DNA from: Candidatus Dormiibacterota bacterium
GTDB taxonomy: Bacteria; Vulcanimicrobiota; Vulcanimicrobiia; Vulcanimicrobiales; Vulcanimicrobiaceae
Assembly: GCA_035532035.1 (NCBI GenBank)
Contig: DATKRS010000016.1
Location: 1 to 60,488, forward strand
Length of the DNA stretch: 60,488 nucleotides
Direction: 5' to 3'
Under the pieces are notes generated by a model. The model made no database searches. It was not told where the DNA came from and saw only the letters and a list, made by a program, of their open reading frames with translations. Every line of letters starts with the position of its first letter. Within the stretch, counting starts at the first letter, position 1. Both the position numbers and the translations under genes were made by a program. Positions 1 to 60,488 of this stretch are shown in pieces.

Positions 1-153
1 TGGCCGACGCTGCCCAAAGTCTTCATCGACGGGACGTTCTACGGCGATACCGACGTGCTCGGACCGATGGCCGAAAGCGGCGAGCTGCACGCCTTGCTCG
101 AGAAGAGCTTCGGCACTGCGCCGCAACCCAAAACAACGATCAACCTGCGGTAG
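1..153 (+). CDS. Monothiol glutaredoxin, C-terminal end (partial)
   Basis: Only the last 50 codons are in the window; the gene enters from the left edge and ends at TAG 151-153. The visible residues WPTLPKVFIDGTFYGDTDVL match the C-terminal half of monothiol (Grx4/CGFS-type) glutaredoxins, in which the WPT-P segment and the following G-D pair form the glutathione-binding edge. These proteins carry or transfer [2Fe-2S] clusters. The active-site CGFS motif would lie upstream of the window, so the monothiol assignment rests on the C-terminal pattern. The next gene starts on the base after this stop codon, so the two are almost certainly co-transcribed. Confidence 0.8.
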   Translation, partial: WPTLPKVFIDGTFYGDTDVLGPMAESGELHALLEKSFGTAPQPKTTINLR

Positions 154-1002
154 ATGGCGGCAACCACGATCGTCTCGCCGGAGACGCTTCGCGAACGCCT
201 AGACGATCCGCAGTGGATCGTCGTCGACTGCCGCTTCAACCTCCAGGATATCGCGGCGGGGCGGCGGGCGTACGAGGCCGGCCACATTCCCGGTGCGTTC
301 TTCGCCGATCTGGAGCACGACCTCGCCGGCGAAAAGACCGGAACGAACGGCCGCCACCCGCTTCCCGATCCCGAGCGCTTCGCGGAGTCTCTCCGCTCGC
401 TCGGCGCGCGAGACGAGACGCAGCTCGTCGCCTATGACGAAGGCGCCGACATGTACGCCGCGCGCTTGTGGTTTCTCTGCCGCTGGATCGGCCACGATGC
501 CGTCGCGGTTCTCGACGGCGGCATCGCGGGCTGGCGCGCGCTCGGCCTCCCGATCTCGACGCAGGCTCCACGCACACGCGCCCGCGGAACGCTTCGCGTC
601 GTACTGCGACCCGAGCTGATCGTCGATACGCGCGCCGTGTTCGCGAACCTGCGCGAGCCGGGGATGCACGTGCTCGACGCGCGCGCTGCCGAGCGCTTTC
701 GCGGGGACGTCGAGCCGCTCGATCGGGTAGCCGGGCATATTCCGGGAGCGCGCAATCGCTGGTTCAAGGCAAACTTCGACGAGCGCGGCCGCTTCAAGAC
801 GCCGAAACGGCTACGCGACGAGTTCGCCCCCTACGGTCCGCCCCACGAGATCGTGCACCAGTGTGGATCGGGCGTCTCTTCCGCGGTCAACGCGCTCGCG
901 ATGGAGCTCGCCGGATTGCACGACTGGCGGCTCTATCCCGGTTCGTGGAGCGAATGGTCTTCCGACCCGGAGCGCCCGATCGAAACGGGCGACGAACGCT
1001 AG
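154..1002 (+). CDS. sseA: Two-domain rhodanese-type sulfurtransferase
   Basis: A 282-residue protein made of two rhodanese domains, the size and layout of thiosulfate or 3-mercaptopyruvate sulfurtransferases. The N-terminal domain (about 1-140) has Asp-Glu-Gly where an active rhodanese would have its Cys loop, so it is the inactive structural half. The C-terminal domain carries the catalytic loop HQCGSGVSS with Cys237, and CGSGV is the form typical of mercaptopyruvate sulfurtransferases. The enzyme moves sulfane sulfur to thiols or cyanide. Its ATG directly follows the glutaredoxin TAG (TAGATG), which suggests a sulfur/redox or Fe-S operon. It converges with the cupin gene, 7 bp away. Family confidence is high; the preferred sulfur donor is inferred from the loop. 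Confidence 0.88.
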   Translation: MAATTIVSPETLRERLDDPQWIVVDCRFNLQDIAAGRRAYEAGHIPGAFFADLEHDLAGEKTGTNGRHPLPDPERFAESLRSLGARDETQLVAYDEGADMYAARLWFLCRWIGHDAVAVLDGGIAGWRALGLPISTQAPRTRARGTLRVVLRPELIVDTRAVFANLREPGMHVLDARAAERFRGDVEPLDRVAGHIPGARNRWFKANFDERGRFKTPKRLRDEFAPYGPPHEIVHQCGSGVSSAVNALAMELAGLHDWRLYPGSWSEWSSDPERPIETGDER

Positions 1003-1009
1003 TCGCTCC

Positions 1010-1504
1010 TCACGTTCGCTTCGGCGGCATGGGAACGGCAAATGGTTTCGCGACGGCGCCGGCCGGCGAGTTGCTCAGGCGTGCGAGGTCTTCTTCGGAA
1101 GGCTCTTGCGCAAAATCGCGACACGCATCGACGATGCAATAAAAGCCAAACGGCTCATTCCCGCGATTGACGAGCTGATGGATCTCGAGCGGTGCGACAT
1201 ACACGACGTCGTTTGCGCCGACGGGCGAGACGGAGTCGCCGACGATCGCGTATCCTTCGCCGCGGCGAATCACGACGTAGTGCTCGTGCTCGTGCTTCTC
1301 TAGGCGCGAGACGGCGCCCGGTTGCAGCTCGAAGTAACGCAGCTCCATGCGCGGGCCGGGTTGCGACGGATCGCCCTTGCGGCCGCCGAGGATCGTATGG
1401 CGCTCGACGCCCACGGCCGCCCCGGGCCGATAGCCCTCGACCTCGACGCCGTCCCAGCCGTCATGCGTTGCGTGGACGACGCGCCGTTGACGCAACTCTT
1501 CCAT
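1010..1504 (-). CDS. Cupin-domain protein
   Basis: A 164-residue single-domain cupin. The metal-binding motif appears as HEHEHY (residues 71-76) followed by a Gly-rich turn, and the second histidine is in the LEIHQ segment near residue 109, as in small mannose-6-phosphate isomerase-like cupins. The start was placed at ATG 1504 because AAGGGGG lies just upstream; an upstream ATG would add only seven unlikely residues. It lies 33 bp downstream of the metallophosphoesterase on the same strand and probably shares its transcript. The substrate cannot be deduced: members of this fold are isomerases, dioxygenases or binding proteins. Confidence 0.75.
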   Translation of the reverse strand: MEELRQRRVVHATHDGWDGVEVEGYRPGAAVGVERHTILGGRKGDPSQPGPRMELRYFELQPGAVSRLEKHEHEHYVVIRRGEGYAIVGDSVSPVGANDVVYVAPLEIHQLVNRGNEPFGFYCIVDACRDFAQEPSEEDLARLSNSPAGAVAKPFAVPMPPKRT

Positions 1505-1537
1505 AGCCCCCTTAGGATAGCACACCGCCAGGGAGCG

Positions 1538-2866
1538 TCACCGCGCCCGGCGGCGACCGCCGAGGCGCACGATGATGAGAACCAGGCTCGCGGCAACCAC
1601 GATGCCGAGTAGCCCTGCAACGATGGGCAGGACGAAGAGCCGCCGGCGTAGTCCGGCACACCGCACGAACGCATCTCCCGCGTGCGTCTGCGCGCACCAC
1701 GGCGTGCGCCAGGTCGCGGCCGTCACTTCGGCGTGCGGCGATCCGGCGACGAGTGCGCTCGACCAGCGAGCCCTGGCGACAGGATCGTTCGCGATGCGCG
1801 CGTGCGCGGCGTGCATCGCCGCCGCATCGACGCTCCGAGCGCCGTACGCGGCGTCAAAATCGAACTCCGAACCCCACGCCGCCCGCTGCGGATCGTACGC
1901 ATAGAGCGTATAATCATGCAGCGTGCCGTCGAGCGCGACGCGCAACCGCAGGAACGCGGGGTCGTTGTCGTAGATCGGGGAGATCGACGGCGCGATGACG
2001 GTCGGCGCGCCCAGGGTGCGAAAGTCGCTCCGATGCACGTGCCCGGCGATACCAAAAGCGATACGCTTGCCATAGTACGCAAGATCGCGAACGTACGCGC
2101 GCTCGTCCGTTCCCTGGAGGAATGGGACGACGAGCAGCCGGTGCGTGAAGAGCGTGCTCGCGGCGTCGACGCCTGCGGGAATGTGCGCGATCACGACCGC
2201 GTGCGTTCCCTTCGGCATCTCCGCGAGCGTGCGACCGAGCCACGCGAGCGCGGCCGCACCCGGATCTCCGGCGGTTCCACCACACGCGCGGTAGAGCACC
2301 GACCAATAGACGTCGTCCAAGACGACCGCGCGCAGCGAGCGCACCGGTAGCTGCGCCGTGTAGGGTCCACCTGCGGCAAACGCGCGCGCGAAGCCCGGTG
2401 CGGCCCCGTTGCGATCGACGAGCGGCGCCCAGATGCGCGCGAGCGCTTTGAGGTATGGCGTATTCGCAGCGGTGCGGTAATCGCCGCACGGGTCGTCGTT
2501 GTTCCCGAGTGCGATTGCGAACTGCGCGCGCGGAAACGCCGCCGCGAGGCCGGCGGCGACGCGGCGCATCGTCTCCTCTGCCGCGGCACCGGCCGACGCG
2601 TGGTGCGCACGCGCGAGCTCGGAAAAATGATGCGCGAGGAGATCGCCGGCGACGATCACCACCTCGGGATCGGGATCCGCTCGCTGCATGGCAGTCAGCG
2701 CGCTGCGCCAAAGCGCCCAGTTCGTGTCGGAGCCGTACGCGCTAGGCGCGGAGCCGCCGGCATAAGGATCGAGGTGAATATCGCTCACGACGAGCCACGC
2801 CTGATCGGCACGGGCCTGGGCCGGCACCAAGAAAAGCGCCAGCAACACGACGAAGAGGCATCGCAT
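1538..2866 (-). CDS. Secreted metallophosphoesterase, C-terminally anchored
   Basis: A 442-residue calcineurin-like phosphoesterase. Residues 1-20 form a signal peptide ending in Ala-Arg-Ala. The metal ligands follow the family order: SDIH (28-31), GDLL (74-77), GNNDD (121-125) and a late GHVH. Between the second and third blocks the protein resembles acid sphingomyelinase-like phosphodiesterases. A hydrophobic helix at about 410-435 followed by Arg-rich residues would anchor it in the inner membrane with the catalytic domain in the periplasm. It may hydrolyse phosphodiesters of lipids or nucleotides. Its start codon overlaps that of the divergent EVE gene by two bases, so its promoter must lie inside that gene. 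Confidence 0.82.
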   Translation of the reverse strand: MRCLFVVLLALFLVPAQARADQAWLVVSDIHLDPYAGGSAPSAYGSDTNWALWRSALTAMQRADPDPEVVIVAGDLLAHHFSELARAHHASAGAAAEETMRRVAAGLAAAFPRAQFAIALGNNDDPCGDYRTAANTPYLKALARIWAPLVDRNGAAPGFARAFAAGGPYTAQLPVRSLRAVVLDDVYWSVLYRACGGTAGDPGAAALAWLGRTLAEMPKGTHAVVIAHIPAGVDAASTLFTHRLLVVPFLQGTDERAYVRDLAYYGKRIAFGIAGHVHRSDFRTLGAPTVIAPSISPIYDNDPAFLRLRVALDGTLHDYTLYAYDPQRAAWGSEFDFDAAYGARSVDAAAMHAAHARIANDPVARARWSSALVAGSPHAEVTAATWRTPWCAQTHAGDAFVRCAGLRRRLFVLPIVAGLLGIVVAASLVLIIVRLGGRRRAR

Positions 2867-3317
2867 GCACTACTGGTTGTTCAAGAGCGAGCCTCACGCC
2901 TACGGCTTCGAGCAACTGCGCGCCGACGGCACCACGTCGTGGAGCGGCGTACGTAACTGGCAAGCGCGCGGTAACATGCAGGCGATGTCCGCGGGCGACC
3001 TCGGCTTCTTCTACCATTCTTCGATTCCGCAGCCGGCCGCCGTCGGCGTCTGCCGCGTCGTCAAAGCGGCCTATCCCGACTTCACCCAGTTCGATCCGAG
3101 CAGCGAGTATTACGATGCCACCTCGCGCCCGGAGCGCCCGAAATGGTACATGGTGGACGTCGAGTACGTCGAACCGTTGCCGCGCCCCGTGACGCTCGCG
3201 CAGATGCGCGCGGAGCCGCGTCTCGAGGGAATGATCCTCTTGCGGCGCGGGCGGCTCTCGGTTCAGCCCGTGACGCCGCGCGAGTGGGAGATCGTGCTCG
3301 AGCTCGCGCGCGCGTAA
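2865..3317 (+). CDS. EVE-domain protein (THYN1-like, PUA superfamily)
   Basis: A 150-residue protein that is entirely an EVE domain. It opens with the hallmark MHYWLFKSEP, has WSGVRN at 26-31, and a central segment reading MSAGDLGFFYHSS. EVE domains belong to the PUA/YTH fold and are thought to recognise modified bases in nucleic acids; some occur next to restriction systems, but none is visible here. The start is fixed by homology and by AGAGG seven bases upstream. The gene is divergent from the metallophosphoesterase with overlapping start codons, and is followed by a strong hairpin. Confidence 0.88.
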   Translation: MHYWLFKSEPHAYGFEQLRADGTTSWSGVRNWQARGNMQAMSAGDLGFFYHSSIPQPAAVGVCRVVKAAYPDFTQFDPSSEYYDATSRPERPKWYMVDVEYVEPLPRPVTLAQMRAEPRLEGMILLRRGRLSVQPVTPREWEIVLELARA

Positions 3318-3323
3318 AGCGTC

Positions 3324-3349
3324 GCGGGCCCCGCCGAAGCGGGGCCCGC
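3324..3349. terminator. GC-rich hairpin between convergent genes
   Basis: A perfect 11-bp stem, GCGGGCCCCGC with its complement, closed by a CGAA tetraloop, sits between the stops of the EVE gene and the TonB receptor. Neither side has a clean T-run, so it could be a weak bidirectional terminator or an mRNA 3'-end stabiliser. It is the most stable hairpin I found in a short intergenic gap. Confidence 0.6.
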
Positions 3350-3372
3350 AGTATTCGTGTCGTTTCTCGCGG

Positions 3373-6300
3373 TTACGGTCCGCCGAACGTCTTCGTCAGC
3401 TCGACGTGCCAGACTGCCGGACCGAGCTGGTTCTCGATCGAGGCCGCTTGCTGGCCGTTCGCCAAGCCGTAGTTCACGCCCGTACCGACGTACTCGTAGT
3501 AGCCCGGCAGCGCGTTGAAGATGTTGTCGCCGGATACCTGGAGCGACAACGCGTGGTTCAACGGCACGCGCAGCGACGCGTACGTGATCCAGAACGGCGG
3601 GGCGTTGAACGAGTTGTTCTTCCCGAGGAACGTGCTGCCGAGCACGGCTCGCCACCCGCTGGGAGCCGACCAGTTGAGCTCTGCATGTCCCGTCAAGAAC
3701 GGGATATTCGTGTTCGAGAAGCCGTTCGGGCTGTCGCTGCAGTTGAACGGAAATGCCAGGTTATGGTAGTGCGGTGCCTGGTACGTACCGCAATAGTAGG
3801 ATCCCGCAAAACTCGCGTTGCCTTCGAACTGTCCGCCGGCGATGATGTTGAGGTTCGTGTTGTAGTTCGCCGGAACGCAGGGTGCCGTCGGATGGCCGGG
3901 CACCGGAGCGCAGTAGAAGTTCGGCGCGAGATTGTAGGCGTACGCGTGCTCGAGCGATGCGGCGAGGTCGAAGCCGAAGCCTTTGGACGGCACGTGCTTC
4001 AAACCGACCTCCACGCCTTCAAAGCGTGAGTTCGATACGTTTTGGTTCTGACTGTAGTAGATCGGAACCGGCGTGACGCCGCAGTTGGACCCCGGATAGC
4101 TCGTATTCGTGCAGGTCAACCCGCTGCCGAATACCGACGTGATGAAGTGATTGAACAGATTCGTCACGTACAGGTCGACCGACGCGACCGTGTCGCCGTC
4201 CGCGAGCCGGTAGTCGGAGCCCAAATCGTAGCCCCACGACGTCTCCGGGTGCAGGTTCGCGTTCGGGATGTTCACGGTCACCGCACCGTTGCAGCCGAAG
4301 AAGCCGCATGACGGATAGCCCAATGGTCTCGTGAGCTCGGCCAGATACTCCGGCGCGATGCTCGAACCGGCCGAGAGCCGAACGGCGAGGTTCGGATCTG
4401 GGCGCCACTCGAGTGCCGTGCGTTCGTCGAAGTGCGATTGATTCGTCGTCGTCCAAAGGACGTTGTTTCCGTACGGCGAGCACGACGCACCGGGGCCATT
4501 GAGATTCGTGATGGTTTGGCCGTACCAGCCCGACGTGAACAGGCATTCGCCCGCAAACGTGTTGTGATACGTGTTGTCGTAGAGCGAAACGATCCACTGC
4601 AGCTTCGGATTGATGTTGAGGATGTTGCGGAGCATGTACGTGTTCATGATCTGGCTCGATCCGCCCGGAACCGTGGTCGACGGCGCGCCGAGACCCGGAT
4701 AAGGATCCAGCCCCGGGCACGCGAGTCCCGTGAACTGTCCGAGAGCATTCGAGCCGGGCGCACACCCCGAGAGGCTCCCGACGCCGTTCGTCTGATAGTT
4801 GGTCGACTCGGCGCTGAGCGTGAACTCGTTGCCTTCGCCGTACGGATGCGTGAACTCGAAAGAGTAGCCGTTGAGTTTATCGAGCTCGAACTGGCGGTAG
4901 TACGAGAAGAACGCCGTCGGCTCGCTCACGCCGTTGTACGTCGTGTAGTTTGACGACTCGTGGTTCACGCCGTAGTACGTGTAGTCTTGTACGACCGGAA
5001 CGTACGGGCTGTCCGATCCGCCGTTGATGAGGCGGTTGACGTTGGCGTGGTAGTATCGCGCGAGAATCGTGTTGTCGCCGATCGTCGACTGGATCTCCGC
5101 CTGAACGACCGGCTCGGAGTTCACCTCGCCTTCGGTCCCACCGGTCGAACCGGGATACGGGCCTCCCGACGGTCCCCAGAAATGCGTTCCCGGTGCGAGT
5201 GGGCCCGAATACCCGTGACCGGAAGCGGGAAGGAAGACGTTCGGCTGCAGCGTGCTTGCCGTGTTGGCGTTTTGGTCGGCGTAGGATTCGGTGACGAAAT
5301 AGGTCACCGTCGCACGCGTGTAGTCGGAGAGATGGTACTGGGCCTTCAACAGCTCCGCGTACTGATTGAAGTATCCATTGTACGTGTAGCAGCACGCCAC
5401 GAGGCCTTGGGACGAGAACGGCGCCGTTTCAGTGTTGCCGAGATACTGGCGGCTGTCGTTGTAGTTCGCGACGTTGCCCGTCGTGCCGTTCCAACCGATG
5501 ACGCCGTTCGGGCCGGGGCCGACGTTGAAGTACGTCCGCTGATTGTGCATCAAACCCGGATCGTTGACGCCGGCGACCTCGACGACGAAGCCCAAGCGGC
5601 CGTTGAGCACGGTGTCCGAGAGCCCGAAGTGATAGTACGTGCCGCCATCGCTGATGTATCCAAAGCCGTAATCGGGCGTAAACGCCAGCGTCGGGTCTTT
5701 GGTACGGAAGTTGAGCGTGCCGCCGATGGCGTAGTTCGTCTGCGGCGACATGGCGCCCGGTCCTTTGATGACGTCGACGTTCGAGAAGAGATAGCTGTTC
5801 AAGAACGTCGTCACGTAGTCGCCGTAGTCGACGACGGCCAGCGGATGGCCGTCGATGAGCGTTGCCGTCTCGTACGAAAGGCCGCCGCGAATGTTCGGAA
5901 CGACGATCGAGCCCGCCGAAGCGCCGTTCGCGCTCGATGTCGGATAGCTGATCTGCAAGCCGGGGATTTGGTCGAGCGTATGGTTGACCGAGTACTGCCC
6001 CTGCTCTTCGAACTGCTGCGACGTCAGCGTGTTGACGGAGGCAGTCGACGTGTTGAAGACGCCGTGTCCGCGCACGGCGACGCGCGCGATCGTGCGCAGC
6101 GTCGTGAACGTTGCGACCGGCATGGAGACCGAGACGATCTCGGGAGCGCCCGCGACAATGGCGACATCGTTTTCGGCCGTTTGATATCCCGGCTTCTCGA
6201 CCGTCAAACGGTAGATTCCCGGGACGACGTTAGCAATGGTGAACGCGCCGTTCGCGTCCGTTGTTGCCGTGTAGGTCTGCGGCCCGACGAGGGAGACCGA

Positions 6301-6465
6301 CGCATCCGAAATGGGTGCGCCCTCCGACGAGGTTGCCGTGCCCTGGACCGAGCCTGTTGCCTGTGCCACGACGTTCGCGCCATGCAGCACCGTCGCCGCG
6401 CTTACGGGTCCGACGGTGAGCGTCGCAAACAACAACGCGGCCAGGATCCGAGTGAGAGTACTCAC
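3373..6465 (-). CDS. TonB-dependent receptor with carboxypeptidase-like N-terminal domain
   Basis: An outer-membrane active transporter of about 1030 residues. The order is signal peptide, a carboxypeptidase regulatory-like beta-sandwich (about residues 40-115, ending in GIYRLTVEKPGYQT), a plug domain containing QIPGLQISYP and INIRGG-like loops (about 150-290), then a 22-strand-type barrel rich in Tyr, Asn and Gly, with a terminal Phe close to the C-terminus. Start chosen at GTG 6465 because GGAGG stands five bases upstream and the signal peptide begins there; the reading frame stays open to 6588 only through a duplicated promoter-region repeat. The ligand is unknown: no neighbouring siderophore, vitamin B12 or glycan operon points to one. 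It is preceded by phased direct repeats (6498-6554). Confidence 0.88.
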   Translation of the reverse strand: MSTLTRILAALLFATLTVGPVSAATVLHGANVVAQATGSVQGTATSSEGAPISDASVSLVGPQTYTATTDANGAFTIANVVPGIYRLTVEKPGYQTAENDVAIVAGAPEIVSVSMPVATFTTLRTIARVAVRGHGVFNTSTASVNTLTSQQFEEQGQYSVNHTLDQIPGLQISYPTSSANGASAGSIVVPNIRGGLSYETATLIDGHPLAVVDYGDYVTTFLNSYLFSNVDVIKGPGAMSPQTNYAIGGTLNFRTKDPTLAFTPDYGFGYISDGGTYYHFGLSDTVLNGRLGFVVEVAGVNDPGLMHNQRTYFNVGPGPNGVIGWNGTTGNVANYNDSRQYLGNTETAPFSSQGLVACCYTYNGYFNQYAELLKAQYHLSDYTRATVTYFVTESYADQNANTASTLQPNVFLPASGHGYSGPLAPGTHFWGPSGGPYPGSTGGTEGEVNSEPVVQAEIQSTIGDNTILARYYHANVNRLINGGSDSPYVPVVQDYTYYGVNHESSNYTTYNGVSEPTAFFSYYRQFELDKLNGYSFEFTHPYGEGNEFTLSAESTNYQTNGVGSLSGCAPGSNALGQFTGLACPGLDPYPGLGAPSTTVPGGSSQIMNTYMLRNILNINPKLQWIVSLYDNTYHNTFAGECLFTSGWYGQTITNLNGPGASCSPYGNNVLWTTTNQSHFDERTALEWRPDPNLAVRLSAGSSIAPEYLAELTRPLGYPSCGFFGCNGAVTVNIPNANLHPETSWGYDLGSDYRLADGDTVASVDLYVTNLFNHFITSVFGSGLTCTNTSYPGSNCGVTPVPIYYSQNQNVSNSRFEGVEVGLKHVPSKGFGFDLAASLEHAYAYNLAPNFYCAPVPGHPTAPCVPANYNTNLNIIAGGQFEGNASFAGSYYCGTYQAPHYHNLAFPFNCSDSPNGFSNTNIPFLTGHAELNWSAPSGWRAVLGSTFLGKNNSFNAPPFWITYASLRVPLNHALSLQVSGDNIFNALPGYYEYVGTGVNYGLANGQQAASIENQLGPAVWHVELTKTFGGP

Positions 6466-6497
6466 GTATCCTCCAGCACTAAAGTAAAGAGAGAGAT

Positions 6498-6554
6498 GTC
6501 GAGTATGGGGCTCGACGATTAAGCGCCCGTTAGTGACGATTAAGCGCCCGTTAG
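6498..6554 (-). promoter_or_regulatory. Phased direct repeats and inverted repeat upstream of the TonB receptor
   Basis: Two identical 20-bp copies of GACGATTAAGCGCCCGTTAG (6514-6533 and 6535-6554) are spaced 21 bp apart, two helical turns. Directly on the gene side is an inverted repeat GTCGAG-7-CTCGAC (6498-6516), sharing three bases with the first copy. The block lies 33-90 bp before the GTG start, where an activator or repressor would act. The regulator is not identifiable; metal or nutrient control is usual for receptors of this type. Confidence 0.5.
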
Positions 6555-6663
6555 GATGGGTGCGTGGTCGCTCGACCGTAATAGCCACAGTGCCCCTTCG
6601 AATGGCTCAAGAGAAAGGTTTGCCTACCCGTGCCGTCCGCCTTCGCCGCCGGGCGCTAGGCCC

Positions 6664-8763
6664 CTACGTTTTATGAGATTTCGCTAAGAAAATCCGCTGG
6701 GCGTCGTAGGCCGGGTGGCGTTCCCCCGGCATGAGGCGCCGGTACGTCCCGTCCGGCAGGAGCTCCCTACTCTTGACGTTGTCCCGCAGCAGCGCTCCCA
6801 GAATCCGGCGGTCGACTGTCTCGGCAATCGCCGCATCCTGTACCGGCACCGCCAGCTCGACTCGCCGGTCGAGGCTGCGCCCCATCCAATCGGCGCTCGA
6901 AAGGAAGACCTCTCGTTCGCCGCCGTTCTCGAAGACGTATATCCGCGAATGCTCGAGGAACCGCCCGACGATCGAGCAGACGCGGATGCGTTCGGAGAGC
7001 CCGGGGACGCCCGGCCGCAGCACGCACATGCCCCGTACGACGAGCTGGATGTCGACGCCGCCTTGGCTCCCGCGATAGAGGGCGCGCACGATCTCGAGAT
7101 CGGTGAGGGCGTTCAACTTCGCACGAATTCCCGCCGGCCGCCCCGCGCGGGCGTGCTCGATCTCGCGCTCGATGCGCGAGAGGATCTCGCGGCGCATCGT
7201 AACCGGCGAGACGAAGAGATCGTCGAAGTCGGTGACCTTCGCGAAGCCGGTGAGCGCGTTGAAGAGCGCGACCGTATCGCTCCCAAGGCGTGGGCGGCAC
7301 GTGAAGAGGCCGAGATCGGTATAGATGCGCGCGGACTTTTCGTTGTAGTTTCCGGTGCCGAAATGGATGTAGCGCCGCAGACCGTCGTCGTCCTCGCGAA
7401 TCACCATCAGCGCTTTCGCATGGACTTTGAGGCCTGGGAAGCCGTACACGACGTGAACGCCCGCACGCTCCAGCCTGCGCGCCCATTCGATGTTGTTCTG
7501 TTCGTCGAAGCGTGCCTTGAGCTCGATGACGACGGCGACTTGCTTGCCGTTTTCCGCCGCTTCCAGCAGCGCGCTCACGATCGGCGAGTTCGAGCCCGAC
7601 GTTCGATAGAGCGTCGCCTTGATCGCCAGCACCCGCTCGTCGCTCGCCGCCTGACGCAAGAATTGCAATACCGGATCGAACGAGTCGTAGGGATGGTGCA
7701 GCAGCACGTCACCTTCGCGAATCAACGCAAAGAGGTCGGTGACGCCGCGCAGGCGCTTGGGAATCGCAGGTAAGAACGGCGGATAGCGCAGCTCCTCGTA
7801 GCCGGGCAGGTCGATCAGCTGCCGCAGATCGCCGAGCGCCATCGGGCCCACCACTTCGTAGCAATCGACCTCGTGGAGGTCCAGCGACTTCAGCAAGAAC
7901 TCACGCATGTACTCCGGCATTCCGCGCTCGATCTCGAGGCGAACGGGCTCGCCGAATCGCCGCCGCTGCAGCTCCGATTCGATCGCCGCGAGGAGATCGT
8001 CGGCCTCGTCTTCCTGCAAGTCGAGATCCGCATCTCGCGTAACGCGGAACACGTACGCATCGCGCACCGTCATGCCGGGAAAGAGCGCGCCGAGATAGCG
8101 CGCGATCACGTCTTCGAGGAGCACGAACCTGCGCGCGCCCGGCGCCGACGGCTCTACGGCGACGAACCGCGGCAGCGTCGGCGGAATCTTCACGCGCGCA
8201 AAATGCAGCGATACCCCGTCGGCAGTGTTCTCCTCGAGCTCGACTGCAAGCGAGAGCGAGAGATTGGATATGTACGGGAACGGATGCCCGCTGTCGACGG
8301 CCAGCGGCGTCAACACGGCGAAGACGCGCTCGTCGAACGTTCGCTCGACGTTCGCCAGCGCTTCCTCTTCGAGATCCGCAACGCGAACGATGCGGATGCC
8401 GCGCCGTTCGAGCGAGGGGAAGATGCGCTCGACGAGCAGACGCATCTGCTGCGATTTCGAGCGGCGCGCGCGTTCGGAGACGGCCGCCAGATGTTCGCTC
8501 GGCGTGCGGCCGTCTTCCGTTGCGCGCAGGACTTGCGCGTCGATCTGCTGCTTGATCGCCGCGACGCGAATCATGAAGAACTCGTCGAGGTTCGTTTCGT
8601 AGATCGCGATGAAGTTCAACCGCTCGAAGAGCGGGTTCCGGCGATCGAGCGCTTCCTCCAGGACACGGTCGTTGAACTCGAGCCATGAGAGCTCTTGGCT
8701 GAAGTAAGAGGCCGGATCGTCGGGAAAGCCGCCTCTGCGCGGCGGCTTCGCGGGTGCGAGCAT
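6664..8763 (-). CDS. ppk1: Polyphosphate kinase 1
   Basis: A 699-residue PPK1, full family length, which reversibly polymerises the gamma-phosphate of ATP into inorganic polyphosphate. The N-terminal domain begins with the signature SWLEFNDRVLEEA; NLDEFFMIRV and HPYDSF follow. The two phospholipase D-like catalytic histidines are present: His448 in GLKVHAKAL (the autophosphorylated one) and His605 in EHSRIYVFENGG. The HFGTGNYNEKSARIY segment is also intact. The gene is divergent from the membrane hydroxylase with a 59-bp gap. The TonB receptor lies about 200 bp downstream and is probably a separate transcript. Confidence 0.96.
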   Translation of the reverse strand: MLAPAKPPRRGGFPDDPASYFSQELSWLEFNDRVLEEALDRRNPLFERLNFIAIYETNLDEFFMIRVAAIKQQIDAQVLRATEDGRTPSEHLAAVSERARRSKSQQMRLLVERIFPSLERRGIRIVRVADLEEEALANVERTFDERVFAVLTPLAVDSGHPFPYISNLSLSLAVELEENTADGVSLHFARVKIPPTLPRFVAVEPSAPGARRFVLLEDVIARYLGALFPGMTVRDAYVFRVTRDADLDLQEDEADDLLAAIESELQRRRFGEPVRLEIERGMPEYMREFLLKSLDLHEVDCYEVVGPMALGDLRQLIDLPGYEELRYPPFLPAIPKRLRGVTDLFALIREGDVLLHHPYDSFDPVLQFLRQAASDERVLAIKATLYRTSGSNSPIVSALLEAAENGKQVAVVIELKARFDEQNNIEWARRLERAGVHVVYGFPGLKVHAKALMVIREDDDGLRRYIHFGTGNYNEKSARIYTDLGLFTCRPRLGSDTVALFNALTGFAKVTDFDDLFVSPVTMRREILSRIEREIEHARAGRPAGIRAKLNALTDLEIVRALYRGSQGGVDIQLVVRGMCVLRPGVPGLSERIRVCSIVGRFLEHSRIYVFENGGEREVFLSSADWMGRSLDRRVELAVPVQDAAIAETVDRRILGALLRDNVKSRELLPDGTYRRLMPGERHPAYDAQRIFLAKSHKT

Positions 8764-8822
8764 CGGAATCGGCTATTCTACGCGAAGGCGCGCGCAGCCA
8801 TCCGAGTGAAGCAGGAAAGACG

Positions 8823-9338
8823 ATGCCGCTCCTGGCCGCGCTCCTCGTGCTCGTCGCAGGTGACTGCGCCTCCACCTTCCTCTATCACGTGCCGCAGCAC
8901 GCATGGTTCTCGCTCCACCTGCGTACGCACCACGACCGGCGCCGCTCCTACTTGGACCACGCCGTCCTCTCGCTCGACCCGTGGGTGCTCCTCGACGGCC
9001 TTCTCGGGGCCGTGCCGTATCTGGCGGTCGCGGCTGTGGCGGCGCGTCTCTCGTGGGAGGGGGCGTTGGCCGGACTGGCGCTCGGGCAGGTGCACGTCTG
9101 GTGGCGCCATACGAGCCAGATCGGCTGGAAGACCCCTGCCGGGTTGGCCGTGGCACTGCGGCAGTTTTACGTCGTTCTGCCGGAAGATCACGACAAGCAC
9201 CACCGTAATCCGCAGGTCGAGTTCGGCGACATCTTCCGATTCTACGACGCGCCGGCGCGCGCGCTGCTCGCCCGGCTCGTGAAGGGGAAGAGAAAGGGAC
9301 CTTCGCTACGCGGCGCACACGGTGCGCCCTCGCTGTGA
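8823..9338 (+). CDS. Small membrane protein with fatty-acid-hydroxylase-type histidine motifs
   Basis: A 171-residue integral membrane protein. Three histidine clusters (HLRTHHDRRRSYLDH, HVWWRH and EDHDKHH) are arranged as in the di-iron fatty acid hydroxylase/sterol desaturase superfamily, although the protein is shorter than most members. It would hydroxylate or desaturate a lipid or carotenoid chain. Start set at ATG 8823, preceded by AGGAAAG; the longer frame from 8754 has no good ribosome site. It overlaps the following glycosyltransferase by 4 bp (GTGA), so the two are translationally coupled and may modify the same lipid. Family-level call only. Confidence 0.62.
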   Translation: MPLLAALLVLVAGDCASTFLYHVPQHAWFSLHLRTHHDRRRSYLDHAVLSLDPWVLLDGLLGAVPYLAVAAVAARLSWEGALAGLALGQVHVWWRHTSQIGWKTPAGLAVALRQFYVVLPEDHDKHHRNPQVEFGDIFRFYDAPARALLARLVKGKRKGPSLRGAHGAPSL

Positions 9339-10504
9339 CCAAGCGCGTCCTGTTGCTGATCTCGGATACCGGCGGCGGTCACCGCAGCGCTGCGAACGCC
9401 GTCGCGGCGGCGCTGGAGGAGATCGCATCGCCGTCCACGTTCGAATGCCGCATCGAGGACGTCGCCGCGCACTGCTCCTTCCCGCTCACGCAGCTCGGGC
9501 GCGGCTACAGCATGGCGCTGCGGTACGCGCCGCCCGTGTACGGTGCCCTCTACCATGCGACGAACGGCCGACGGCGCTATCGCGCGCTCGTACGATTCTG
9601 CGAACCGCTCTATCGAGAGCGCTTACGCGATCTCTTCATCGACTACAAGCCCGACGTCATCGTCTCGATCCATCCGCTGCTCAATCACGCCGCGTTGCGC
9701 GCCAGAGCCGACGCGCACATGGAAGACGTGCCCATCGTCACGGTGATCACCGATCTCGGCAACGTGCACGAATCGTGGCTCACGCCGCAGAGCGACGCCG
9801 TCGTGGTGCCTGCGCGCGAAGTCTACGAGCGTGCGCTCTCCCGCGCGATACCGCCGTCGCGGATCTTCGCGCTCGGTCACCCCATCCACCCGAAGTTCGA
9901 CGACGTCACAGGAACGAAAGCGCGGTTGCGCGAGCAGCTCGGCTTGCCGCACGACGCCTTCGTCGTCATGCTCATGGCAGGAGGCGAGGGCGGTGGAAAG
10001 CTGCTGGCGACCGCGCTCGCGCTCGCGCGCGCTCGCCTTCCCGTGCATCTGGTGGTCGTCTGCGGTCGCAACGACATGCTGCGGCAGCGTCTCACTGAGG
10101 CCGCAGCCGACTTGCCGACGCCGATGCAGGTTCTCGGATTCACTGAGAAGGTACCCGAGTACATGCACGCCGTCGACCTGCTGGTGACCAAAGCGGGGCC
10201 GGGAACGCTCGCCGAAGCGAATGCGGCACAGCTACCGATCGTAGTGTACGACTACATCCCCGGGCAGGAGCGAGGAAACGTCGATTTCGTGCGCCGCAAC
10301 GATCTCGGCACCGTCGCAATTCGCAGCGCGGCAGAGGTCGTGCGGTCCGTGCGGGCTTTGCTGCGCTCCCCCGAGCGTCTCGAGCAGATTCGGCGTAACC
10401 AAGCCGCCGTTGCGCCGCAGCGAAGCTCGCGACAGATTGCGGCACTCATCGCCGATATGGCGAACCGGGGAACTCCGCGCTTGCGAGCCGTCGCCTCGCT
10501 ATAG
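9335..10504 (+). CDS. GT28-type glycosyltransferase (MGDG synthase/MurG-like)
   Basis: A 389-residue GT-B glycosyltransferase. The N-terminal domain opens with ISDTGGGHRSAANAV, the glycine-rich loop seen in monogalactosyldiacylglycerol synthases and processive diacylglycerol glucosyltransferases. TDLGNVHESWL follows, and the C-terminal donor-binding domain has the diagnostic KAGPGTLAEA near residue 290. It probably transfers a sugar from a UDP-sugar to a membrane lipid on the cytoplasmic face. Its GTG start overlaps the hydroxylase stop (GTGA). It converges with the ROK kinase, overlapping by 6 bp. Confidence 0.82.
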   Translation: MTKRVLLLISDTGGGHRSAANAVAAALEEIASPSTFECRIEDVAAHCSFPLTQLGRGYSMALRYAPPVYGALYHATNGRRRYRALVRFCEPLYRERLRDLFIDYKPDVIVSIHPLLNHAALRARADAHMEDVPIVTVITDLGNVHESWLTPQSDAVVVPAREVYERALSRAIPPSRIFALGHPIHPKFDDVTGTKARLREQLGLPHDAFVVMLMAGGEGGGKLLATALALARARLPVHLVVVCGRNDMLRQRLTEAAADLPTPMQVLGFTEKVPEYMHAVDLLVTKAGPGTLAEANAAQLPIVVYDYIPGQERGNVDFVRRNDLGTVAIRSAAEVVRSVRALLRSPERLEQIRRNQAAVAPQRSSRQIAALIADMANRGTPRLRAVASL

Positions 10505-11452
10505 CGTTCGCGTCGTCAGCCCGCGTCGAAAGGCCATCGTCGCCGCACCGACCTGTCCCGCGTCGTTCCCGAGCGTGGCGATGACGATCTCCGTCGTACC
10601 GCGAGGCACCATCGTCGTGAGCTCTTCCACGCGTGCGCGGACGGCGCCGAGCATGAACTCTCCCGCACTCGAGACGCCGCCGCCGAGCGCGATGCGTTGC
10701 GGGTTCACGAACGCGATGACGTTCGCGATTCCGAGCGCGAGATCGCCCGCGTAGTTCTTCCAGGCTGCAATGGCGTGGAGGTCGCCGGCTTGGGCGGCCT
10801 TTCGGATCTTCTTCGATCCAAGGTTCTCGCGCCCGACATCGAGCAGCTTGCTCCTCGGGAAGGACGGTGCGAGCGCGAATGCGTGACGGATCAGGCCGGT
10901 GCCCGATGCCTGCGCTTCGAAACAGCCGATCTTTCCGCAGCCGCACACGAAGCCGTCGCTCGGACGGATTTGGTGATGGCCGATCTCTCCGGCACCGTAG
11001 CGATTCCCGAGCAGCAGGTCGCCCCCAGCGACGATTCCGGCGCCGATTCCCGTGCCTAGCGTCAGGAGAACGAAATCCTGCGTTCCGGCTCCCGTTCCGA
11101 ACGTGTACTCGCCCAGCGCCGCGCAGCGAGCGTCGTTGGCGACCAGAACGGGGACGCCCAATCGTTTGGCGAGCGTCGGACCGAGCGGTGCGTTCTCCCA
11201 GCCGAGGTTCGGGCTGTACCGCACGATGCCGGTCTGGGGCTCGACGTTCCCCGGCGATCCAATCCCGATCGGCGCAGATTTTCCCGCATCGCCCTGCGCT
11301 TTGCCGATGACCGCGACGACCGCTTCGATAACCGCCGGAAAGGAGAGATCCACCAGATCGAGCTCGTGCTGCGCCCGGATGGTACCGTCCTCATCGATAA
11401 CTCCGGCGGTGGCGTGAGAGCCGCCCAAATCGACGCCTATCGCAGTTTGCAT
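10499..11452 (-). CDS. ROK-family sugar kinase (glucokinase-like)
   Basis: A 317-residue ROK kinase. The ATP-binding GVDLGGSHATAG is at the N-terminus, and the ROK zinc site CGCGKIGCFEA lies in the middle, followed by the C-terminal helices. The GTGIGAGIV loop and absence of an N-terminal helix-turn-helix show it is an enzyme, not a ROK repressor. Glucose is the likeliest substrate; GlcNAc or ManNAc cannot be excluded. Start placed at ATG 11452, seven bases after AAGGAAG; a GTG two codons upstream is too close to that site. It could supply sugar phosphate for glycolysis. Confidence 0.85.
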   Translation of the reverse strand: MQTAIGVDLGGSHATAGVIDEDGTIRAQHELDLVDLSFPAVIEAVVAVIGKAQGDAGKSAPIGIGSPGNVEPQTGIVRYSPNLGWENAPLGPTLAKRLGVPVLVANDARCAALGEYTFGTGAGTQDFVLLTLGTGIGAGIVAGGDLLLGNRYGAGEIGHHQIRPSDGFVCGCGKIGCFEAQASGTGLIRHAFALAPSFPRSKLLDVGRENLGSKKIRKAAQAGDLHAIAAWKNYAGDLALGIANVIAFVNPQRIALGGGVSSAGEFMLGAVRARVEELTTMVPRGTTEIVIATLGNDAGQVGAATMAFRRGLTTRTL

Positions 11453-11514
11453 CTGCACGCTTCCTTTTTACACGGCCGGAGGCGGCACCCGCATCGCATC
11501 GCGAAGAAGCTCGC

Positions 11515-12198
11515 GTGGAAACGATCGATCTCATCGCCCTGCGCGATTTCGCGAAGCGCACCGGCCAGCCGACCCATCCCGAGCTTCTCGACGTGCAGCC
11601 CATGGAGCACGTCAGCAAGATCGAAATAGACGAAGAGCACGTCACGATAGAGTACAACGAGAAGACGACCCGGTACTATAACCTGAACGAAATTACGAAG
11701 CGCGAGTGGATATACAAGTACAACGACGATCGGGAGTTCGTCGCCGCAGTGGCCAACGTGATCGCGCTCGCACGCAAGCACCTCAAGGACGTGCCTGACA
11801 ACATCAGCTGTCCGCCGGGCTGCGCCGAGTGCTGCAGTGGATACGAGCCGTTCGTGACCGAAGCGGACGTTTCACGCATCGCCGAACACTTGGGCAAGCC
11901 CTACGACGCGGTCATGCGGGAGTACGTCGTGCCGCGCAGATCCGCGGACGGGCACTACGTCGGCTGGCTGCGCAAGATATCCGACGACCTCGCAGACCAG
12001 TGCGTCTTCCTCATGGGCGACCGGAGCGGGCGGTATTACTGTGGCATCTATGCGGCACGCCCGGGCGATTGCCGTGAGTTCACGCCGATCGGGTGTCAAG
12101 ACGTCGACGAATCGCTCTCTCACACGCGCGGCTTCAAGATCGGTCCACCGTTTCAGCCGAAGCGACGCCGTACGAGCGCAGGCCGCCGCTCGCGTTAG
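11515..12198 (+). CDS. YkgJ-family cysteine-cluster protein
   Basis: A 227-residue protein with the CPPGCAECC cluster (Cys99, 103, 106 and 107) and later cysteines in DQCVFLM, YYCGIY, GDCREF and IGCQ, the arrangement of the YkgJ/DUF family of putative zinc or Fe-S proteins. The N-terminal 95 residues are an uncharacterised charged region absent from minimal family members. The molecular role of the family is unclear. Translation starts at GTG 11515 after GAAGAAG. It faces away from the ROK kinase across 62 bp and lies 34 bp before the BNR protein on the same strand. Confidence 0.75.
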   Translation: METIDLIALRDFAKRTGQPTHPELLDVQPMEHVSKIEIDEEHVTIEYNEKTTRYYNLNEITKREWIYKYNDDREFVAAVANVIALARKHLKDVPDNISCPPGCAECCSGYEPFVTEADVSRIAEHLGKPYDAVMREYVVPRRSADGHYVGWLRKISDDLADQCVFLMGDRSGRYYCGIYAARPGDCREFTPIGCQDVDESLSHTRGFKIGPPFQPKRRRTSAGRRSR

Positions 12199-12232
12199 AG
12201 GGGTCGCGCAACGTAGCTTCGTAGCGGCGAGC

Positions 12233-15106
12233 ATGAGCCGCCGCACGATACTCGTTGCCGTACTTCTCGCGCTTGCCGGCGCCGCGCCGACGCCAGACGC
12301 CCATTGGCGTTTCGTCGGACCATTGCGCGGAGGGCGCACCGCTGCGGTTTCCGGCGTGGCGAGCGAACCCGATGTTTTCTACATCGCTGCGGTCAACGGT
12401 GGCATTTGGCGCACCGACGACGCCGGAAGAACGTGGACGCCGATCTTCGATGCGCAGGATACGGGTTCGATCGGCGCTCTCGCCGTCGCTCCCTCGGACC
12501 CTAACGTCATCTACGCCGGAAGCGGCGAGGGACTGCAGCGCCCCGATCTCGCCGTCGGAGACGGCATCTATACCTCCGCCGACGGTGGAAAGACGTGGAC
12601 GCACCGCGGGCTGCGCACTGCCGAGCAAATCTCCACGATTGCCGTCGATCCCCACAACGCGCAGCGGCTCTTCGTCGCCGCCCTCGGCCACCCATACGGA
12701 CCGAACGCCGAACGCGGCGTCTACCGCTCGACGGACGGAGGCGCAACCTTCCAACGCGTGCTCTACGTCGACGAAAATACGGGAGCGTACGACGTCGTCA
12801 TCGATCCGAACGACGCGAACGTCGTCTACGCGACGCTCTGGGCCGCTCGTCAGTCTCCATGGGAAACCGGCGCGGGCGATTCATTCCAGATTCCCAGCAT
12901 CAGCGTCTACAAGTCGACCGACGGCGGCTCGACGTGGACGCCGTTGCGCGACGGTTTGCCGCCGCTCTCCGGTCGCAGCGAGATCGCCGTCGCGCCGAGC
13001 AACTCGAACGTCGTATACGCCTACGTGGACGTTCCGCACCATGGTGCCGCGATCTACCGCAGCGACGACGCGGGAGCGCATTTCATAAAAGTCGACGACG
13101 AGGGGCGTCTCGCGAAGCGCGGCGACGATCTCGCCTCACTCGCCGTCGATCCGCACGATCCGAACGTCGTCTATGCGACGAACACGTCGACCTATCGCTC
13201 GACCGACGGCGGGCTTCACTTCACGGCGATCAAGGGCGCGCCGGGCGGTGACGATTATCACACGATGTGGATCAATCCGGCTCTGCCGAGTCACATGATC
13301 CTCGGCGCCGATCAGGGTGCCGCGGTCTCACTCAATGGCGGGCGCACATGGAGCTCGTGGTACGACCAGCCGACCGCCGAAATGTATCACGTCGACGCGA
13401 GCAACGGCTTTCCGTACGTCGTCTGCGGCGGCCAGCAGGAGAGCGGCTCCGCGTGCGTGAGCAGCCTTGGGGCCTGGGGCGAGACGACCGTTCGCGACTG
13501 GCATCCCGTTGGAGCGGAGGAGTACGGATACGTCGTCCCCGATCCGCTCCATCTCGGCGTCTTCTTCGGTGGAAGGGTCGAGCGATTCGACGAGAGCACC
13601 GGACAGACGCAGGACGTGTCACCGCTGCCCTTGCCATCGCGCGCGCTACGCGAAGATCGTACGCAGCCGCTCGCGTTCGATCCGCTGCGCCCGCAGCGTC
13701 TCTACTTCGCACTGAACCGCGTCTTGGCGACCGAAGACGGCGGCGCGTCGTGGTATTTCGTGAGCCCGGACCTCACGCGCGAGCATCCGGGAGTGCCCGC
13801 CGTGCTGGGGCCGTTCGAGCGCGACGATCCCGCGCGCGGCACGCATCGCGGTACGGTGTACGCGCTCGCGCCGTCATACGTGCACGAAGGTACGCTGTGG
13901 GCCGGAACCGACGACGGGTACGTCTGGATCACGCGTGACGCGGGCCGGCATTGGACGAACGTCACGCCTTCCGTGCTGACGCCCTGGAGTAAAGTCTCGC
14001 AGATCGACGCGTCGCACTTCGATGACCAGACCGCGTACCTCGCCGTCAACCGCATCCGGCTCGACGACCTCCATCCATACGTCTACCGTACGCACGACGG
14101 CGGCGTTCATTGGGAGCTGGTCGTCGACGGCCTGCCCGACGAACCGGTCAACGCGGTGCGTGAGGATCCCGTGCAACGCGGTCTTCTCTACGCGGCGACG
14201 GAGGACGGGGTGGATGTCTCCTTCGACGACGGCGCACGCTGGCAATCGCTGCAGCTCAATCTCCCGCACACGTCGGTGCGCGATCTCATCGTGCACGGGA
14301 ACGATCTCGTCGTCGCAACGCACGGACGGGGGTTCTGGATATTGGATGACGTCGAGCCGCTGCGCGAAATCGCTGCCGGCCGCGTAACGGGAGCGCTTCA
14401 TCTTTTCACCCCGGCCGCCGCGTATCGCGTGCGCCGGGACACGAACACCGATACGCCGCTTCCTCCCGAGGAGCCGTCGGGCGAGAACCCGCCGGTCGGC
14501 GCGATCATCGACTACGCCCTCGCTTCGCCGGCGCGTCTGCTCGCAATCGAGATCCTCGACGGCAGCGGCCGCGTCGTTCGGCGATACGCGAGCGACGCTG
14601 GATCACCGTCGCCGATTCCCGACCTCGACAAGCCCAGAGCATGGGAGGCGCCGTTCGAGCGGCCGTCCGCGCAAGCCGGGCTCCACCGCTTCGTTTGGGA
14701 CTTGCGGGAGGCCCCGCCGAACCTTCCGCCGTCGGACCAGGACCTTCCGATCTCAGCCGTTTGGGGGCGTACGCCGCGCGTTCCGCAAGGCGCCCTGCTG
14801 CCGCCGGGCCGGTACGTCGTCCGCATCGATGCCGACGGGCGCGTGGCGTCGGCTCCCTTGACCGTCCTCATGGACCCGCGCGTGCGTATCGCGAAGACGG
14901 CGCTGCTGCTGCAGTATCGCCTGGCACACGACCTCACGACGCTGATCGGCCGCATCGCTCCTCAACGGGGATCGGGGGAGCTCGTCTACGCGCTCGCGTC
15001 GCTGCTTCAAACGGTGGACGGGAGTGACAGCGCGCCCACCGCCCAAGCGCGTGCCGCATACGAAACGCTGCGCGCGGAGGTCGAGCGCCGCCTCGGAAAG
15101 CATTGA
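12233..15106 (+). CDS. Secreted BNR/VPS10-type beta-propeller protein
   Basis: A 957-residue exported protein: signal peptide in the first 18 residues, then at least eleven Asp-box (BNR) repeats of the form S-x-D-x-G-x-T-W, for example RTDDAGRTWTPI, TSADGGKTWTHR, KSTDGGSTWTPL and RTHDGGVHWELV, forming one or two propellers of the sortilin/VPS10 type. The C-terminal 230 residues carry a FlgD-like Ig segment (GRVVRRYASDA) before a final helical tail. Such proteins are often annotated glycosyl hydrolases, but no catalytic pair is evident and a binding role is equally possible. Start at ATG 12233, where the signal peptide begins. The stop codon lies inside the palindrome 15103-15120. Confidence 0.75.
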   Translation: MSRRTILVAVLLALAGAAPTPDAHWRFVGPLRGGRTAAVSGVASEPDVFYIAAVNGGIWRTDDAGRTWTPIFDAQDTGSIGALAVAPSDPNVIYAGSGEGLQRPDLAVGDGIYTSADGGKTWTHRGLRTAEQISTIAVDPHNAQRLFVAALGHPYGPNAERGVYRSTDGGATFQRVLYVDENTGAYDVVIDPNDANVVYATLWAARQSPWETGAGDSFQIPSISVYKSTDGGSTWTPLRDGLPPLSGRSEIAVAPSNSNVVYAYVDVPHHGAAIYRSDDAGAHFIKVDDEGRLAKRGDDLASLAVDPHDPNVVYATNTSTYRSTDGGLHFTAIKGAPGGDDYHTMWINPALPSHMILGADQGAAVSLNGGRTWSSWYDQPTAEMYHVDASNGFPYVVCGGQQESGSACVSSLGAWGETTVRDWHPVGAEEYGYVVPDPLHLGVFFGGRVERFDESTGQTQDVSPLPLPSRALREDRTQPLAFDPLRPQRLYFALNRVLATEDGGASWYFVSPDLTREHPGVPAVLGPFERDDPARGTHRGTVYALAPSYVHEGTLWAGTDDGYVWITRDAGRHWTNVTPSVLTPWSKVSQIDASHFDDQTAYLAVNRIRLDDLHPYVYRTHDGGVHWELVVDGLPDEPVNAVREDPVQRGLLYAATEDGVDVSFDDGARWQSLQLNLPHTSVRDLIVHGNDLVVATHGRGFWILDDVEPLREIAAGRVTGALHLFTPAAAYRVRRDTNTDTPLPPEEPSGENPPVGAIIDYALASPARLLAIEILDGSGRVVRRYASDAGSPSPIPDLDKPRAWEAPFERPSAQAGLHRFVWDLREAPPNLPPSDQDLPISAVWGRTPRVPQGALLPPGRYVVRIDADGRVASAPLTVLMDPRVRIAKTALLLQYRLAHDLTTLIGRIAPQRGSGELVYALASLLQTVDGSDSAPTAQARAAYETLRAEVERRLGKH

Positions 15107-15120
15107 GAGTATACTCTCAA
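15103..15120. promoter_or_regulatory. Perfect 18-bp palindromic operator over a -10-like hexamer
   Basis: TTGAGAGTATACTCTCAA is identical to its reverse complement. Its centre contains TATACT (15110-15115), one base from the -10 consensus, 49 bp before the start codon of the small secreted protein. The left arm overlaps the TGA of the BNR gene. This is what a dimeric repressor site over a promoter looks like. Which regulator family binds it is not deducible from the site alone. Confidence 0.55.
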
Positions 15121-15163
15121 GGGACCCGCTATGGGGCCTATGTCTTCAAAGGAGATTCTATCG

Positions 15164-15595
15164 ATGATGGGACGACTCTTTAGCGCGACGGCAACGGCCG
15201 CCGCCGCCACGATCGCGCTCTACGGCATCGCCGGCGCTACGTCCACCATGGGCACGATGCACGCCGCGTCAGCGGCGACGGTGCATCTGACCGCGCAGCA
15301 TCACAGCGGTCAAGCCGGTACTGCGGTACTGACGCAAAAAGGAAGCAACGTCGTCGTAAGGCTCACGATGAGCGGCCTTCCGGCGGGAGTTGCAGAGCCG
15401 GCGCACATCCATCCCGGCACGTGCGCGAAGCTGAATCCGGCTCCGAGGTACCCCTTGACCAACGCCACGAACGGCACGACCACCACCACGATCCACAACG
15501 TGCGCCTCGCGAGCCTGCTCGGTGGCAAGTATGCGATCAACGTCCACAACGCACACACCCTGAGCATCTACGTCGCCTGCGGCGACATCAAATAA
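15164..15595 (+). CDS. Small secreted SOD/CHRD-like protein
   Basis: A 143-residue exported protein with an Ala-rich signal peptide (about 1-38). The mature part reads as a small beta-sandwich: HLTAQHHSGQ, then RLTMSGLPAG and PAHIHPGTC (His81, His83, Cys87), ending in ISIYVACGDI-like strands. This resembles CHRD and Cu/Zn superoxide dismutase-like domains, with the His-Ile-His pair in the place of copper ligands, but the full ligand set is not visible, so enzymatic activity is doubtful. AAAGGAG stands nine bases before ATG 15164. It converges with the PLP dehydratase, overlapping by 8 bp. Confidence 0.62.
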   Translation: MMGRLFSATATAAAATIALYGIAGATSTMGTMHAASAATVHLTAQHHSGQAGTAVLTQKGSNVVVRLTMSGLPAGVAEPAHIHPGTCAKLNPAPRYPLTNATNGTTTTTIHNVRLASLLGGKYAINVHNAHTLSIYVACGDIK

Positions 15596-16535
15596 GCTCC
15601 GCGTAACGAGCGGCGTCGACGTTACCGCCGCTGAGGATTACTCCGATGCGCTTGCCGCGCAGCTCGAGCCTCTGCTCCAGCAGTGCGGCAAGTGCCGCGG
15701 CTCCGCTCGGCTCGAGAACGAGCTTGAGCCTTTCGAACGCGAACCGCATGGCTGCACGCATCGCCGAGTCCGAGACCGTGACGATCTGCGCCCCGTGCTC
15801 GCGCGCGATGCCGAAGGTCAGCGGGCTCGGCGCCTCTGTCTGCAGCCCATCGGCAATCGTCCGCGGCACGTCGATACGGACGATCTCCCCGCGCTCGAGG
15901 GAGCGGCGAAAGTCGTCGCCCGTCTCCGGCTCGACGCCGTAGATGCCGATCCGCGGATCGATGCCGTGCGCGGCGATCGCCGTTCCGCTCAGCAAGCCGC
16001 CACCTCCGACGGGAACGACGAAGGCCTCTACGGCTCCCACGTCTTCCAGCAACTCGAGGGCAGCCGTGCCCGCGCCGGCGACGATACGCTCGTCGTCGAA
16101 CGGAGGCACGAGGGTCGCGCCGCGCTCGCGAGCGACGGCGGCGGCGATCTCTTCACGATGCGAGCGATCGCGCTCGTATTCGATCACCTCGGCGCCGTAG
16201 CCGCGCGTCGCTGCGAGTTTCGAGGCCGGCGCGTCTCGCGGCATGACGATCGTGGCCGGCACGCCGAGCAGCCGCGCTGCGAGCGCGACGCCCTGCGCGT
16301 GATTTCCGCTCGAGAACGCGACGACGCCGCCTTTGCGTTCCGATGGCGTCAGCTGTGCGATACGGTTGTAGGCACCGCGAAACTTGAACGCCCCCATGCG
16401 CTGGACGTTCTCGCACTTCAAAAAAACGCTCGCCCCGGTTCGCTCGTCGAGCGTACGCGACGTCACGACCGGCGTCCGGTGTGCGACGCCGGCGATCCGG
16501 ACGGCCGCCGCGCGAACGTCGGCGATGCCGATCAC
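15588..16535 (-). CDS. PLP-dependent threonine/serine dehydratase (short form)
   Basis: A 315-residue fold-type II PLP enzyme. The Schiff-base lysine is Lys51 in GAFKFRGA; the substrate loop SSGNHAQG is at 75-82, the phosphate-binding VPVGGGGLLSG near 170, and the cofactor-ring motif LSGGNVD near 304. It has no C-terminal ACT domain, so it resembles catabolic threonine dehydratase or serine racemase, not the isoleucine-regulated IlvA. It would deaminate threonine or serine to the oxo acid. Its ATG overlaps the RF3 stop by 4 bp, making it the last gene of a coupled operon. Confidence 0.87.
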   Translation of the reverse strand: MIGIADVRAAAVRIAGVAHRTPVVTSRTLDERTGASVFLKCENVQRMGAFKFRGAYNRIAQLTPSERKGGVVAFSSGNHAQGVALAARLLGVPATIVMPRDAPASKLAATRGYGAEVIEYERDRSHREEIAAAVARERGATLVPPFDDERIVAGAGTAALELLEDVGAVEAFVVPVGGGGLLSGTAIAAHGIDPRIGIYGVEPETGDDFRRSLERGEIVRIDVPRTIADGLQTEAPSPLTFGIAREHGAQIVTVSDSAMRAAMRFAFERLKLVLEPSGAAALAALLEQRLELRGKRIGVILSGGNVDAARYAELI

Positions 16536-18139
16536 GCGGATTTACCGAATGCTGCGAAGGTGACGTTCGGATTCCATTCCCGCGCGAGACGCAGGCTCCA
16601 CTCGCTCTCAAAGAGCGCGACCGCCTTCCCGTCGCCGTCTCGCACGAGCCGCGCGTTCGACGGCACCTGCATGTTCCCCAGCGCGCGCTCGTCGGAGACG
16701 ACGTGCATCGCCAGCGTGTAGGGCAGCGACGAGACGAAGGTGCGCACGCCGTACTCCGCCTCCAGCCGATACTTTGCGACCTCGAGCTGCAGCTCGCCCA
16801 CGACGCCGAGGACGGGCTCGAACGCGCCCGGTTGCCATGGATCGAAAACCTGCACCGCACCCTCCTCGCTCAACTGCGCGATACCCTTCGCGAACGCCTT
16901 GTAGGTCGCGCTGTCGACGCTGCGGATCGCCGCAAAATGCTCTGGTGCGAATGCCGGAATCTTGGGAAACTCGACTCCTTGCCCGCAAGCAGCATCGCAC
17001 AGCGTGTCGCCGATCGCAAAGACGCCGGGGTTGGCGAGTCCGACGACGTCGCCCGCGTACGCCGTCTCAAGAGACTCACGCGTGTCTGCAAAGAGGCGCA
17101 TCGCTCGCGACAGACGCACCGCCGCTCCACTGCGCGCGTTGCGCACGGTGAGATCGCGCGCGAAGCGGCCGGAGCAGATACGCACGAACGCAACGCGGTC
17201 GCGGTGACGCGGATCCATGTTTGCTTGAATCTTGAAGACGAATCCCGTAAAGCGCTCGTCGTCGGGACGCACGGTCCCACCGCCGCGGAGCAGCTGTGGC
17301 CCGGGCGCGGGGGCCATGCGCACGAAATCGTCGAGGAAGAGCGCGACGCCGAAGTTCGTCACCGCGCTGCCGAAGAACACCGGCGTGACCTCACCGCGCA
17401 GCATCGCCTCCGGAACGAACGCCGCACCCGCACCCTCGAGAAGTTCTAGCCCGTCCCGAAACTGCGCGTAGGTGCTCTCGTCGACGAGTGCGCGAAGACG
17501 GTCATCTCGTGCATCGGTTACCTCGACGGCGGCACGCGTCGCTCCGTGCGCGCTGCGCTCGAAGAGGTGCACGCGGCGCGATGCACGATCGTACACGCCG
17601 CGGAATTGTTCTCCGCTGCCGAGCGGCCAGTTCACGGGATACGCATGGATGCCGAGCACGCGTTCCAGTTCGTCCAGCAACTCCAGCGGATCGCGGCTCG
17701 GCCGGTCGAGCTTGTTCATGAACGTGAAGAGCGGAATCCCACGCTCGCGGCAAATTGCGAAGAGCTTTTTCGTCTGCGGCTCGACGCCTTTGGCCGCGTC
17801 GATGAGCATCACCGCCGAGTCGGCGGCGAGCAGCGTGCGGTACGTATCCTCTCCGAAGTCCTGGTGCCCCGGGGTGTCGAGCAAGTTGATAACGCAGCCG
17901 GCATAGGGAAACTGGAGAACCGTCGAGGTGATCGAGATGCCGCGCTCGCGCTCGAGCGCCATCCAGTCGCTGGTCACCTCGCGCTGGCGCTTGCGTGCGG
18001 AGACTTGGCCCGCCACGTGTATCGCGCCGCCGTAGAGCAGCAGCTTCTCCGTGAGCGTCGTCTTGCCGGCATCGGGATGGGAAATGATCGCGAACGTACG
18101 CCGGCGCGCTACCTCCGCGGCGAGCGGGGTATCCGTCAC
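16532..18139 (-). CDS. prfC: Peptide chain release factor 3
   Basis: A 535-residue translational GTPase that recycles RF1/RF2 from the ribosome. The G motifs are intact: SHPDAGKTT (P-loop, residues 20-28), the RGISITST switch, DTPGHQDF and FMNKLDRPSRDP. The FVFKIQANMDPRHRDRVAF stretch marks RF3 and separates it from EF-G and BipA. Start assigned to GTG 18139, which overlaps the upstream stop as GTGA; the in-frame ATG at 18184 would lie inside the preceding gene. Being fourth in an operon of envelope and sugar genes is unusual for prfC. Confidence 0.95.
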   Translation of the reverse strand: MTDTPLAAEVARRRTFAIISHPDAGKTTLTEKLLLYGGAIHVAGQVSARKRQREVTSDWMALERERGISITSTVLQFPYAGCVINLLDTPGHQDFGEDTYRTLLAADSAVMLIDAAKGVEPQTKKLFAICRERGIPLFTFMNKLDRPSRDPLELLDELERVLGIHAYPVNWPLGSGEQFRGVYDRASRRVHLFERSAHGATRAAVEVTDARDDRLRALVDESTYAQFRDGLELLEGAGAAFVPEAMLRGEVTPVFFGSAVTNFGVALFLDDFVRMAPAPGPQLLRGGGTVRPDDERFTGFVFKIQANMDPRHRDRVAFVRICSGRFARDLTVRNARSGAAVRLSRAMRLFADTRESLETAYAGDVVGLANPGVFAIGDTLCDAACGQGVEFPKIPAFAPEHFAAIRSVDSATYKAFAKGIAQLSEEGAVQVFDPWQPGAFEPVLGVVGELQLEVAKYRLEAEYGVRTFVSSLPYTLAMHVVSDERALGNMQVPSNARLVRDGDGKAVALFESEWSLRLAREWNPNVTFAAFGKSA

Positions 18140-18633
18140 GACGCCGCCCGCGCGGTACGATACACGCGCAAGACCGCAGCGCACGAGCCCGCCGTGCAGC
18201 CGGCCCGCAGCGTGGCGATCCCGCCCGGAATGAGATAAAAGCGCACGTGCGGCGGAATGCGAAGGCGATCATGGCCGCGTCGCACGTACGCTTCGTCGTC
18301 GACGACGGTGATCGCGCAGTCGCCGTAGCGCAGCACTGCCGGCGCCGCGACCGCGCGCGCCGTGAACGGCAGATGCGATGTCAACGCCTCCCGCCGCCCT
18401 TTCCACTCCGCGATTTGAATCATACACTCGGGAAGCGCCGAGAGCGCCCACGCCGCATCCCCGCGCAGCCCCTGACGAATGCGATGACCCGGCGCAAGCG
18501 ACGCTGCCGGCTTGGGCGGTACGTAGCCTTTGCCCGAACCGACGACGATGCGCAAGCGATATTCGTGGTAGGCCGTCGCTGCGACCAAGGTCCCCACGAC
18601 GAGCACAGTAGCGATGACGAAGTAACGCAGCAC
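18136..18633 (-). CDS. Hypothetical membrane-anchored protein
   Basis: A 165-residue protein I do not recognise. Residues 3-22 form one transmembrane helix; the rest would be periplasmic. It has four cysteines, two of them in a C-terminal CTAGSC hexapeptide that could form a disulfide, and a strand-rich middle (AITVVDDEAYV, HVRFYLIPGG). It lies between GH130 (7 bp gap upstream) and RF3 (4-bp overlap downstream), so its synthesis is linked to both. Confidence 0.6.
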   Translation of the reverse strand: MLRYFVIATVLVVGTLVAATAYHEYRLRIVVGSGKGYVPPKPAASLAPGHRIRQGLRGDAAWALSALPECMIQIAEWKGRREALTSHLPFTARAVAAPAVLRYGDCAITVVDDEAYVRRGHDRLRIPPHVRFYLIPGGIATLRAGCTAGSCAAVLRVYRTARAAS

Positions 18634-18640
18634 GCGATGC

Positions 18641-19717
18641 CTATACTACCGTAAGACGCGCCGCTCCGCACGAATAGTCGGCCATTCCGTAATAGACGTC
18701 GAAGGTACGCTCGCCGAGATCGGGCCGTAGATCGATCCCCGTCGGAAATACAACGTTGTCGACGATGCCGTGCCGCTCCGCCTCGTGCTCGGGCGAGAGC
18801 ACAGGCCGCGGCGAGCGGTAGAGCACGTGATGCGGCCGCTCGCGATCGTGCACGACGATGCCGGCAGAATAGCGGAATTTCGGATGCGTGCCGTCCGAGC
18901 CGATGACGTCGACCGCGTGAAAGAGCGACATCCATCCTTCAGCGATCGGCACCGGAGGGGTTCCGGCGCCGATGCGCAGCGACCCCCACTGCTCGTCGGG
19001 CGGCAGAACGAGCGCGCTCTCCACGACGTGCAACAGCGCCGCGCGATCCGCGAGCACCGCGTCGAGCGCAACGTAGGCGATGCGAATCGACTCGCGATCG
19101 ATGAACGGCATCTTCTCGATCAACGGTATCGCTGCGACGCCGTCGACCGTGGAGATGTGGAGCATGGGGCGATGGTAGAATGCGATCGACGGTACGCCCG
19201 CGGGAGAGACCACGGGCTCCGGAAAGAACGCCGCGTCCTTGTCGTCGCCGGCCGCAGCACCGGGATGTTCGAAAGAGACCAGTCCGAGTCGTTCCCACGT
19301 ACGAGCGTCGCTCGAGCGCGCGACGGCGACGCGCGGTCCATCGGGTCCGAATGCCGTATAGGCCATGAGGTACTCGCCGAGTACCGGCACGAACGTGACA
19401 CGCGCGTCCTCGCATCCGTAACCCGGCCGCTCGCGCAGCTCGTACGGCGCGTGCGGCTCGAGCGCGTATCCCAAGCGCTCTACCTCGCGGCCTCCGTTTT
19501 GGTCGCGCAGCGCGACGAGCTCGATGCGCGAGACGTTACCCCGTTGCACGGCACGCGGATACAACAGCGCGGTGCCGTCACGCGCCCGCGTGAACGCAGG
19601 ATTCAAAACGCCTTCGGCCTCCTCCGGCCGTCCGTCGGGCTCGAGCACGACGCCGAGGCGCTCCGCGCGAGCATCGAGTGAGACGGGCGGCGGCGTCGAG
19701 AGTCCTCTTGCGTGCAT
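18641..19717 (-). CDS. GH130-family glycoside phosphorylase
   Basis: A 358-residue five-bladed-propeller enzyme of family GH130. Recognisable blocks are NPAFTRARDG (39-48), GCEDARVTFV (101-110), which carries the conserved Asp-Ala-Arg, then MAYTAFGPDGPRVAVA and DKDAAFFPE. GH130 members phosphorolyse beta-mannosides such as mannosyl-glucose or mannosyl-GlcNAc; some are plain hydrolases. No signal peptide, so it acts on imported oligosaccharides in the cytoplasm. ATG 19717 follows the lipoprotein TGA by two bases. The exact glycan cannot be told from sequence. Confidence 0.82.
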   Translation of the reverse strand: MHARGLSTPPPVSLDARAERLGVVLEPDGRPEEAEGVLNPAFTRARDGTALLYPRAVQRGNVSRIELVALRDQNGGREVERLGYALEPHAPYELRERPGYGCEDARVTFVPVLGEYLMAYTAFGPDGPRVAVARSSDARTWERLGLVSFEHPGAAAGDDKDAAFFPEPVVSPAGVPSIAFYHRPMLHISTVDGVAAIPLIEKMPFIDRESIRIAYVALDAVLADRAALLHVVESALVLPPDEQWGSLRIGAGTPPVPIAEGWMSLFHAVDVIGSDGTHPKFRYSAGIVVHDRERPHHVLYRSPRPVLSPEHEAERHGIVDNVVFPTGIDLRPDLGERTFDVYYGMADYSCGAARLTVV

Positions 19718-19719
19718 CG

Positions 19720-20151
19720 TCAGGGAAGCACCGTCTGCGTGATCGGCGCGTCAGCCGGCGTCACAACTTCGACGCGGATGCCGCGCCGGTAGACCGTGTT
19801 GGGAACGATCCAGAGCGTGAACGTACGATACGGCGCCGTCGGCTCGCCTCCGTTCGCGGGCGCCTCCTCGAAGGCAACGACGCGAACGCGCGTTTCGTTG
19901 GCCCCGATGGATTCGACGATCTGGCGATAGCCCGTCCGATCGTGCGGTCCCATCAAGAGTACGACGCCGAACTCACCGCGAAAGCGTACGGGCTCATGGA
20001 TGCCCAGGCGCGCCAGCGAATCGCTGTCGCGGACGATCGCGATCTGGTTTGCGCCCAAGACCGTGGTCGTCCCGACCGCGTACGTTTTGACGCGGACCTC
20101 GCGACAGCCCATGAGGAGGAGGAGGGTGAATAAAGCCCACCAGCGTTTCAC
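19720..20151 (-). CDS. Hypothetical lipoprotein
   Basis: A 143-residue protein starting at GTG 20151 with KRWWALFTLLLLMGC, a lipoprotein signal ending in a Cys lipobox. The mature domain is strand-rich (RFRGEFGVVLLMG, TRVRVVAFEEAP, RTFTLWIVPNTVY) with no family I can name. It is the first gene of the coupled operon leading to GH130, RF3 and the dehydratase. The frame stays open far upstream, to 20844, only because the tandem repeats lack stops; the lipobox fixes the true start. Confidence 0.68.
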   Translation of the reverse strand: MKRWWALFTLLLLMGCREVRVKTYAVGTTTVLGANQIAIVRDSDSLARLGIHEPVRFRGEFGVVLLMGPHDRTGYRQIVESIGANETRVRVVAFEEAPANGGEPTAPYRTFTLWIVPNTVYRRGIRVEVVTPADAPITQTVLP

Positions 20152-20170
20152 GTCCCGCCCGCCTTCGTTT

Positions 20171-20473
20171 GAAACGGCGGCGCACCTTGCGCGCCGCCAG
20201 GCACTTCGCTCCTCGTCCGGCGCTTCGCGCCGCACACTCCGCTGCGCGCCCCCACCAAAGCGTTGCGATGGGACCCCGTTCTGAAACGGCGGCGAACCTT
20301 GCGCGCCGCCAGGCACTTCGCTCCTCGTCCGGCGCTTCGCGCCGCACACTCCGCTGCGCGCCCCCACCAAAGCGTTGCGATGGGACCCCGTTCTGAAACG
20401 GCGGCGCACCTTGCGCGCCGCCAGGCACTTCGCTCCTCGTCCGGCGCTTCGCGCCGCACACTCCGCTGCGCGC
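20171..20473. repeat. 112-bp tandem repeat array, 2.7 copies
   Basis: Copies run 20171-20282, 20283-20394 and 20395-20473 (first 79 bp only). Copies 1 and 2 differ at a single base (C at 20183, A at 20295); copy 3 matches copy 1 over its length. Each copy can fold a hairpin with an 8-bp stem GGCGGCGC/GCGCCGCC (broken by one pair in copy 2) and a second, CGGCGC-TTC-GCGCCG. The unit is not a multiple of three, so it is not a peptide repeat. The array fills most of the 393-bp gap between the divergent lipoprotein and ctaA starts. A 72-bp core recurs at 33958-34029. Confidence 0.92.
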
Positions 20474-20506
20474 AGCCAGGCACGCTTGGTGAGGCGACCA
20501 CGGTCG

Positions 20507-20535
20507 TTGCCGCTCCCGTGATTACGGTATAGGCT
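20507..20535 (+). promoter_or_regulatory. Possible ctaA promoter
   Basis: TTGCCG (20507-20512) and TAGGCT (20530-20535) are separated by 17 bp, a plausible -35/-10 pair. Transcription would begin only a few bases before the GTG start, giving a nearly leaderless mRNA, in keeping with the weak ribosome site. Both hexamers match consensus only partly. Confidence 0.3.
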
Positions 20536-20544
20536 GGATAGTCT

Positions 20545-21459
20545 GTGAAGAGTCTGAGGCGCCTCGCGCTCGCGGCAGATCTCGTTGCGTTTGCGGTCGT
20601 CATACTGGGAAGCTGGACGCGGATCAACGCGGCCGGAATGACCTGCCCCGATTGGCCGATGTGCCGGGGCGAGCTCTTCCCAAACATGTCCGGCGGCACG
20701 CTCTGGGAATGGACCCATCGCCTCCTCGCCTTCTCGCTGGCACCGCTGATCGCAGCCGTCTGCGTCGTCGCTTGGCGATCGCGAGTACGTTCCTCTCCCG
20801 CAGCCGTTGCGAGCGGCGTCGTTGCCGCACTCTTCCTCATTCAAGTTGCGCTCGGAGCTGCGACGGTGCGCCTCGACAACACGCCGCTCTCGGTCGTCCT
20901 ACACTGGGGAACGGCGATGGCCGTTATCGCGGCACTGACCGCCGTCGCAATCTTTGCCCATCTGCCCGAACCGGGAGCTGCGCGCGGTACTCCACCCTCC
21001 CCGCGCATCGTTCTGGTAATGCTCGGCATCACGGCGGTCGTCGCCTTCATTACGATGTGCATCGGGGCGTACGTCAGCTCCAGTGGAGCGGGCCTCGCCT
21101 GCCTCTCGCTCCCGGGATGTGCGGGGAACGTCGTCGTATATACCCCCGGCCAGGTCGTCCAGATGCTGCATCGCGTCGCAGCGGCGGCAACGCTTCTCTG
21201 CGCGAGTATCGCGTTTGCGTTGACATGGACGAGAGGGGTCGCCTCGTACGTGCGGCTGGCCGCAGGCGCGGGAATACTGCTCGTTTTCATCCAGGTGATC
21301 TTGGGACTGCTCAACGTCGCTCTCCGGCTTCCGACCGATCTTCGCGAAGTGCACGCCGCAAACGCTGCGTTGCTCTTTCTTGCCTTCGTGGCCGCAACCG
21401 CTTTCGCCGCAATCGATTCTTACGCACCTTCCCTGCCTGCGTACGAGAGGCCGCATTGA
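20545..21459 (+). CDS. ctaA: Heme A synthase (COX15/CtaA)
   Basis: A 304-residue, eight-helix membrane enzyme that oxidises the methyl group of heme O to give heme A for the aa3 oxidase. The N-terminus has GSWTRINAAGMTCPDWPMC, and heme-ligand histidines stand in WEWTHRLLA, VLHWGTAM, QMLHRVAAA and EVHAANAALL, as expected from the internal two-fold repeat. A Cys pair is present in the second half (AGLACLSLPGC). GTG 20545 is the start. It is coupled to ctaB through a TTGA overlap. The oxidase genes it serves lie 5 kb away on the opposite strand. Confidence 0.92.
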   Translation: MKSLRRLALAADLVAFAVVILGSWTRINAAGMTCPDWPMCRGELFPNMSGGTLWEWTHRLLAFSLAPLIAAVCVVAWRSRVRSSPAAVASGVVAALFLIQVALGAATVRLDNTPLSVVLHWGTAMAVIAALTAVAIFAHLPEPGAARGTPPSPRIVLVMLGITAVVAFITMCIGAYVSSSGAGLACLSLPGCAGNVVVYTPGQVVQMLHRVAAAATLLCASIAFALTWTRGVASYVRLAAGAGILLVFIQVILGLLNVALRLPTDLREVHAANAALLFLAFVAATAFAAIDSYAPSLPAYERPH

Positions 21460-22325
21460 CGCCAGCGCTCGCCGTAGCGCGCGATTACTACGCGCTCTCG
21501 AAGCCGAAAATCATCGTGCTTCTGCTCATCACGACAGCGGCGGCAATGGTGATGGCGGCGCGCGGCATGCCGCCGCTTGCCGTTGCGCTCTGGACGCTCG
21601 TCGCCGGAGCGCTCGCAGCGGGCTCCGCCGGCGCGCTGAACTGCGTCTACGATGCCGACATCGACGCCCTGATGACGCGCACGAGCCGCCGTCCGATCCC
21701 CATGGGGCGTATCTCGCCGCGTGCCGGGACCATCTTCGCACTCGTCTGCGGCGTCGTATCGTTCGCGATCTTCTATTGGCTCGTCAACCCGTTGGCCGCG
21801 TGGCTCTCTCTCGCGGGTAACTTCTACTACGTCGTCGTCTACACCATGTGGCTCAAGCGGCTCACGCCCCTCAACATCGTGATCGGCGGCGCGGCGGGTG
21901 CCGTTCCGCCGCTCGTCGGGTGGGCCGCCGTCACGCACGCCGTCGGTGGACCGGCGCTGGGACTCTTTGCGCTCATCTTCCTGTGGACGCCGCCGCATTT
22001 TTGGTCGCTCGCGTTGATGACGGAGACGGATTACGCGAAGGCGCGCATCCCGATGCTTCCCAACGTCAGCGGCGAAGAGCGTACCAAGCGCGAGATCATC
22101 TATTACTCGTTGTTGCTCGTCGCCGTATCGCTTTCGCTCTACCCGTTGCACGTCATGGGGGCACTCTACCTCGCCGGAGCCGCGGTTCTCGGCGGCGTCT
22201 TCGTCTTGGAGGCGCTGCGCACGTGGCGCGGATCAACGCAAGCTGCCCGCTCCCTCTTTCGCTTCTCACTCGTCTACCTCGCGCTGATGTGCGTGGTTAT
22301 GGTTGTCGACCGTATCATTGCGTGA
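21456..22325 (+). CDS. ctaB: Protoheme IX farnesyltransferase
   Basis: A 289-residue UbiA-family prenyltransferase that converts heme B to heme O. The first Asp-rich motif is NCVYDADIDALMTRTSRRP, which binds prenyl diphosphate through Mg; the second region is DYAKARIPMLP. The family's KPKIIVLLLIT opening is present. The start is TTG 21456, inside the ctaA stop codon (TTGA), with GAGAGG six bases before it; no ATG is available. Together with ctaA it completes the heme A branch. Confidence 0.93.
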   Translation: MTPALAVARDYYALSKPKIIVLLLITTAAAMVMAARGMPPLAVALWTLVAGALAAGSAGALNCVYDADIDALMTRTSRRPIPMGRISPRAGTIFALVCGVVSFAIFYWLVNPLAAWLSLAGNFYYVVVYTMWLKRLTPLNIVIGGAAGAVPPLVGWAAVTHAVGGPALGLFALIFLWTPPHFWSLALMTETDYAKARIPMLPNVSGEERTKREIIYYSLLLVAVSLSLYPLHVMGALYLAGAAVLGGVFVLEALRTWRGSTQAARSLFRFSLVYLALMCVVMVVDRIIA

Positions 22326-23664
22326 CCGATCGTCGTTTCCGCTTCTCGTAACGCTCGGGCTTGGCGTCTTCGCGGGCGCGCTGGATCTCGGCGTACTCTC
22401 GCCGGCGCTGCCGGCGCTCGCGCGCGCCTTTGGCGTCGTAACCGGCGATCTCTCGTGGATCTTTACGATCTACCTGCTCGTGAACGTCGTGGCCATCACC
22501 ATTGCGGGAGCTCTCGCCGATCGCTACGGCCGCCGGCGTATCTACATGCTGTCGATGCTCACCTTCGCCGCCGGGAGCGCCGTCACGATACTCGCTCCAA
22601 CGTACGAGTATTTCTTGCTGGGCCGCGCGATCCAAGCGCTGGGCGCGGGCGGTCTCTTCCCGGTCGCGACGGCCGCCATCGGCGACGTCGTGCCTCCGTC
22701 GCGACGCGGCGCCGCGCTCGGCGCGGTCGCTGCAACGTGGGGCGTCGCCGCAGTGATCGGCCCGGTTTTCGGTGGAGCGGTCGCGCACTTCTTCTCCTGG
22801 CAATGGATCTTCGCTGCAAACTTTCCGCTCGCAGCGATTGTGCTCGTGCTCGCGCGACGGTACGTTCCGGCGCTCGCACCGCAGTCGCGCGGTCCGCTCG
22901 ACGTGCTCGGCCTCTTTCTCCTCTCGTGGGGGTTGCTCTGCGTCGTCGACGGTATCGTCAGCATGCGTCCGATCATCGCGGCGATCGGCGTCGTCCTGCT
23001 GGGCGGCTTTCTCGTCCAGGAGCGTAGGGTCGAGAACCCCATCGTCCCCATCTCGCTCCTGCGCACGCCGCAATTGGCAAAAACATACGTGCTCGAGCTC
23101 ACGATCGGCGTGCTCGAGGGCTCGCTATTCTTCATCCCCACGATCGTCGTCGCAGTCCAGCACGTGAGCGTGGCGACCGCGGGACTCGTTGCGGCGCTCG
23201 GAGCCGCAACGTTCGTCGTCGTCATCCCCGTTTCGGGGCGCGCGCTCGATCGCATCGGCTCGCGCGACGTGTTGATTGCAGGCGCGGTGCTCACCGAGAT
23301 GGGCCTCGCGATCTTTGCGCTCGGCTTCGACTCGATGCCGCTCACGCTGCTCTCGATGGTCGTCGCGGGGGCGGGTTTCGGCGCGCTTCTCGGCGCTCCG
23401 ACGCGCTATGTCGTTACCAACGAGACCGGCCCCAGCAGGCGCGGCATCGCGGTCTCGCTGCTCAGCCAGTGTCTCATTATCGGGCAGATACTGGGGAGCG
23501 CGATGGTGGGCAGTATCATCGGTGCCATCCGCAACGATGTCGAGGCGTACCGGGTTGCCTATCTCGCTTTCTGCGCCGTCGCGCTTGCGGCGCTCGCGAT
23601 CTCCTCGACGCTGCGCTCGCGAATCGGGGAACGCAGCGCCCCGCTGGAGGAAGCCGCCCCCTAA
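22303..23664 (+). CDS. MFS drug-efflux-type transporter (14 helices)
   Basis: A 453-residue major facilitator protein in which I count 14 hydrophobic segments, the DHA2 layout of multidrug/proton antiporters. The signature GALADRYGRRR loop joins helices 2 and 3, and GPVFGGAVA (helix 5) matches the antiporter motif C. Only TTG codons are available at the front, at 22303 and 22318; either overlaps the ctaB end, so it is coupled to heme synthesis genes. The exported compound is unknown. Confidence 0.82.
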   Translation: MSTVSLRDRSSFPLLVTLGLGVFAGALDLGVLSPALPALARAFGVVTGDLSWIFTIYLLVNVVAITIAGALADRYGRRRIYMLSMLTFAAGSAVTILAPTYEYFLLGRAIQALGAGGLFPVATAAIGDVVPPSRRGAALGAVAATWGVAAVIGPVFGGAVAHFFSWQWIFAANFPLAAIVLVLARRYVPALAPQSRGPLDVLGLFLLSWGLLCVVDGIVSMRPIIAAIGVVLLGGFLVQERRVENPIVPISLLRTPQLAKTYVLELTIGVLEGSLFFIPTIVVAVQHVSVATAGLVAALGAATFVVVIPVSGRALDRIGSRDVLIAGAVLTEMGLAIFALGFDSMPLTLLSMVVAGAGFGALLGAPTRYVVTNETGPSRRGIAVSLLSQCLIIGQILGSAMVGSIIGAIRNDVEAYRVAYLAFCAVALAALAISSTLRSRIGERSAPLEEAAP

Positions 23665-23685
23665 GAGCGTCGAACTCCGGAGATC

Positions 23686-25305
23686 ATGAACCAATCGCCG
23701 CCGCTGCAGGGCGGCAATCTCTTCACCGGCGACCGCGTGCTCGTCGAATCGCTCGCCGCATTCGCACCGGCGATGCCGCGAGAGGAGCTCGAGCTTATCG
23801 GCGCGCTCGCCGGCGATCCCGAGACGATTGCGCTCGGCTTCGATGCAAATGCGTATCCGCCCGAGCTGCACACGCACGATGCAAACGGAAATCGCATTGA
23901 CGAAGTCCGCTTCCACCCGTCGTGGCACCGGCTCCTGGCATACGCAACGTCGTTCGGATTGAGCGCGGCCGCTTGGCACGACGTCCAACCGCTCGCACAT
24001 CTGCGGCGCGCGGCGGCATTTTACGTTTGGTCGCAGGTCGAATCGGGGCACGGGTGTCCCATATCGATGAGCTACGCGGCGGTCGCGACGTTACGGGTCC
24101 AGCCAGACCTGGCAAGCGTTTGGGAGCCGCGCCTATCGCAACGCGGGTACGAGCCGGCGCTCCTTCCGGTCGAGCACAAGCGCGCGGCGCTCTGTGGCAT
24201 GGGCATGACCGAGAAGCAAGGCGGGTCGGACGTGCGCGCAAATACGACGCGAGCCGTTGCGGAGTCGGTCGGCGGACCGGGGCGGCCGTATCGGCTCACC
24301 GGCCATAAGTGGTTTTGCTCCGCACCGATGAGCGACGGCTTCCTGGTGCTCGCTCAAGCGCCCGGCGGCCTCTCGTGTTTTCTCGTGCCGCGCGTGCTCG
24401 CCGACGGGCGGCGCAACACGTTTCTGATTCAACGGCTCAAAGAGAAGCTCGGCAACCGTAGCAATGCGTCGGCCGAAGTGGAGTTCGAGCGAACGCAGGG
24501 ACACTTGGTCGGCGAGGAAGGGCGCGGGCTCGCAGCGATCGTCGAAATGGTGAACTACACCCGGCTCGATTGCATGCTCGGCTCTGCAGCACTCGTGCGC
24601 CAAGCGCTGGCGCAGGCGCTGCACCACGCGAGATACCGGCGAGCGTTCGGCAAGCCGCTGCTCGAACATCCGCTGATGCGCAACGTCTTGGCAGACATCG
24701 CGCTCGAGTCCGAGGCGGCGACGTGGCTGTGCATGCGTTTGGCTCGTGCCGTCGACGACGGCGACGCGGAGCTGCGGCGCATCGGCACGGCGGTTGGAAA
24801 GTACTGGATCTGCAAGCGGACGCCCGTGCTGGTCGGCGAGGCCTTGGAGTGCCTTGGCGGCAACGGGTACGTCGAGAGCTCGATCCTTCCTCGCCTCTAT
24901 CGCGAAGCGCCGCTGAACTCGATTTGGGAAGGCGCCGGCAACATCAACGCGCTCGATGTCGTGCGGATCCTGCGCAAACAGCCGGCCGCATTCGAGGCGC
25001 TGCACGCGCAGTGGGCGGCGGCGCGCGAGGAGCCGCGCGTCGCCGGCGCGGTGCGCGCCTTCGAAGCCTCGCTTCGAGACGAAGAGGCGCGCGAGTCGCA
25101 GGCGCGCACGATCGCCGAGCAGGCGGCGCTGATCTGGCAGGCATCGCTCCTGCTCGCGCACGCGCCGCACGACGTCGCCGACGCATTCGTACGCTCGCGT
25201 TTGTGCAGTGAAGGGGGACGCGCCCTCGGAACGCTACCGCCGGAATGCCGTCTCGGCGCGATCTTGGACCGCGCCGCGCCGCAGCCCGCAGAAGTCGTCG
25301 CATAG
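23686..25305 (+). CDS. aidB: AidB-like acyl-CoA dehydrogenase
   Basis: A 539-residue flavoprotein of the AidB branch of acyl-CoA dehydrogenases. It has the AidB hallmark GMTEKQGGSDVRANTT, the flavin-binding HKWFCSAPMSDGFLVLA, and a C-terminal ECLGGNGYVESSILPRLYRE. It is longer than ordinary acyl-CoA dehydrogenases (about 380) because of the extended N- and C-terminal helical domains of AidB. In E. coli AidB belongs to the adaptive response to alkylation and binds DNA; no ada or alkB is nearby, so isovaleryl-CoA-type activity is an alternative. It starts 21 bp after the MFS gene. Confidence 0.88.
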   Translation: MNQSPPLQGGNLFTGDRVLVESLAAFAPAMPREELELIGALAGDPETIALGFDANAYPPELHTHDANGNRIDEVRFHPSWHRLLAYATSFGLSAAAWHDVQPLAHLRRAAAFYVWSQVESGHGCPISMSYAAVATLRVQPDLASVWEPRLSQRGYEPALLPVEHKRAALCGMGMTEKQGGSDVRANTTRAVAESVGGPGRPYRLTGHKWFCSAPMSDGFLVLAQAPGGLSCFLVPRVLADGRRNTFLIQRLKEKLGNRSNASAEVEFERTQGHLVGEEGRGLAAIVEMVNYTRLDCMLGSAALVRQALAQALHHARYRRAFGKPLLEHPLMRNVLADIALESEAATWLCMRLARAVDDGDAELRRIGTAVGKYWICKRTPVLVGEALECLGGNGYVESSILPRLYREAPLNSIWEGAGNINALDVVRILRKQPAAFEALHAQWAAAREEPRVAGAVRAFEASLRDEEARESQARTIAEQAALIWQASLLLAHAPHDVADAFVRSRLCSEGGRALGTLPPECRLGAILDRAAPQPAEVVA

Positions 25306-25307
25306 CG

Positions 25308-25889
25308 ATGACGATCCTAGGGAGCCTCGACCCTCGCGCGCGATTGCTCGTGCATCGTCCGTGGACGCCGCGCGAGCGGCGCATCGTTTGGTGCGGGCTC
25401 ATGGGCCGCCTCGCGATCGCCGTGGAGCCGTTGCTCGGCTTCGTCTTCTTTGCGCTCTTTACGTGGGGAATCGTCTGGCGCGCGCATCACGTACGCAGCG
25501 ATGCGTCGCTCATCGTCGTCGCGCCGGTCTTCGCGCTCGGCGCCTTCGCTTTTCTCGGGTATCTCGTCGCGGTGCTCGTGGCGCCGGTCGTCGCGTACGC
25601 GCAGACGCACAAGCCCATCTACATCGTCGACGGATACGTTCGCTACCGCCCTCCCGATGAGGATTCCGCTCCAGGGGAATGCGGCTACGTCGCCGCGCTC
25701 TTCGAAGACCAGAGCGTGGCCTGCGAATGGCGCGCGCTCGGCAAGAAAACCTATCCTGCGCGCACGTTGGCGGCGATGGTCGAGTTTTCGACATTCGCCG
25801 GAATCCATACGATCGACGGGCGGGCGACGGGCTTGCTGCCGGACGGCGATCTGCCGCTGCTCGCCATCGGCATCGCGCCACGCCACTGA
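25308..25889 (+). CDS. Hypothetical membrane protein
   Basis: A 193-residue protein with two transmembrane helices (about 35-57 and 66-90) and a soluble C-terminal half beginning IYIVDGYVRYRPPDE. I do not recognise the family. ATG 25308 lies two bases after the aidB stop, so it belongs to that operon. It converges with the small oxidase-cluster protein, 35 bp away. Confidence 0.62.
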   Translation: MTILGSLDPRARLLVHRPWTPRERRIVWCGLMGRLAIAVEPLLGFVFFALFTWGIVWRAHHVRSDASLIVVAPVFALGAFAFLGYLVAVLVAPVVAYAQTHKPIYIVDGYVRYRPPDEDSAPGECGYVAALFEDQSVACEWRALGKKTYPARTLAAMVEFSTFAGIHTIDGRATGLLPDGDLPLLAIGIAPRH

Positions 25890-25924
25890 CGATCATCCTT
25901 CGGCTGCACAGCGTGCGCTCAGGA

Positions 25925-26152
25925 CTACTTTAGGGGTTCGCGCAGCGTCGTAACCGACGGCCACATGTGGCCGTAGCCCGAGAGTAAGATGACTCCCGCG
26001 GCGATCGAGAAGATCATGATAAGCCCGACCCCGACTGCAATGATGAGGCTACGCGGCACACCCTTACTCTGCGGCACGCGTCCGAAATCCGGGTGGAACT
26101 CGTATTCGTCTGCGATGAGTGCGAACTCGTCGTGGATGTTCTCGTCGCTCAT
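25925..26152 (-). CDS. Small single-helix protein of the oxidase operon
   Basis: A 75-residue protein: an acidic N-terminal 30 residues, a basic turn, then one transmembrane helix (about 36-58) and a short tail. GAGG stands five bases before ATG. As the last gene of the cytochrome oxidase operon it may be an accessory or structural subunit analogous to the small subunits of bacterial aa3 oxidases. No homologous family is recognised with certainty. Confidence 0.6.
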   Translation of the reverse strand: MSDENIHDEFALIADEYEFHPDFGRVPQSKGVPRSLIIAVGVGLIMIFSIAAGVILLSGYGHMWPSVTTLREPLK

Positions 26153-26159
26153 CTCAGCC

Positions 26160-26357
26160 TCACGCCTTTCCGATTACGCCGAGGCCGGTGAGCGCCGCCA
26201 GGACGCCGCCGAGAGCCAACAGCCCGAGCATCAGCTTGAAGACCTGATTGTCCAAGCCGGGCGTCTTCCAATCGTTACGCAACGCGATCGAGGCTACGAC
26301 GAACACGACGACCCCGCCGGCGACGGCCAGGACATGCTCTATCTGAACGAGATGCAT
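26160..26357 (-). CDS. Small two-helix protein of the oxidase operon
   Basis: A 65-residue hydrophobic protein with two predicted helices (about 8-26 and 41-61) joined by a short polar loop, the size and topology of a minimal subunit IV of heme-copper oxidases. GGAG is eight bases upstream of ATG 26357, and the preceding subunit III gene ends 10 bp before. Role inferred from position. Confidence 0.6.
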   Translation of the reverse strand: MHLVQIEHVLAVAGGVVVFVVASIALRNDWKTPGLDNQVFKLMLGLLALGGVLAALTGLGVIGKA

Positions 26358-26367
26358 TCGCCGGCTC

Positions 26368-26976
26368 CTATATCAGGTAGAAGATCGAAAAGAGTACGAC
26401 CCAAATCACGTCGACGAAATGCCAGTACAGCGTTCCGGCGGTGAGGCCGAAGTACTTGTTCTTGTCGTAGACGCCGTGAACGGACTGCAGCAGCAACACG
26501 ATGAGATAGCAGACGCCGCAGAAGACGTGGAAGCCGTGCATTCCCGTCAACGTGAAGAACGACGCGCCGAAGATCCCGCTTCCGGCCCACGAGACGTGAT
26601 CCTGGACGTACAGCGTCGTGTACTCGATGCCTTGGCCGCACAAGAACAGGATGCCGAGCAGGATCGTCCACAGCATCAACGACGAGTAGCGCAGGAAGTT
26701 GCCACGCTTGAAGTTCTCGAGCGCGTAGTGCATCGTCGCACCCGAACCGAACAGAATGGCGGAGTTCACCGCGGCGAGCGAAATCGACGGCCGCGTGATC
26801 CCCGGTGGCGGCCATCCTTGACCGCTGTTGCGCAAGTACAGATAGGCGAAGATGAACGACGAGAACAGGACGACGTCGCTGACGAGAAAGAGGAGAAATC
26901 CCTGCAGCCGCAGCTCCCGCGTTTCCGCGTAGAGCTGGTCGACCTCGCCGCCGCCCGGAATCGAAACGACAGCCAT
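26368..26976 (-). CDS. ctaE: Cytochrome c oxidase subunit III
   Basis: A 202-residue membrane subunit with five hydrophobic segments, the short form of subunit III. Family marks are LRLQGFLLFLVSDVVLFSSF, TGMHGFHVFCGVCYL and the terminal WHFVDVIWVVLFSIFYL. It stabilises subunit I and shapes the dioxygen entry path. The ribosome site GGAGG stands about 12 bases before ATG, rather far, and overlaps the end of a mini-ORF (26980-27030). Confidence 0.93.
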   Translation of the reverse strand: MAVVSIPGGGEVDQLYAETRELRLQGFLLFLVSDVVLFSSFIFAYLYLRNSGQGWPPPGITRPSISLAAVNSAILFGSGATMHYALENFKRGNFLRYSSLMLWTILLGILFLCGQGIEYTTLYVQDHVSWAGSGIFGASFFTLTGMHGFHVFCGVCYLIVLLLQSVHGVYDKNKYFGLTAGTLYWHFVDVIWVVLFSIFYLI

Positions 26977-26979
26977 CTG

Positions 26980-27030
26980 CTAGCTGTTCCTCCAGCGCAT
27001 TGCTGCCGGCGCACGACGTTGCGCAGCCAT
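26980..27030 (-). CDS. Possible 16-residue mini-ORF between ctaD and ctaE
   Basis: ATG 27030 overlaps the ctaD stop codon by one base (TGATG) and is preceded by GGAG at six bases; the frame encodes MAAQRRAPAAMRWRNS and stops three bases before the ctaE start. It may relay ribosomes from ctaD to ctaE, whose own site is poorly spaced. It may equally be chance. Confidence 0.3.
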   Translation of the reverse strand: MAAQRRAPAAMRWRNS

Positions 27031-28697
27031 CAATGTGCTCCTACTGTGACCGGCTCGTCCGTCAGCTCGTCCTCGAGATGCGTGTACGGCAACGGCTCCG
27101 TGAAATCGTAGGGCAGGCCGAAGACGCTTGGGATATGTTTGAAGTTGTAGTACGGCGGCGGTGACGGGATCTGCCACTCGAGCGTGCGCGCGCCCCACGG
27201 GTTGTGTCCGGCTCTCTTCCCGTTACGTATGCTGTAGAGCATGTTGACGAAGAAGATCAGGATCGCCGCGGTCATGATGAACGAGAAGAGCGACTCGAGT
27301 TGGTTCACGCCTTGAAACTGCGGGTCGTACGATGCGACGCGGCGCGGCATACCCTCCGCGCCGAGCCAGTGCATCGGCAGGAACGTTCCCAAGAAGCCGA
27401 TCACGAAGAGCGCGAAGTGCATGCGGCCCCAAAACTCGCTCAAGTAACGGCCGGTCATCTTCGGGAACCAGTAGTACATGCCGGAGAAGATGCCCATGAG
27501 GCTTCCTCCAACGAGCACGAAGTGCAGATGCGCCGGGATGAAGTACGTCCCGTGCACGTGCAGATCGAAAGGAATGGCCGCCAAGAAGACGCCACTGATG
27601 CCGCCGAAGGTGAAGAGCACGAGGAATCCGAGTGCGAAGAGCATCGAGGTCGTCAGGTGAATTTTCCCGCCCCACATCGTCGCGAGCCACGAGAATATCT
27701 TTACGCCGGTCGGCACCGCGATGACGAAGGTGAGCACCATGAACGGTAGCTGCATGTACGGCGCGATGCCCGACGTGAACATGTGGTGCGCCCAGACCAT
27801 GAACCCGGCGAGCGCAATTGCCGCCGACGAGAACGCGATCAACCGGTAGCCGAAGATCGGCTTGCGCGAGAAGACCGAGATCACTTCCGACATAATGCCG
27901 AACGCCGGGAGGATCATGATGTAGACGGCAGGGTGCGAGTAGAACCAGAACATGTGCTGCCAGAGAACCGGCGATCCGCCCTTCGTCGGATCGTAGAAGG
28001 GGACGCCGAACTGACGCTCCATGAAGAGCGCCGCGAGCGCGGCTGCGAGCGCCGTCGTCGCGATCATCAGCAGCGGTGCGGTGGCGAACTGCCCCCAGCA
28101 GAAGAGCGGCATGCGCGTGAAAGTCATTCCAGGCGCGCGCATTTTGAGCATGGTGACGAGGAAGTTGATGCCGGTGAGCGTGGAGCTGACGCCGACGAGA
28201 AAGATCGCCGCGCACCACATCGAGGTTCCCGCCCCTCCCTGCAGCGACATCGGCGGATACTCGGTCCAACCCGCGACCGGCGCGCCCATCAAGAACGACG
28301 AGAACAGCATCAAGCCGGAGATCGGGAAGATCCAGAAGCTGATCATGTTCAGCCAGGGAAACGCGACGTCGCGCGCGCCTAACTGTAGCGGCATCACGAA
28401 GTTGCCGAAGCCGCCCGTCAGCATAGGGATGATCACGAGCCACACCATCGCGGAGCCGTGAATCGAGTAGACCTCGTCGTACGTGTTGGCCGTCACGAAG
28501 CCGCCGTTTGCGTGCATCAACTGGATGCGGATGATCTCGGCGAGACATCCCGCAAGCACGAAGAAGACGAACGCCGTGATGATGTACTGGATGCCGATGA
28601 TCTTGTGGTCGAGCGAAAAGATGTACTTTCGCACGAAACCTTGCGGCTCGGGATGAATGTGTTCGGCGATTCCACCGTGTTCTGCGATGACGGACAT
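27030..28697 (-). CDS. ctaD: Cytochrome c oxidase subunit I
   Basis: A 555-residue catalytic subunit of an aa3-type heme-copper oxidase, reducing oxygen to water and pumping protons. Twelve helices are evident. Visible active-site elements are the HPAVYIMILPAFG segment with the His-Tyr pair next to CuB, the HHMFTSG histidines, and HLHFVLVGGS with the heme histidines; GSAMVWLVIIPML lies in helix 2. ATG 28697 follows subunit II by 17 bp with GGAG nine bases before it. Confidence 0.96.
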   Translation of the reverse strand: MSVIAEHGGIAEHIHPEPQGFVRKYIFSLDHKIIGIQYIITAFVFFVLAGCLAEIIRIQLMHANGGFVTANTYDEVYSIHGSAMVWLVIIPMLTGGFGNFVMPLQLGARDVAFPWLNMISFWIFPISGLMLFSSFLMGAPVAGWTEYPPMSLQGGAGTSMWCAAIFLVGVSSTLTGINFLVTMLKMRAPGMTFTRMPLFCWGQFATAPLLMIATTALAAALAALFMERQFGVPFYDPTKGGSPVLWQHMFWFYSHPAVYIMILPAFGIMSEVISVFSRKPIFGYRLIAFSSAAIALAGFMVWAHHMFTSGIAPYMQLPFMVLTFVIAVPTGVKIFSWLATMWGGKIHLTTSMLFALGFLVLFTFGGISGVFLAAIPFDLHVHGTYFIPAHLHFVLVGGSLMGIFSGMYYWFPKMTGRYLSEFWGRMHFALFVIGFLGTFLPMHWLGAEGMPRRVASYDPQFQGVNQLESLFSFIMTAAILIFFVNMLYSIRNGKRAGHNPWGARTLEWQIPSPPPYYNFKHIPSVFGLPYDFTEPLPYTHLEDELTDEPVTVGAH

Positions 28698-28714
28698 ACC
28701 TTAGTGCTCCGGTT

Positions 28715-29800
28715 TTACTTCAACGTGTTGAGATACGCGACGAGGTTGGCGATGTCTTTGTTCGACAGCCCGTTTTGGGCCTGGTTCGGCATGTGCCCCA
28801 TGCTGCCCGTGAATCCGTTCTGAAGGATCTTCGCGACGTCGGCCGGCGTCGCCTCATCGCCGTCGACGAGGTTCGGATGCGACGCATCGTGGAGAACGCC
28901 CCTCAAACCCGGTCCCACGATGCGCTGTTCGAACGGGCCCAGCGCGTGGCAGGCGCTGCATTTCTGCGAGAAGAGCGCGCGACCGGCCGCCACGTTACCG
29001 CCTGCGAGCGCGATCGTACCGGACGTCACCGTCGGCGGCGCGTTGCTGACGTGCGCGTTGCGCTGCTGCCAGTCATGGTACCACGCCAAGTATGCAGGCA
29101 TGGGCTGCACGACCATCGTCTGCTTCTCCATCGTCGAGTGCCCGGTTCCGCAGAACTCCGTGCAGATGATCTGGTACCGCCCCACGCGGGTCGGCGTGAA
29201 TCGGATCGTGTTGATCATGCCCGGAATCATGTCGGCTTTGAGACGCATGTCGGGAACCCAAAACGAGTGGATCACGTCGTCCGACGTCAGGTTGAGCGTC
29301 ACCGGCATGTTGACCGGAAGGTGCATCGCGTCCGTCACTTCGCCGTTGACGTTGGGGTAGCGGAACGTGAAGTACCACTGCCGCCCGATCGATTCGACGA
29401 CCAAGCCATTCGTCGGCTGAACCTGGAGCACGTACCAAATCTTGATACTCAGGATCGACAACACGATGACGAAGAGCGTCGGCACGACGGTCCATGCGAT
29501 CTCCAGCTTCGTGTTGTCGTGAACGTGCACGCCGAGCGCGTCGGGCGGATCGCCGCGCCGCCGGCGATAGGCGATCGCGAAATATATCACGTATCCCACG
29601 ACGAACGTGTAGAGCACCGCGGCGGCCGACGCCATGAAGCGGAAAAGCCAGTCCACTTGGTCGCCCGGATGGCCGCCTTCCGGCGGCAGCCACGGCTGCA
29701 CCGAGGGCATCAGCCAGAAGTAGAGCGCTCCGGCGATCGAGATGACGGCGAGAATCGCCGTGGTTACCCAGAAGCCGCGCCCCGGCTTATTCGTCTCCAC
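28715..29800 (-). CDS. ctaC: Cytochrome c oxidase subunit II fused to cytochrome c
   Basis: A 361-residue subunit with two N-terminal helices, a cupredoxin domain whose CuA ligands are in CTEFCGTGHSTM (Cys213, Cys217, His221), and a C-terminal class I cytochrome c domain with CSACH at 281-285 and a distal Met in MGHMPNQ. This is the caa3 architecture, which takes electrons directly from the quinol-cytochrome c branch through its own heme. The start is GTG 29800; it overlaps the nanE reading frame by 14 bp, and the first helix follows after some 10 residues. A longer open frame upstream is a shadow of nanE. Confidence 0.94.
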   Translation of the reverse strand: METNKPGRGFWVTTAILAVISIAGALYFWLMPSVQPWLPPEGGHPGDQVDWLFRFMASAAAVLYTFVVGYVIYFAIAYRRRRGDPPDALGVHVHDNTKLEIAWTVVPTLFVIVLSILSIKIWYVLQVQPTNGLVVESIGRQWYFTFRYPNVNGEVTDAMHLPVNMPVTLNLTSDDVIHSFWVPDMRLKADMIPGMINTIRFTPTRVGRYQIICTEFCGTGHSTMEKQTMVVQPMPAYLAWYHDWQQRNAHVSNAPPTVTSGTIALAGGNVAAGRALFSQKCSACHALGPFEQRIVGPGLRGVLHDASHPNLVDGDEATPADVAKILQNGFTGSMGHMPNQAQNGLSNKDIANLVAYLNTLK

Positions 29801-30557
29801 GCCAAAACGGCTTCGCGCAGACTCTCGCCGACCCTTCGCGCGCGGTGCGAAGCGCAGCAACGAACGCGCGCGTGCGTTCGAAGATCGTTTCAGCATCGCG
29901 TGCCGTGCCCGCGATCGCAGTTCCGACCACGACGGCGTCGGCGCCCGATTCCAGTGCCGCGCACGCACTCTCGGGATCGGCAATGCCTCCTTCGCAGACC
30001 GTGAATGCGTCAAAGGTCGCAAGCTCGCCGACGAGCTGCAGTGCGGGAAGCGCTGCGCCGCGCGTCGTTTCCGTATAGCCGCACAGCGTCGTGGCGAGAA
30101 CCTCCGCTCCGGCGTCGCGCGCGTCGCGACCGTCTTCGCCGAGCGCGCAATCCGCCATGGCGAGCGCTCCCGCGCGACGGATATGGTCCACGATGGCAGC
30201 GGTTGTGCTTCCGTCCGGTCGAGGCCGGCGAGTCGCATCGAAGGCCACGATCTCGGCTCCGGCTGCGAGAACCTCCCGGACGTCCCCCAGCGTCGGCGTG
30301 ATATATGGAAGAAAGCCGTCGTACTCGCGCTTGAGGATGCCGATGACCGGCACGTCGACGCGCGCGCGAACTGCCTGCAGGTGCGCCGCGGACTCGATGC
30401 GCACGCCCGCCGCGCCCGCCTCCACGGCCGCGGCTGCCATTGCGGCGACGTTCTCTGGGCGCGCGAGCGGCGACCCTCGGGGAAACTGCACCGATACGAT
30501 CAGCTTGCCGCGCAAGCGCGCGAGGACGCTTGACCCGAGCGGAGGCGACTGGCTCAC
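29787..30557 (-). CDS. nanE: N-acetylmannosamine-6-phosphate 2-epimerase
   Basis: A 256-residue TIM-barrel enzyme converting ManNAc-6-P to GlcNAc-6-P. Family blocks are GKLIVSVQ at strand 1, GVRIES, PVIGILKREY with the catalytic Lys, IVAFDATRRPRPDG, and the C-terminal phosphate-binding ADAVVVGTAI. GTG 30557 overlaps the kinase stop (GTGA). The last 14 bp overlap the oxidase subunit II gene, so sugar metabolism and respiration share an mRNA. No nanA lyase is seen in the window. Confidence 0.9.
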   Translation of the reverse strand: MSQSPPLGSSVLARLRGKLIVSVQFPRGSPLARPENVAAMAAAAVEAGAAGVRIESAAHLQAVRARVDVPVIGILKREYDGFLPYITPTLGDVREVLAAGAEIVAFDATRRPRPDGSTTAAIVDHIRRAGALAMADCALGEDGRDARDAGAEVLATTLCGYTETTRGAALPALQLVGELATFDAFTVCEGGIADPESACAALESGADAVVVGTAIAGTARDAETIFERTRAFVAALRTAREGSARVCAKPFWRGDE

Positions 30558-31489
30558 GTCAGCTCCTTACACGGCATGCCGGCTTCACGAAAAGCCAGCA
30601 ACACGGCACCAAGCACCGGCGGATACGCCGGCTCGATGATCTCGACTCCCGGCGCGACCGTACGCAACCTGTCGTAGAGACCGTCGCGGAACGCACGATC
30701 GCGCAGCAGACCGCCGGCGAAGGCCGCGCGCGGGGGCGAACGCCAGTGCCGGCGCCGGTCGAGCGAGCGCGCCGCGAGAGCGGCCAAGTGCGCCTGCGCG
30801 CCGGAGACGGTGTCGCGCACGCAGGCATCTCGGACGGCCTCACCCTCGCCCGCGGACGACAGCTCAAGCACGACTTGCGCGAAGGACGCAAGCCGGTCCC
30901 GATCGATGGATCCGTGGTAGAAAGCCGCCAGGAGCTCTCGGAGTGACGCGACGCCGAAGTATCGCTTCGCTTCCGACTCGACGACGCAGCCGGCGTTCTC
31001 CGACATCGCCGAGGCAATCGCCGTCCTCGCGATCCAGAACGCGCTTCCCTCGTCTCCGAAAACGTATCCCAACCCTCCGAACAGCTCCGTGCAGCCGTCG
31101 TCGTCGACGACGTAGCCGACGGACCCCGTTCCGGCGATGACGACGACGCCCGAGCCCCCGGCGAACGCACCGGCGTGCGCGATGAACGGATCGTGGACGA
31201 GCGAGAACGAGGCGGTGGGAAGCGACGGCGAAACGCCATAGACGCGCCCTTCAAAGCCACTCACGCCGGCGACGATCGCCTCGAAACGAGCTTCCGCAGA
31301 CACCCCTGCCGCATGGCGCGCCGCTTCCACGGCCTTTGCTAGAGCGTCCCGCATCCGTGTCGACTCGGGGCCTGCGCCGATCTCGTCGGCCGGGCCCGCA
31401 TCTCCGTAGCCGAGCACGCGCCCGCGTTCGTCCGCGACCGCTGCCTGCGTCCCGGTCTGACCTCCGTCGATTCCCGCGACATATTTCAC
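30554..31489 (-). CDS. BadF/BcrA-type N-acetylhexosamine kinase
   Basis: A 311-residue ASKHA kinase of the BadF/BadG/BcrA/BcrD Pfam family, close in plan to eukaryotic N-acetylglucosamine kinase. The phosphate loops are GIDGGQTGTQAAVAD at the N-terminus and VVVIAGTGSVGYVV in the middle, followed by the signature GYVFGDEGSAFWIA. Adjacent nanE makes GlcNAc or ManNAc the likely substrate. Start at GTG 31489, overlapping the upstream stop as GTGA; the earlier ATG would extend into the peptidase gene. Confidence 0.85.
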   Translation of the reverse strand: MKYVAGIDGGQTGTQAAVADERGRVLGYGDAGPADEIGAGPESTRMRDALAKAVEAARHAAGVSAEARFEAIVAGVSGFEGRVYGVSPSLPTASFSLVHDPFIAHAGAFAGGSGVVVIAGTGSVGYVVDDDGCTELFGGLGYVFGDEGSAFWIARTAIASAMSENAGCVVESEAKRYFGVASLRELLAAFYHGSIDRDRLASFAQVVLELSSAGEGEAVRDACVRDTVSGAQAHLAALAARSLDRRRHWRSPPRAAFAGGLLRDRAFRDGLYDRLRTVAPGVEIIEPAYPPVLGAVLLAFREAGMPCKELT

Positions 31490-31782
31490 GGGACGAGCGC
31501 GCGAGCGAAGGCATCGGCGGCGCACTCGCGTTCGGCGCGCGGCCGCATGCGCGCGACGGCGCCGATCGCCTCGAGATGGTGATAGAGCTCGTGCGCCACG
31601 GCTCTAACGAAAAACCGCCGCCGCGCCGAACCGTGCAGGGCGTCCATGCGCCGAGCGTTGACGCGGATCGTCGGACCGCGCCCGTCGTACTCTGCATTGA
31701 GCCCGCGCTCCGCCCACGCTCCGAGATCCACGATCTCGATGCGCAATCCATAGTGGCGGCGTGCCGCCCGCACGACGGTCAC
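31486..31782 (-). CDS. Minimal ImmA/IrrE-like zinc peptidase
   Basis: A 98-residue protein starting at GTG 31782. It has the gluzincin motif AHELYHHLE (His64, Glu65, His68) and, 15 residues on, RAERECAADAFARALVP, matching the ImmA/IrrE pattern of a Glu ligand followed by A-x-x-FA and a terminal L-x-P. In phage ImmA and Deinococcus IrrE this core cleaves a repressor protein. No helix-turn-helix partner is encoded beside it. Both its ends overlap the neighbouring genes by 4 bp, so it is certainly translated with them. The family call is from motifs only. Confidence 0.6.
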   Translation of the reverse strand: MTVVRAARRHYGLRIEIVDLGAWAERGLNAEYDGRGPTIRVNARRMDALHGSARRRFFVRAVAHELYHHLEAIGAVARMRPRAERECAADAFARALVP

Positions 31783-33116
31783 AGAACCACGCCGTCCCGC
31801 TCGAGTTGCGCGCGCAGCTCGAGCGTGTCGATCGCACTCGGTGCGACGTCGCGCTCGCATGCGAGCGCCGCCGCCGTGCCGGCAGCCTGACCGAGCGTCA
31901 TGACGGTCGGCGTAAGCCGCGTCGACGCGAGCGCCTCGTGCGTCGTCGAGATGCAGCGTCCCGCAACCAGCAGGCCTTCACAGCCGACCGGCACGAGACA
32001 TCGATAGGGAATCCCGTAACTCGTTCCCGGTGCCAGATGCTGCGTCGTCGTGCCACGCCCCGAAGGATTGTGAATGTCGATGGGATACGCACTCCGCGCG
32101 ACCGCATCGTCGAAGTGACGTGCCTGCAGCACGTCGTCGCGCGTCAGCGTATAGCGCCCGACGATGCGGCGCGACTCGCGTATGCCGATCTGCGTTCCGG
32201 TAGCGGCGATGCGTGCGTTCTCGAAGCCTGGAACCCGCGCGCGAAAGAAGGCGGCGAGCTGCATGACCTGCCGGCGCGCTTCGACCTCCGCACGCGTCAA
32301 ATCGTCCGGGTCGAGCGGATCGATCTCGAGGACGCGCGTCATGTTGACGGTAACTTCGTCGGGATACGGCGAGACGAAGAACGACACGAGCTCACGCGGT
32401 ACGTCGACCAGGCCGTCCTTCTGTGCGCGCGCCCAGAGATCGTGGAGCCCTGCGACCGCCGTCACCGTCGAGGCAGTGCGTTCGTGCGCCTTGAGCGACG
32501 TGCGCATTTGATCAGGATGCGTTCGAAGATACGCCGCGGTTTTCGCGAGATCGACGTGGCTCATCCGAAACATCAGCGACGCCGGCTGCACCCGCCCGCG
32601 TTCGTCACCCTTTTGCGTCGGCACGCCTGCAGACGCTGCGACGTAGGCATCGGCCGTGGCGTCGATGACGACGCGCGCGCGGTAGACGCGCTTTCCGCCG
32701 ACCGTATCGAAGACCGCTCCCACGACGGTGTCGCTCTCGACCAACGCGCTCGTGAACCACGCGTGCAGGAGAAGACGCACGCGCGCTTCCGTGGTCATCT
32801 CGAAGAGGAGTGCCTTGTGAACTTCGGGATCGAAGGGCGTGATCGTCGGAACGTAATCCGAGCTATCCGGGATGTGTCCGGGCGAGGCGCCGAGCGCGAT
32901 CAAGCGCGACACGATCTCTTGCGCTATCCCCCCGACGACACGCTCCGCGCCCGAGTGGAAGGTCATCCATGGGCCGACCATCGCCGCGGTTGCCGTGCCG
33001 CCGAGGAACCCGTACCGCTCGGCGAGCAGGGTCTTCGCTCCGTGGCGAGCAGCTGCGATTGCCGCCGCACAGCCGGCGTTTCCGCCGCCCACGACGAGCA
33101 CGTCGACCTCGCGCAT
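31779..33116 (-). CDS. FAD-dependent oxidoreductase (PF12831-type)
   Basis: A 445-residue flavoprotein. The N-terminal Rossmann fold has DVLVVGGGNAGCAAAIAAAR, then RYGFLGGTATAAMVGPW, typical of the FAD_oxidored family found in carbohydrate clusters of Planctomycetes and Bacteroidetes; the C-terminal FAD contact is the CEGLLVAGRCISTTHEAL region. The substrate is unknown. Start at ATG 33116 where the Rossmann strand begins. It heads the operon running through the peptidase, kinase and nanE into the oxidase genes, and is divergent from a methyltransferase 68 bp away. Confidence 0.82.
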   Translation of the reverse strand: MREVDVLVVGGGNAGCAAAIAAARHGAKTLLAERYGFLGGTATAAMVGPWMTFHSGAERVVGGIAQEIVSRLIALGASPGHIPDSSDYVPTITPFDPEVHKALLFEMTTEARVRLLLHAWFTSALVESDTVVGAVFDTVGGKRVYRARVVIDATADAYVAASAGVPTQKGDERGRVQPASLMFRMSHVDLAKTAAYLRTHPDQMRTSLKAHERTASTVTAVAGLHDLWARAQKDGLVDVPRELVSFFVSPYPDEVTVNMTRVLEIDPLDPDDLTRAEVEARRQVMQLAAFFRARVPGFENARIAATGTQIGIRESRRIVGRYTLTRDDVLQARHFDDAVARSAYPIDIHNPSGRGTTTQHLAPGTSYGIPYRCLVPVGCEGLLVAGRCISTTHEALASTRLTPTVMTLGQAAGTAAALACERDVAPSAIDTLELRAQLERDGVVL

Positions 33117-33184
33117 TATCACCGCGATTCGCCGGGTTGCTTGGCAGGCCATTCCCGTCGCGGCGCCCGAATGATGCGAAAGCG

Positions 33185-33901
33185 ATGATCACGTTTTCCA
33201 GGTCGGCGCAATACTACGACGCGCTCCTCACGGCCGCGGGAAAGGACTACGCGCGCGAGAGCGCCGTGATCTGCGAGCTCGTCGAGCGCTACAAGCGCTC
33301 TGCGGGACGCAGGCTCCTCGACGTGGCGTGCGGGACGGGGCGTCATCTGGAGTCTCTGCGGGAGCGCTTCGAGTGCGAAGGGCTGGACATCGACCGCGGC
33401 ATGCTCGCGTTGGCCGCGGAGCGTTCCCCGGACGTATCGTTCCATCTCGCCGACATGATCGGCTTCAATCTCGGCACGCGCTTCGACGTCATCGTCTGCC
33501 TCTTCGGATCGATCGCCTACCTGCCCACGATGCAACGCTTCGAACAAGCGATTGCGAACTTCGCGCGTCATCTCACGCCGGGAGGGATCGCCATCGTCGA
33601 ACCGTGGCTGCGGCCGGACGAGTGGGAGGACGGGCACGTCAGCGCTCGCTTTGCCGATCTTCCCGATATGAAGATCGCGCGCATGCACGTCGCGCGCCGC
33701 GACGATTTCGTCGCAATCCTCAACTTTCATTACATGGTGGGCCACAGAGACGGAATTCGCAGCTTCGAGGAGACGCACCGTCTTCTCTTGCTGAGCGACG
33801 AGCAGTACCGGGCGGCGTTCCTACGCGCGGGCTTCGAGCTGCACCACGGTACGCAGGTACTCGCCGGCAGAGATTTGTTCGTGGGCGTCCACTCGGCCTG
33901 A
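33185..33901 (+). CDS. SAM-dependent methyltransferase (class I)
   Basis: A 238-residue methyltransferase. SAM-binding motif I is LLDVACGTGRHLESL near 45-60; CEGLDIDRGMLALA contains the acidic residue for the ribose, and FDVIVCLFGSIAYL is motif IV. LTPGGIAIVEPW is the post-motif strand. This matches small Methyltransf_25-type enzymes acting on small molecules, but the acceptor is unknown. ATG 33185 is the only start before motif I, with GCGAAAG upstream. The following 176 bp hold a dispersed repeat. Confidence 0.82.
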   Translation: MITFSRSAQYYDALLTAAGKDYARESAVICELVERYKRSAGRRLLDVACGTGRHLESLRERFECEGLDIDRGMLALAAERSPDVSFHLADMIGFNLGTRFDVIVCLFGSIAYLPTMQRFEQAIANFARHLTPGGIAIVEPWLRPDEWEDGHVSARFADLPDMKIARMHVARRDDFVAILNFHYMVGHRDGIRSFEETHRLLLLSDEQYRAAFLRAGFELHHGTQVLAGRDLFVGVHSA

Positions 33902-33932
33902 GATCCATCGCCGGACCGAAGTCCTATCTCTG

Positions 33933-34034
33933 GCGCAACGTGCGAGGCCAATTCAGCGGGGCGCGCAGCGCAGTTGAGGTGGCGAAGCGGCCGAAGCGCA
34001 GCGTAGCGCCAGGCCGAGCGCAACGTGCGAGGCC
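33933..34034. repeat. Dispersed repeat element related to the 112-bp array
   Basis: GCGCAACGTGCGAGGCC occurs exactly at 33933-33949 and 34018-34034, 85 bp apart. Positions 33958-34029 align without gaps to the reverse complement of 20181-20252 at 54 of 72 positions by hand count, starting with the shared GGGGCGCGCAGCG. The element fills most of the gap between the methyltransferase and the permease. It is non-coding as far as I can see. Confidence 0.8.
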
Positions 34035-34077
34035 CTTTTACAGAGGGAATCGGCCGCCGGAGGCATAGCCTGGCGGT

Positions 34078-35658
34078 ATGTCGTCACTCTACCTCGGGAT
34101 TCTGTACGGTCTCGTCGCCGTTGGCTTCGTATTCATCGTCCTCTTCATCATGCGCGGACGCGTGAAACCGCTGGAGCGGATCTTAGCCGAAGGCAGCGAC
34201 TCGGAACACGGCCTCAAGCGTTCGCTCGGGCCCTGGGCCCTGACCGCGATGGGGATCGGCGCGATCATCGGCACCGGCATCTTCGTTCTCACGGGCGTAG
34301 CCTCGGCCACGCGGGCCGGTCCGTCGATCACGTTCTCGTTCGTCGTGGCCGGCGTCGTCAGCGCGCTCGCGGCACTCTGCTACGCCGAGGTCTCCAGCAA
34401 GATTCCGATCTCGGGCAGCGCGTACACCTACACGTACGCGACGCTCGGTGAGTTTCTCGCGTGGATCATCGGTTGGGATCTCGTACTCGAATATGCGCTC
34501 GGCGCGGCCACGGTCAGTATTGGGTGGTCGGGCTACTTCGCGAACATCATGCACCAGTGGGGAATCCCGATTTCGCCGCTGTGGGCGAACGGCCCACATT
34601 GGGGGCTTGCGGGTCAGGCCGGCGTTTCCGGATATGCGAATCTTCCCGCGGCGGCAATCATCCTCGTCATCACCGCGCTGCTCGCGAAGGGCACGCGCGA
34701 ATCCGGCACGGTGAACGCCATCATCGTGGCGGTCAAAGTGGCCATCGTGCTCTTCTTCATCGTGATCGGAGTCGGGCACATCAACCCCGCGAACTATCAT
34801 CTGCCACCCGGTGGGCTAGCAGGCATGGGGGGGTATTTCCCGTTCGGCTGGACTGGGATGCTCGGCGGCGCGGCATTCATCTTCTTCGCGTACATCGGAT
34901 TCGACGCCGTTTCGACGACCGCCGAGGAGGCGAAGAATCCCGGCAAAGACCTGCCCTTCGGCATCATCGTGAGCCTCGCGATTTGCACGATTCTCTATAT
35001 CATCGTCGTCGCGATCCTCAACGGTATGGTGCCGTTCTATAAACTCAACGTCGCCTTCCCGGTCGCCTTTGCGATGAACTACGTCGGCCTCGGCTGGGCG
35101 GGCGTCATCATCTCGCTCGGGGCGATCGCCGGTCTCACGACGGTATTGCTCGTCATGATGTTCGGTCAGAGTCGAATTTTTTACGCGATGTCCCGCGACG
35201 GTTTGATTCCGCCATCGTTCACGCGCATTCATCCAACATGGCGCACACCGATCTTCTCGACGGTTTTCTTCGGCATCTGCATCGCGGCGATCGCAGCCTT
35301 CACCCCAATCAACATCGTGGGTTCGCTCACGAACATGGGCACGCTCTCCGCGTTCATCCTCGTTTCGCTCGCGGTCCCGGTTCTGCGCAGGCGACACCCC
35401 GATCTGAAGGGCGCGTTCACGCTCCCGTTCGGGCCCTATCTGATCCCGGTTCTTTCCGCGGTGACTGCGCTCGGCCTGATCTATTACCTCAAGGTCGGTA
35501 ACCCGGTAGCGTGGGGATTCTTCCCAATCGTCTGGTTGTGGTTCCTCATCTGGCTTATCGCAGGGCTTCTCTTCTACTTTGTGTACGGCCGGCACAAGAG
35601 CACGGTCGCACTCTCCGAAGCGCAAGGGCTCGCAGTCCGGCAACCGCCCGTAAACTAG
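34078..35658 (+). CDS. APC-family amino acid permease (CAT-like)
   Basis: A 526-residue transporter of the amino acid-polyamine-organocation superfamily. After an extra N-terminal helix (about 5-25) comes the family signature GIGAIIGTGIFVLTGVA (TM1 unwound region), then the TM6 segment FIFFAYIGFDAVSTTAEEAKNP, characteristic of cationic amino acid transporters. It probably imports amino acids by proton symport. It meets hydantoinase A tail to tail, two bases apart, with both stop codons inside the palindrome CTAGTACTAG. Confidence 0.87.
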   Translation: MSSLYLGILYGLVAVGFVFIVLFIMRGRVKPLERILAEGSDSEHGLKRSLGPWALTAMGIGAIIGTGIFVLTGVASATRAGPSITFSFVVAGVVSALAALCYAEVSSKIPISGSAYTYTYATLGEFLAWIIGWDLVLEYALGAATVSIGWSGYFANIMHQWGIPISPLWANGPHWGLAGQAGVSGYANLPAAAIILVITALLAKGTRESGTVNAIIVAVKVAIVLFFIVIGVGHINPANYHLPPGGLAGMGGYFPFGWTGMLGGAAFIFFAYIGFDAVSTTAEEAKNPGKDLPFGIIVSLAICTILYIIVVAILNGMVPFYKLNVAFPVAFAMNYVGLGWAGVIISLGAIAGLTTVLLVMMFGQSRIFYAMSRDGLIPPSFTRIHPTWRTPIFSTVFFGICIAAIAAFTPINIVGSLTNMGTLSAFILVSLAVPVLRRRHPDLKGAFTLPFGPYLIPVLSAVTALGLIYYLKVGNPVAWGFFPIVWLWFLIWLIAGLLFYFVYGRHKSTVALSEAQGLAVRQPPVN

Positions 35659-35660
35659 TA

Positions 35661-37775
35661 CTAGGCGGCACGCGGCACGGCGAGAATCGCGACGAGGTCA
35701 TCGGCTTTACGACCGGTGACCTCTTCACGTGCGAGCGCGATCGCCTGATCGGCGCTCGCAAGGCCGCTGAAATCGGCAATGCGCGCGCCGTGCAGGAGGT
35801 AGAGCTCCGGAAGCGCGCGACCGACGTCGCCGAAGCTCGTAGCATCCTCGATTGACGAGCGCAGCTCCGTTTCGAGATCGCTGCAACGGGTACGCGTGAG
35901 ACGCGCGCCGCGCAACGAGAGACGAATGACGCCGCGCTCGTCGAGCACGCGAAGGTCGCGTCCGCTGCCGTACCCGGTCAGCGCGGGCGTGAGCTCGACC
36001 CGCGCGAGCGTGTCGGCCCGCGCGCGCAACGACGCGGCGGCCGCCGCGCGCACGTCGTTCTCACTTACCGCTTCGAGCGCAACCCCCTCGACGAGCGCCG
36101 TCGCTCCGGAGGCAGTTGCGCGAACGCGATTGCGCTGCGCGTCGATCTCGACGCTCACCTCCACGCGATCCGGCGCCGCTCCGGCTGCAATGACGCGATC
36201 GCTCGCCTCGCGGCGAAGCTGCGCGATCTCTTCAGGTGTGGGCTCCACGATCGTACGTTCCACCGAGTCGCGCACGAGCGCCAACGCCACGCCGATCGGC
36301 GACAGGACCTCGGCGTCCTTCGCGATGCGATGCGGCAGCTTCATCTGCTCGGCGACGAACGGCACGAGTGCCGCCGCGCCTCCTCCGCCGCCGACGAGCA
36401 CGACGATGGCGGGGTCGAGCCCGTAGTCGAGCACAAGCGCTTCGACGCACGCGCGCAGCTTGCGCCCGGCGATCTCCAGCGTTCTGCGCGCGAGCGCGTC
36501 CGCGCTACTTCCAAGCTCGCGAGCGAGCAACGCGAAGCCGAGCCGAGCCGCCTCGGCGTTCCCGCGTGCGAACGCGTGCTCGGGAACGTACCCGAGCACG
36601 TTGGCGGCGCATGTCGGCGTCAGCGCGATTCGCCCGCCGTCGTTTGCAACGAGCACTACGTAATCGGGTGGATCGCCCGGCGTCGGCGCGAGCCGCGATA
36701 CCCGCGCTCCCTCGAGTCGCTGCGGCGATACGAAGCTTGCGTACGCACACTCTGCGATGTGCGCGGAACGAGGTCCGACGTCGGTGATACCGTGCGCGTC
36801 GACGCGCAGCATGCTGCCGCCGGCAACGCCAATCGTGCGCACGTCGAGCGTTCGAAGCATCATGCGCCTGCCACCGATGCGCGCGGCACGCATCTGCGGG
36901 CGCCCGGCGCGTATGGCCGAGCAGTCGGCGCTCGTTCCCCCGACCTCGATGAAGATGCCGTCGCTCACCTGCTCGTAGAGCAGCGCTCCCGCCACGCCGG
37001 CGGCCGGGCCCGAGAGCAGCGTGTGAATGGGCCGCCGTTCGATCTCGCGCACGTCCATCACCCCGCCGTCGCTACGCATGACCATCAGCGGCGCGCGAAT
37101 GTCGGCTTTGCACACGGCCTGCGCCGTCGTGCGCGCCGTCTCCACCATGCGCGGAAGAATCGCCGCATTGAGCGCCGCCGTACGCGTGCGCGCTCGAAGA
37201 CCGTACGTCGAGCTGACGTCGTGACCGCTCGTCGCGAAGGTACCCCGCGTTCGCGCGTACTCAGCGGCGCGCTCTTCGGCGTCAGGGCGATCGACGCCGA
37301 AGGCCCGCGTCACGGCGATCGCCTCGACGCCTTGTGCGACGAGCGCGTCGACCGCAGCGCGCGCCGAGGCGTCGTCGCCCGCGCGAGCAAAGGCGATCCC
37401 CGGCGCGAAACGCACGCCCGGCGTCAGATCGAACGGTGGAATCTGCATCTGCGCGCGCGCAACCACGTTGAGCCGGTCGAGCAAGCCGACGATGCCGACG
37501 CGAGCGACGTCGCCTTCGAGCAGGGCGTTCGTCGCCTGCGTCGTGGAGTGCGCGATGAATGCCACGTCGCCCGACGCGATCTGGGCGCGTTCCAGCAGCC
37601 GCTCGATGCCCGCGACGATTCCTGCGGCAACGCCCTCGGCTGCGTGGTGCGTCGTCGGAACCTTGACGCTCGCAACGAGTCCGCGCGTCCCAGCGTCGAT
37701 CGCTACGACGTCGGTAAAGGTTCCACCGACGTCCACTCCGACGCGAAGTTTTCGCGGCGGTTTACTGGACTGCAT
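35661..37775 (-). CDS. hyuA: Hydantoinase/oxoprolinase subunit A
   Basis: A 704-residue ATP-dependent amidohydrolase A subunit. The N-terminal hydantoinase domain has RVGVDVGGTFTDVVAID; the actin-like hydantoinase A core has MVMRSDGGVMD, LLSGPAAGVAGALL and EVGGTSADCS, and VLVGGGGGAAALVPFVA near 545. The family opens hydantoin, 5-oxoproline or acetophenone-type substrates with ATP, usually with a B subunit (HyuB) that is not present in this window. ATG 37775 overlaps the transporter-PDZ gene by 14 bp, so uptake and hydrolysis may be linked. Confidence 0.88.
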   Translation of the reverse strand: MQSSKPPRKLRVGVDVGGTFTDVVAIDAGTRGLVASVKVPTTHHAAEGVAAGIVAGIERLLERAQIASGDVAFIAHSTTQATNALLEGDVARVGIVGLLDRLNVVARAQMQIPPFDLTPGVRFAPGIAFARAGDDASARAAVDALVAQGVEAIAVTRAFGVDRPDAEERAAEYARTRGTFATSGHDVSSTYGLRARTRTAALNAAILPRMVETARTTAQAVCKADIRAPLMVMRSDGGVMDVREIERRPIHTLLSGPAAGVAGALLYEQVSDGIFIEVGGTSADCSAIRAGRPQMRAARIGGRRMMLRTLDVRTIGVAGGSMLRVDAHGITDVGPRSAHIAECAYASFVSPQRLEGARVSRLAPTPGDPPDYVVLVANDGGRIALTPTCAANVLGYVPEHAFARGNAEAARLGFALLARELGSSADALARRTLEIAGRKLRACVEALVLDYGLDPAIVVLVGGGGGAAALVPFVAEQMKLPHRIAKDAEVLSPIGVALALVRDSVERTIVEPTPEEIAQLRREASDRVIAAGAAPDRVEVSVEIDAQRNRVRATASGATALVEGVALEAVSENDVRAAAAASLRARADTLARVELTPALTGYGSGRDLRVLDERGVIRLSLRGARLTRTRCSDLETELRSSIEDATSFGDVGRALPELYLLHGARIADFSGLASADQAIALAREEVTGRKADDLVAILAVPRAA

Positions 37776-39753
37776 CGGCGGAAAACCCGGTAAAAGGCGT
37801 CCCGAGCTGCACTTCCAGCGTCGCGCCGTTGCGAACGATCTCGAAGCTGTGCGGTTTGCCGTCGTATGCCCGTAACTGTGTTTGGTAGGTTCCGTACTCC
37901 CACCACGCCTCACCGTCGAGCTTCTCGATCACGTCACCGGTACGCAAGCCGGCAGCGTACGCAGGGCCGCCCGCACGCACGTATGCGCGCATGTTGCCGT
38001 CGTCGCTCTTGAAGAGGCTGTAGAAATACGTCGCTGGATCGCCCGGCGCGAACGCCACGCCGCGAGCGAAAAGGTTCGTCGAGCGCGCGGAGGCGCGGGC
38101 CGCCCACGCGAGGAGCCGTTGTGCGCCTTGCCGCGCCAGGAGACGGGCCTCGGCGTCGCTCGGCTGCGCAACGATCTCGTGATCGTGCCACTCTCCGACG
38201 ATCCACCCGCCGCAGTCCTCAAGCACCAGACCGACGTCGAGGTCGGTGCCTTCGATCAGCGCAAACCTGCTCGTCTCGGTGCGAACGTAGGCGGCGTACG
38301 GTTTGCGCACGCAGTCACCGGCATTCGGATCGCCCGTGAAGCGAAAAGGGCGTAATGCCGCATCGGCGCGTAGCATGGACACGACCGCATCGGCCGCGGC
38401 GCGTCCGGGCGGCGTTGCGTCGTCACCAACCGCGACGCGATATGCGGCGCTGCGCGGTGCCTCCATTCCGGGAAATGCGCTCTGCGCGAGCACGGGCGGC
38501 ACGAGCGAGGAAAAGACGCGAACGCCCAGCAGCGGCTGCGTCGCCACGACGACGGCGATCGTCGCCGCTACGGCGACCGCGACCTGTACCGGCAACGTTC
38601 GCTTCGTGATCGTCATGATCGGCACGCCGGTGAAGTTCGCGACCCAAACGTTCTGCGTGTTCGTCGGGTCGCACACGTTCTGCACCTGGACGACGGCCAT
38701 GACGGCAGCGACGAGAACGAGGGGCGGCACCGCGTGCGACGCCAAGAGCACGGTGAAGATCGCAATTCCTACCCCGAACGGGTTGAGCGGTCCGCGGTAC
38801 AGCACGAGGGGGCTCAGCAGCCCGAAGACGGCGACGTAGGCGATCGGATTGCGGATCCAGTCGCTCGCAACCAAGGGGTGGAGAGCTGCTGCAAACTGCG
38901 GTTCCTTCGTCGCCACGAGCAGCATGCCGATGCCCATGAAGAGAACGACCGCCGGTGCGACGTCTTCGACCCCGCGAATTGCCGCGGCGACGAGCGTCGA
39001 AACCGCTGCGCGCGGTCGCGTCACGAGAACGCCGTACAGTGCCGAGATCGCGAATGCCGGCGTGGCGTCGACGTGCAGCACGTAATATAGCACGATCGGC
39101 AGCATCGGCGTCACCAGCGACCACCACGGAACGCCGCGATCCTTTTCGGCTCGCGAGCCTTGTTGTGGGTCGGCAGAGCGCGTCGCCCACCCCGCATAGG
39201 CGCGTTCCCGGGCGAACGCGACGATCGCGTACCCGATCAGCGCCAACGCATCGATCGCGGCAAGCACCAACGCGTAGGTGACGAGCTGCTGCTCGGTAAC
39301 GCCGAAGAACGTCGTGTAGAACGTCCAGTTTGCGATGTTGAAGATGAAGCCGAGTGCAAACGCCATCAGGAAAAGCGTCGCAGCCGTCGCACGCGGTACG
39401 CCGGTCGTCATCATGATCGGCAGCACGATCGAACCGACCATGATAATGGCACCGAGCCCGTTCAGCGACGTGAAGAGTACGGCCACGACCGCGCATAGGA
39501 CGAGTGCGAAGGCGAAGGGACTCTCCCCTCCGTACTCGGCGGCGAGGTTGACGAGCGCTCGCGCGATCCCGGTGTCGAGCGTGACGCGACCGAGCAAGGC
39601 GCCGAAGATGACGGCGACGTAGGCTTTCGAGAGCGCGCTTGCGCCGTCAACGACGATGCCGCCGAGCGCAGCCGCCGGAACTCCCGCGCTGACGGCCATC
39701 GCGATTGCCATGAGCGGCACGGCGACGATCGCCGGCATTTTGCGCGCGTACAT
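37762..39753 (-). CDS. IT-superfamily-like transporter fused to a periplasmic PDZ domain
   Basis: At least 663 residues. The first 420 form a multi-helix transporter with a repeat-like re-entrant region (GLGAIIMVGSIVLPIMMTTG, and VCDPTNTQNVW in the second half), in the style of ion-transporter-superfamily carriers of organic anions. After a last helix (about 400-420) come some 240 non-membrane residues ending in a PDZ domain (AGGPAYAAGLRTGDVIEKLDG, about 590-660). A transporter with a PDZ tail is rare; the tail may recruit a substrate or partner. The first helix appears cut at ATG 39753: upstream codons continue it to a CTG at 39801 that overlaps the GH20 stop. Confidence 0.72.
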   Translation of the reverse strand: MYARKMPAIVAVPLMAIAMAVSAGVPAAALGGIVVDGASALSKAYVAVIFGALLGRVTLDTGIARALVNLAAEYGGESPFAFALVLCAVVAVLFTSLNGLGAIIMVGSIVLPIMMTTGVPRATAATLFLMAFALGFIFNIANWTFYTTFFGVTEQQLVTYALVLAAIDALALIGYAIVAFARERAYAGWATRSADPQQGSRAEKDRGVPWWSLVTPMLPIVLYYVLHVDATPAFAISALYGVLVTRPRAAVSTLVAAAIRGVEDVAPAVVLFMGIGMLLVATKEPQFAAALHPLVASDWIRNPIAYVAVFGLLSPLVLYRGPLNPFGVGIAIFTVLLASHAVPPLVLVAAVMAVVQVQNVCDPTNTQNVWVANFTGVPIMTITKRTLPVQVAVAVAATIAVVVATQPLLGVRVFSSLVPPVLAQSAFPGMEAPRSAAYRVAVGDDATPPGRAAADAVVSMLRADAALRPFRFTGDPNAGDCVRKPYAAYVRTETSRFALIEGTDLDVGLVLEDCGGWIVGEWHDHEIVAQPSDAEARLLARQGAQRLLAWAARASARSTNLFARGVAFAPGDPATYFYSLFKSDDGNMRAYVRAGGPAYAAGLRTGDVIEKLDGEAWWEYGTYQTQLRAYDGKPHSFEIVRNGATLEVQLGTPFTGFSADAVQ

Positions 39754-39797
39754 CAGTGCGGCAAAAACCGCAAAGACGACGAGAACGAGCGCCGCGC

Positions 39798-41732
39798 TCA
39801 GGGTTGCGTTCCGCCGCGAGGCAGTGCGATGACGTCGTCCAGCGGCGGGAGCGGCTGGTGCTGGAGAAAATTCTCACGCGTCACGCGCGCGAGCGCGTCG
39901 GCTCGCTCGATCGCGCGCCCGGCTGCAAGGTGATAGCGCTCGAGATTGCTCGCGAGGTGCGATGGTCTGCTCTCGTAGCGCCACGCTCGCTCGTAAAGCG
40001 GCGCCAGCTCTTCGAAGTCGTCGCGTAGCTCCCACATCCAATACGTGCTCCAGAGCAGGCTGCGAAACGATGGCGAGGCGTAGTCGTCTCGAACCTCGCG
40101 GCCGATCTGGTACTCGCGGGCGAGAACGTCGTACCGCCGAGCCGCCAGAAACATCACCGCAGCGGCGTTTGCGTGCAATGGAGGCCGATGCAGGAGCAGG
40201 TGCGTCTCGGCCCGCTCGACCTCGAGACGCACGGCGCGCAGATCGACGTGCGACAAACGATCCTGGAGAAATCGGTCGAACGGGTCGCCCCAGAAGAGCG
40301 CGTCGCTCGGGCCCGCATGCGCCGCGTTCAAGCGCGTGAGCGCGTCGCCGAGCTCGGCGACGTCGTCGCCGTATCGTGGGTCGTCGATGCCGAAGAACGC
40401 TGCGGGAAAATCGCGCCGGAACCGGGCAGGATCACTGTCGCGCCGCTCCCACGCGGCGCTCGCCGCGTACAGCACGGGATACCACGTCGCTTCGTAGAGC
40501 GTCTCGCCGTCATCGTGCCAAACGGTCTGGAAGAGGCCGAGCACGTGCGCGGCTTTCCCCTCGTCGATAAAACGGCGCTCGTTCGCGATCGCCGTCGCGA
40601 TGTCCGGATAGATCTCGTTCCAGTTGCTCGCCCCCGGAGCCACCATCTGTGCGAAGCCACCGCTCGCGATCAGGCGGATGTACTTTTCGAACGAGGGCTC
40701 GGCATCATAATGCCAGTTTACGATGACCGCCTTGCGCTCGATCATGCGCATGATCGACGGATCGTTCTCGATGCCGTCGTCCCAGAGCATGACGCGCGCT
40801 CCCGAGGGCGCGATGAGCCTCGCCATCGCGTTGACGTGATCCGCATAAACTCGTGACCGGCCGCCGTGCGTCGCGACGAACGCCGCCGTCGTGCCTTGGC
40901 CGAGCGTCGCGGTTTCGTCGGAGCCGATGTGAAAGAACGGCGGATGGGGAACGGCAGCAAGCTCCTGGCGGATGATGCGTGCGAGATACGCCGACGCTCG
41001 AGCCGACGCCGGAGAGAGCAAGAAGCCGTGCGGAAACTCCGCCGCACCGGCGTACCGTTCGATCTTCAGAGTGTTGTGCATGTGCGCGAAGGTCTGCTGC
41101 TCGGGGATCAGCGCCACGTGAAAGATGCGAGCGTAGCGCGCGAGCGCGCGTAGCTGCGCGGGGGTAATGCCGTCGAGCGGCGCCGGCAGCGGATCCGTTG
41201 GAGAGACGAAAACGTGCTCCATGTACGGCGAGTAGCCGTTCATCTTGAAGGCGGCGATCGTGCGAATGCGTTCCTCGAAGTAGCGCATCGTCGGCAGAGG
41301 CCCCCGCGAGACGTCGTCCGAGAGCACGCGCCAGCGTAACGCCGGGCGATCATCGATCCGCACGCACGGCACGCGCCAACCGCGAGCGGCACGCTCGGGC
41401 AACTGCGCGAGCGTCATCGCCGCATAAAACGCGCCGTCGCTTCCGGAGCTCCAGATGATCGCACCGCTGCGGCCGACCCACAGACGATACGCTTGCGCAG
41501 GCAGAGCCGCGTCGTGGCGAACCACGATGTCGGGCTCGCGCGCAACATGAAGCGTGCCTGCGCCGAGTGCGCTCCAGCGCTCGTCGATCTCGCGGCGCGC
41601 CCCGGCGTCGAAGCTCGCCGCGATGGCGTGCGGGGGCGGTGCGCTGCACGACGGCACGACGGATACCGACGATGGGCGTGGAAGCAGGTGGAGCGCGACG
41701 GCAAACGAGCCGAAGAGAAGCGCGCCGATCAC
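39798..41732 (-). CDS. GH20 beta-N-acetylhexosaminidase-like protein
   Basis: A 644-residue protein with a short hydrophobic N-terminus, a zincin-like accessory domain (about 40-130) and a TIM barrel. The catalytic pair of family GH20 is Asp272-Glu273 in FHIGSDET; HVALIPEQQTFAHM and VMLWDDGI are the other barrel blocks. It would cleave terminal GlcNAc or GalNAc by substrate-assisted catalysis, in the periplasm or at the inner membrane. It overlaps the small protein upstream by 4 bp (ATGA). It could feed the amino-sugar kinase and NanE 10 kb away. Confidence 0.85.
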   Translation of the reverse strand: MIGALLFGSFAVALHLLPRPSSVSVVPSCSAPPPHAIAASFDAGARREIDERWSALGAGTLHVAREPDIVVRHDAALPAQAYRLWVGRSGAIIWSSGSDGAFYAAMTLAQLPERAARGWRVPCVRIDDRPALRWRVLSDDVSRGPLPTMRYFEERIRTIAAFKMNGYSPYMEHVFVSPTDPLPAPLDGITPAQLRALARYARIFHVALIPEQQTFAHMHNTLKIERYAGAAEFPHGFLLSPASARASAYLARIIRQELAAVPHPPFFHIGSDETATLGQGTTAAFVATHGGRSRVYADHVNAMARLIAPSGARVMLWDDGIENDPSIMRMIERKAVIVNWHYDAEPSFEKYIRLIASGGFAQMVAPGASNWNEIYPDIATAIANERRFIDEGKAAHVLGLFQTVWHDDGETLYEATWYPVLYAASAAWERRDSDPARFRRDFPAAFFGIDDPRYGDDVAELGDALTRLNAAHAGPSDALFWGDPFDRFLQDRLSHVDLRAVRLEVERAETHLLLHRPPLHANAAAVMFLAARRYDVLAREYQIGREVRDDYASPSFRSLLWSTYWMWELRDDFEELAPLYERAWRYESRPSHLASNLERYHLAAGRAIERADALARVTRENFLQHQPLPPLDDVIALPRGGTQP

Positions 41733-42220
41733 GGCGCCGGAGCTCGTGCGCCCTCGAGCATCGCGCGATCTCGTTCGTCGAGCGCGCTTTGCACCTGGTT
41801 CAGCAACGCCTCCGCCTCCGCCGGCTCGATGCTCGCCGTGCGGTCGGCGAGTTCGACGAGAGCCGCATCGGCGCGCGTCACCCGTGCGACCGCCGCATCG
41901 TCTTTGGGCTCGCCCTCAAAACCGTGAAATGCCGCTTGATTTGCAAACTGCGTTCTCAAGATCAGCGCGTCGAGTTGCGACCGCGCGGCTTCGGAGAGCG
42001 CGATGCGCTGTTGCATGGCCGTCAAAGCCTCACCGGCATACGCTCGCACGAGTTCGTCGGTGTGCCGCCGGTCGTCGCTGCTTGCGTAACCGGGGAGCGC
42101 GGCAATTCGAGACCGCAGCACGCGTAGCGTATCGTCCATCCCTCTGGCTACGACGAGCGGTTGCTCGGGAACCTTCCGCCGCCCCGGGGGCCCGCGCGAG
42201 CCGGCGCGAAGCTGCGTCAT
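41729..42220 (-). CDS. Hypothetical helical protein
   Basis: A 163-residue protein of unknown family, strongly helical and charged, without signal peptide or membrane segment. The C-terminal half has heptad-like spacing and could form a coiled coil. The start at ATG 42220 is supported by GAAGG seven bases upstream; a second ATG at 42139 has its AGAGGG too close. It leads the operon GH20, transporter-PDZ, hyuA, and is divergent from the RskA-like gene with one base between start codons. Confidence 0.55.
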   Translation of the reverse strand: MTQLRAGSRGPPGRRKVPEQPLVVARGMDDTLRVLRSRIAALPGYASSDDRRHTDELVRAYAGEALTAMQQRIALSEAARSQLDALILRTQFANQAAFHGFEGEPKDDAAVARVTRADAALVELADRTASIEPAEAEALLNQVQSALDERDRAMLEGARAPAP

Positions 42221-42221
42221 C

Positions 42222-42752
42222 GTGAAGCCTTCCCTGCCTCCCTACGCGCGGCGACCGGTGTGGCCGGCGTACCTCGTGGCGGCTGTGTGTTTTGCGCTGG
42301 CAATCGTGTCGACGTTGAACAATCTCTCGCTCACCTCGCAACTCCGCCAGGTGCAAGCGCAGATCGAGCGATCCAGTCAGCGCTCGACGATGCTCGCGCG
42401 AACGCTTGCCGTCGAGCGCACCGCGCTTGCCGACCTGGAGAGTCCGCAAGCGCAGCGATACGGATCCGCGAACGGGCAGATCGTCGCGAGCAACGATCGC
42501 CTCTACCTCCTGCTGCGCAACCTTCCCATGCCGCCGCACGGGAGAGTCTATCAGGCGTGGACGCAGCAGCGAGGCGCGCGCGCGATGACGCCCTCCGTGA
42601 GATTCATCCCCGATCCTCACGGCATTACGGTGGTCGCGCTCGACCAAGCCGACGCAACGCATACGAGCGTGGTCGCGGTCAGCGTCGAGCCTGACTCCGG
42701 AAGCAAGGCGCCGACGAGCGCGCTCGTTCTCGACGTCACGCTTGGAGAGTGA
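42222..42752 (+). CDS. RskA-like anti-sigma domain membrane protein
   Basis: A 176-residue protein with one transmembrane helix (about 15-35), a short coiled coil and a C-terminal domain matching RskA: LLLRNLPMPPHGRVYQAW, then VVAVSVEPDSGSKAPTSALV, the VTVEP-GGS-PT signature of anti-sigma-K factors. The usual cytoplasmic zinc-finger half that binds the sigma factor is missing, and no sigma gene lies nearby. It may be a sensor remnant or bind another partner. Translation from GTG 42222. Confidence 0.72.
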   Translation: MKPSLPPYARRPVWPAYLVAAVCFALAIVSTLNNLSLTSQLRQVQAQIERSSQRSTMLARTLAVERTALADLESPQAQRYGSANGQIVASNDRLYLLLRNLPMPPHGRVYQAWTQQRGARAMTPSVRFIPDPHGITVVALDQADATHTSVVAVSVEPDSGSKAPTSALVLDVTLGE

Positions 42753-42762
42753 GGAGCCGCAC

Positions 42763-43578
42763 GTGGTGACCTGCGCGCAACGGCTCTCGGCCGCAACCGT
42801 TTCGCAAGCCGTGGCCTATCTCGACCGCTCGCCGTACGAAAACGTCTTTCTCACCTACATCGCGCTCGAGGGCGGGCCGCTGCAGCGCGACGTTCGCATC
42901 GTCTGGGACGGAGACGACCGCGTCTGCGGCGTCGGCTTCTTCGGGCGTCATGTGGTTCTTGCAGGCGAAGACGCCGCGCTGCCGGCACTCGCCGAGGCTG
43001 CGGCCGGATTGAACGAGAATGCCGTCGTTGGACCGCAGCGGACCGTGAACGCGTATTGGCAGCTCATTCGCAGCCGGCACGCACCCGCGCGACTCGTGCG
43101 CGAGCGCCAACCCGTGATGGCCGTCGACGCGCAGTCGCTGCGCGGCGCGAACGGCGCAGTCTCCATACGGCGCGCGCGCGAAAGCGAATGGGCCGTCATA
43201 GCCGAGAACTCGGCAGCGATGATCTCCGGCGAGATCGAGGCGGACGCGCGACTCGAGATGCCGCAGTTCGGCGCGGGAATCAGGCATATGATTCGCCTCG
43301 GCCTGTGGTGGGTCGGCGAATGCCGCGAGGGGCTCTGCTTCTTCTGCAACGTCGGCGCATGGAGCCCGCAGACCGCGCAGCTTCAAGGAATCTGGACGCC
43401 GCCGCGATTTCGCCGACGCGGCATCGCGACCGCCGCGCTCGGAGCGATCTGCCGCACGTTGCTCTGCATGGTTCCCTCGCTCTCGCTGTACGTCAACGAC
43501 TTCAACGCGCCGGCAATCGCGCTCTATCGCGGCATCGGCTTTCGCGAGGTCGGCGCGCTGCAGACCATGTTCTTCTGA
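42763..43578 (+). CDS. GNAT-family N-acetyltransferase
   Basis: A 271-residue acetyltransferase with two GNAT halves. The C-terminal one is clear: VSIRRARESEWAVIAENSA starts the fold, and WTPPRFRRRGIATAALGAI carries the acetyl-CoA pyrophosphate loop R-x-x-G-I-A, followed by LYVNDFNAPAIALYRGIGF. The N-terminal half lacks the loop. GTG 42763 was chosen because GAGGAG lies six bases upstream; the frame extends to a TTG at 42742 inside the previous gene. Substrate unknown. Probably co-transcribed with the RskA-like gene. Confidence 0.8.
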   Translation: MVTCAQRLSAATVSQAVAYLDRSPYENVFLTYIALEGGPLQRDVRIVWDGDDRVCGVGFFGRHVVLAGEDAALPALAEAAAGLNENAVVGPQRTVNAYWQLIRSRHAPARLVRERQPVMAVDAQSLRGANGAVSIRRARESEWAVIAENSAAMISGEIEADARLEMPQFGAGIRHMIRLGLWWVGECREGLCFFCNVGAWSPQTAQLQGIWTPPRFRRRGIATAALGAICRTLLCMVPSLSLYVNDFNAPAIALYRGIGFREVGALQTMFF

Positions 43579-43592
43579 CCGCCGCTGCGCGT

Positions 43593-45185
43593 TCAGCAGC
43601 CGGCATTGAGGAGATCGGCAAGCCGGCTCGCATTGCGCGCCGTGATGCCGTAGATGGAAAGCTGCGGATTCGTACCGAGGCTCGTCGGAAAGACGCTGCC
43701 GTCGAAGACGTAGAGATTGCTCATCTGGTGGTGCCGGCCGAACGGATCGACGACGCCCGCCGCGGGATCGCCGCTCATGCCGCAGCCGCCCATGACGTGG
43801 GCGCTCACGACGCGCGTGCGCAGAATCTCCATCGGGAGCGCGTCGATCGCGTCGCGCGCCTCGCGCAACGATCCGTATTGACGTGCCGATTCGTGCAGCG
43901 GGAAAACGGTGCGCGCGCCTGCGGCGAACTGGATCTCTGCCATGGCGTGCAGCGCGCGGCGCGCGCCCTCCCAAAGGTATGCCGTGATCGGGTAGTCGAG
44001 CACGGGGCTGCCGTCCCCGCGCAGGGAGACGCTTCCGCCGGGACTTTCGGGATGAAAGCCATCGCGTAAGAGCGCGATCTGGACCTGCGTGTGGCGCATC
44101 TGCGCCGTCATGCCGGCATGCACGGTGCCGAAGCCCGGCAGCGTGGTCGCCATCAATACCGGATGGACCGGCGGCACCTCGAGCTTGAAGCCGATCGGCC
44201 CGTCCAGCGGCATCTGCAGATAGTGATCACTGTACACCGACTGCGGCGCGCCGGCGAAGGCGTCGACCGTCTCGGGCATGTCGGCTGCCGAAACGAGCGT
44301 CGGATGCAGGAAAGTGCGCTTGCCGAGCACGCGGTTGGGGTCGGGCACGCCGCTACGCAGGAGCAGCGCCGGCGAGCCGATCGCACCCGCGGCGCAAACG
44401 AACGTGTGCGCCGTCACGCGAACCCGATGGGCTCCTGGACGAAGGCCGCTCGCGTCGAGCGCGCTGCATTCGAGCATCGTGACGACGCCTCCGGCATGCG
44501 CGAACCGATCGGCGCGTACGCGAGAGATCAGCGTCGCTCCGCGCTCGAGCGCAGCGGGTATCGTGGTGACGAGCATCGACTGCTTCGCATCGACCGGGCA
44601 GCCCAGGCCGCAGTATCCGAGGTTACGACACGCCTTTACGTTGCGCGGGACGACACCCGTGGCGACCCCGACGGCTGCGGCACCGCGACGGAGAACGGCG
44701 TTGTTTTCGTTCGGCGGCAACGCCCACGGAGCGATCGAGAGACGCTGCTCCATGCGGGCGAACCATGGCGCGAGGGTCTCGGGCGTATACTGCTGCAAGC
44801 CGTACGCGCTGCGCCAATACGCAAGCGTCGTCGCCGGGGTTCTGAAGCTCGCCGTCCAGTTCACGGTCGTCGAGCCCCCGACGCTACGGCCTTGAAGGAT
44901 CGTGATGCCCTTGTCTTTCGTTCGGCGGCCGGCGGACTCTTGATAGAGCTGCGGGTACGCCTCGCGCTCGAGCATGTGGAAGTCCCGCGACGTACGCAGC
45001 GGGCCTTCCTCGAGCATGACGACGCGCAGGCCCTGCGCGCTGAGAACGTCCGCCGCCGTTGCGCCGCCGGCTCCGGTACCGACGATCGCGACGTCGGCTT
45101 CCAGAGTGAGATCGCGATCGAGCCGCGACGCGTCCACGATGTGCCAGCCACGCGCCGCCGCGCTCGCAAAGGGGTTCGCGCTCAT
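43593..45185 (-). CDS. GMC-family oxidoreductase
   Basis: A 530-residue flavoenzyme of the glucose-methanol-choline family. The FAD site is DVAIVGTGAGGATAADVL (about 32-49) with the second motif GRSVGGSTTVNWTASF; the C-terminal GMC_oxred_C region has the catalytic His in HVMGGCGMSGDP and the closing NLYVFDGSVFPTSLG. It would oxidise an alcohol or sugar hydroxyl. Its partner directly upstream is the gluconate dehydrogenase subunit 3-like protein, with which it overlaps by 4 bp, so the two form a membrane-linked dehydrogenase, as in gluconate or sorbitol dehydrogenases. Confidence 0.9.
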   Translation of the reverse strand: MSANPFASAAARGWHIVDASRLDRDLTLEADVAIVGTGAGGATAADVLSAQGLRVVMLEEGPLRTSRDFHMLEREAYPQLYQESAGRRTKDKGITILQGRSVGGSTTVNWTASFRTPATTLAYWRSAYGLQQYTPETLAPWFARMEQRLSIAPWALPPNENNAVLRRGAAAVGVATGVVPRNVKACRNLGYCGLGCPVDAKQSMLVTTIPAALERGATLISRVRADRFAHAGGVVTMLECSALDASGLRPGAHRVRVTAHTFVCAAGAIGSPALLLRSGVPDPNRVLGKRTFLHPTLVSAADMPETVDAFAGAPQSVYSDHYLQMPLDGPIGFKLEVPPVHPVLMATTLPGFGTVHAGMTAQMRHTQVQIALLRDGFHPESPGGSVSLRGDGSPVLDYPITAYLWEGARRALHAMAEIQFAAGARTVFPLHESARQYGSLREARDAIDALPMEILRTRVVSAHVMGGCGMSGDPAAGVVDPFGRHHQMSNLYVFDGSVFPTSLGTNPQLSIYGITARNASRLADLLNAGC

Positions 45186-45676
45186 CGCACGACCTTCGGC
45201 GGACCCGGGTACCCGATGCGCGCCCAGGCGTCGTCGTTGCCGTACCACCCCGCCATGACGAGCTGGTGCAGCGCGTCGTAGCCGCTGCGCAGCAGTTGGA
45301 ACCCGCTGAATCGCCAGCGCGTGAGAAAGCCGGCGATCTGCGCCGGCGTCGCGTCGTTCCACGGCGGAAGCCCCGCGATCAAGCGTCGCGTCGGCGCAAA
45401 GGTCAAGAGCGAGAAGAGCTGCTGCACCTCTGCTTGCACGTGCGGCGGCAGACCGCCGACCGCGATTGCGAATCCGCTTGCAGCTTCCGCCAAGGCGCGT
45501 GCGCGCTGCGGATCGCTTGCCGGAATCGCGCCGTCGAGCATGACGCCGGCAATCTTGAGAACGACGTTGCGCTGTGCTTCGTCGATCGCTCCGGTACGGC
45601 GCGCACAATCCGCGAGCGTCAACAGAGCGACGCCCGCGGCACCGGTCTTCAAGAGCTCCCGGCGCGTCAGGGACAT
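45182..45676 (-). CDS. Gluconate 2-dehydrogenase subunit 3-like protein (Tat-exported)
   Basis: A 164-residue protein beginning MSLTRRELLKTGAAGVALL, a twin-arginine signal peptide. The mature region (QLFSLLTFAPTRRLIAGLPPW, then the W-x-x-SGFQLLRSGY helix) matches the small subunit of GMC-type gluconate 2-dehydrogenases. The pair would be carried across the membrane folded, so the GMC subunit, which has no signal of its own, presumably hitch-hikes. It overlaps the MFS gene upstream by 10 bp. Confidence 0.82.
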   Translation of the reverse strand: MSLTRRELLKTGAAGVALLTLADCARRTGAIDEAQRNVVLKIAGVMLDGAIPASDPQRARALAEAASGFAIAVGGLPPHVQAEVQQLFSLLTFAPTRRLIAGLPPWNDATPAQIAGFLTRWRFSGFQLLRSGYDALHQLVMAGWYGNDDAWARIGYPGPPKVVR

Positions 45677-46926
45677 GAGGGCGAAGGGGTTGGCGCTTCG
45701 AGGGCTCGGCCCTTCGTTTCGGGCAGGGCGAGAACGGCTGCCACGGCGACGAGATACGCGGCCACTGCCGTCTCGATCATCGCCGTCGCAACGGGAACGC
45801 GTTCCGCCAGCACCCCCACGAGATATGGCGCTGCGCCCGCGACGCCGCGGCCGGCATTGTAGCAAAAGCCCTGCGCCGCCGCGCGGACGTCGCTCGGAAA
45901 GAGCTCGCTCAGGAACGGTCCGAAGCCGCTGAAGATTCCCGAGGCAAAGTACCCGAGCGCGAAGCCCGCGGGTACGAGCTCCCAGTTTGCGGTTACGACG
46001 GCCAGGTAGAACGGAACCATCAGCGCGGAGCACACCGAGAAGAGCACGAACGTCGCGCGACGGCCGATTGCATCGTTGATGAAGCCCGCGGTGACATAGC
46101 CGGCGAGCGACCCGGCGATGAGCGCATAGACGTAGCTGCCGGTCGCAAGCGAAGGAAGCTTTCGCTGTATGGAAAGGTAGGACGGCATCCACGTGAAGAG
46201 CGCGTAGTAGCCGCTCTGCGCCCCGGCTGCGAGCAGCGTTGCGAGGAGCGTCGTGCGCGCGAGGCGCCGCGAGAACATTCCGGTTATGGTGACATGCAAT
46301 GGCGGCCGCACGACGCGATACGCGGGCGGGTCCGCCACCGCTCGCCGCACATAGAGCACGGCAAACGCCGGAAGTATTCCCAGAACGAAGAGCGCACGCC
46401 AGCCGTACGCCGCCGGCACGGCGAGGGCCACGGCTTGAAAGGCGACGTTGGCTGCGAGCCATCCAAGCGCCCACGCGCTCTGCATGAAGCCCAAGCTGCG
46501 GCCGCGACGCGATGGAGCGCTCCACTCGGCGGCGAGCACGGCGCCAACGGCCCATTCGCCGCCGAATCCAAAACCTTCGAGCGTGCGTAAGGCCGCGAGC
46601 TGCGTGTAGTTCTGCGCCGCTGCGCACAGCGCGGTGAAGACCGCATACCACGCGATCGATATCACGAGCGCGCGCTTGCGACCGATGCGATCGGCAAGGA
46701 CGCCCATCACGATGCCGCCGGCCGCGCTCGCGACGAGCATCTGCGTCGCGAGCAATCCACCCGCGGCCTTCGTCAGTGAGAACGCGGTCATGATGCCCGG
46801 CAGCGCGTAGACGTAGAGATAGAAATCGAAGCCGTCGAGGCCCCATCCGAGTCCCGCCGCCCAGAGGGCGCGCCGTGCGGCGGGAGAGGGAGCCGACGCT
46901 GCGGCCGTCAACGTCCTCGACTGCAT
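45667..46926 (-). CDS. MFS transporter (metabolite:H+ symporter-like)
   Basis: A 419-residue major facilitator protein with twelve helices. GWGLDGFDFYLYVYALPG in helix 1 and VLADRIGRKRALV between helices 2 and 3 place it with sugar-acid or organic-acid symporters. As first gene of the operon with the subunit 3 and GMC genes it may take up an oxidation product or its precursor. ATG 46926 shares two bases with the divergent PhzF start (GCATGC); a more upstream ATG at 46971 would lie within that gene. Confidence 0.84.
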   Translation of the reverse strand: MQSRTLTAAASAPSPAARRALWAAGLGWGLDGFDFYLYVYALPGIMTAFSLTKAAGGLLATQMLVASAAGGIVMGVLADRIGRKRALVISIAWYAVFTALCAAAQNYTQLAALRTLEGFGFGGEWAVGAVLAAEWSAPSRRGRSLGFMQSAWALGWLAANVAFQAVALAVPAAYGWRALFVLGILPAFAVLYVRRAVADPPAYRVVRPPLHVTITGMFSRRLARTTLLATLLAAGAQSGYYALFTWMPSYLSIQRKLPSLATGSYVYALIAGSLAGYVTAGFINDAIGRRATFVLFSVCSALMVPFYLAVVTANWELVPAGFALGYFASGIFSGFGPFLSELFPSDVRAAAQGFCYNAGRGVAGAAPYLVGVLAERVPVATAMIETAVAAYLVAVAAVLALPETKGRALEAPTPSPSCP

Positions 46927-47803
46927 GCCTCGCACGCTTCGGTACCGCGTCGTCGATGTCTTCACCGACACTCCACTCGAAGGAAATCCGCTCGCGGTCT
47001 TTTATGAGGGGCACGATCTCGACGCGGCCCTCATGCAGCGCATCGCGCGCGAGCTCAATCTCTCCGAGACGGCATTTCTCCTACCGCCTACCCGCAAGGA
47101 CTGCGCGCTGCGCGTGCGGATCTTCACGCCGGCGCGCGAGCTGCGTTTTGCGGGCCACCCGACGATCGGCTCGGCGTACGTCGCCCGCGATCACGGCATC
47201 GTCGCGCGCACGGCGCGCTCCTTTGCCATCGAAGAGGGCGCCGGACCGATCTCCGTGCGCGTCGAGACCGAGCTCCTATGGCTCTCCACGCCGCCGATCG
47301 AGCGCGTCGGCGAGTGCGATCGCGCCGCGTGCGCGCGCACGCTCGATCTACGCGAGTGGGACCTGCTCCCGGACGTGCCGCCGCAGGTGTATAGCGCTGG
47401 GAACCCGATGCTCTACGTCGCGGTGAGCGATCGCGATACGGTCGACCGAGCGAGCGTCGATCCGGCGTCGCTCGTCGCGCTCGAAGACGAGATCGGCGAA
47501 TCGATCGGCGTCTTCGTCTTCACGCCCACGCGGGCCGGCGCGTACTCGCGCATGTTTGCGCCGGAGCTCGGCGTCGTCGAGGACCCGGCGACGGGAAGCG
47601 CGACAGGTCCGCTCGCAGCATACATGATAGCGCACGGTTTGTGCGCAACGGCCGACGGAACGGCGTTCGTCAGCGAGCAAGGCACGAAGATGGGAAGGCG
47701 CAGCTTGCTGCAGGTCCTCGTTCGCGGCGAGCGCGGGAGCGACGGCATCGACGTCGGCGGGCGCGTCGCTCCGATCATCGATGCGACGATGACCCTGCCG
47801 TAG
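46925..47803 (+). CDS. PhzF-family isomerase-like protein
   Basis: A 292-residue protein with the diaminopimelate-epimerase fold. Opening VVDVFTDTPLEGNPLAV, the catalytic Glu in NLSETAF, FAGHPTIGSAYV, and EDPATGSATGPLAAY are all present, so the enzyme is probably active as an isomerase. In phenazine makers PhzF isomerises DHHA; no other phenazine genes are here, so the reaction is unknown. It converges with the molybdenum hydroxylase, overlapping it by 29 bp. Confidence 0.88.
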   Translation: MPRTLRYRVVDVFTDTPLEGNPLAVFYEGHDLDAALMQRIARELNLSETAFLLPPTRKDCALRVRIFTPARELRFAGHPTIGSAYVARDHGIVARTARSFAIEEGAGPISVRVETELLWLSTPPIERVGECDRAACARTLDLREWDLLPDVPPQVYSAGNPMLYVAVSDRDTVDRASVDPASLVALEDEIGESIGVFVFTPTRAGAYSRMFAPELGVVEDPATGSATGPLAAYMIAHGLCATADGTAFVSEQGTKMGRRSLLQVLVRGERGSDGIDVGGRVAPIIDATMTLP

Positions 47804-49874
47804 CGTACGGCAGCAGCAGCTTCTCGGGGGTGATCGGCAAATCGCGCACTCGAACTCCCGTCGCGTGGTAGACGGCGTTGGAGATCGCCGCCGCGGAGCC
47901 GGTCGCGCCGAGCTCCCCGACGCCTTTCACGCCGATCGGATTGACGTGCCGGTCTTCCTCTTCGACGATGATCGCGTCCATCGAGCCGATGTCCGCGTTC
48001 GCCGGTACGAGATACTCGGCTAGGCTCGCGTTCGCGATCCGCCCCGTGCTCGCGTCGAAGCGCGTCTCTTCGTGCAGCGCCATCCCGATTCCGAAGACCA
48101 TCCCGCCAAGATACTGGCTGCGCGTCGTCTTACGATTCAGGATGCGGCCTGCAGCGAAGACGCCGATCATCGCACGCACGCGTACTTCTCCGAGATCGGG
48201 ATCGACCTCGACGCGCGCGAACTGCGCGCCGAACGCGTGCGTCGAGTACTTCCCTTCCCAAGAGGCTCTGGCATCGGCGCGGGCTTCGAGCGGCGTCTTC
48301 TCGCCGCTGCGAAGGCGGTCGCGCAGTACCGACGCGGCCTCATAGACCGCCGAGCCGACGCTCGCCGCGGTCCACGACCCGGCCGAAAGCGGCGCGGGCG
48401 GCAGATCGGTGTCGCCGAGCTCCATCCGCACGCGCTCGAGCGGGACGTCCAAGAGCGTCGCCGCGAGCTGCGCGTACACCGTGTAGCTGCCGGTGCCGAG
48501 ATCCTGCGTCCCGCTGCGCACGACGACGCTTCCGTCGGCTTCCATGCGCACGACCGCCGAGGCCGAGACGCGATTGGCGGGATAGGTCGCCGTCGCCATG
48601 CCCATTCCAAGGAGCAGCCGGCCGCGCTGCATCGAACGCGGCCGCGCATCGCGCTCGATCCATCCGATCTTCTCGGCCCCGAGCGCGTAGCATTCGCGCA
48701 AGTGCTTGCTGCTGAACTCCTTGCCCTCGGCGGGATCGGTTTCAGCGTAGTTGCGCAGCCGCAGTTCGATGGGATCGATGCCGGTTGCATAGGCGAGCTC
48801 GTCCATCGCCGATTCGAGCGCAAAGCTTCCCGTCGCCTCGCCGGGAGCGCGCATGTAGGTCGGCGTGGCGGCGTTCACGCGGGCGAGCGTGTGCGTCGTT
48901 CGCACGTTCGGCACCGCGTAGAGCATCTTCGTCACGAGCGCGCTCGATTCGACGAACTCGTCGAAGACCGACGTCTGGGAAAGCACGTCGTGCGTAATAG
49001 CGTTAAGCCTCCCGTCGCCATCGGCGCCGAGCGCGATCGTTTGAATCGTTCGCGGGCGATAGCCGACCGAACCGAACATCTGGGGTCGCGTCAGCACGAG
49101 CTTGACGGGACGGCCGACGACTCGTGCCGCCATCGCCGCGAGCGCGACGTGCGACCAGACGCCGCCTTTGCATCCGAAGCCTCCGCCCAAGAACGCCGAG
49201 ACGACGCGTACGTTCTCGACGGGAATCTCGAAGACTGCTGCAAGACGCTTGCGCACGTTGGTAATGCCCTGCGTGGCGTCATGCACCGTCAGCCGGTCTC
49301 CCTTCCAGCTCGCAATCGTCGCGTGCGTTTCCATGGGGTTATGGTGCTCGACCGGCGTCGAATAGACGTGGCGTACCTGTATTGCCGCGGCGCAAAGCGC
49401 AGCCTCCGGATCCCCACGCGTCACGGCCGCAGGGTCGCCGAAGATCTCCTCGGGCGCGTAGCGGTCAGCAGAACGTTCGATGCTCGTCACCGGAGCCTCG
49501 GCCTCATATGCGACCTGCACGAGTGAGGCGGCGTGGAGCGCGCAGTCGAGCGTCTCGCCGACGACGAGCGCAATCGGCTCGCGATCGTAGCGAACGCGAT
49601 CGTCCTGGAGGAGCGAGAGCGCGAATGCATTGTCATCGCCTTGCGCGCGAACGCGCGGCGCGTTCTCGTAGCTGAGAACGGCGAGAACGCCCGGGAGGCG
49701 GCGCGCTCGTGCTGCGTCGACGACCGCGATCCGTCCTTTCGCTATTCGGCTCGTCACCATGGCCGCATACGCCGCGTCCTTCGGAGTAAGGTCGGCAGTG
49801 TAGCGCGCGGCCCCGGTCACTTTCACGCGGCCGTCGGCGCGATCGGCCGGAGCGCCGACGAGCGGAAGATTCAC
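47775..49874 (-). CDS. Molybdenum hydroxylase large subunit (xanthine dehydrogenase family)
   Basis: A 699-residue molybdopterin subunit. GRVKVTGAARYTADL opens domain 1; GGGFGCKGGVWSH, YMRAPGEATGSFALES and GTQDLGTGSYTVYAQ are pterin-binding loops, and the C-terminal KGVGELGATG includes the catalytic Glu. It would hydroxylate a purine, aldehyde or N-heterocycle. GTG 49874 overlaps the Fe-S subunit stop as GTGA. There is no FAD subunit gene, as in isoquinoline-oxidoreductase-type enzymes. Confidence 0.9.
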   Translation of the reverse strand: MNLPLVGAPADRADGRVKVTGAARYTADLTPKDAAYAAMVTSRIAKGRIAVVDAARARRLPGVLAVLSYENAPRVRAQGDDNAFALSLLQDDRVRYDREPIALVVGETLDCALHAASLVQVAYEAEAPVTSIERSADRYAPEEIFGDPAAVTRGDPEAALCAAAIQVRHVYSTPVEHHNPMETHATIASWKGDRLTVHDATQGITNVRKRLAAVFEIPVENVRVVSAFLGGGFGCKGGVWSHVALAAMAARVVGRPVKLVLTRPQMFGSVGYRPRTIQTIALGADGDGRLNAITHDVLSQTSVFDEFVESSALVTKMLYAVPNVRTTHTLARVNAATPTYMRAPGEATGSFALESAMDELAYATGIDPIELRLRNYAETDPAEGKEFSSKHLRECYALGAEKIGWIERDARPRSMQRGRLLLGMGMATATYPANRVSASAVVRMEADGSVVVRSGTQDLGTGSYTVYAQLAATLLDVPLERVRMELGDTDLPPAPLSAGSWTAASVGSAVYEAASVLRDRLRSGEKTPLEARADARASWEGKYSTHAFGAQFARVEVDPDLGEVRVRAMIGVFAAGRILNRKTTRSQYLGGMVFGIGMALHEETRFDASTGRIANASLAEYLVPANADIGSMDAIIVEEEDRHVNPIGVKGVGELGATGSAAAISNAVYHATGVRVRDLPITPEKLLLPYATAGSSSHR

Positions 49875-50347
49875 GCGGTTCGCTCTGCGGCGGCGCGCAC
49901 CGCAGCCACGATGTTCACGTATGCCCCGCAACGGCAGAGGTTGCCGCTCATCTGCTCACGGATCGCGGCATCGTCGAGCGCGTGGCCCTCTTGCAGCAGG
50001 GCGATTGCCGAAAGGATCTGCCCCGGCGTGCAGTAACCGCACTGAAACGCGTCGTGCTCCAAGAACGCCGCCTGCACCGGATGCAACGATTCGCCTCGCG
50101 CCACGCCCTCGATCGTCGTAACGGAGTCTCCGGCATGCATGACGGCAAGGCTCAGGCAGGACAGTACGCGCCGTCCGTTCAGCAGCACCGTGCACGCACC
50201 GCACGTCCCCTGGTCGCAGCCCTTCTTCGTTCCGGTTAGGTCGAGATGTTCGCGTAAAGCATCGAGCAGCGTGACGCGCGGCTCGACGAAGAGCTGGCGC
50301 GACTCGCCGTTGACGTCGAGCGCGATGCGCGTTCGCGTATCACTCAT
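49871..50347 (-). CDS. Molybdenum hydroxylase [2Fe-2S] subunit
   Basis: A 158-residue two-cluster ferredoxin subunit. The plant-type cluster is bound by GCDQGTCGACTVLLNG with a later Cys in RVLSC; the second, helical cluster by QCGYCTPGQ and GNLCRCGAY. It carries electrons from the molybdenum centre to an acceptor. Start at ATG 50347. It follows the ammonium transporter by 37 bp on the same strand, which hints that the hydroxylase handles nitrogen compounds. Confidence 0.92.
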   Translation of the reverse strand: MSDTRTRIALDVNGESRQLFVEPRVTLLDALREHLDLTGTKKGCDQGTCGACTVLLNGRRVLSCLSLAVMHAGDSVTTIEGVARGESLHPVQAAFLEHDAFQCGYCTPGQILSAIALLQEGHALDDAAIREQMSGNLCRCGAYVNIVAAVRAAAERTA

Positions 50348-50384
50348 CGCGCAGATTCCATCCTGAGATCCGGCTGCTAGGCGT

Positions 50385-51620
50385 CTAGAGCCCCAGCGGG
50401 TATGCTTCCTCACCGTGCAGGTGCATGTCCAACCCGCCCTCCTCGACGTCCTGCCCGACGGTCGTCACCGTGATGCGGCTGATGAGCCAGAGCATCCCGT
50501 AGGTGAACGCGAACGCCCAGATGCTGCAGACGAGCGCGGAAACCACTTGCTTGACGAAGAACGCGCCGCCGCCGAGGAGCAAGCCGTCGGCGCCGTTCGG
50601 ATTCCAGGCCTTCGAGGCGAAGATCCCGAGCAGCGTGATGCCGAGGAATCCGCCCACCCCGTGCACGCCCCATACGTCGAGTGCGTCATCGAGGCGGATC
50701 CGGTTCTTGAGCGCGACGGCGTAGTAGCAAATCGCACCGGCGAGCAGGCCGAAGATGACGGCGGTCGTCGGCGAAACGTATCCGGCAGCAGGAGTGATCG
50801 TGGCGAGGCCGGCGACCGCGCCGGTGAGCAATCCGACGAACTTCGGCTGGCGTCCGTGCGCCCACTCGATGAACAGCCACGTGATTGCGGCGAAGGACGC
50901 GGCAACGTCGGTATTCAGGAACGCCGCGGCCGTCACGGCGTCGACGCGCAGCTCCGAACCGGCGTTGAAGCCGTACCAGCCGAACCAGAGCAACCCCGTG
51001 CCGAGCGCGATGAGCGGCACGTTGTGCGGTTTGTTTTCGACGACGTGGCGGCGCCCCACGAAGATGACCGATGCCAGCGCCGCGAAACCGGCCGACGCGT
51101 GCACGACGAGACCACCCGCGAAGTCGAGTGCACCCCACTTCGCAAGCGCGCCGTCCGGGCTCCAAAGCATGTGCACGAACGGGAAGTACACGAAGATCAG
51201 CCATGCCGTCAGGAAGAGAAAGTATGCTTTGAACGTCACGCGGTTCGCGAACGCTCCCGTGATCAGCGCGGGCGTGATGATCGCAAACATCATTTGATAG
51301 GCCACGTGCACGATGAGAGGGATGCCGGCAGTGTTGCCGGTGAACATCGTGTGCAGCGTGATCCCGTGGAGGAACGCATACGTCAGCGGGTTGCCGATGA
51401 TCCCGTGCCAATCCGGTCCGAAGCACAGTGAGTACCCAAAGGCATACCAGATGACGGTCGTCCAGCCCAGGGACATGAAGCTCTGGATCATGATGGTGAG
51501 CACGTTCTTGCGCCCCACCAAGCCCCCGTAAAAGAACGCGAGCCCCGGCGTCATGAGCATGACGAGGCTCGCGCAAATGAGCATGAATGCGGTGTTGCCG
51601 ACGTTGACCGAAGCGTTCAT
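50385..51620 (-). CDS. amt: Ammonium transporter
   Basis: A 411-residue Amt/Rh channel. Eleven helices can be traced, with family signatures FFYGGLVGRKNVLTIMIQSF, DFAGGLVVHASAGFAALAS (first pore His, in VVHA), and WGVHGVGGFLGITLLGIFAS (second pore His). The Trp-rich NTAGIPLIVHVAYQMMFA corresponds to helix 4 region. There is no glnK beside it. It probably supplies ammonium under nitrogen limitation and is upstream of the molybdenum hydroxylase genes. Confidence 0.93.
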   Translation of the reverse strand: MNASVNVGNTAFMLICASLVMLMTPGLAFFYGGLVGRKNVLTIMIQSFMSLGWTTVIWYAFGYSLCFGPDWHGIIGNPLTYAFLHGITLHTMFTGNTAGIPLIVHVAYQMMFAIITPALITGAFANRVTFKAYFLFLTAWLIFVYFPFVHMLWSPDGALAKWGALDFAGGLVVHASAGFAALASVIFVGRRHVVENKPHNVPLIALGTGLLWFGWYGFNAGSELRVDAVTAAAFLNTDVAASFAAITWLFIEWAHGRQPKFVGLLTGAVAGLATITPAAGYVSPTTAVIFGLLAGAICYYAVALKNRIRLDDALDVWGVHGVGGFLGITLLGIFASKAWNPNGADGLLLGGGAFFVKQVVSALVCSIWAFAFTYGMLWLISRITVTTVGQDVEEGGLDMHLHGEEAYPLGL

Positions 51621-51685
51621 GGCGCCAGCTTAGCCGCCGAGCGAATGGATGCCTTGCCCTGGCGGGCCGCCCAGGACGGGACTCC

Positions 51686-52033
51686 TTAGTCCCCTTCGTT
51701 GGCGGCCCGCTGGTAATCGCGCGTGAGACGGTCGAGCATGCGGGGCAGCCACGGGTCGCCGGGATACTTGCGTTCCCAGTCCCGAATCGCGTCTCGCAGA
51801 TCGTCGAGGGCATGGCGCGTGCCGGGCTCGAGCATTTCGTCGTCCGACCTGTGATCGAAGACGTCGAGGCGATTGCGAATCTCGAGCACGCTCTCTTTTT
51901 GACGGCCGAAGTATTCGTCGGCCGGAGCCATTCGGGAGAGCGCGACGTCCGAGCGGCCGTGCGCCGAGGCGACGACGGCCGGCGGTACGCACGCGAACGC
52001 GGTGAGTATTGCAGCAGCAACGATGGTACGCAT
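51686..52033 (-). CDS. Small secreted hypothetical protein
   Basis: A 115-residue protein with a signal peptide (1-23) and a charged, helical mature part with a closing W-x-x-RYPGDPWLPRML-like segment (DWERKYPGDPWLPRMLD). I do not recognise it. GGAGG stands ten bases before ATG. It is divergent from typA across 264 bp that hold no evident gene. Confidence 0.6.
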   Translation of the reverse strand: MRTIVAAAILTAFACVPPAVVASAHGRSDVALSRMAPADEYFGRQKESVLEIRNRLDVFDHRSDDEMLEPGTRHALDDLRDAIRDWERKYPGDPWLPRMLDRLTRDYQRAANEGD

Positions 52034-52297
52034 ACGGTAAAATCCTCCGTACAGCGTGTCATCGACCGCGCCGTCGCATGCTTACAATGCCTTTACGGCT
52101 GCCTCCCCAGCACGCAATCGAGACGCGGTACGCGCGGCGTTTGGTCGGGCCCTTATCCCACGGCGTTTTCCCGGCGTTTCGGGCGTGGCGCATGCGCGCG
52201 CTGCTTTACCCAAGCTTTACGCAACGCCCCGCAATGCCGTAGCCTCGTGCGACCCTACGTTTGCAGGGCATCACGAGCCGATGGGCAAGCAAGCGCG
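52034..52297. other. Intergenic region before typA
   Basis: 264 bp between the divergent secreted-protein and typA starts. Short reading frames here have no family resemblance or ribosome sites. TACAAT at 52083-52088 could serve as a -10 for typA, but no good -35 stands at the right distance. Nothing else is recognisable. Confidence 0.4.
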
Positions 52298-54130
52298 GTG
52301 CGCACTCGCTCGGATCTTCGCAACGTCGCAATCATTGCACACGTCGATCACGGAAAGACCACGCTCGTCGATGCGATGCTGAGGCAGAGCGGCGTCTTTC
52401 GCGAGGGGCAAGCGGTGGAGACGCGCGTCCTCGACTCAAACCCGCTCGAACGCGAGCGCGGCATCACGATCCTCGCAAAGAACACCGCGATTCGCCACGG
52501 CGGCGTGAAGTTCAACATCGTCGACACCCCGGGTCACGCCGACTTCGGCGGGGAGGTCGAGCGCGTACTGCAGATGGTGCAAGGCGTGCTCCTGCTGGTC
52601 GACGCGGCGGAGAGTGTGATGCCGCAAACCCGATTCGTACTGCGCAAGGCCCTGGAGCTCGACTTGCGGGCGATCGTCGTGATCAACAAAATCGATCGCA
52701 GGGACGCACGTCCCGTGGAAGTCGTCAACGACGTCTTCGATCTCTTCATCGAGCTCGGCGCAGCCGACGTGCAGGCCGACTTTGCCGTCATCTACACCAA
52801 TGCGAAGGCCGGAATCGCAAAGCGCTCGCTCGACGATGAAGGCAGCGATCTCGAACCCCTCTTCGAGGCCATCCTCGCTCGCGTACCCGAGGCGCCGGCG
52901 GAAGACGGCTCCTTTCAGCTGCTCATCTCCGCGATCGACCACAATCAGTACGTCGGCCGCATCGGCGTGGGACGCATCTTCCGCGGCTTCTCGCGCGTCA
53001 ACATGCCGATTGCCAAGGTCGCGCGCGACGGAGCCGTCACGACCGGCCTGCGCCTCACGAAGCTGCTGACGTTTCAAGGCCTCGAGCGTCTAGAGGTCGA
53101 CGAAGCATCGGCGGGCGACATCGTCTGCATCTCCGGCATCGAGGATCTCAACATCGGCGACACGATCGCCGATGGCGACGCACCCGAAGGCCTGCACGCC
53201 GTCGCCGTCGACGAGCCGACCGTATCGATGTTCTTCAGCGTCAACACCTCGCCGTTTGCGGGGCGTGAAGGCAAGTTTCTCACGTCGCGACAGATTCGCG
53301 AGCGTCTCGTTCGCGAGCTGGAATCGAACGTCGCCCTGCGCGTACTGGATACGCCCTCGCCCGACACCTTCGAGGTGCGCGGACGCGGAGAGCTGCACTT
53401 GGCAATCTTGATCGAGACGATGCGCCGCGAAGGGTACGAGCTTGCCGTCTCCAAGCCGCAGGTGATCGTCAGCGAGCGCAATGGCGCGCGCTACGAGCCC
53501 GTCGAGTACGTCGTCATCGACGTTCCCGAGAGCTTCGCCGGCGCGGCTATCGAAGCGCTCGGCCGGCGCAAAGCCACGATGTCGAACCTCATTCCGATTG
53601 CGGAGTCGCGGCGGCTCGAGTACACGATGCCGACGCGCGCCATCTTCGGGCTGCGGGGCGAGCTGCTCACGCTCACCCGCGGCACCGCCGTGATGTCGCA
53701 CACGTACTACGACCACCAGCCGTGGCAGGGCGAGTTGCCGGCTCGCGCGGTGGGCGCGCTCGTCGCAAGCGACACCGGCCGGGCAACCGGCTATGCCTTG
53801 ATGGGCGTCGAGCAACGGGGCCGCTTCTTCGTCGGACCCGGGATAGACATCTACGAAGGCATGATCGTCGGCCGCGCCAACGATTCGTTCGACGTCGCGC
53901 TAAACGTCGTCCGCGAGAAGAAGCTCACCAACATGCGCGCTGCGGGATCCGACGAGAACGTCAAGCTGGCGCCGCCCGAGGAGCTCTCGCTCGAACGCGC
54001 TATCGAGTTCATCGAAGACGACGAGCTCGTCGAGGTAACGCCGAAATCGATTCGCCTGCGCAAGCGCATCCTGAGCGAGAGCGAGCGTCTCAAGGCAAGG
54101 CGTAGAGAGGCCTCCGCACTGACGCGCTAG
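52298..54130 (+). CDS. typA: Translational GTPase BipA/TypA
   Basis: A 610-residue ribosome-associated GTPase that acts in 50S assembly and stress adaptation. Starts at GTG 52298 with RTRSDLRNVAIIAHVDHGKTT; the G2 ERGITI, DTPGHADF and NKIDRRDARP are intact. The BipA C-terminal domain is marked by TRAIFGLRGELLTLTRG and GIDIYEGMIVGRA, and the last block has KLTNMRAAGSDENVKLAPP. Length is normal. It meets the S9 peptidase tail to tail; the stop codons share CTAG. Confidence 0.95.
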   Translation: MRTRSDLRNVAIIAHVDHGKTTLVDAMLRQSGVFREGQAVETRVLDSNPLERERGITILAKNTAIRHGGVKFNIVDTPGHADFGGEVERVLQMVQGVLLLVDAAESVMPQTRFVLRKALELDLRAIVVINKIDRRDARPVEVVNDVFDLFIELGAADVQADFAVIYTNAKAGIAKRSLDDEGSDLEPLFEAILARVPEAPAEDGSFQLLISAIDHNQYVGRIGVGRIFRGFSRVNMPIAKVARDGAVTTGLRLTKLLTFQGLERLEVDEASAGDIVCISGIEDLNIGDTIADGDAPEGLHAVAVDEPTVSMFFSVNTSPFAGREGKFLTSRQIRERLVRELESNVALRVLDTPSPDTFEVRGRGELHLAILIETMRREGYELAVSKPQVIVSERNGARYEPVEYVVIDVPESFAGAAIEALGRRKATMSNLIPIAESRRLEYTMPTRAIFGLRGELLTLTRGTAVMSHTYYDHQPWQGELPARAVGALVASDTGRATGYALMGVEQRGRFFVGPGIDIYEGMIVGRANDSFDVALNVVREKKLTNMRAAGSDENVKLAPPEELSLERAIEFIEDDELVEVTPKSIRLRKRILSESERLKARRREASALTR

Positions 54131-56229
54131 CGTAACTCCCGCTCCAGGAATCGCGCGGTCGCCGTGTCGGCACGCAGCCACGAGGCGTAGCGCAGGAAGC
54201 CGTGGATCTCGTTCGGGATGACCATTTGCTCGTAGTGCACGTGCGTCCGGCGCAGGCGCTCGACCAGATCGACCATCTGGTGAAACTCCACGTTGCGGTC
54301 GTCGTCACCCTGGATCAGGAGCACCGGCGATCGCCACGTCGAGATCGCCGAGTCGGGTGACGAGAGCCATGCGAGGCGCATCAGCGCCCGCGTGTCGTAC
54401 TGCTCGTAACGCTTAGGCTGCGTGAATCCCCACACCGGATTGGCGATGTCGAACGACCAGTCGTGAACGCCGTGAAAGTCAACCCCAGCCTTGAAGATGT
54501 CGGAGTTACGGGCGAGAGCGAGTGCGGTCAAATACCCTCCGTACGATCCGCCCCATATACCGATACGCGCCGGGTCCACGCGCGAGTCGCGCTGTAAGAA
54601 GCGCGCGCCGGCGACGACGTCTTGATACTCGGAGGCGCCGGTCGGCCCCCAACGCGCCGGAAAGTTGAAATCGTGTCCGTATCCGACGCCGAGCCGATAG
54701 TTGACGGAGAGCACGACGAAGCCGCGGCTTGCGAGGTATTGGTTCACGGCGTAGCCGTTCGAGTAGTAATCCATGTAATGCCACGTCAGCAGCATCTGCC
54801 GCGGCGGACCTCCGTGCACGAAGATCACGCCGGGGTGCTTCCCGCCACCGAGCGGCTCGAAGATCTGCCCGTGGATGAGCCATCCGTCTGCCGCGCGGAA
54901 GGCAACCTCGCGCGGCGTCACGAGCTGTAAAGTCGGAAAGTCGCTCGCGAGCTGATCCGCATCGAGCGTGCGGCGCGTTCCGCCGGAGAGCACGCTCACG
55001 AGCGGCGGCTGTTGCGCCGTCGTACGATTGAACGCCACGCCGTCTGCGAGCGCGACCGGTCCGGTCTCGCTGCTCGCACCGGCGGTGAGCTCGGCAACCC
55101 GTCCGGTGCCTACGTCGACGCGGAAGAGATGGCGGCGGTCGTCGTCACCGGGCGTCGATCCGGTATTCGCGGTGTAGACGACGGATTGCCGGTCGGGTGT
55201 GACCGAGGTCTCTTCGACCATGTACGCGCCCGGCGTCAGCAACCGCACGGCGCCGCCGTTGGCCGAGACCGCGTAGAGATGCGGCCAGTTGTCGCGTTCG
55301 CTGTTGAAGATCAAGCGGTCGTGCGCAGTCCATGCGACGAAGGGGCCGCCACCGGTTATCGGCAGCGAATCGCGTTTCCCCTCGCCGCTTGCCCAGACGC
55401 GGTGCGCCTGCCCGGAGCGCGCGTCGGCAACGAGAATCTGCCACGGCATGGGATTCCACTCGAGGGGATTACGCGGCGGACCGCCGTCGCCGTGGAGACG
55501 AATGAACGCGATGCGACGCCCGCCCGGAGACCAGCGCGGATTGAAATCTTGCGACGTCGTCGGGGCGACGTACTCGATCGGCTTGCCGGCGCTGCGGTAG
55601 AGCGCGATGAAGCTGTGATCCGTGCGCGCCGAGACGAAGGCGAGCGCCGAACCGTCCGGCGACCACTGAAGATCGGAGTCTTGGCCGCGATCGAAGAACA
55701 AGCGCTTCGCGGCACTCGCGCCGTCGATCGGCGCCTCCATGACCGCTCCGCCGTTCGTGAAGGCAACGCGCGTTGCGTCGGGAGAGATCGCCGGCGTATC
55801 GCCGTCGCCGATAGCCACCGGCGCTCCGCCGCGCGTCGCAACCGACCACACCTGCATCTGCGGCTGCACGGGACTCGAATCCGGACCGGGCTGCAAAGGC
55901 TCGGGCCAGTTCGCGTCGTGGTCGCCTCCCCGTACGTAGACGACGTGCGAATCGTCGTTCGAGATCGAAACATTGCTTATCTCTTGGCCGTCATCTCCGT
56001 TGGATGCGAAGAGCTCCTTCGGCGCAAACGCCGGCGCGCGCGCGAACCACAGGCTTCGAACGCCGCGCGTGTCGAGGACGTACGCGATCGCGCGTCCCGA
56101 CGCGTCGCGTACGATCGTGTCGGGAAATGGATACGCCAGTACTTGCGCCATGGTGAAAGACGACGGCGCCGCCAAGGCGGAGCTCGCACAGAGCAGTGAG
56201 AAGACGGCAAGAATCGATGCAAGTCTCAT
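54127..56229 (-). CDS. S9 prolyl oligopeptidase-family peptidase
   Basis: A 700-residue exported serine peptidase with a signal peptide (1-20), an N-terminal WD40-like propeller (about 60-420) made of Asp-rich blades such as WSPDGSALAFVSARTDHS, and a C-terminal alpha/beta hydrolase. The triad is Ser562 in WGGSYGGY, Asp644 in QGDDDRNV and His676 in EIHGFL. Acylaminoacyl- or dipeptidyl-peptidase-type specificity is likely. Its 5' end overlaps the divergent DUF5916 gene by 13 bp. Confidence 0.9.
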   Translation of the reverse strand: MRLASILAVFSLLCASSALAAPSSFTMAQVLAYPFPDTIVRDASGRAIAYVLDTRGVRSLWFARAPAFAPKELFASNGDDGQEISNVSISNDDSHVVYVRGGDHDANWPEPLQPGPDSSPVQPQMQVWSVATRGGAPVAIGDGDTPAISPDATRVAFTNGGAVMEAPIDGASAAKRLFFDRGQDSDLQWSPDGSALAFVSARTDHSFIALYRSAGKPIEYVAPTTSQDFNPRWSPGGRRIAFIRLHGDGGPPRNPLEWNPMPWQILVADARSGQAHRVWASGEGKRDSLPITGGGPFVAWTAHDRLIFNSERDNWPHLYAVSANGGAVRLLTPGAYMVEETSVTPDRQSVVYTANTGSTPGDDDRRHLFRVDVGTGRVAELTAGASSETGPVALADGVAFNRTTAQQPPLVSVLSGGTRRTLDADQLASDFPTLQLVTPREVAFRAADGWLIHGQIFEPLGGGKHPGVIFVHGGPPRQMLLTWHYMDYYSNGYAVNQYLASRGFVVLSVNYRLGVGYGHDFNFPARWGPTGASEYQDVVAGARFLQRDSRVDPARIGIWGGSYGGYLTALALARNSDIFKAGVDFHGVHDWSFDIANPVWGFTQPKRYEQYDTRALMRLAWLSSPDSAISTWRSPVLLIQGDDDRNVEFHQMVDLVERLRRTHVHYEQMVIPNEIHGFLRYASWLRADTATARFLERELR

Positions 56230-58493
56230 GGTTTGAAGCTTCTCGCGCGCGGCGCGCGAGTCCGCTCGTCGTTTCTGCCGTTCTATTGGCAGCCCTAACG
56301 CTCGGACGCGCTCAGGCAGCCGTCACGGCGACGTTTTCGTTTCCCGTCGCCCGCGCGCCGCACGCACTCGCGCTCGATCCGGCGCTGCGCGACCCCGCGT
56401 GGAACGCCGGCCGGGTTCCGAATGGCGGTGCGTGGGAGAACATAACGACGCGCTCTCCCGCGAACGAGCGCACCCAGGCGTACGTGCTCTACGACGATCG
56501 GTATCTCTACGTTGCATTCCGCGTCGAGCAGCGCGGAACGCCGATTACCGCCACGCAGACGGTCAACGACGTCGGCTTCGGCATCGACGATTTCGTCGGG
56601 ATCGGCGTCGATCCGAGCGGTGCCGGGAGCGAGGACTACTACTTCGAGACGACGCCGCTGGCAACGCGGTACCAGCAGGCGAACGAGAACGTGCGCTTCC
56701 GGCCGCGCTGGCGGTCGGCGGCCGCACGCACGCCGGGGGGATGGAACGCCGTCATGATCGTCCCGCTCGACGTTCTACACGTTCCCCACGCCGGCACACA
56801 GACGTGGCGGTTTCAGTTCGTGCGATCGATCGCGGCGAAAGGCGAGCATTACGCGTGGGCTTACAACGGCATCATGCAGGACTTTCCGGCGGGTCAGTGG
56901 CCCGCCTTCGTCGACGCGCGCTTCTGGGCCGCGGGCACGCTGCACGTTGTCGCGAGTGCGGCCTCGCGCCCACAGCCACGCGCGGACGCGTACCTGCTCG
57001 AGAGCGTTGGGCGCGATCGAAACCTCTTCGAGCAGCCGGATCAACTGTTCTTACCACAGAGCGTCCGCCACTACGGTATCGACGTCAGCGTGCCGCTGAC
57101 GTCGACGATCGACTTCGTCGGGACGCTCAATCCCGATTTTTCGAACGTCGAAGTCGACCAAGAGACCATCGCGCCGCAGGAGTTCCGCCGCCAGCTCGTC
57201 GAGTACCGCCCGTTCTTCGCCCAAGGCGCGGTATTCGTCAATGCGGCCTCCGGAATGCGCACGACGACCGGCTCGTTCTCGACCGGGCAGAACGTCATCT
57301 TCTACTCACCCAGCGTCGGCGCGTTCGATCGCGGCGGGAAGGTCGAGGGTTCGTTCGGCGATCAGAGCTTCGGCATCATGAGCTTCCGCGGTTTCGACGC
57401 TACCACCGGCAGCACGTTCGACGACGAGGCGTTCGGGTACGAGCACGCGCTCCAAGACAACTCGTTCCTCTACTGGACCGATGGCGTGCTCGCGCATCAC
57501 TCGCTGGCGGGCGACGACTCCACCGTCGAGGGCGGCGTGGAGACGCGCAATCTCAAAACCGGCCTCATCACTTTCGCCGATTACTCGTTCGAGAGCGGCA
57601 CCTGGGTCCCGAATGGACGCGCGACGATGTTCGAGACATTCGCAGACGTCCACAAACCGAACTACGAAGTCAACGTCGGCTATCTGGACATCGCGCCGAA
57701 CTACAACCCGATCGACGGCTACACCGCGAACTCCGATATCAGGGGGCCGCAGTCGATCGTAGACTTCACGGGAGGCTCCTCACCGGGAATCAAGAGCTGG
57801 AGCGCGTTCATCGAGGGTGACCGGTTTCTCGACGAGAGCGGCGCCGTGCACCAAGCGGACACGGGCGTCTTTGCGAACGTCATCTTCACGAACGGTCTCT
57901 CGCTCGACGGCCTGGGTCCGGCGATCGGCGAGCTGCGCTCATACGCGATCCCGTCCGGGGCGGATTGCACCGGCCCGACGATCGGCGTGTCGTACTTTAC
58001 CGGATACCCTTGCTATCGCGGCGGCGTGACGCAAGCCTTCAACCTGATGAACGTGCCGGTCGACTACGGCGACGCGACGCCGAATCCCATCAACACCGAT
58101 TACGCGTGGGGGACGTTCGGAAGCAACGAGGTGCATCTCTTCACGCTCTCGATGACGCGCGTGATCGGCGATCGCCTCACGCTTGGCGTCGATTACGACG
58201 GGACGTACGAGCGGCCGCTGGTCGCCGGCCCCTTGACCTCACAATGGCTGCGCCGCATCTCGCTCGGCTATAGCGTCGCGACGGATAGCACGCTGACCGT
58301 AGCGCTGCGCTCGATCAACGGCTACGGCGGCTTCGCTCCCGCCGTCGGAACGGATCTGGCCATAGCCTATCAGCAGCGCTTCCACAACGGCGATCAGCTG
58401 TACGTCAACTACGGGACGCCGGCGGCTGCCGCAACGCTCGACCGGCTGATCGTCAAGTTCGTCTTCCATGCGGGCGCCGACACCGGCACCTAA
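56217..58493 (+). CDS. CBM9-like/DUF5916 outer-membrane protein
   Basis: A 758-residue exported protein. After the signal peptide comes a carbohydrate-binding family 9-like domain (DPAWNAGRVPNGGAW to PRWRSAAARTPGG, about 40-190), then the DUF5916 region opening with GTLNPDFSNVEVDQ, followed by alternating strands typical of a beta-barrel to the C-terminus. Such proteins are common in Bacteroidetes and related diderm phyla; function unknown, perhaps glycan or peptide handling. ATG 56217 is the likely start; GTG 56196 is an alternative. It ends 9 bp from the clpB stop. Confidence 0.8.
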   Translation: MQVSWFEASRARRASPLVVSAVLLAALTLGRAQAAVTATFSFPVARAPHALALDPALRDPAWNAGRVPNGGAWENITTRSPANERTQAYVLYDDRYLYVAFRVEQRGTPITATQTVNDVGFGIDDFVGIGVDPSGAGSEDYYFETTPLATRYQQANENVRFRPRWRSAAARTPGGWNAVMIVPLDVLHVPHAGTQTWRFQFVRSIAAKGEHYAWAYNGIMQDFPAGQWPAFVDARFWAAGTLHVVASAASRPQPRADAYLLESVGRDRNLFEQPDQLFLPQSVRHYGIDVSVPLTSTIDFVGTLNPDFSNVEVDQETIAPQEFRRQLVEYRPFFAQGAVFVNAASGMRTTTGSFSTGQNVIFYSPSVGAFDRGGKVEGSFGDQSFGIMSFRGFDATTGSTFDDEAFGYEHALQDNSFLYWTDGVLAHHSLAGDDSTVEGGVETRNLKTGLITFADYSFESGTWVPNGRATMFETFADVHKPNYEVNVGYLDIAPNYNPIDGYTANSDIRGPQSIVDFTGGSSPGIKSWSAFIEGDRFLDESGAVHQADTGVFANVIFTNGLSLDGLGPAIGELRSYAIPSGADCTGPTIGVSYFTGYPCYRGGVTQAFNLMNVPVDYGDATPNPINTDYAWGTFGSNEVHLFTLSMTRVIGDRLTLGVDYDGTYERPLVAGPLTSQWLRRISLGYSVATDSTLTVALRSINGYGGFAPAVGTDLAIAYQQRFHNGDQLYVNYGTPAAAATLDRLIVKFVFHAGADTGT

Positions 58494-58502
58494 GACAGGC
58501 TC

Positions 58503-60488
<1,986 letters not shown>

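Follow-up and report, generated by a model that had tools for sequence, protein, structure and literature searches.

What are the two similar intergenic sequences in the 60,488-nucleotide stretch analyzed here (the window, contig C16 of a 2.25 Mb genome in 38 contigs)? The first-pass annotation had reported 54 identities in 72 ungapped positions between 33958-34029 on the forward strand and the reverse complement of 20181-20252. We reproduced this count exactly, together with the shared GGGGCGCGCAGCG and GTGCG at the two ends of the match and the location of both copies in intergenic gaps in opposite orientation. Once a tandem array is excluded, this is the top match in the window, and the next unrelated 72-mers share about 38 identities. 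Similarity arising by chance among GC-rich, hairpin-forming spacers would be the simplest account, and the high G+C content and repeated AGCG words do lift the background: 100 dinucleotide-preserving shuffles of the whole window gave a mean of 39.8 and a maximum of 46 identities. This maximum is well short of 54, however, and covariance-model E-values down to 5e-17, the best across the family described below, as well as covariation in the stems, also speak against chance, which is already refuted by these three lines of evidence and retains a negligible probability.

The copy at 20181 proved to belong to a tandem array of three units that repeat every 112 bp (20166-20473). The copy at 33958 is matched by the family model at 33944-34036 (74.7 bits, E 3.9e-9) and keeps H2, H3 and the tail, while H1, the first hairpin of the family, is lost. 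A direct repeat of 17 bp, GCGCAACGTGCGAGGCC, stands on the 5' side of this copy at 33933-33949 and occurs again at 34018-34034. From the sequence, we take the first occurrence to be the 3' arm left by a tandem copy that once stood upstream; in the relative G003, one element ends in the same H3 arm and is followed by AATTC. The predicted minimum-energy fold of the 33958 copy in isolation differs from the family fold and pairs with this upstream remnant, and the copy is therefore probably a degraded member. The ATG of the permease gene lies 41 nt past the modeled end of H3. The array obeys the placement rule of the family described below, with the GTG of the downstream gene 22 nt past the end of the last copy; the product of this gene has no match in Pfam. 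Elsewhere in the window, positions 6514-6554 hold a perfect 21-bp tandem duplication, GACGATTAAGCGCCCGTTAGT.

Table 1 Coordinates of the repeat copies, their parts and the neighboring genes in the window.
Feature	Position	Strand	Basis
Second family copy (H2, linker, most of H3)	33958..34029	+	54/72 to reverse complement of 20181-20252
Hairpin H2 with GGCGC/GCGCC foot and internal loops of GNA/GNA and GA/GA type	33960..34010	+	Family structure
Hairpin H3, GGCCGAGCGCAACGTGCGAGGCC, with tandem G.A mismatches in the stem (putative recurrent allele)	34012..34034	+	Predicted fold
A/T-rich tail CTTTTAC, counterpart of the family TTTAAAA tail	34035..34041	+	Tail consensus of sense and antisense copies
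Putative remnant of lost upstream tandem copy (H3 3' arm)	33933..33949	+	Direct repeat of 34018-34034
Tandem copy closest to the downstream gene, complete H1-H2-H3	20174..20276	-	Model E 2.2e-12; fold
Tandem copy 2, full H1-H2-H3	20286..20388	-	Model E 4.4e-12
Tandem copy 3, intact in H2 and H3, diverged in the H1 region	20398..20499	-	Model E 5.0e-9
Amino acid permease, downstream of the 33958 copy	34078..35658	+	Pfam PF13520, 1.1e-52
SAM-dependent methyltransferase, upstream of the 33958 copy	33185..33901	+	Pfam PF13649; open frame from 32969
Small lipoprotein-like protein, downstream of the array	19723..20151	-	Gene call
CtaA/Cox15-like heme A synthase, divergent neighbor on the H1 side of the array	20545..21459	+	Pfam PF02628, 5.8e-37

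The first-pass annotation proposed scanning the genome and its relatives with profiles built from the two copies, and both nucleotide and covariance models recovered more copies. Nucleotide searches of the genome found them on contigs C11, C32 (two in tandem) and C29. A first covariance model, built from six copies, matched ten places in the genome, the last at E 0.15 (about 10 copies), and also matched four genomes of the same genus (G002, G003, G005 and G007) and other genera. The element-bearing contigs that carry a taxonomic name belong to Candidatus Eremiobacterota. A second covariance model found at least 85 copies. They are spread over 33 of the 99 genomes searched in one Eremiobacterota family, with at least 1 to 12 copies detected per genome; these counts are lower bounds, as a limited number of first-look candidates was scored in each genome. 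The other 50 genomes of the 149-genome phylum sample contained no copies by this model, and three gammaproteobacterial matches to the sequence pattern were unsupported by the covariance model. Carriage by phages or plasmids was rejected, as none of the viral contigs searched with the element pattern carried it and a comparison with plasmids and phages gave no match. In the window, Rfam gave no match at the gathering score, the sub-threshold matches lying outside the elements. Our literature search found no paper describing this three-hairpin repeat family. We conclude that it is a previously undescribed family of mobile sequences of about 120 bp, confined to one family of uncultured bacteria in the Eremiobacterota.

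The intact copies share one predicted fold, in which a three-hairpin unit of about 105 nt is followed by a TTTAAAA tail. H1 has 9 bp, and H3 has 10 bp and a three-base loop. The long H2 begins with a GGCGC/GCGCC foot and continues as short helices split by internal loops. The 5' boundary has the consensus G^GGGNCC (caret marking the boundary), and the tail also follows antisense copies, which indicates that it is part of the element. Across the 85 copies, 94.0% of cells at paired positions can pair, 29 of 35 pairs change on both sides, and 464 both-side-change cells were observed against 118 expected. All five covariation measures exceeded every shuffle (0/500) and all slid controls (at most 0.07, compared with 0.46 for the real alignment), in an alignment that was fitted to the model and so favors the structure. 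The initial MAFFT alignment of six copies also gave more covariation than its control (0.274 against 0.152, 0/500 shuffles). On the sense strand there were 115 G.U cells and 15 A.C cells, an excess that points to the sense strand as the one that folds. A median of 95% of the predicted pairing of an element is internal. The proposal of a structured RNA is supported by a shared, covarying fold.

Some features of the fold vary little among copies. In the outer internal loop of H2, GNA lies opposite GNA in nearly all copies, and the flanking positions are G.A in 51 of 54. Loops of the GNA/GNA type are associated with sheared G.A pairs in both RNA and DNA. At the apex of H3, 81 of 85 copies retain a G.U wobble beside the closing pair (alignment A5, columns 193/200), which suggests that this apex may be recognized. 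In the H3 stem, tandem G.A mismatches replace two pairs in about one third of copies, including that at 33958 (alignment A4, columns 127-128/141-142); judged from the alignment, they are a recurrent allele and not random decay.

To place the copies relative to genes, we called genes with a codon-usage gene finder made for this analysis. Between co-directional genes, 35 copies were sense and 9 antisense (p 1e-4). Manual inspection shifted two convergent cases, at ftsH and rimP, to sense, giving 37 sense, 9 antisense, 21 divergent and 4 convergent copies; these counts take in orthologous sites, and a hand count per independent locus gives about 27 sense to 6 antisense. Most copies thus lie, by sequence, in the sense 5' leader position. 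In divergent gaps, the H3 side was the one closer to a start codon in 20 of 21 cases (p 2e-5), and the median distance from H3 to the start codon was 18 nt. Convergent placement was rare (about 4 of 71, compared with 10 of 50 gene pairs in the window; p 0.02). About six independent antisense and three to four convergent copies remain, some with high model scores, and no tRNA or other RNA gene is adjacent to any of them. Their existence indicates that the leader position is not obligatory and that function at every site is unlikely. The possibility that the element opens the ribosome-binding site by folding was rejected: predicted accessibility did not differ from that with no element (p 0.24) or with a shuffled element (p 0.29), and differed from that with an antisense element (p 0.016).

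The downstream genes were named by NCBIfam and Pfam, with some recognized from their N-termini. They include tuf (four genomes), rpoD (four genera), rimP (three genera), infC, ftsH, lpdA and rnj, as well as rpsA, rpsE, rpmC, gyrA, atpD, adk, gatB, holA, obg, smc, pckA, an acyl-CoA dehydrogenase gene and others. Their functions include translation, transcription, replication and ATP synthesis, and unrelated targets (the permease, FAH, PaaA and FHA) also occur, so that the set is rich in housekeeping functions and does not form one pathway. Housekeeping genes appear to be targeted often, an enrichment that is our judgement and not a ratio to a background rate. By rough estimate, uniform insertion would hardly have hit rpoD in four genera and rimP in three. 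At two infC loci (L132 and L140), the first-codon region after the element is ATAGCTCGACCG, which suggests that these infC genes, like others, begin with a non-standard start codon.

Comparison of individual sites indicates gain by insertion. At rpoD of G099, the element is cleanly inserted after the TAA that ends the preceding gene and before AAAGGAGG, with shared flank letters of at most AAAT. Five congeners, whose flanks are up to 95% identical, run straight from the TAA into AAAGGAGG or its equivalent. At tuf in another genus, 14 congeners carry a full element (4), a truncated element (1) or none (9), and the element lies between a conserved TTGACA...TAGTAT promoter/leader and the Shine-Dalgarno sequence. 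In the genus of the window, both window sites are shared with G003 and absent from the other congeners. Presence is patchy even among close relatives. Copies often have their closest relative at a different gene within the same genome (27 of 85), and those that share a gene across genera show no greater similarity (0.517) than those at different genes (0.55). Judged from these comparisons, the family is mobile, and the dispersed, undescribed repeat family proposed by the first-pass annotation has members both in this genome and in its relatives, with a match score above that of shuffled sequence.

Several observations concern the sites themselves. The gap before a gene for an HNH-domain protein (L107, L103 and L126) holds a sense element in G054 and antisense elements in G053 and G049. 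Ahead of the G054 copy lies TTTTAATAAGCTC, which matches the 3' end of that copy in inverted form. The 176-aa product of the HNH gene has its best partial NCBIfam match in the HNH region of IscB. The gap orthologous to 33902-34077 of the window is filled by a different element in G005 (L077) and G002 (L079), which in G002 has the ends CCAATAGTGCTCGTCTA...TAGACGAGTACTATTGG and whose interior lies in opposite orientation in the two genomes. Its sequence suggests a second repeat family that is invertible or was inserted twice, and similar sequence also flanks the C11 copy. In G001 (L075), the same gap holds a TGTCATCCCGAGCGTAGCG...CGAAATGACA palindrome, which presumably resembles the GTCATCC-GAGCG repeats common in many MAGs. 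This gap seems to be an insertion hot spot.

The suggestion that the family is REP-like or MITE-like is not supported in the strict sense of either term. The element ends, GGGGNCC and TTTAAAA as read from the alignment, are not inverted copies of each other, and no terminal inverted repeats are visible. Matches of 6-9 bp that could be target-site duplications show a slight excess over shuffled pairs, part of which is explained by tandem remnants, leaving no clear excess beyond them. A REP/REPIN-type palindrome moved by a RAYT (Y1) transposase would likewise be palindromic, intergenic, dispersed and foldable. However, a search for the REP-associated transposase (PF01797) found none in the genome of the window or in 24 of the 25 same-family genomes tested, with fragments in G007. 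The family also has three hairpins over about 105 nt and few copies in place of a high-copy palindrome of 20-40 bp, lacks a GTAG/CGTC-type tag and lies upstream of start codons instead of downstream of genes. Membership among REPs is unsupported because the tested element-bearing genomes are without RAYT-type transposases (fragments in one) or reverse transcriptases, and we regard it as very improbable. A link to reverse transcriptases, as in a group II intron or retroelement derivative, was rejected, since PF00078 is absent from all element-bearing genomes among 31 tested; Rfam gave no group II intron match in the window.

We consider it most probable (roughly 0.64) that the family is a lineage-restricted, non-autonomous mobile element of about 120 bp that works as a 5'-leader RNA module. 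The covarying fold, folding on the sense strand, dispersal, gain by insertion, placement before start codons and orientation bias, all read from sequence, point to this explanation. The sense strand, as RNA, would form three successive hairpins (H1, the long H2 and H3) followed by the A/T-rich tail. Copies would insert or survive mostly in sense orientation, downstream of a promoter or a preceding gene and ahead of the Shine-Dalgarno sequence, and would thereby become part of the mRNA 5' leader, often at housekeeping genes. We infer transcription within the leader, for which the conserved promoter upstream at tuf argues, together with any effect on expression and a factor that moves the element. 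The action would most likely be post-transcriptional, the structured block by the ribosome-binding site altering mRNA stability or processing, by analogy with ERIC and NEMIS (PMC2229807). Alternatively, the block could insulate translation initiation from upstream sequence. The number of copies per site changes through tandem duplication and partial deletion.

The serious rival, which we regard as appreciably less probable, is a purely parasitic small interspersed repeat of the BOX, RUP or CIR kind, moved in trans by a transposase. The hairpins would then serve mobilization as single-stranded DNA, and the start-proximal sense pattern would reflect nothing more than damage to the host by other insertions, or a preference of the mover for A-rich, Shine-Dalgarno-like DNA. 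Clean insertion, patchy distribution, tandem remnants, the two orientations at the HNH-gene gap and intact antisense copies all agree with such a parasite, and one-strand folding fits single-stranded DNA transposition equally well. Known parasitic repeats, in contrast, favor convergent gaps (PMC3049150) or the downstream sides of genes (PMC3733652), the opposite of what is seen here, and a parasite does not readily explain why rpoD and rimP are hit again in different genera. Less probable again is a cis-regulatory RNA class, such as a regulon-type leader whose binding partner is a small ligand or a ribosomal or growth-linked protein, spread by ordinary selection and gene conversion and not as a mobile parasite. 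Sense 5'-leader placement, the housekeeping gene set, strong covariation and the recurrence of rpoD, rimP, infC, ftsH and lpdA in separate genera would be expected of it, but same-gene copies in different genera are no closer, the distribution is patchy even in close relatives, some targets are unrelated, and beyond the GNA loops and the H3 apex there is no conserved unpaired core resembling an aptamer. A speculative extension, which we hold to be similarly doubtful, is that the element constitutes a mobile RNA regulon, gained many times over within one bacterial family by genes for translation, transcription, replication and energy, in which a single trans factor or growth signal would read the fold through the GNA loops and the conserved G.U next to the H3 apex, and so coordinate mRNA stability or translation.

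Among described repeats, the family resembles the small structured interspersed repeats CIR, BOX and ERIC, and the tests run here do not place it among REP/RAYT systems or classical MITEs. The CIR repeats of Caulobacter, compared by their description, are similarly about 110 bp long, intergenic, composed of hairpin arms joined by a linker and only partly MITE-like, with a mobility mechanism that is unknown; they differ in being alphaproteobacterial and in having two arms and a GANTC methylation motif exposed in a loop (PMC2229807), whereas copies of the present family have three hairpins and the TTTAAAA tail and are placed in sense ahead of start codons. In Streptococcus pneumoniae, BOX elements are also structured, vary in the number of tandem modules and are co-transcribed with genes, but are enriched between convergent genes and show no bias in gene function (PMC3049150), whereas few copies here are convergent and many lie in 5' leaders of housekeeping genes. 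ERIC/IRU and NEMIS/Correia elements are mobile repeats of 105-155 bp that enter mRNAs, where RNA-level effects through RNase E or RNase III processing, orientation-dependent for ERIC, have been reported (PMC2229807); they fold by end-to-end pairing of terminal inverted repeats, unlike the separate hairpins in series found here. REP/REPIN sequences with RAYT are dispersed intergenic palindromes that may also act as RNA hairpins (PMC3733652, PMC2817692), and differ from the present family in the features given above. Published accounts of BOX, RUP and SPRITE (PMC3049150) and of REPs (PMC3733652) describe the reverse of the placement seen here. Our literature search found no paper on the Eremiobacterota phylum that also mentions riboswitches.

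Small interspersed repeats are usually viewed as parasites tolerated at the sites where they are least harmful. The three-hairpin family does the opposite: it is mobile and retains a covarying RNA fold, and its copies lie mostly in sense orientation beside the ribosome-binding sites of housekeeping genes. The tuf and rpoD leaders with and without the element would offer natural, lineage-wide pairs in which to test whether mobile DNA has seeded regulation at the RNA level.
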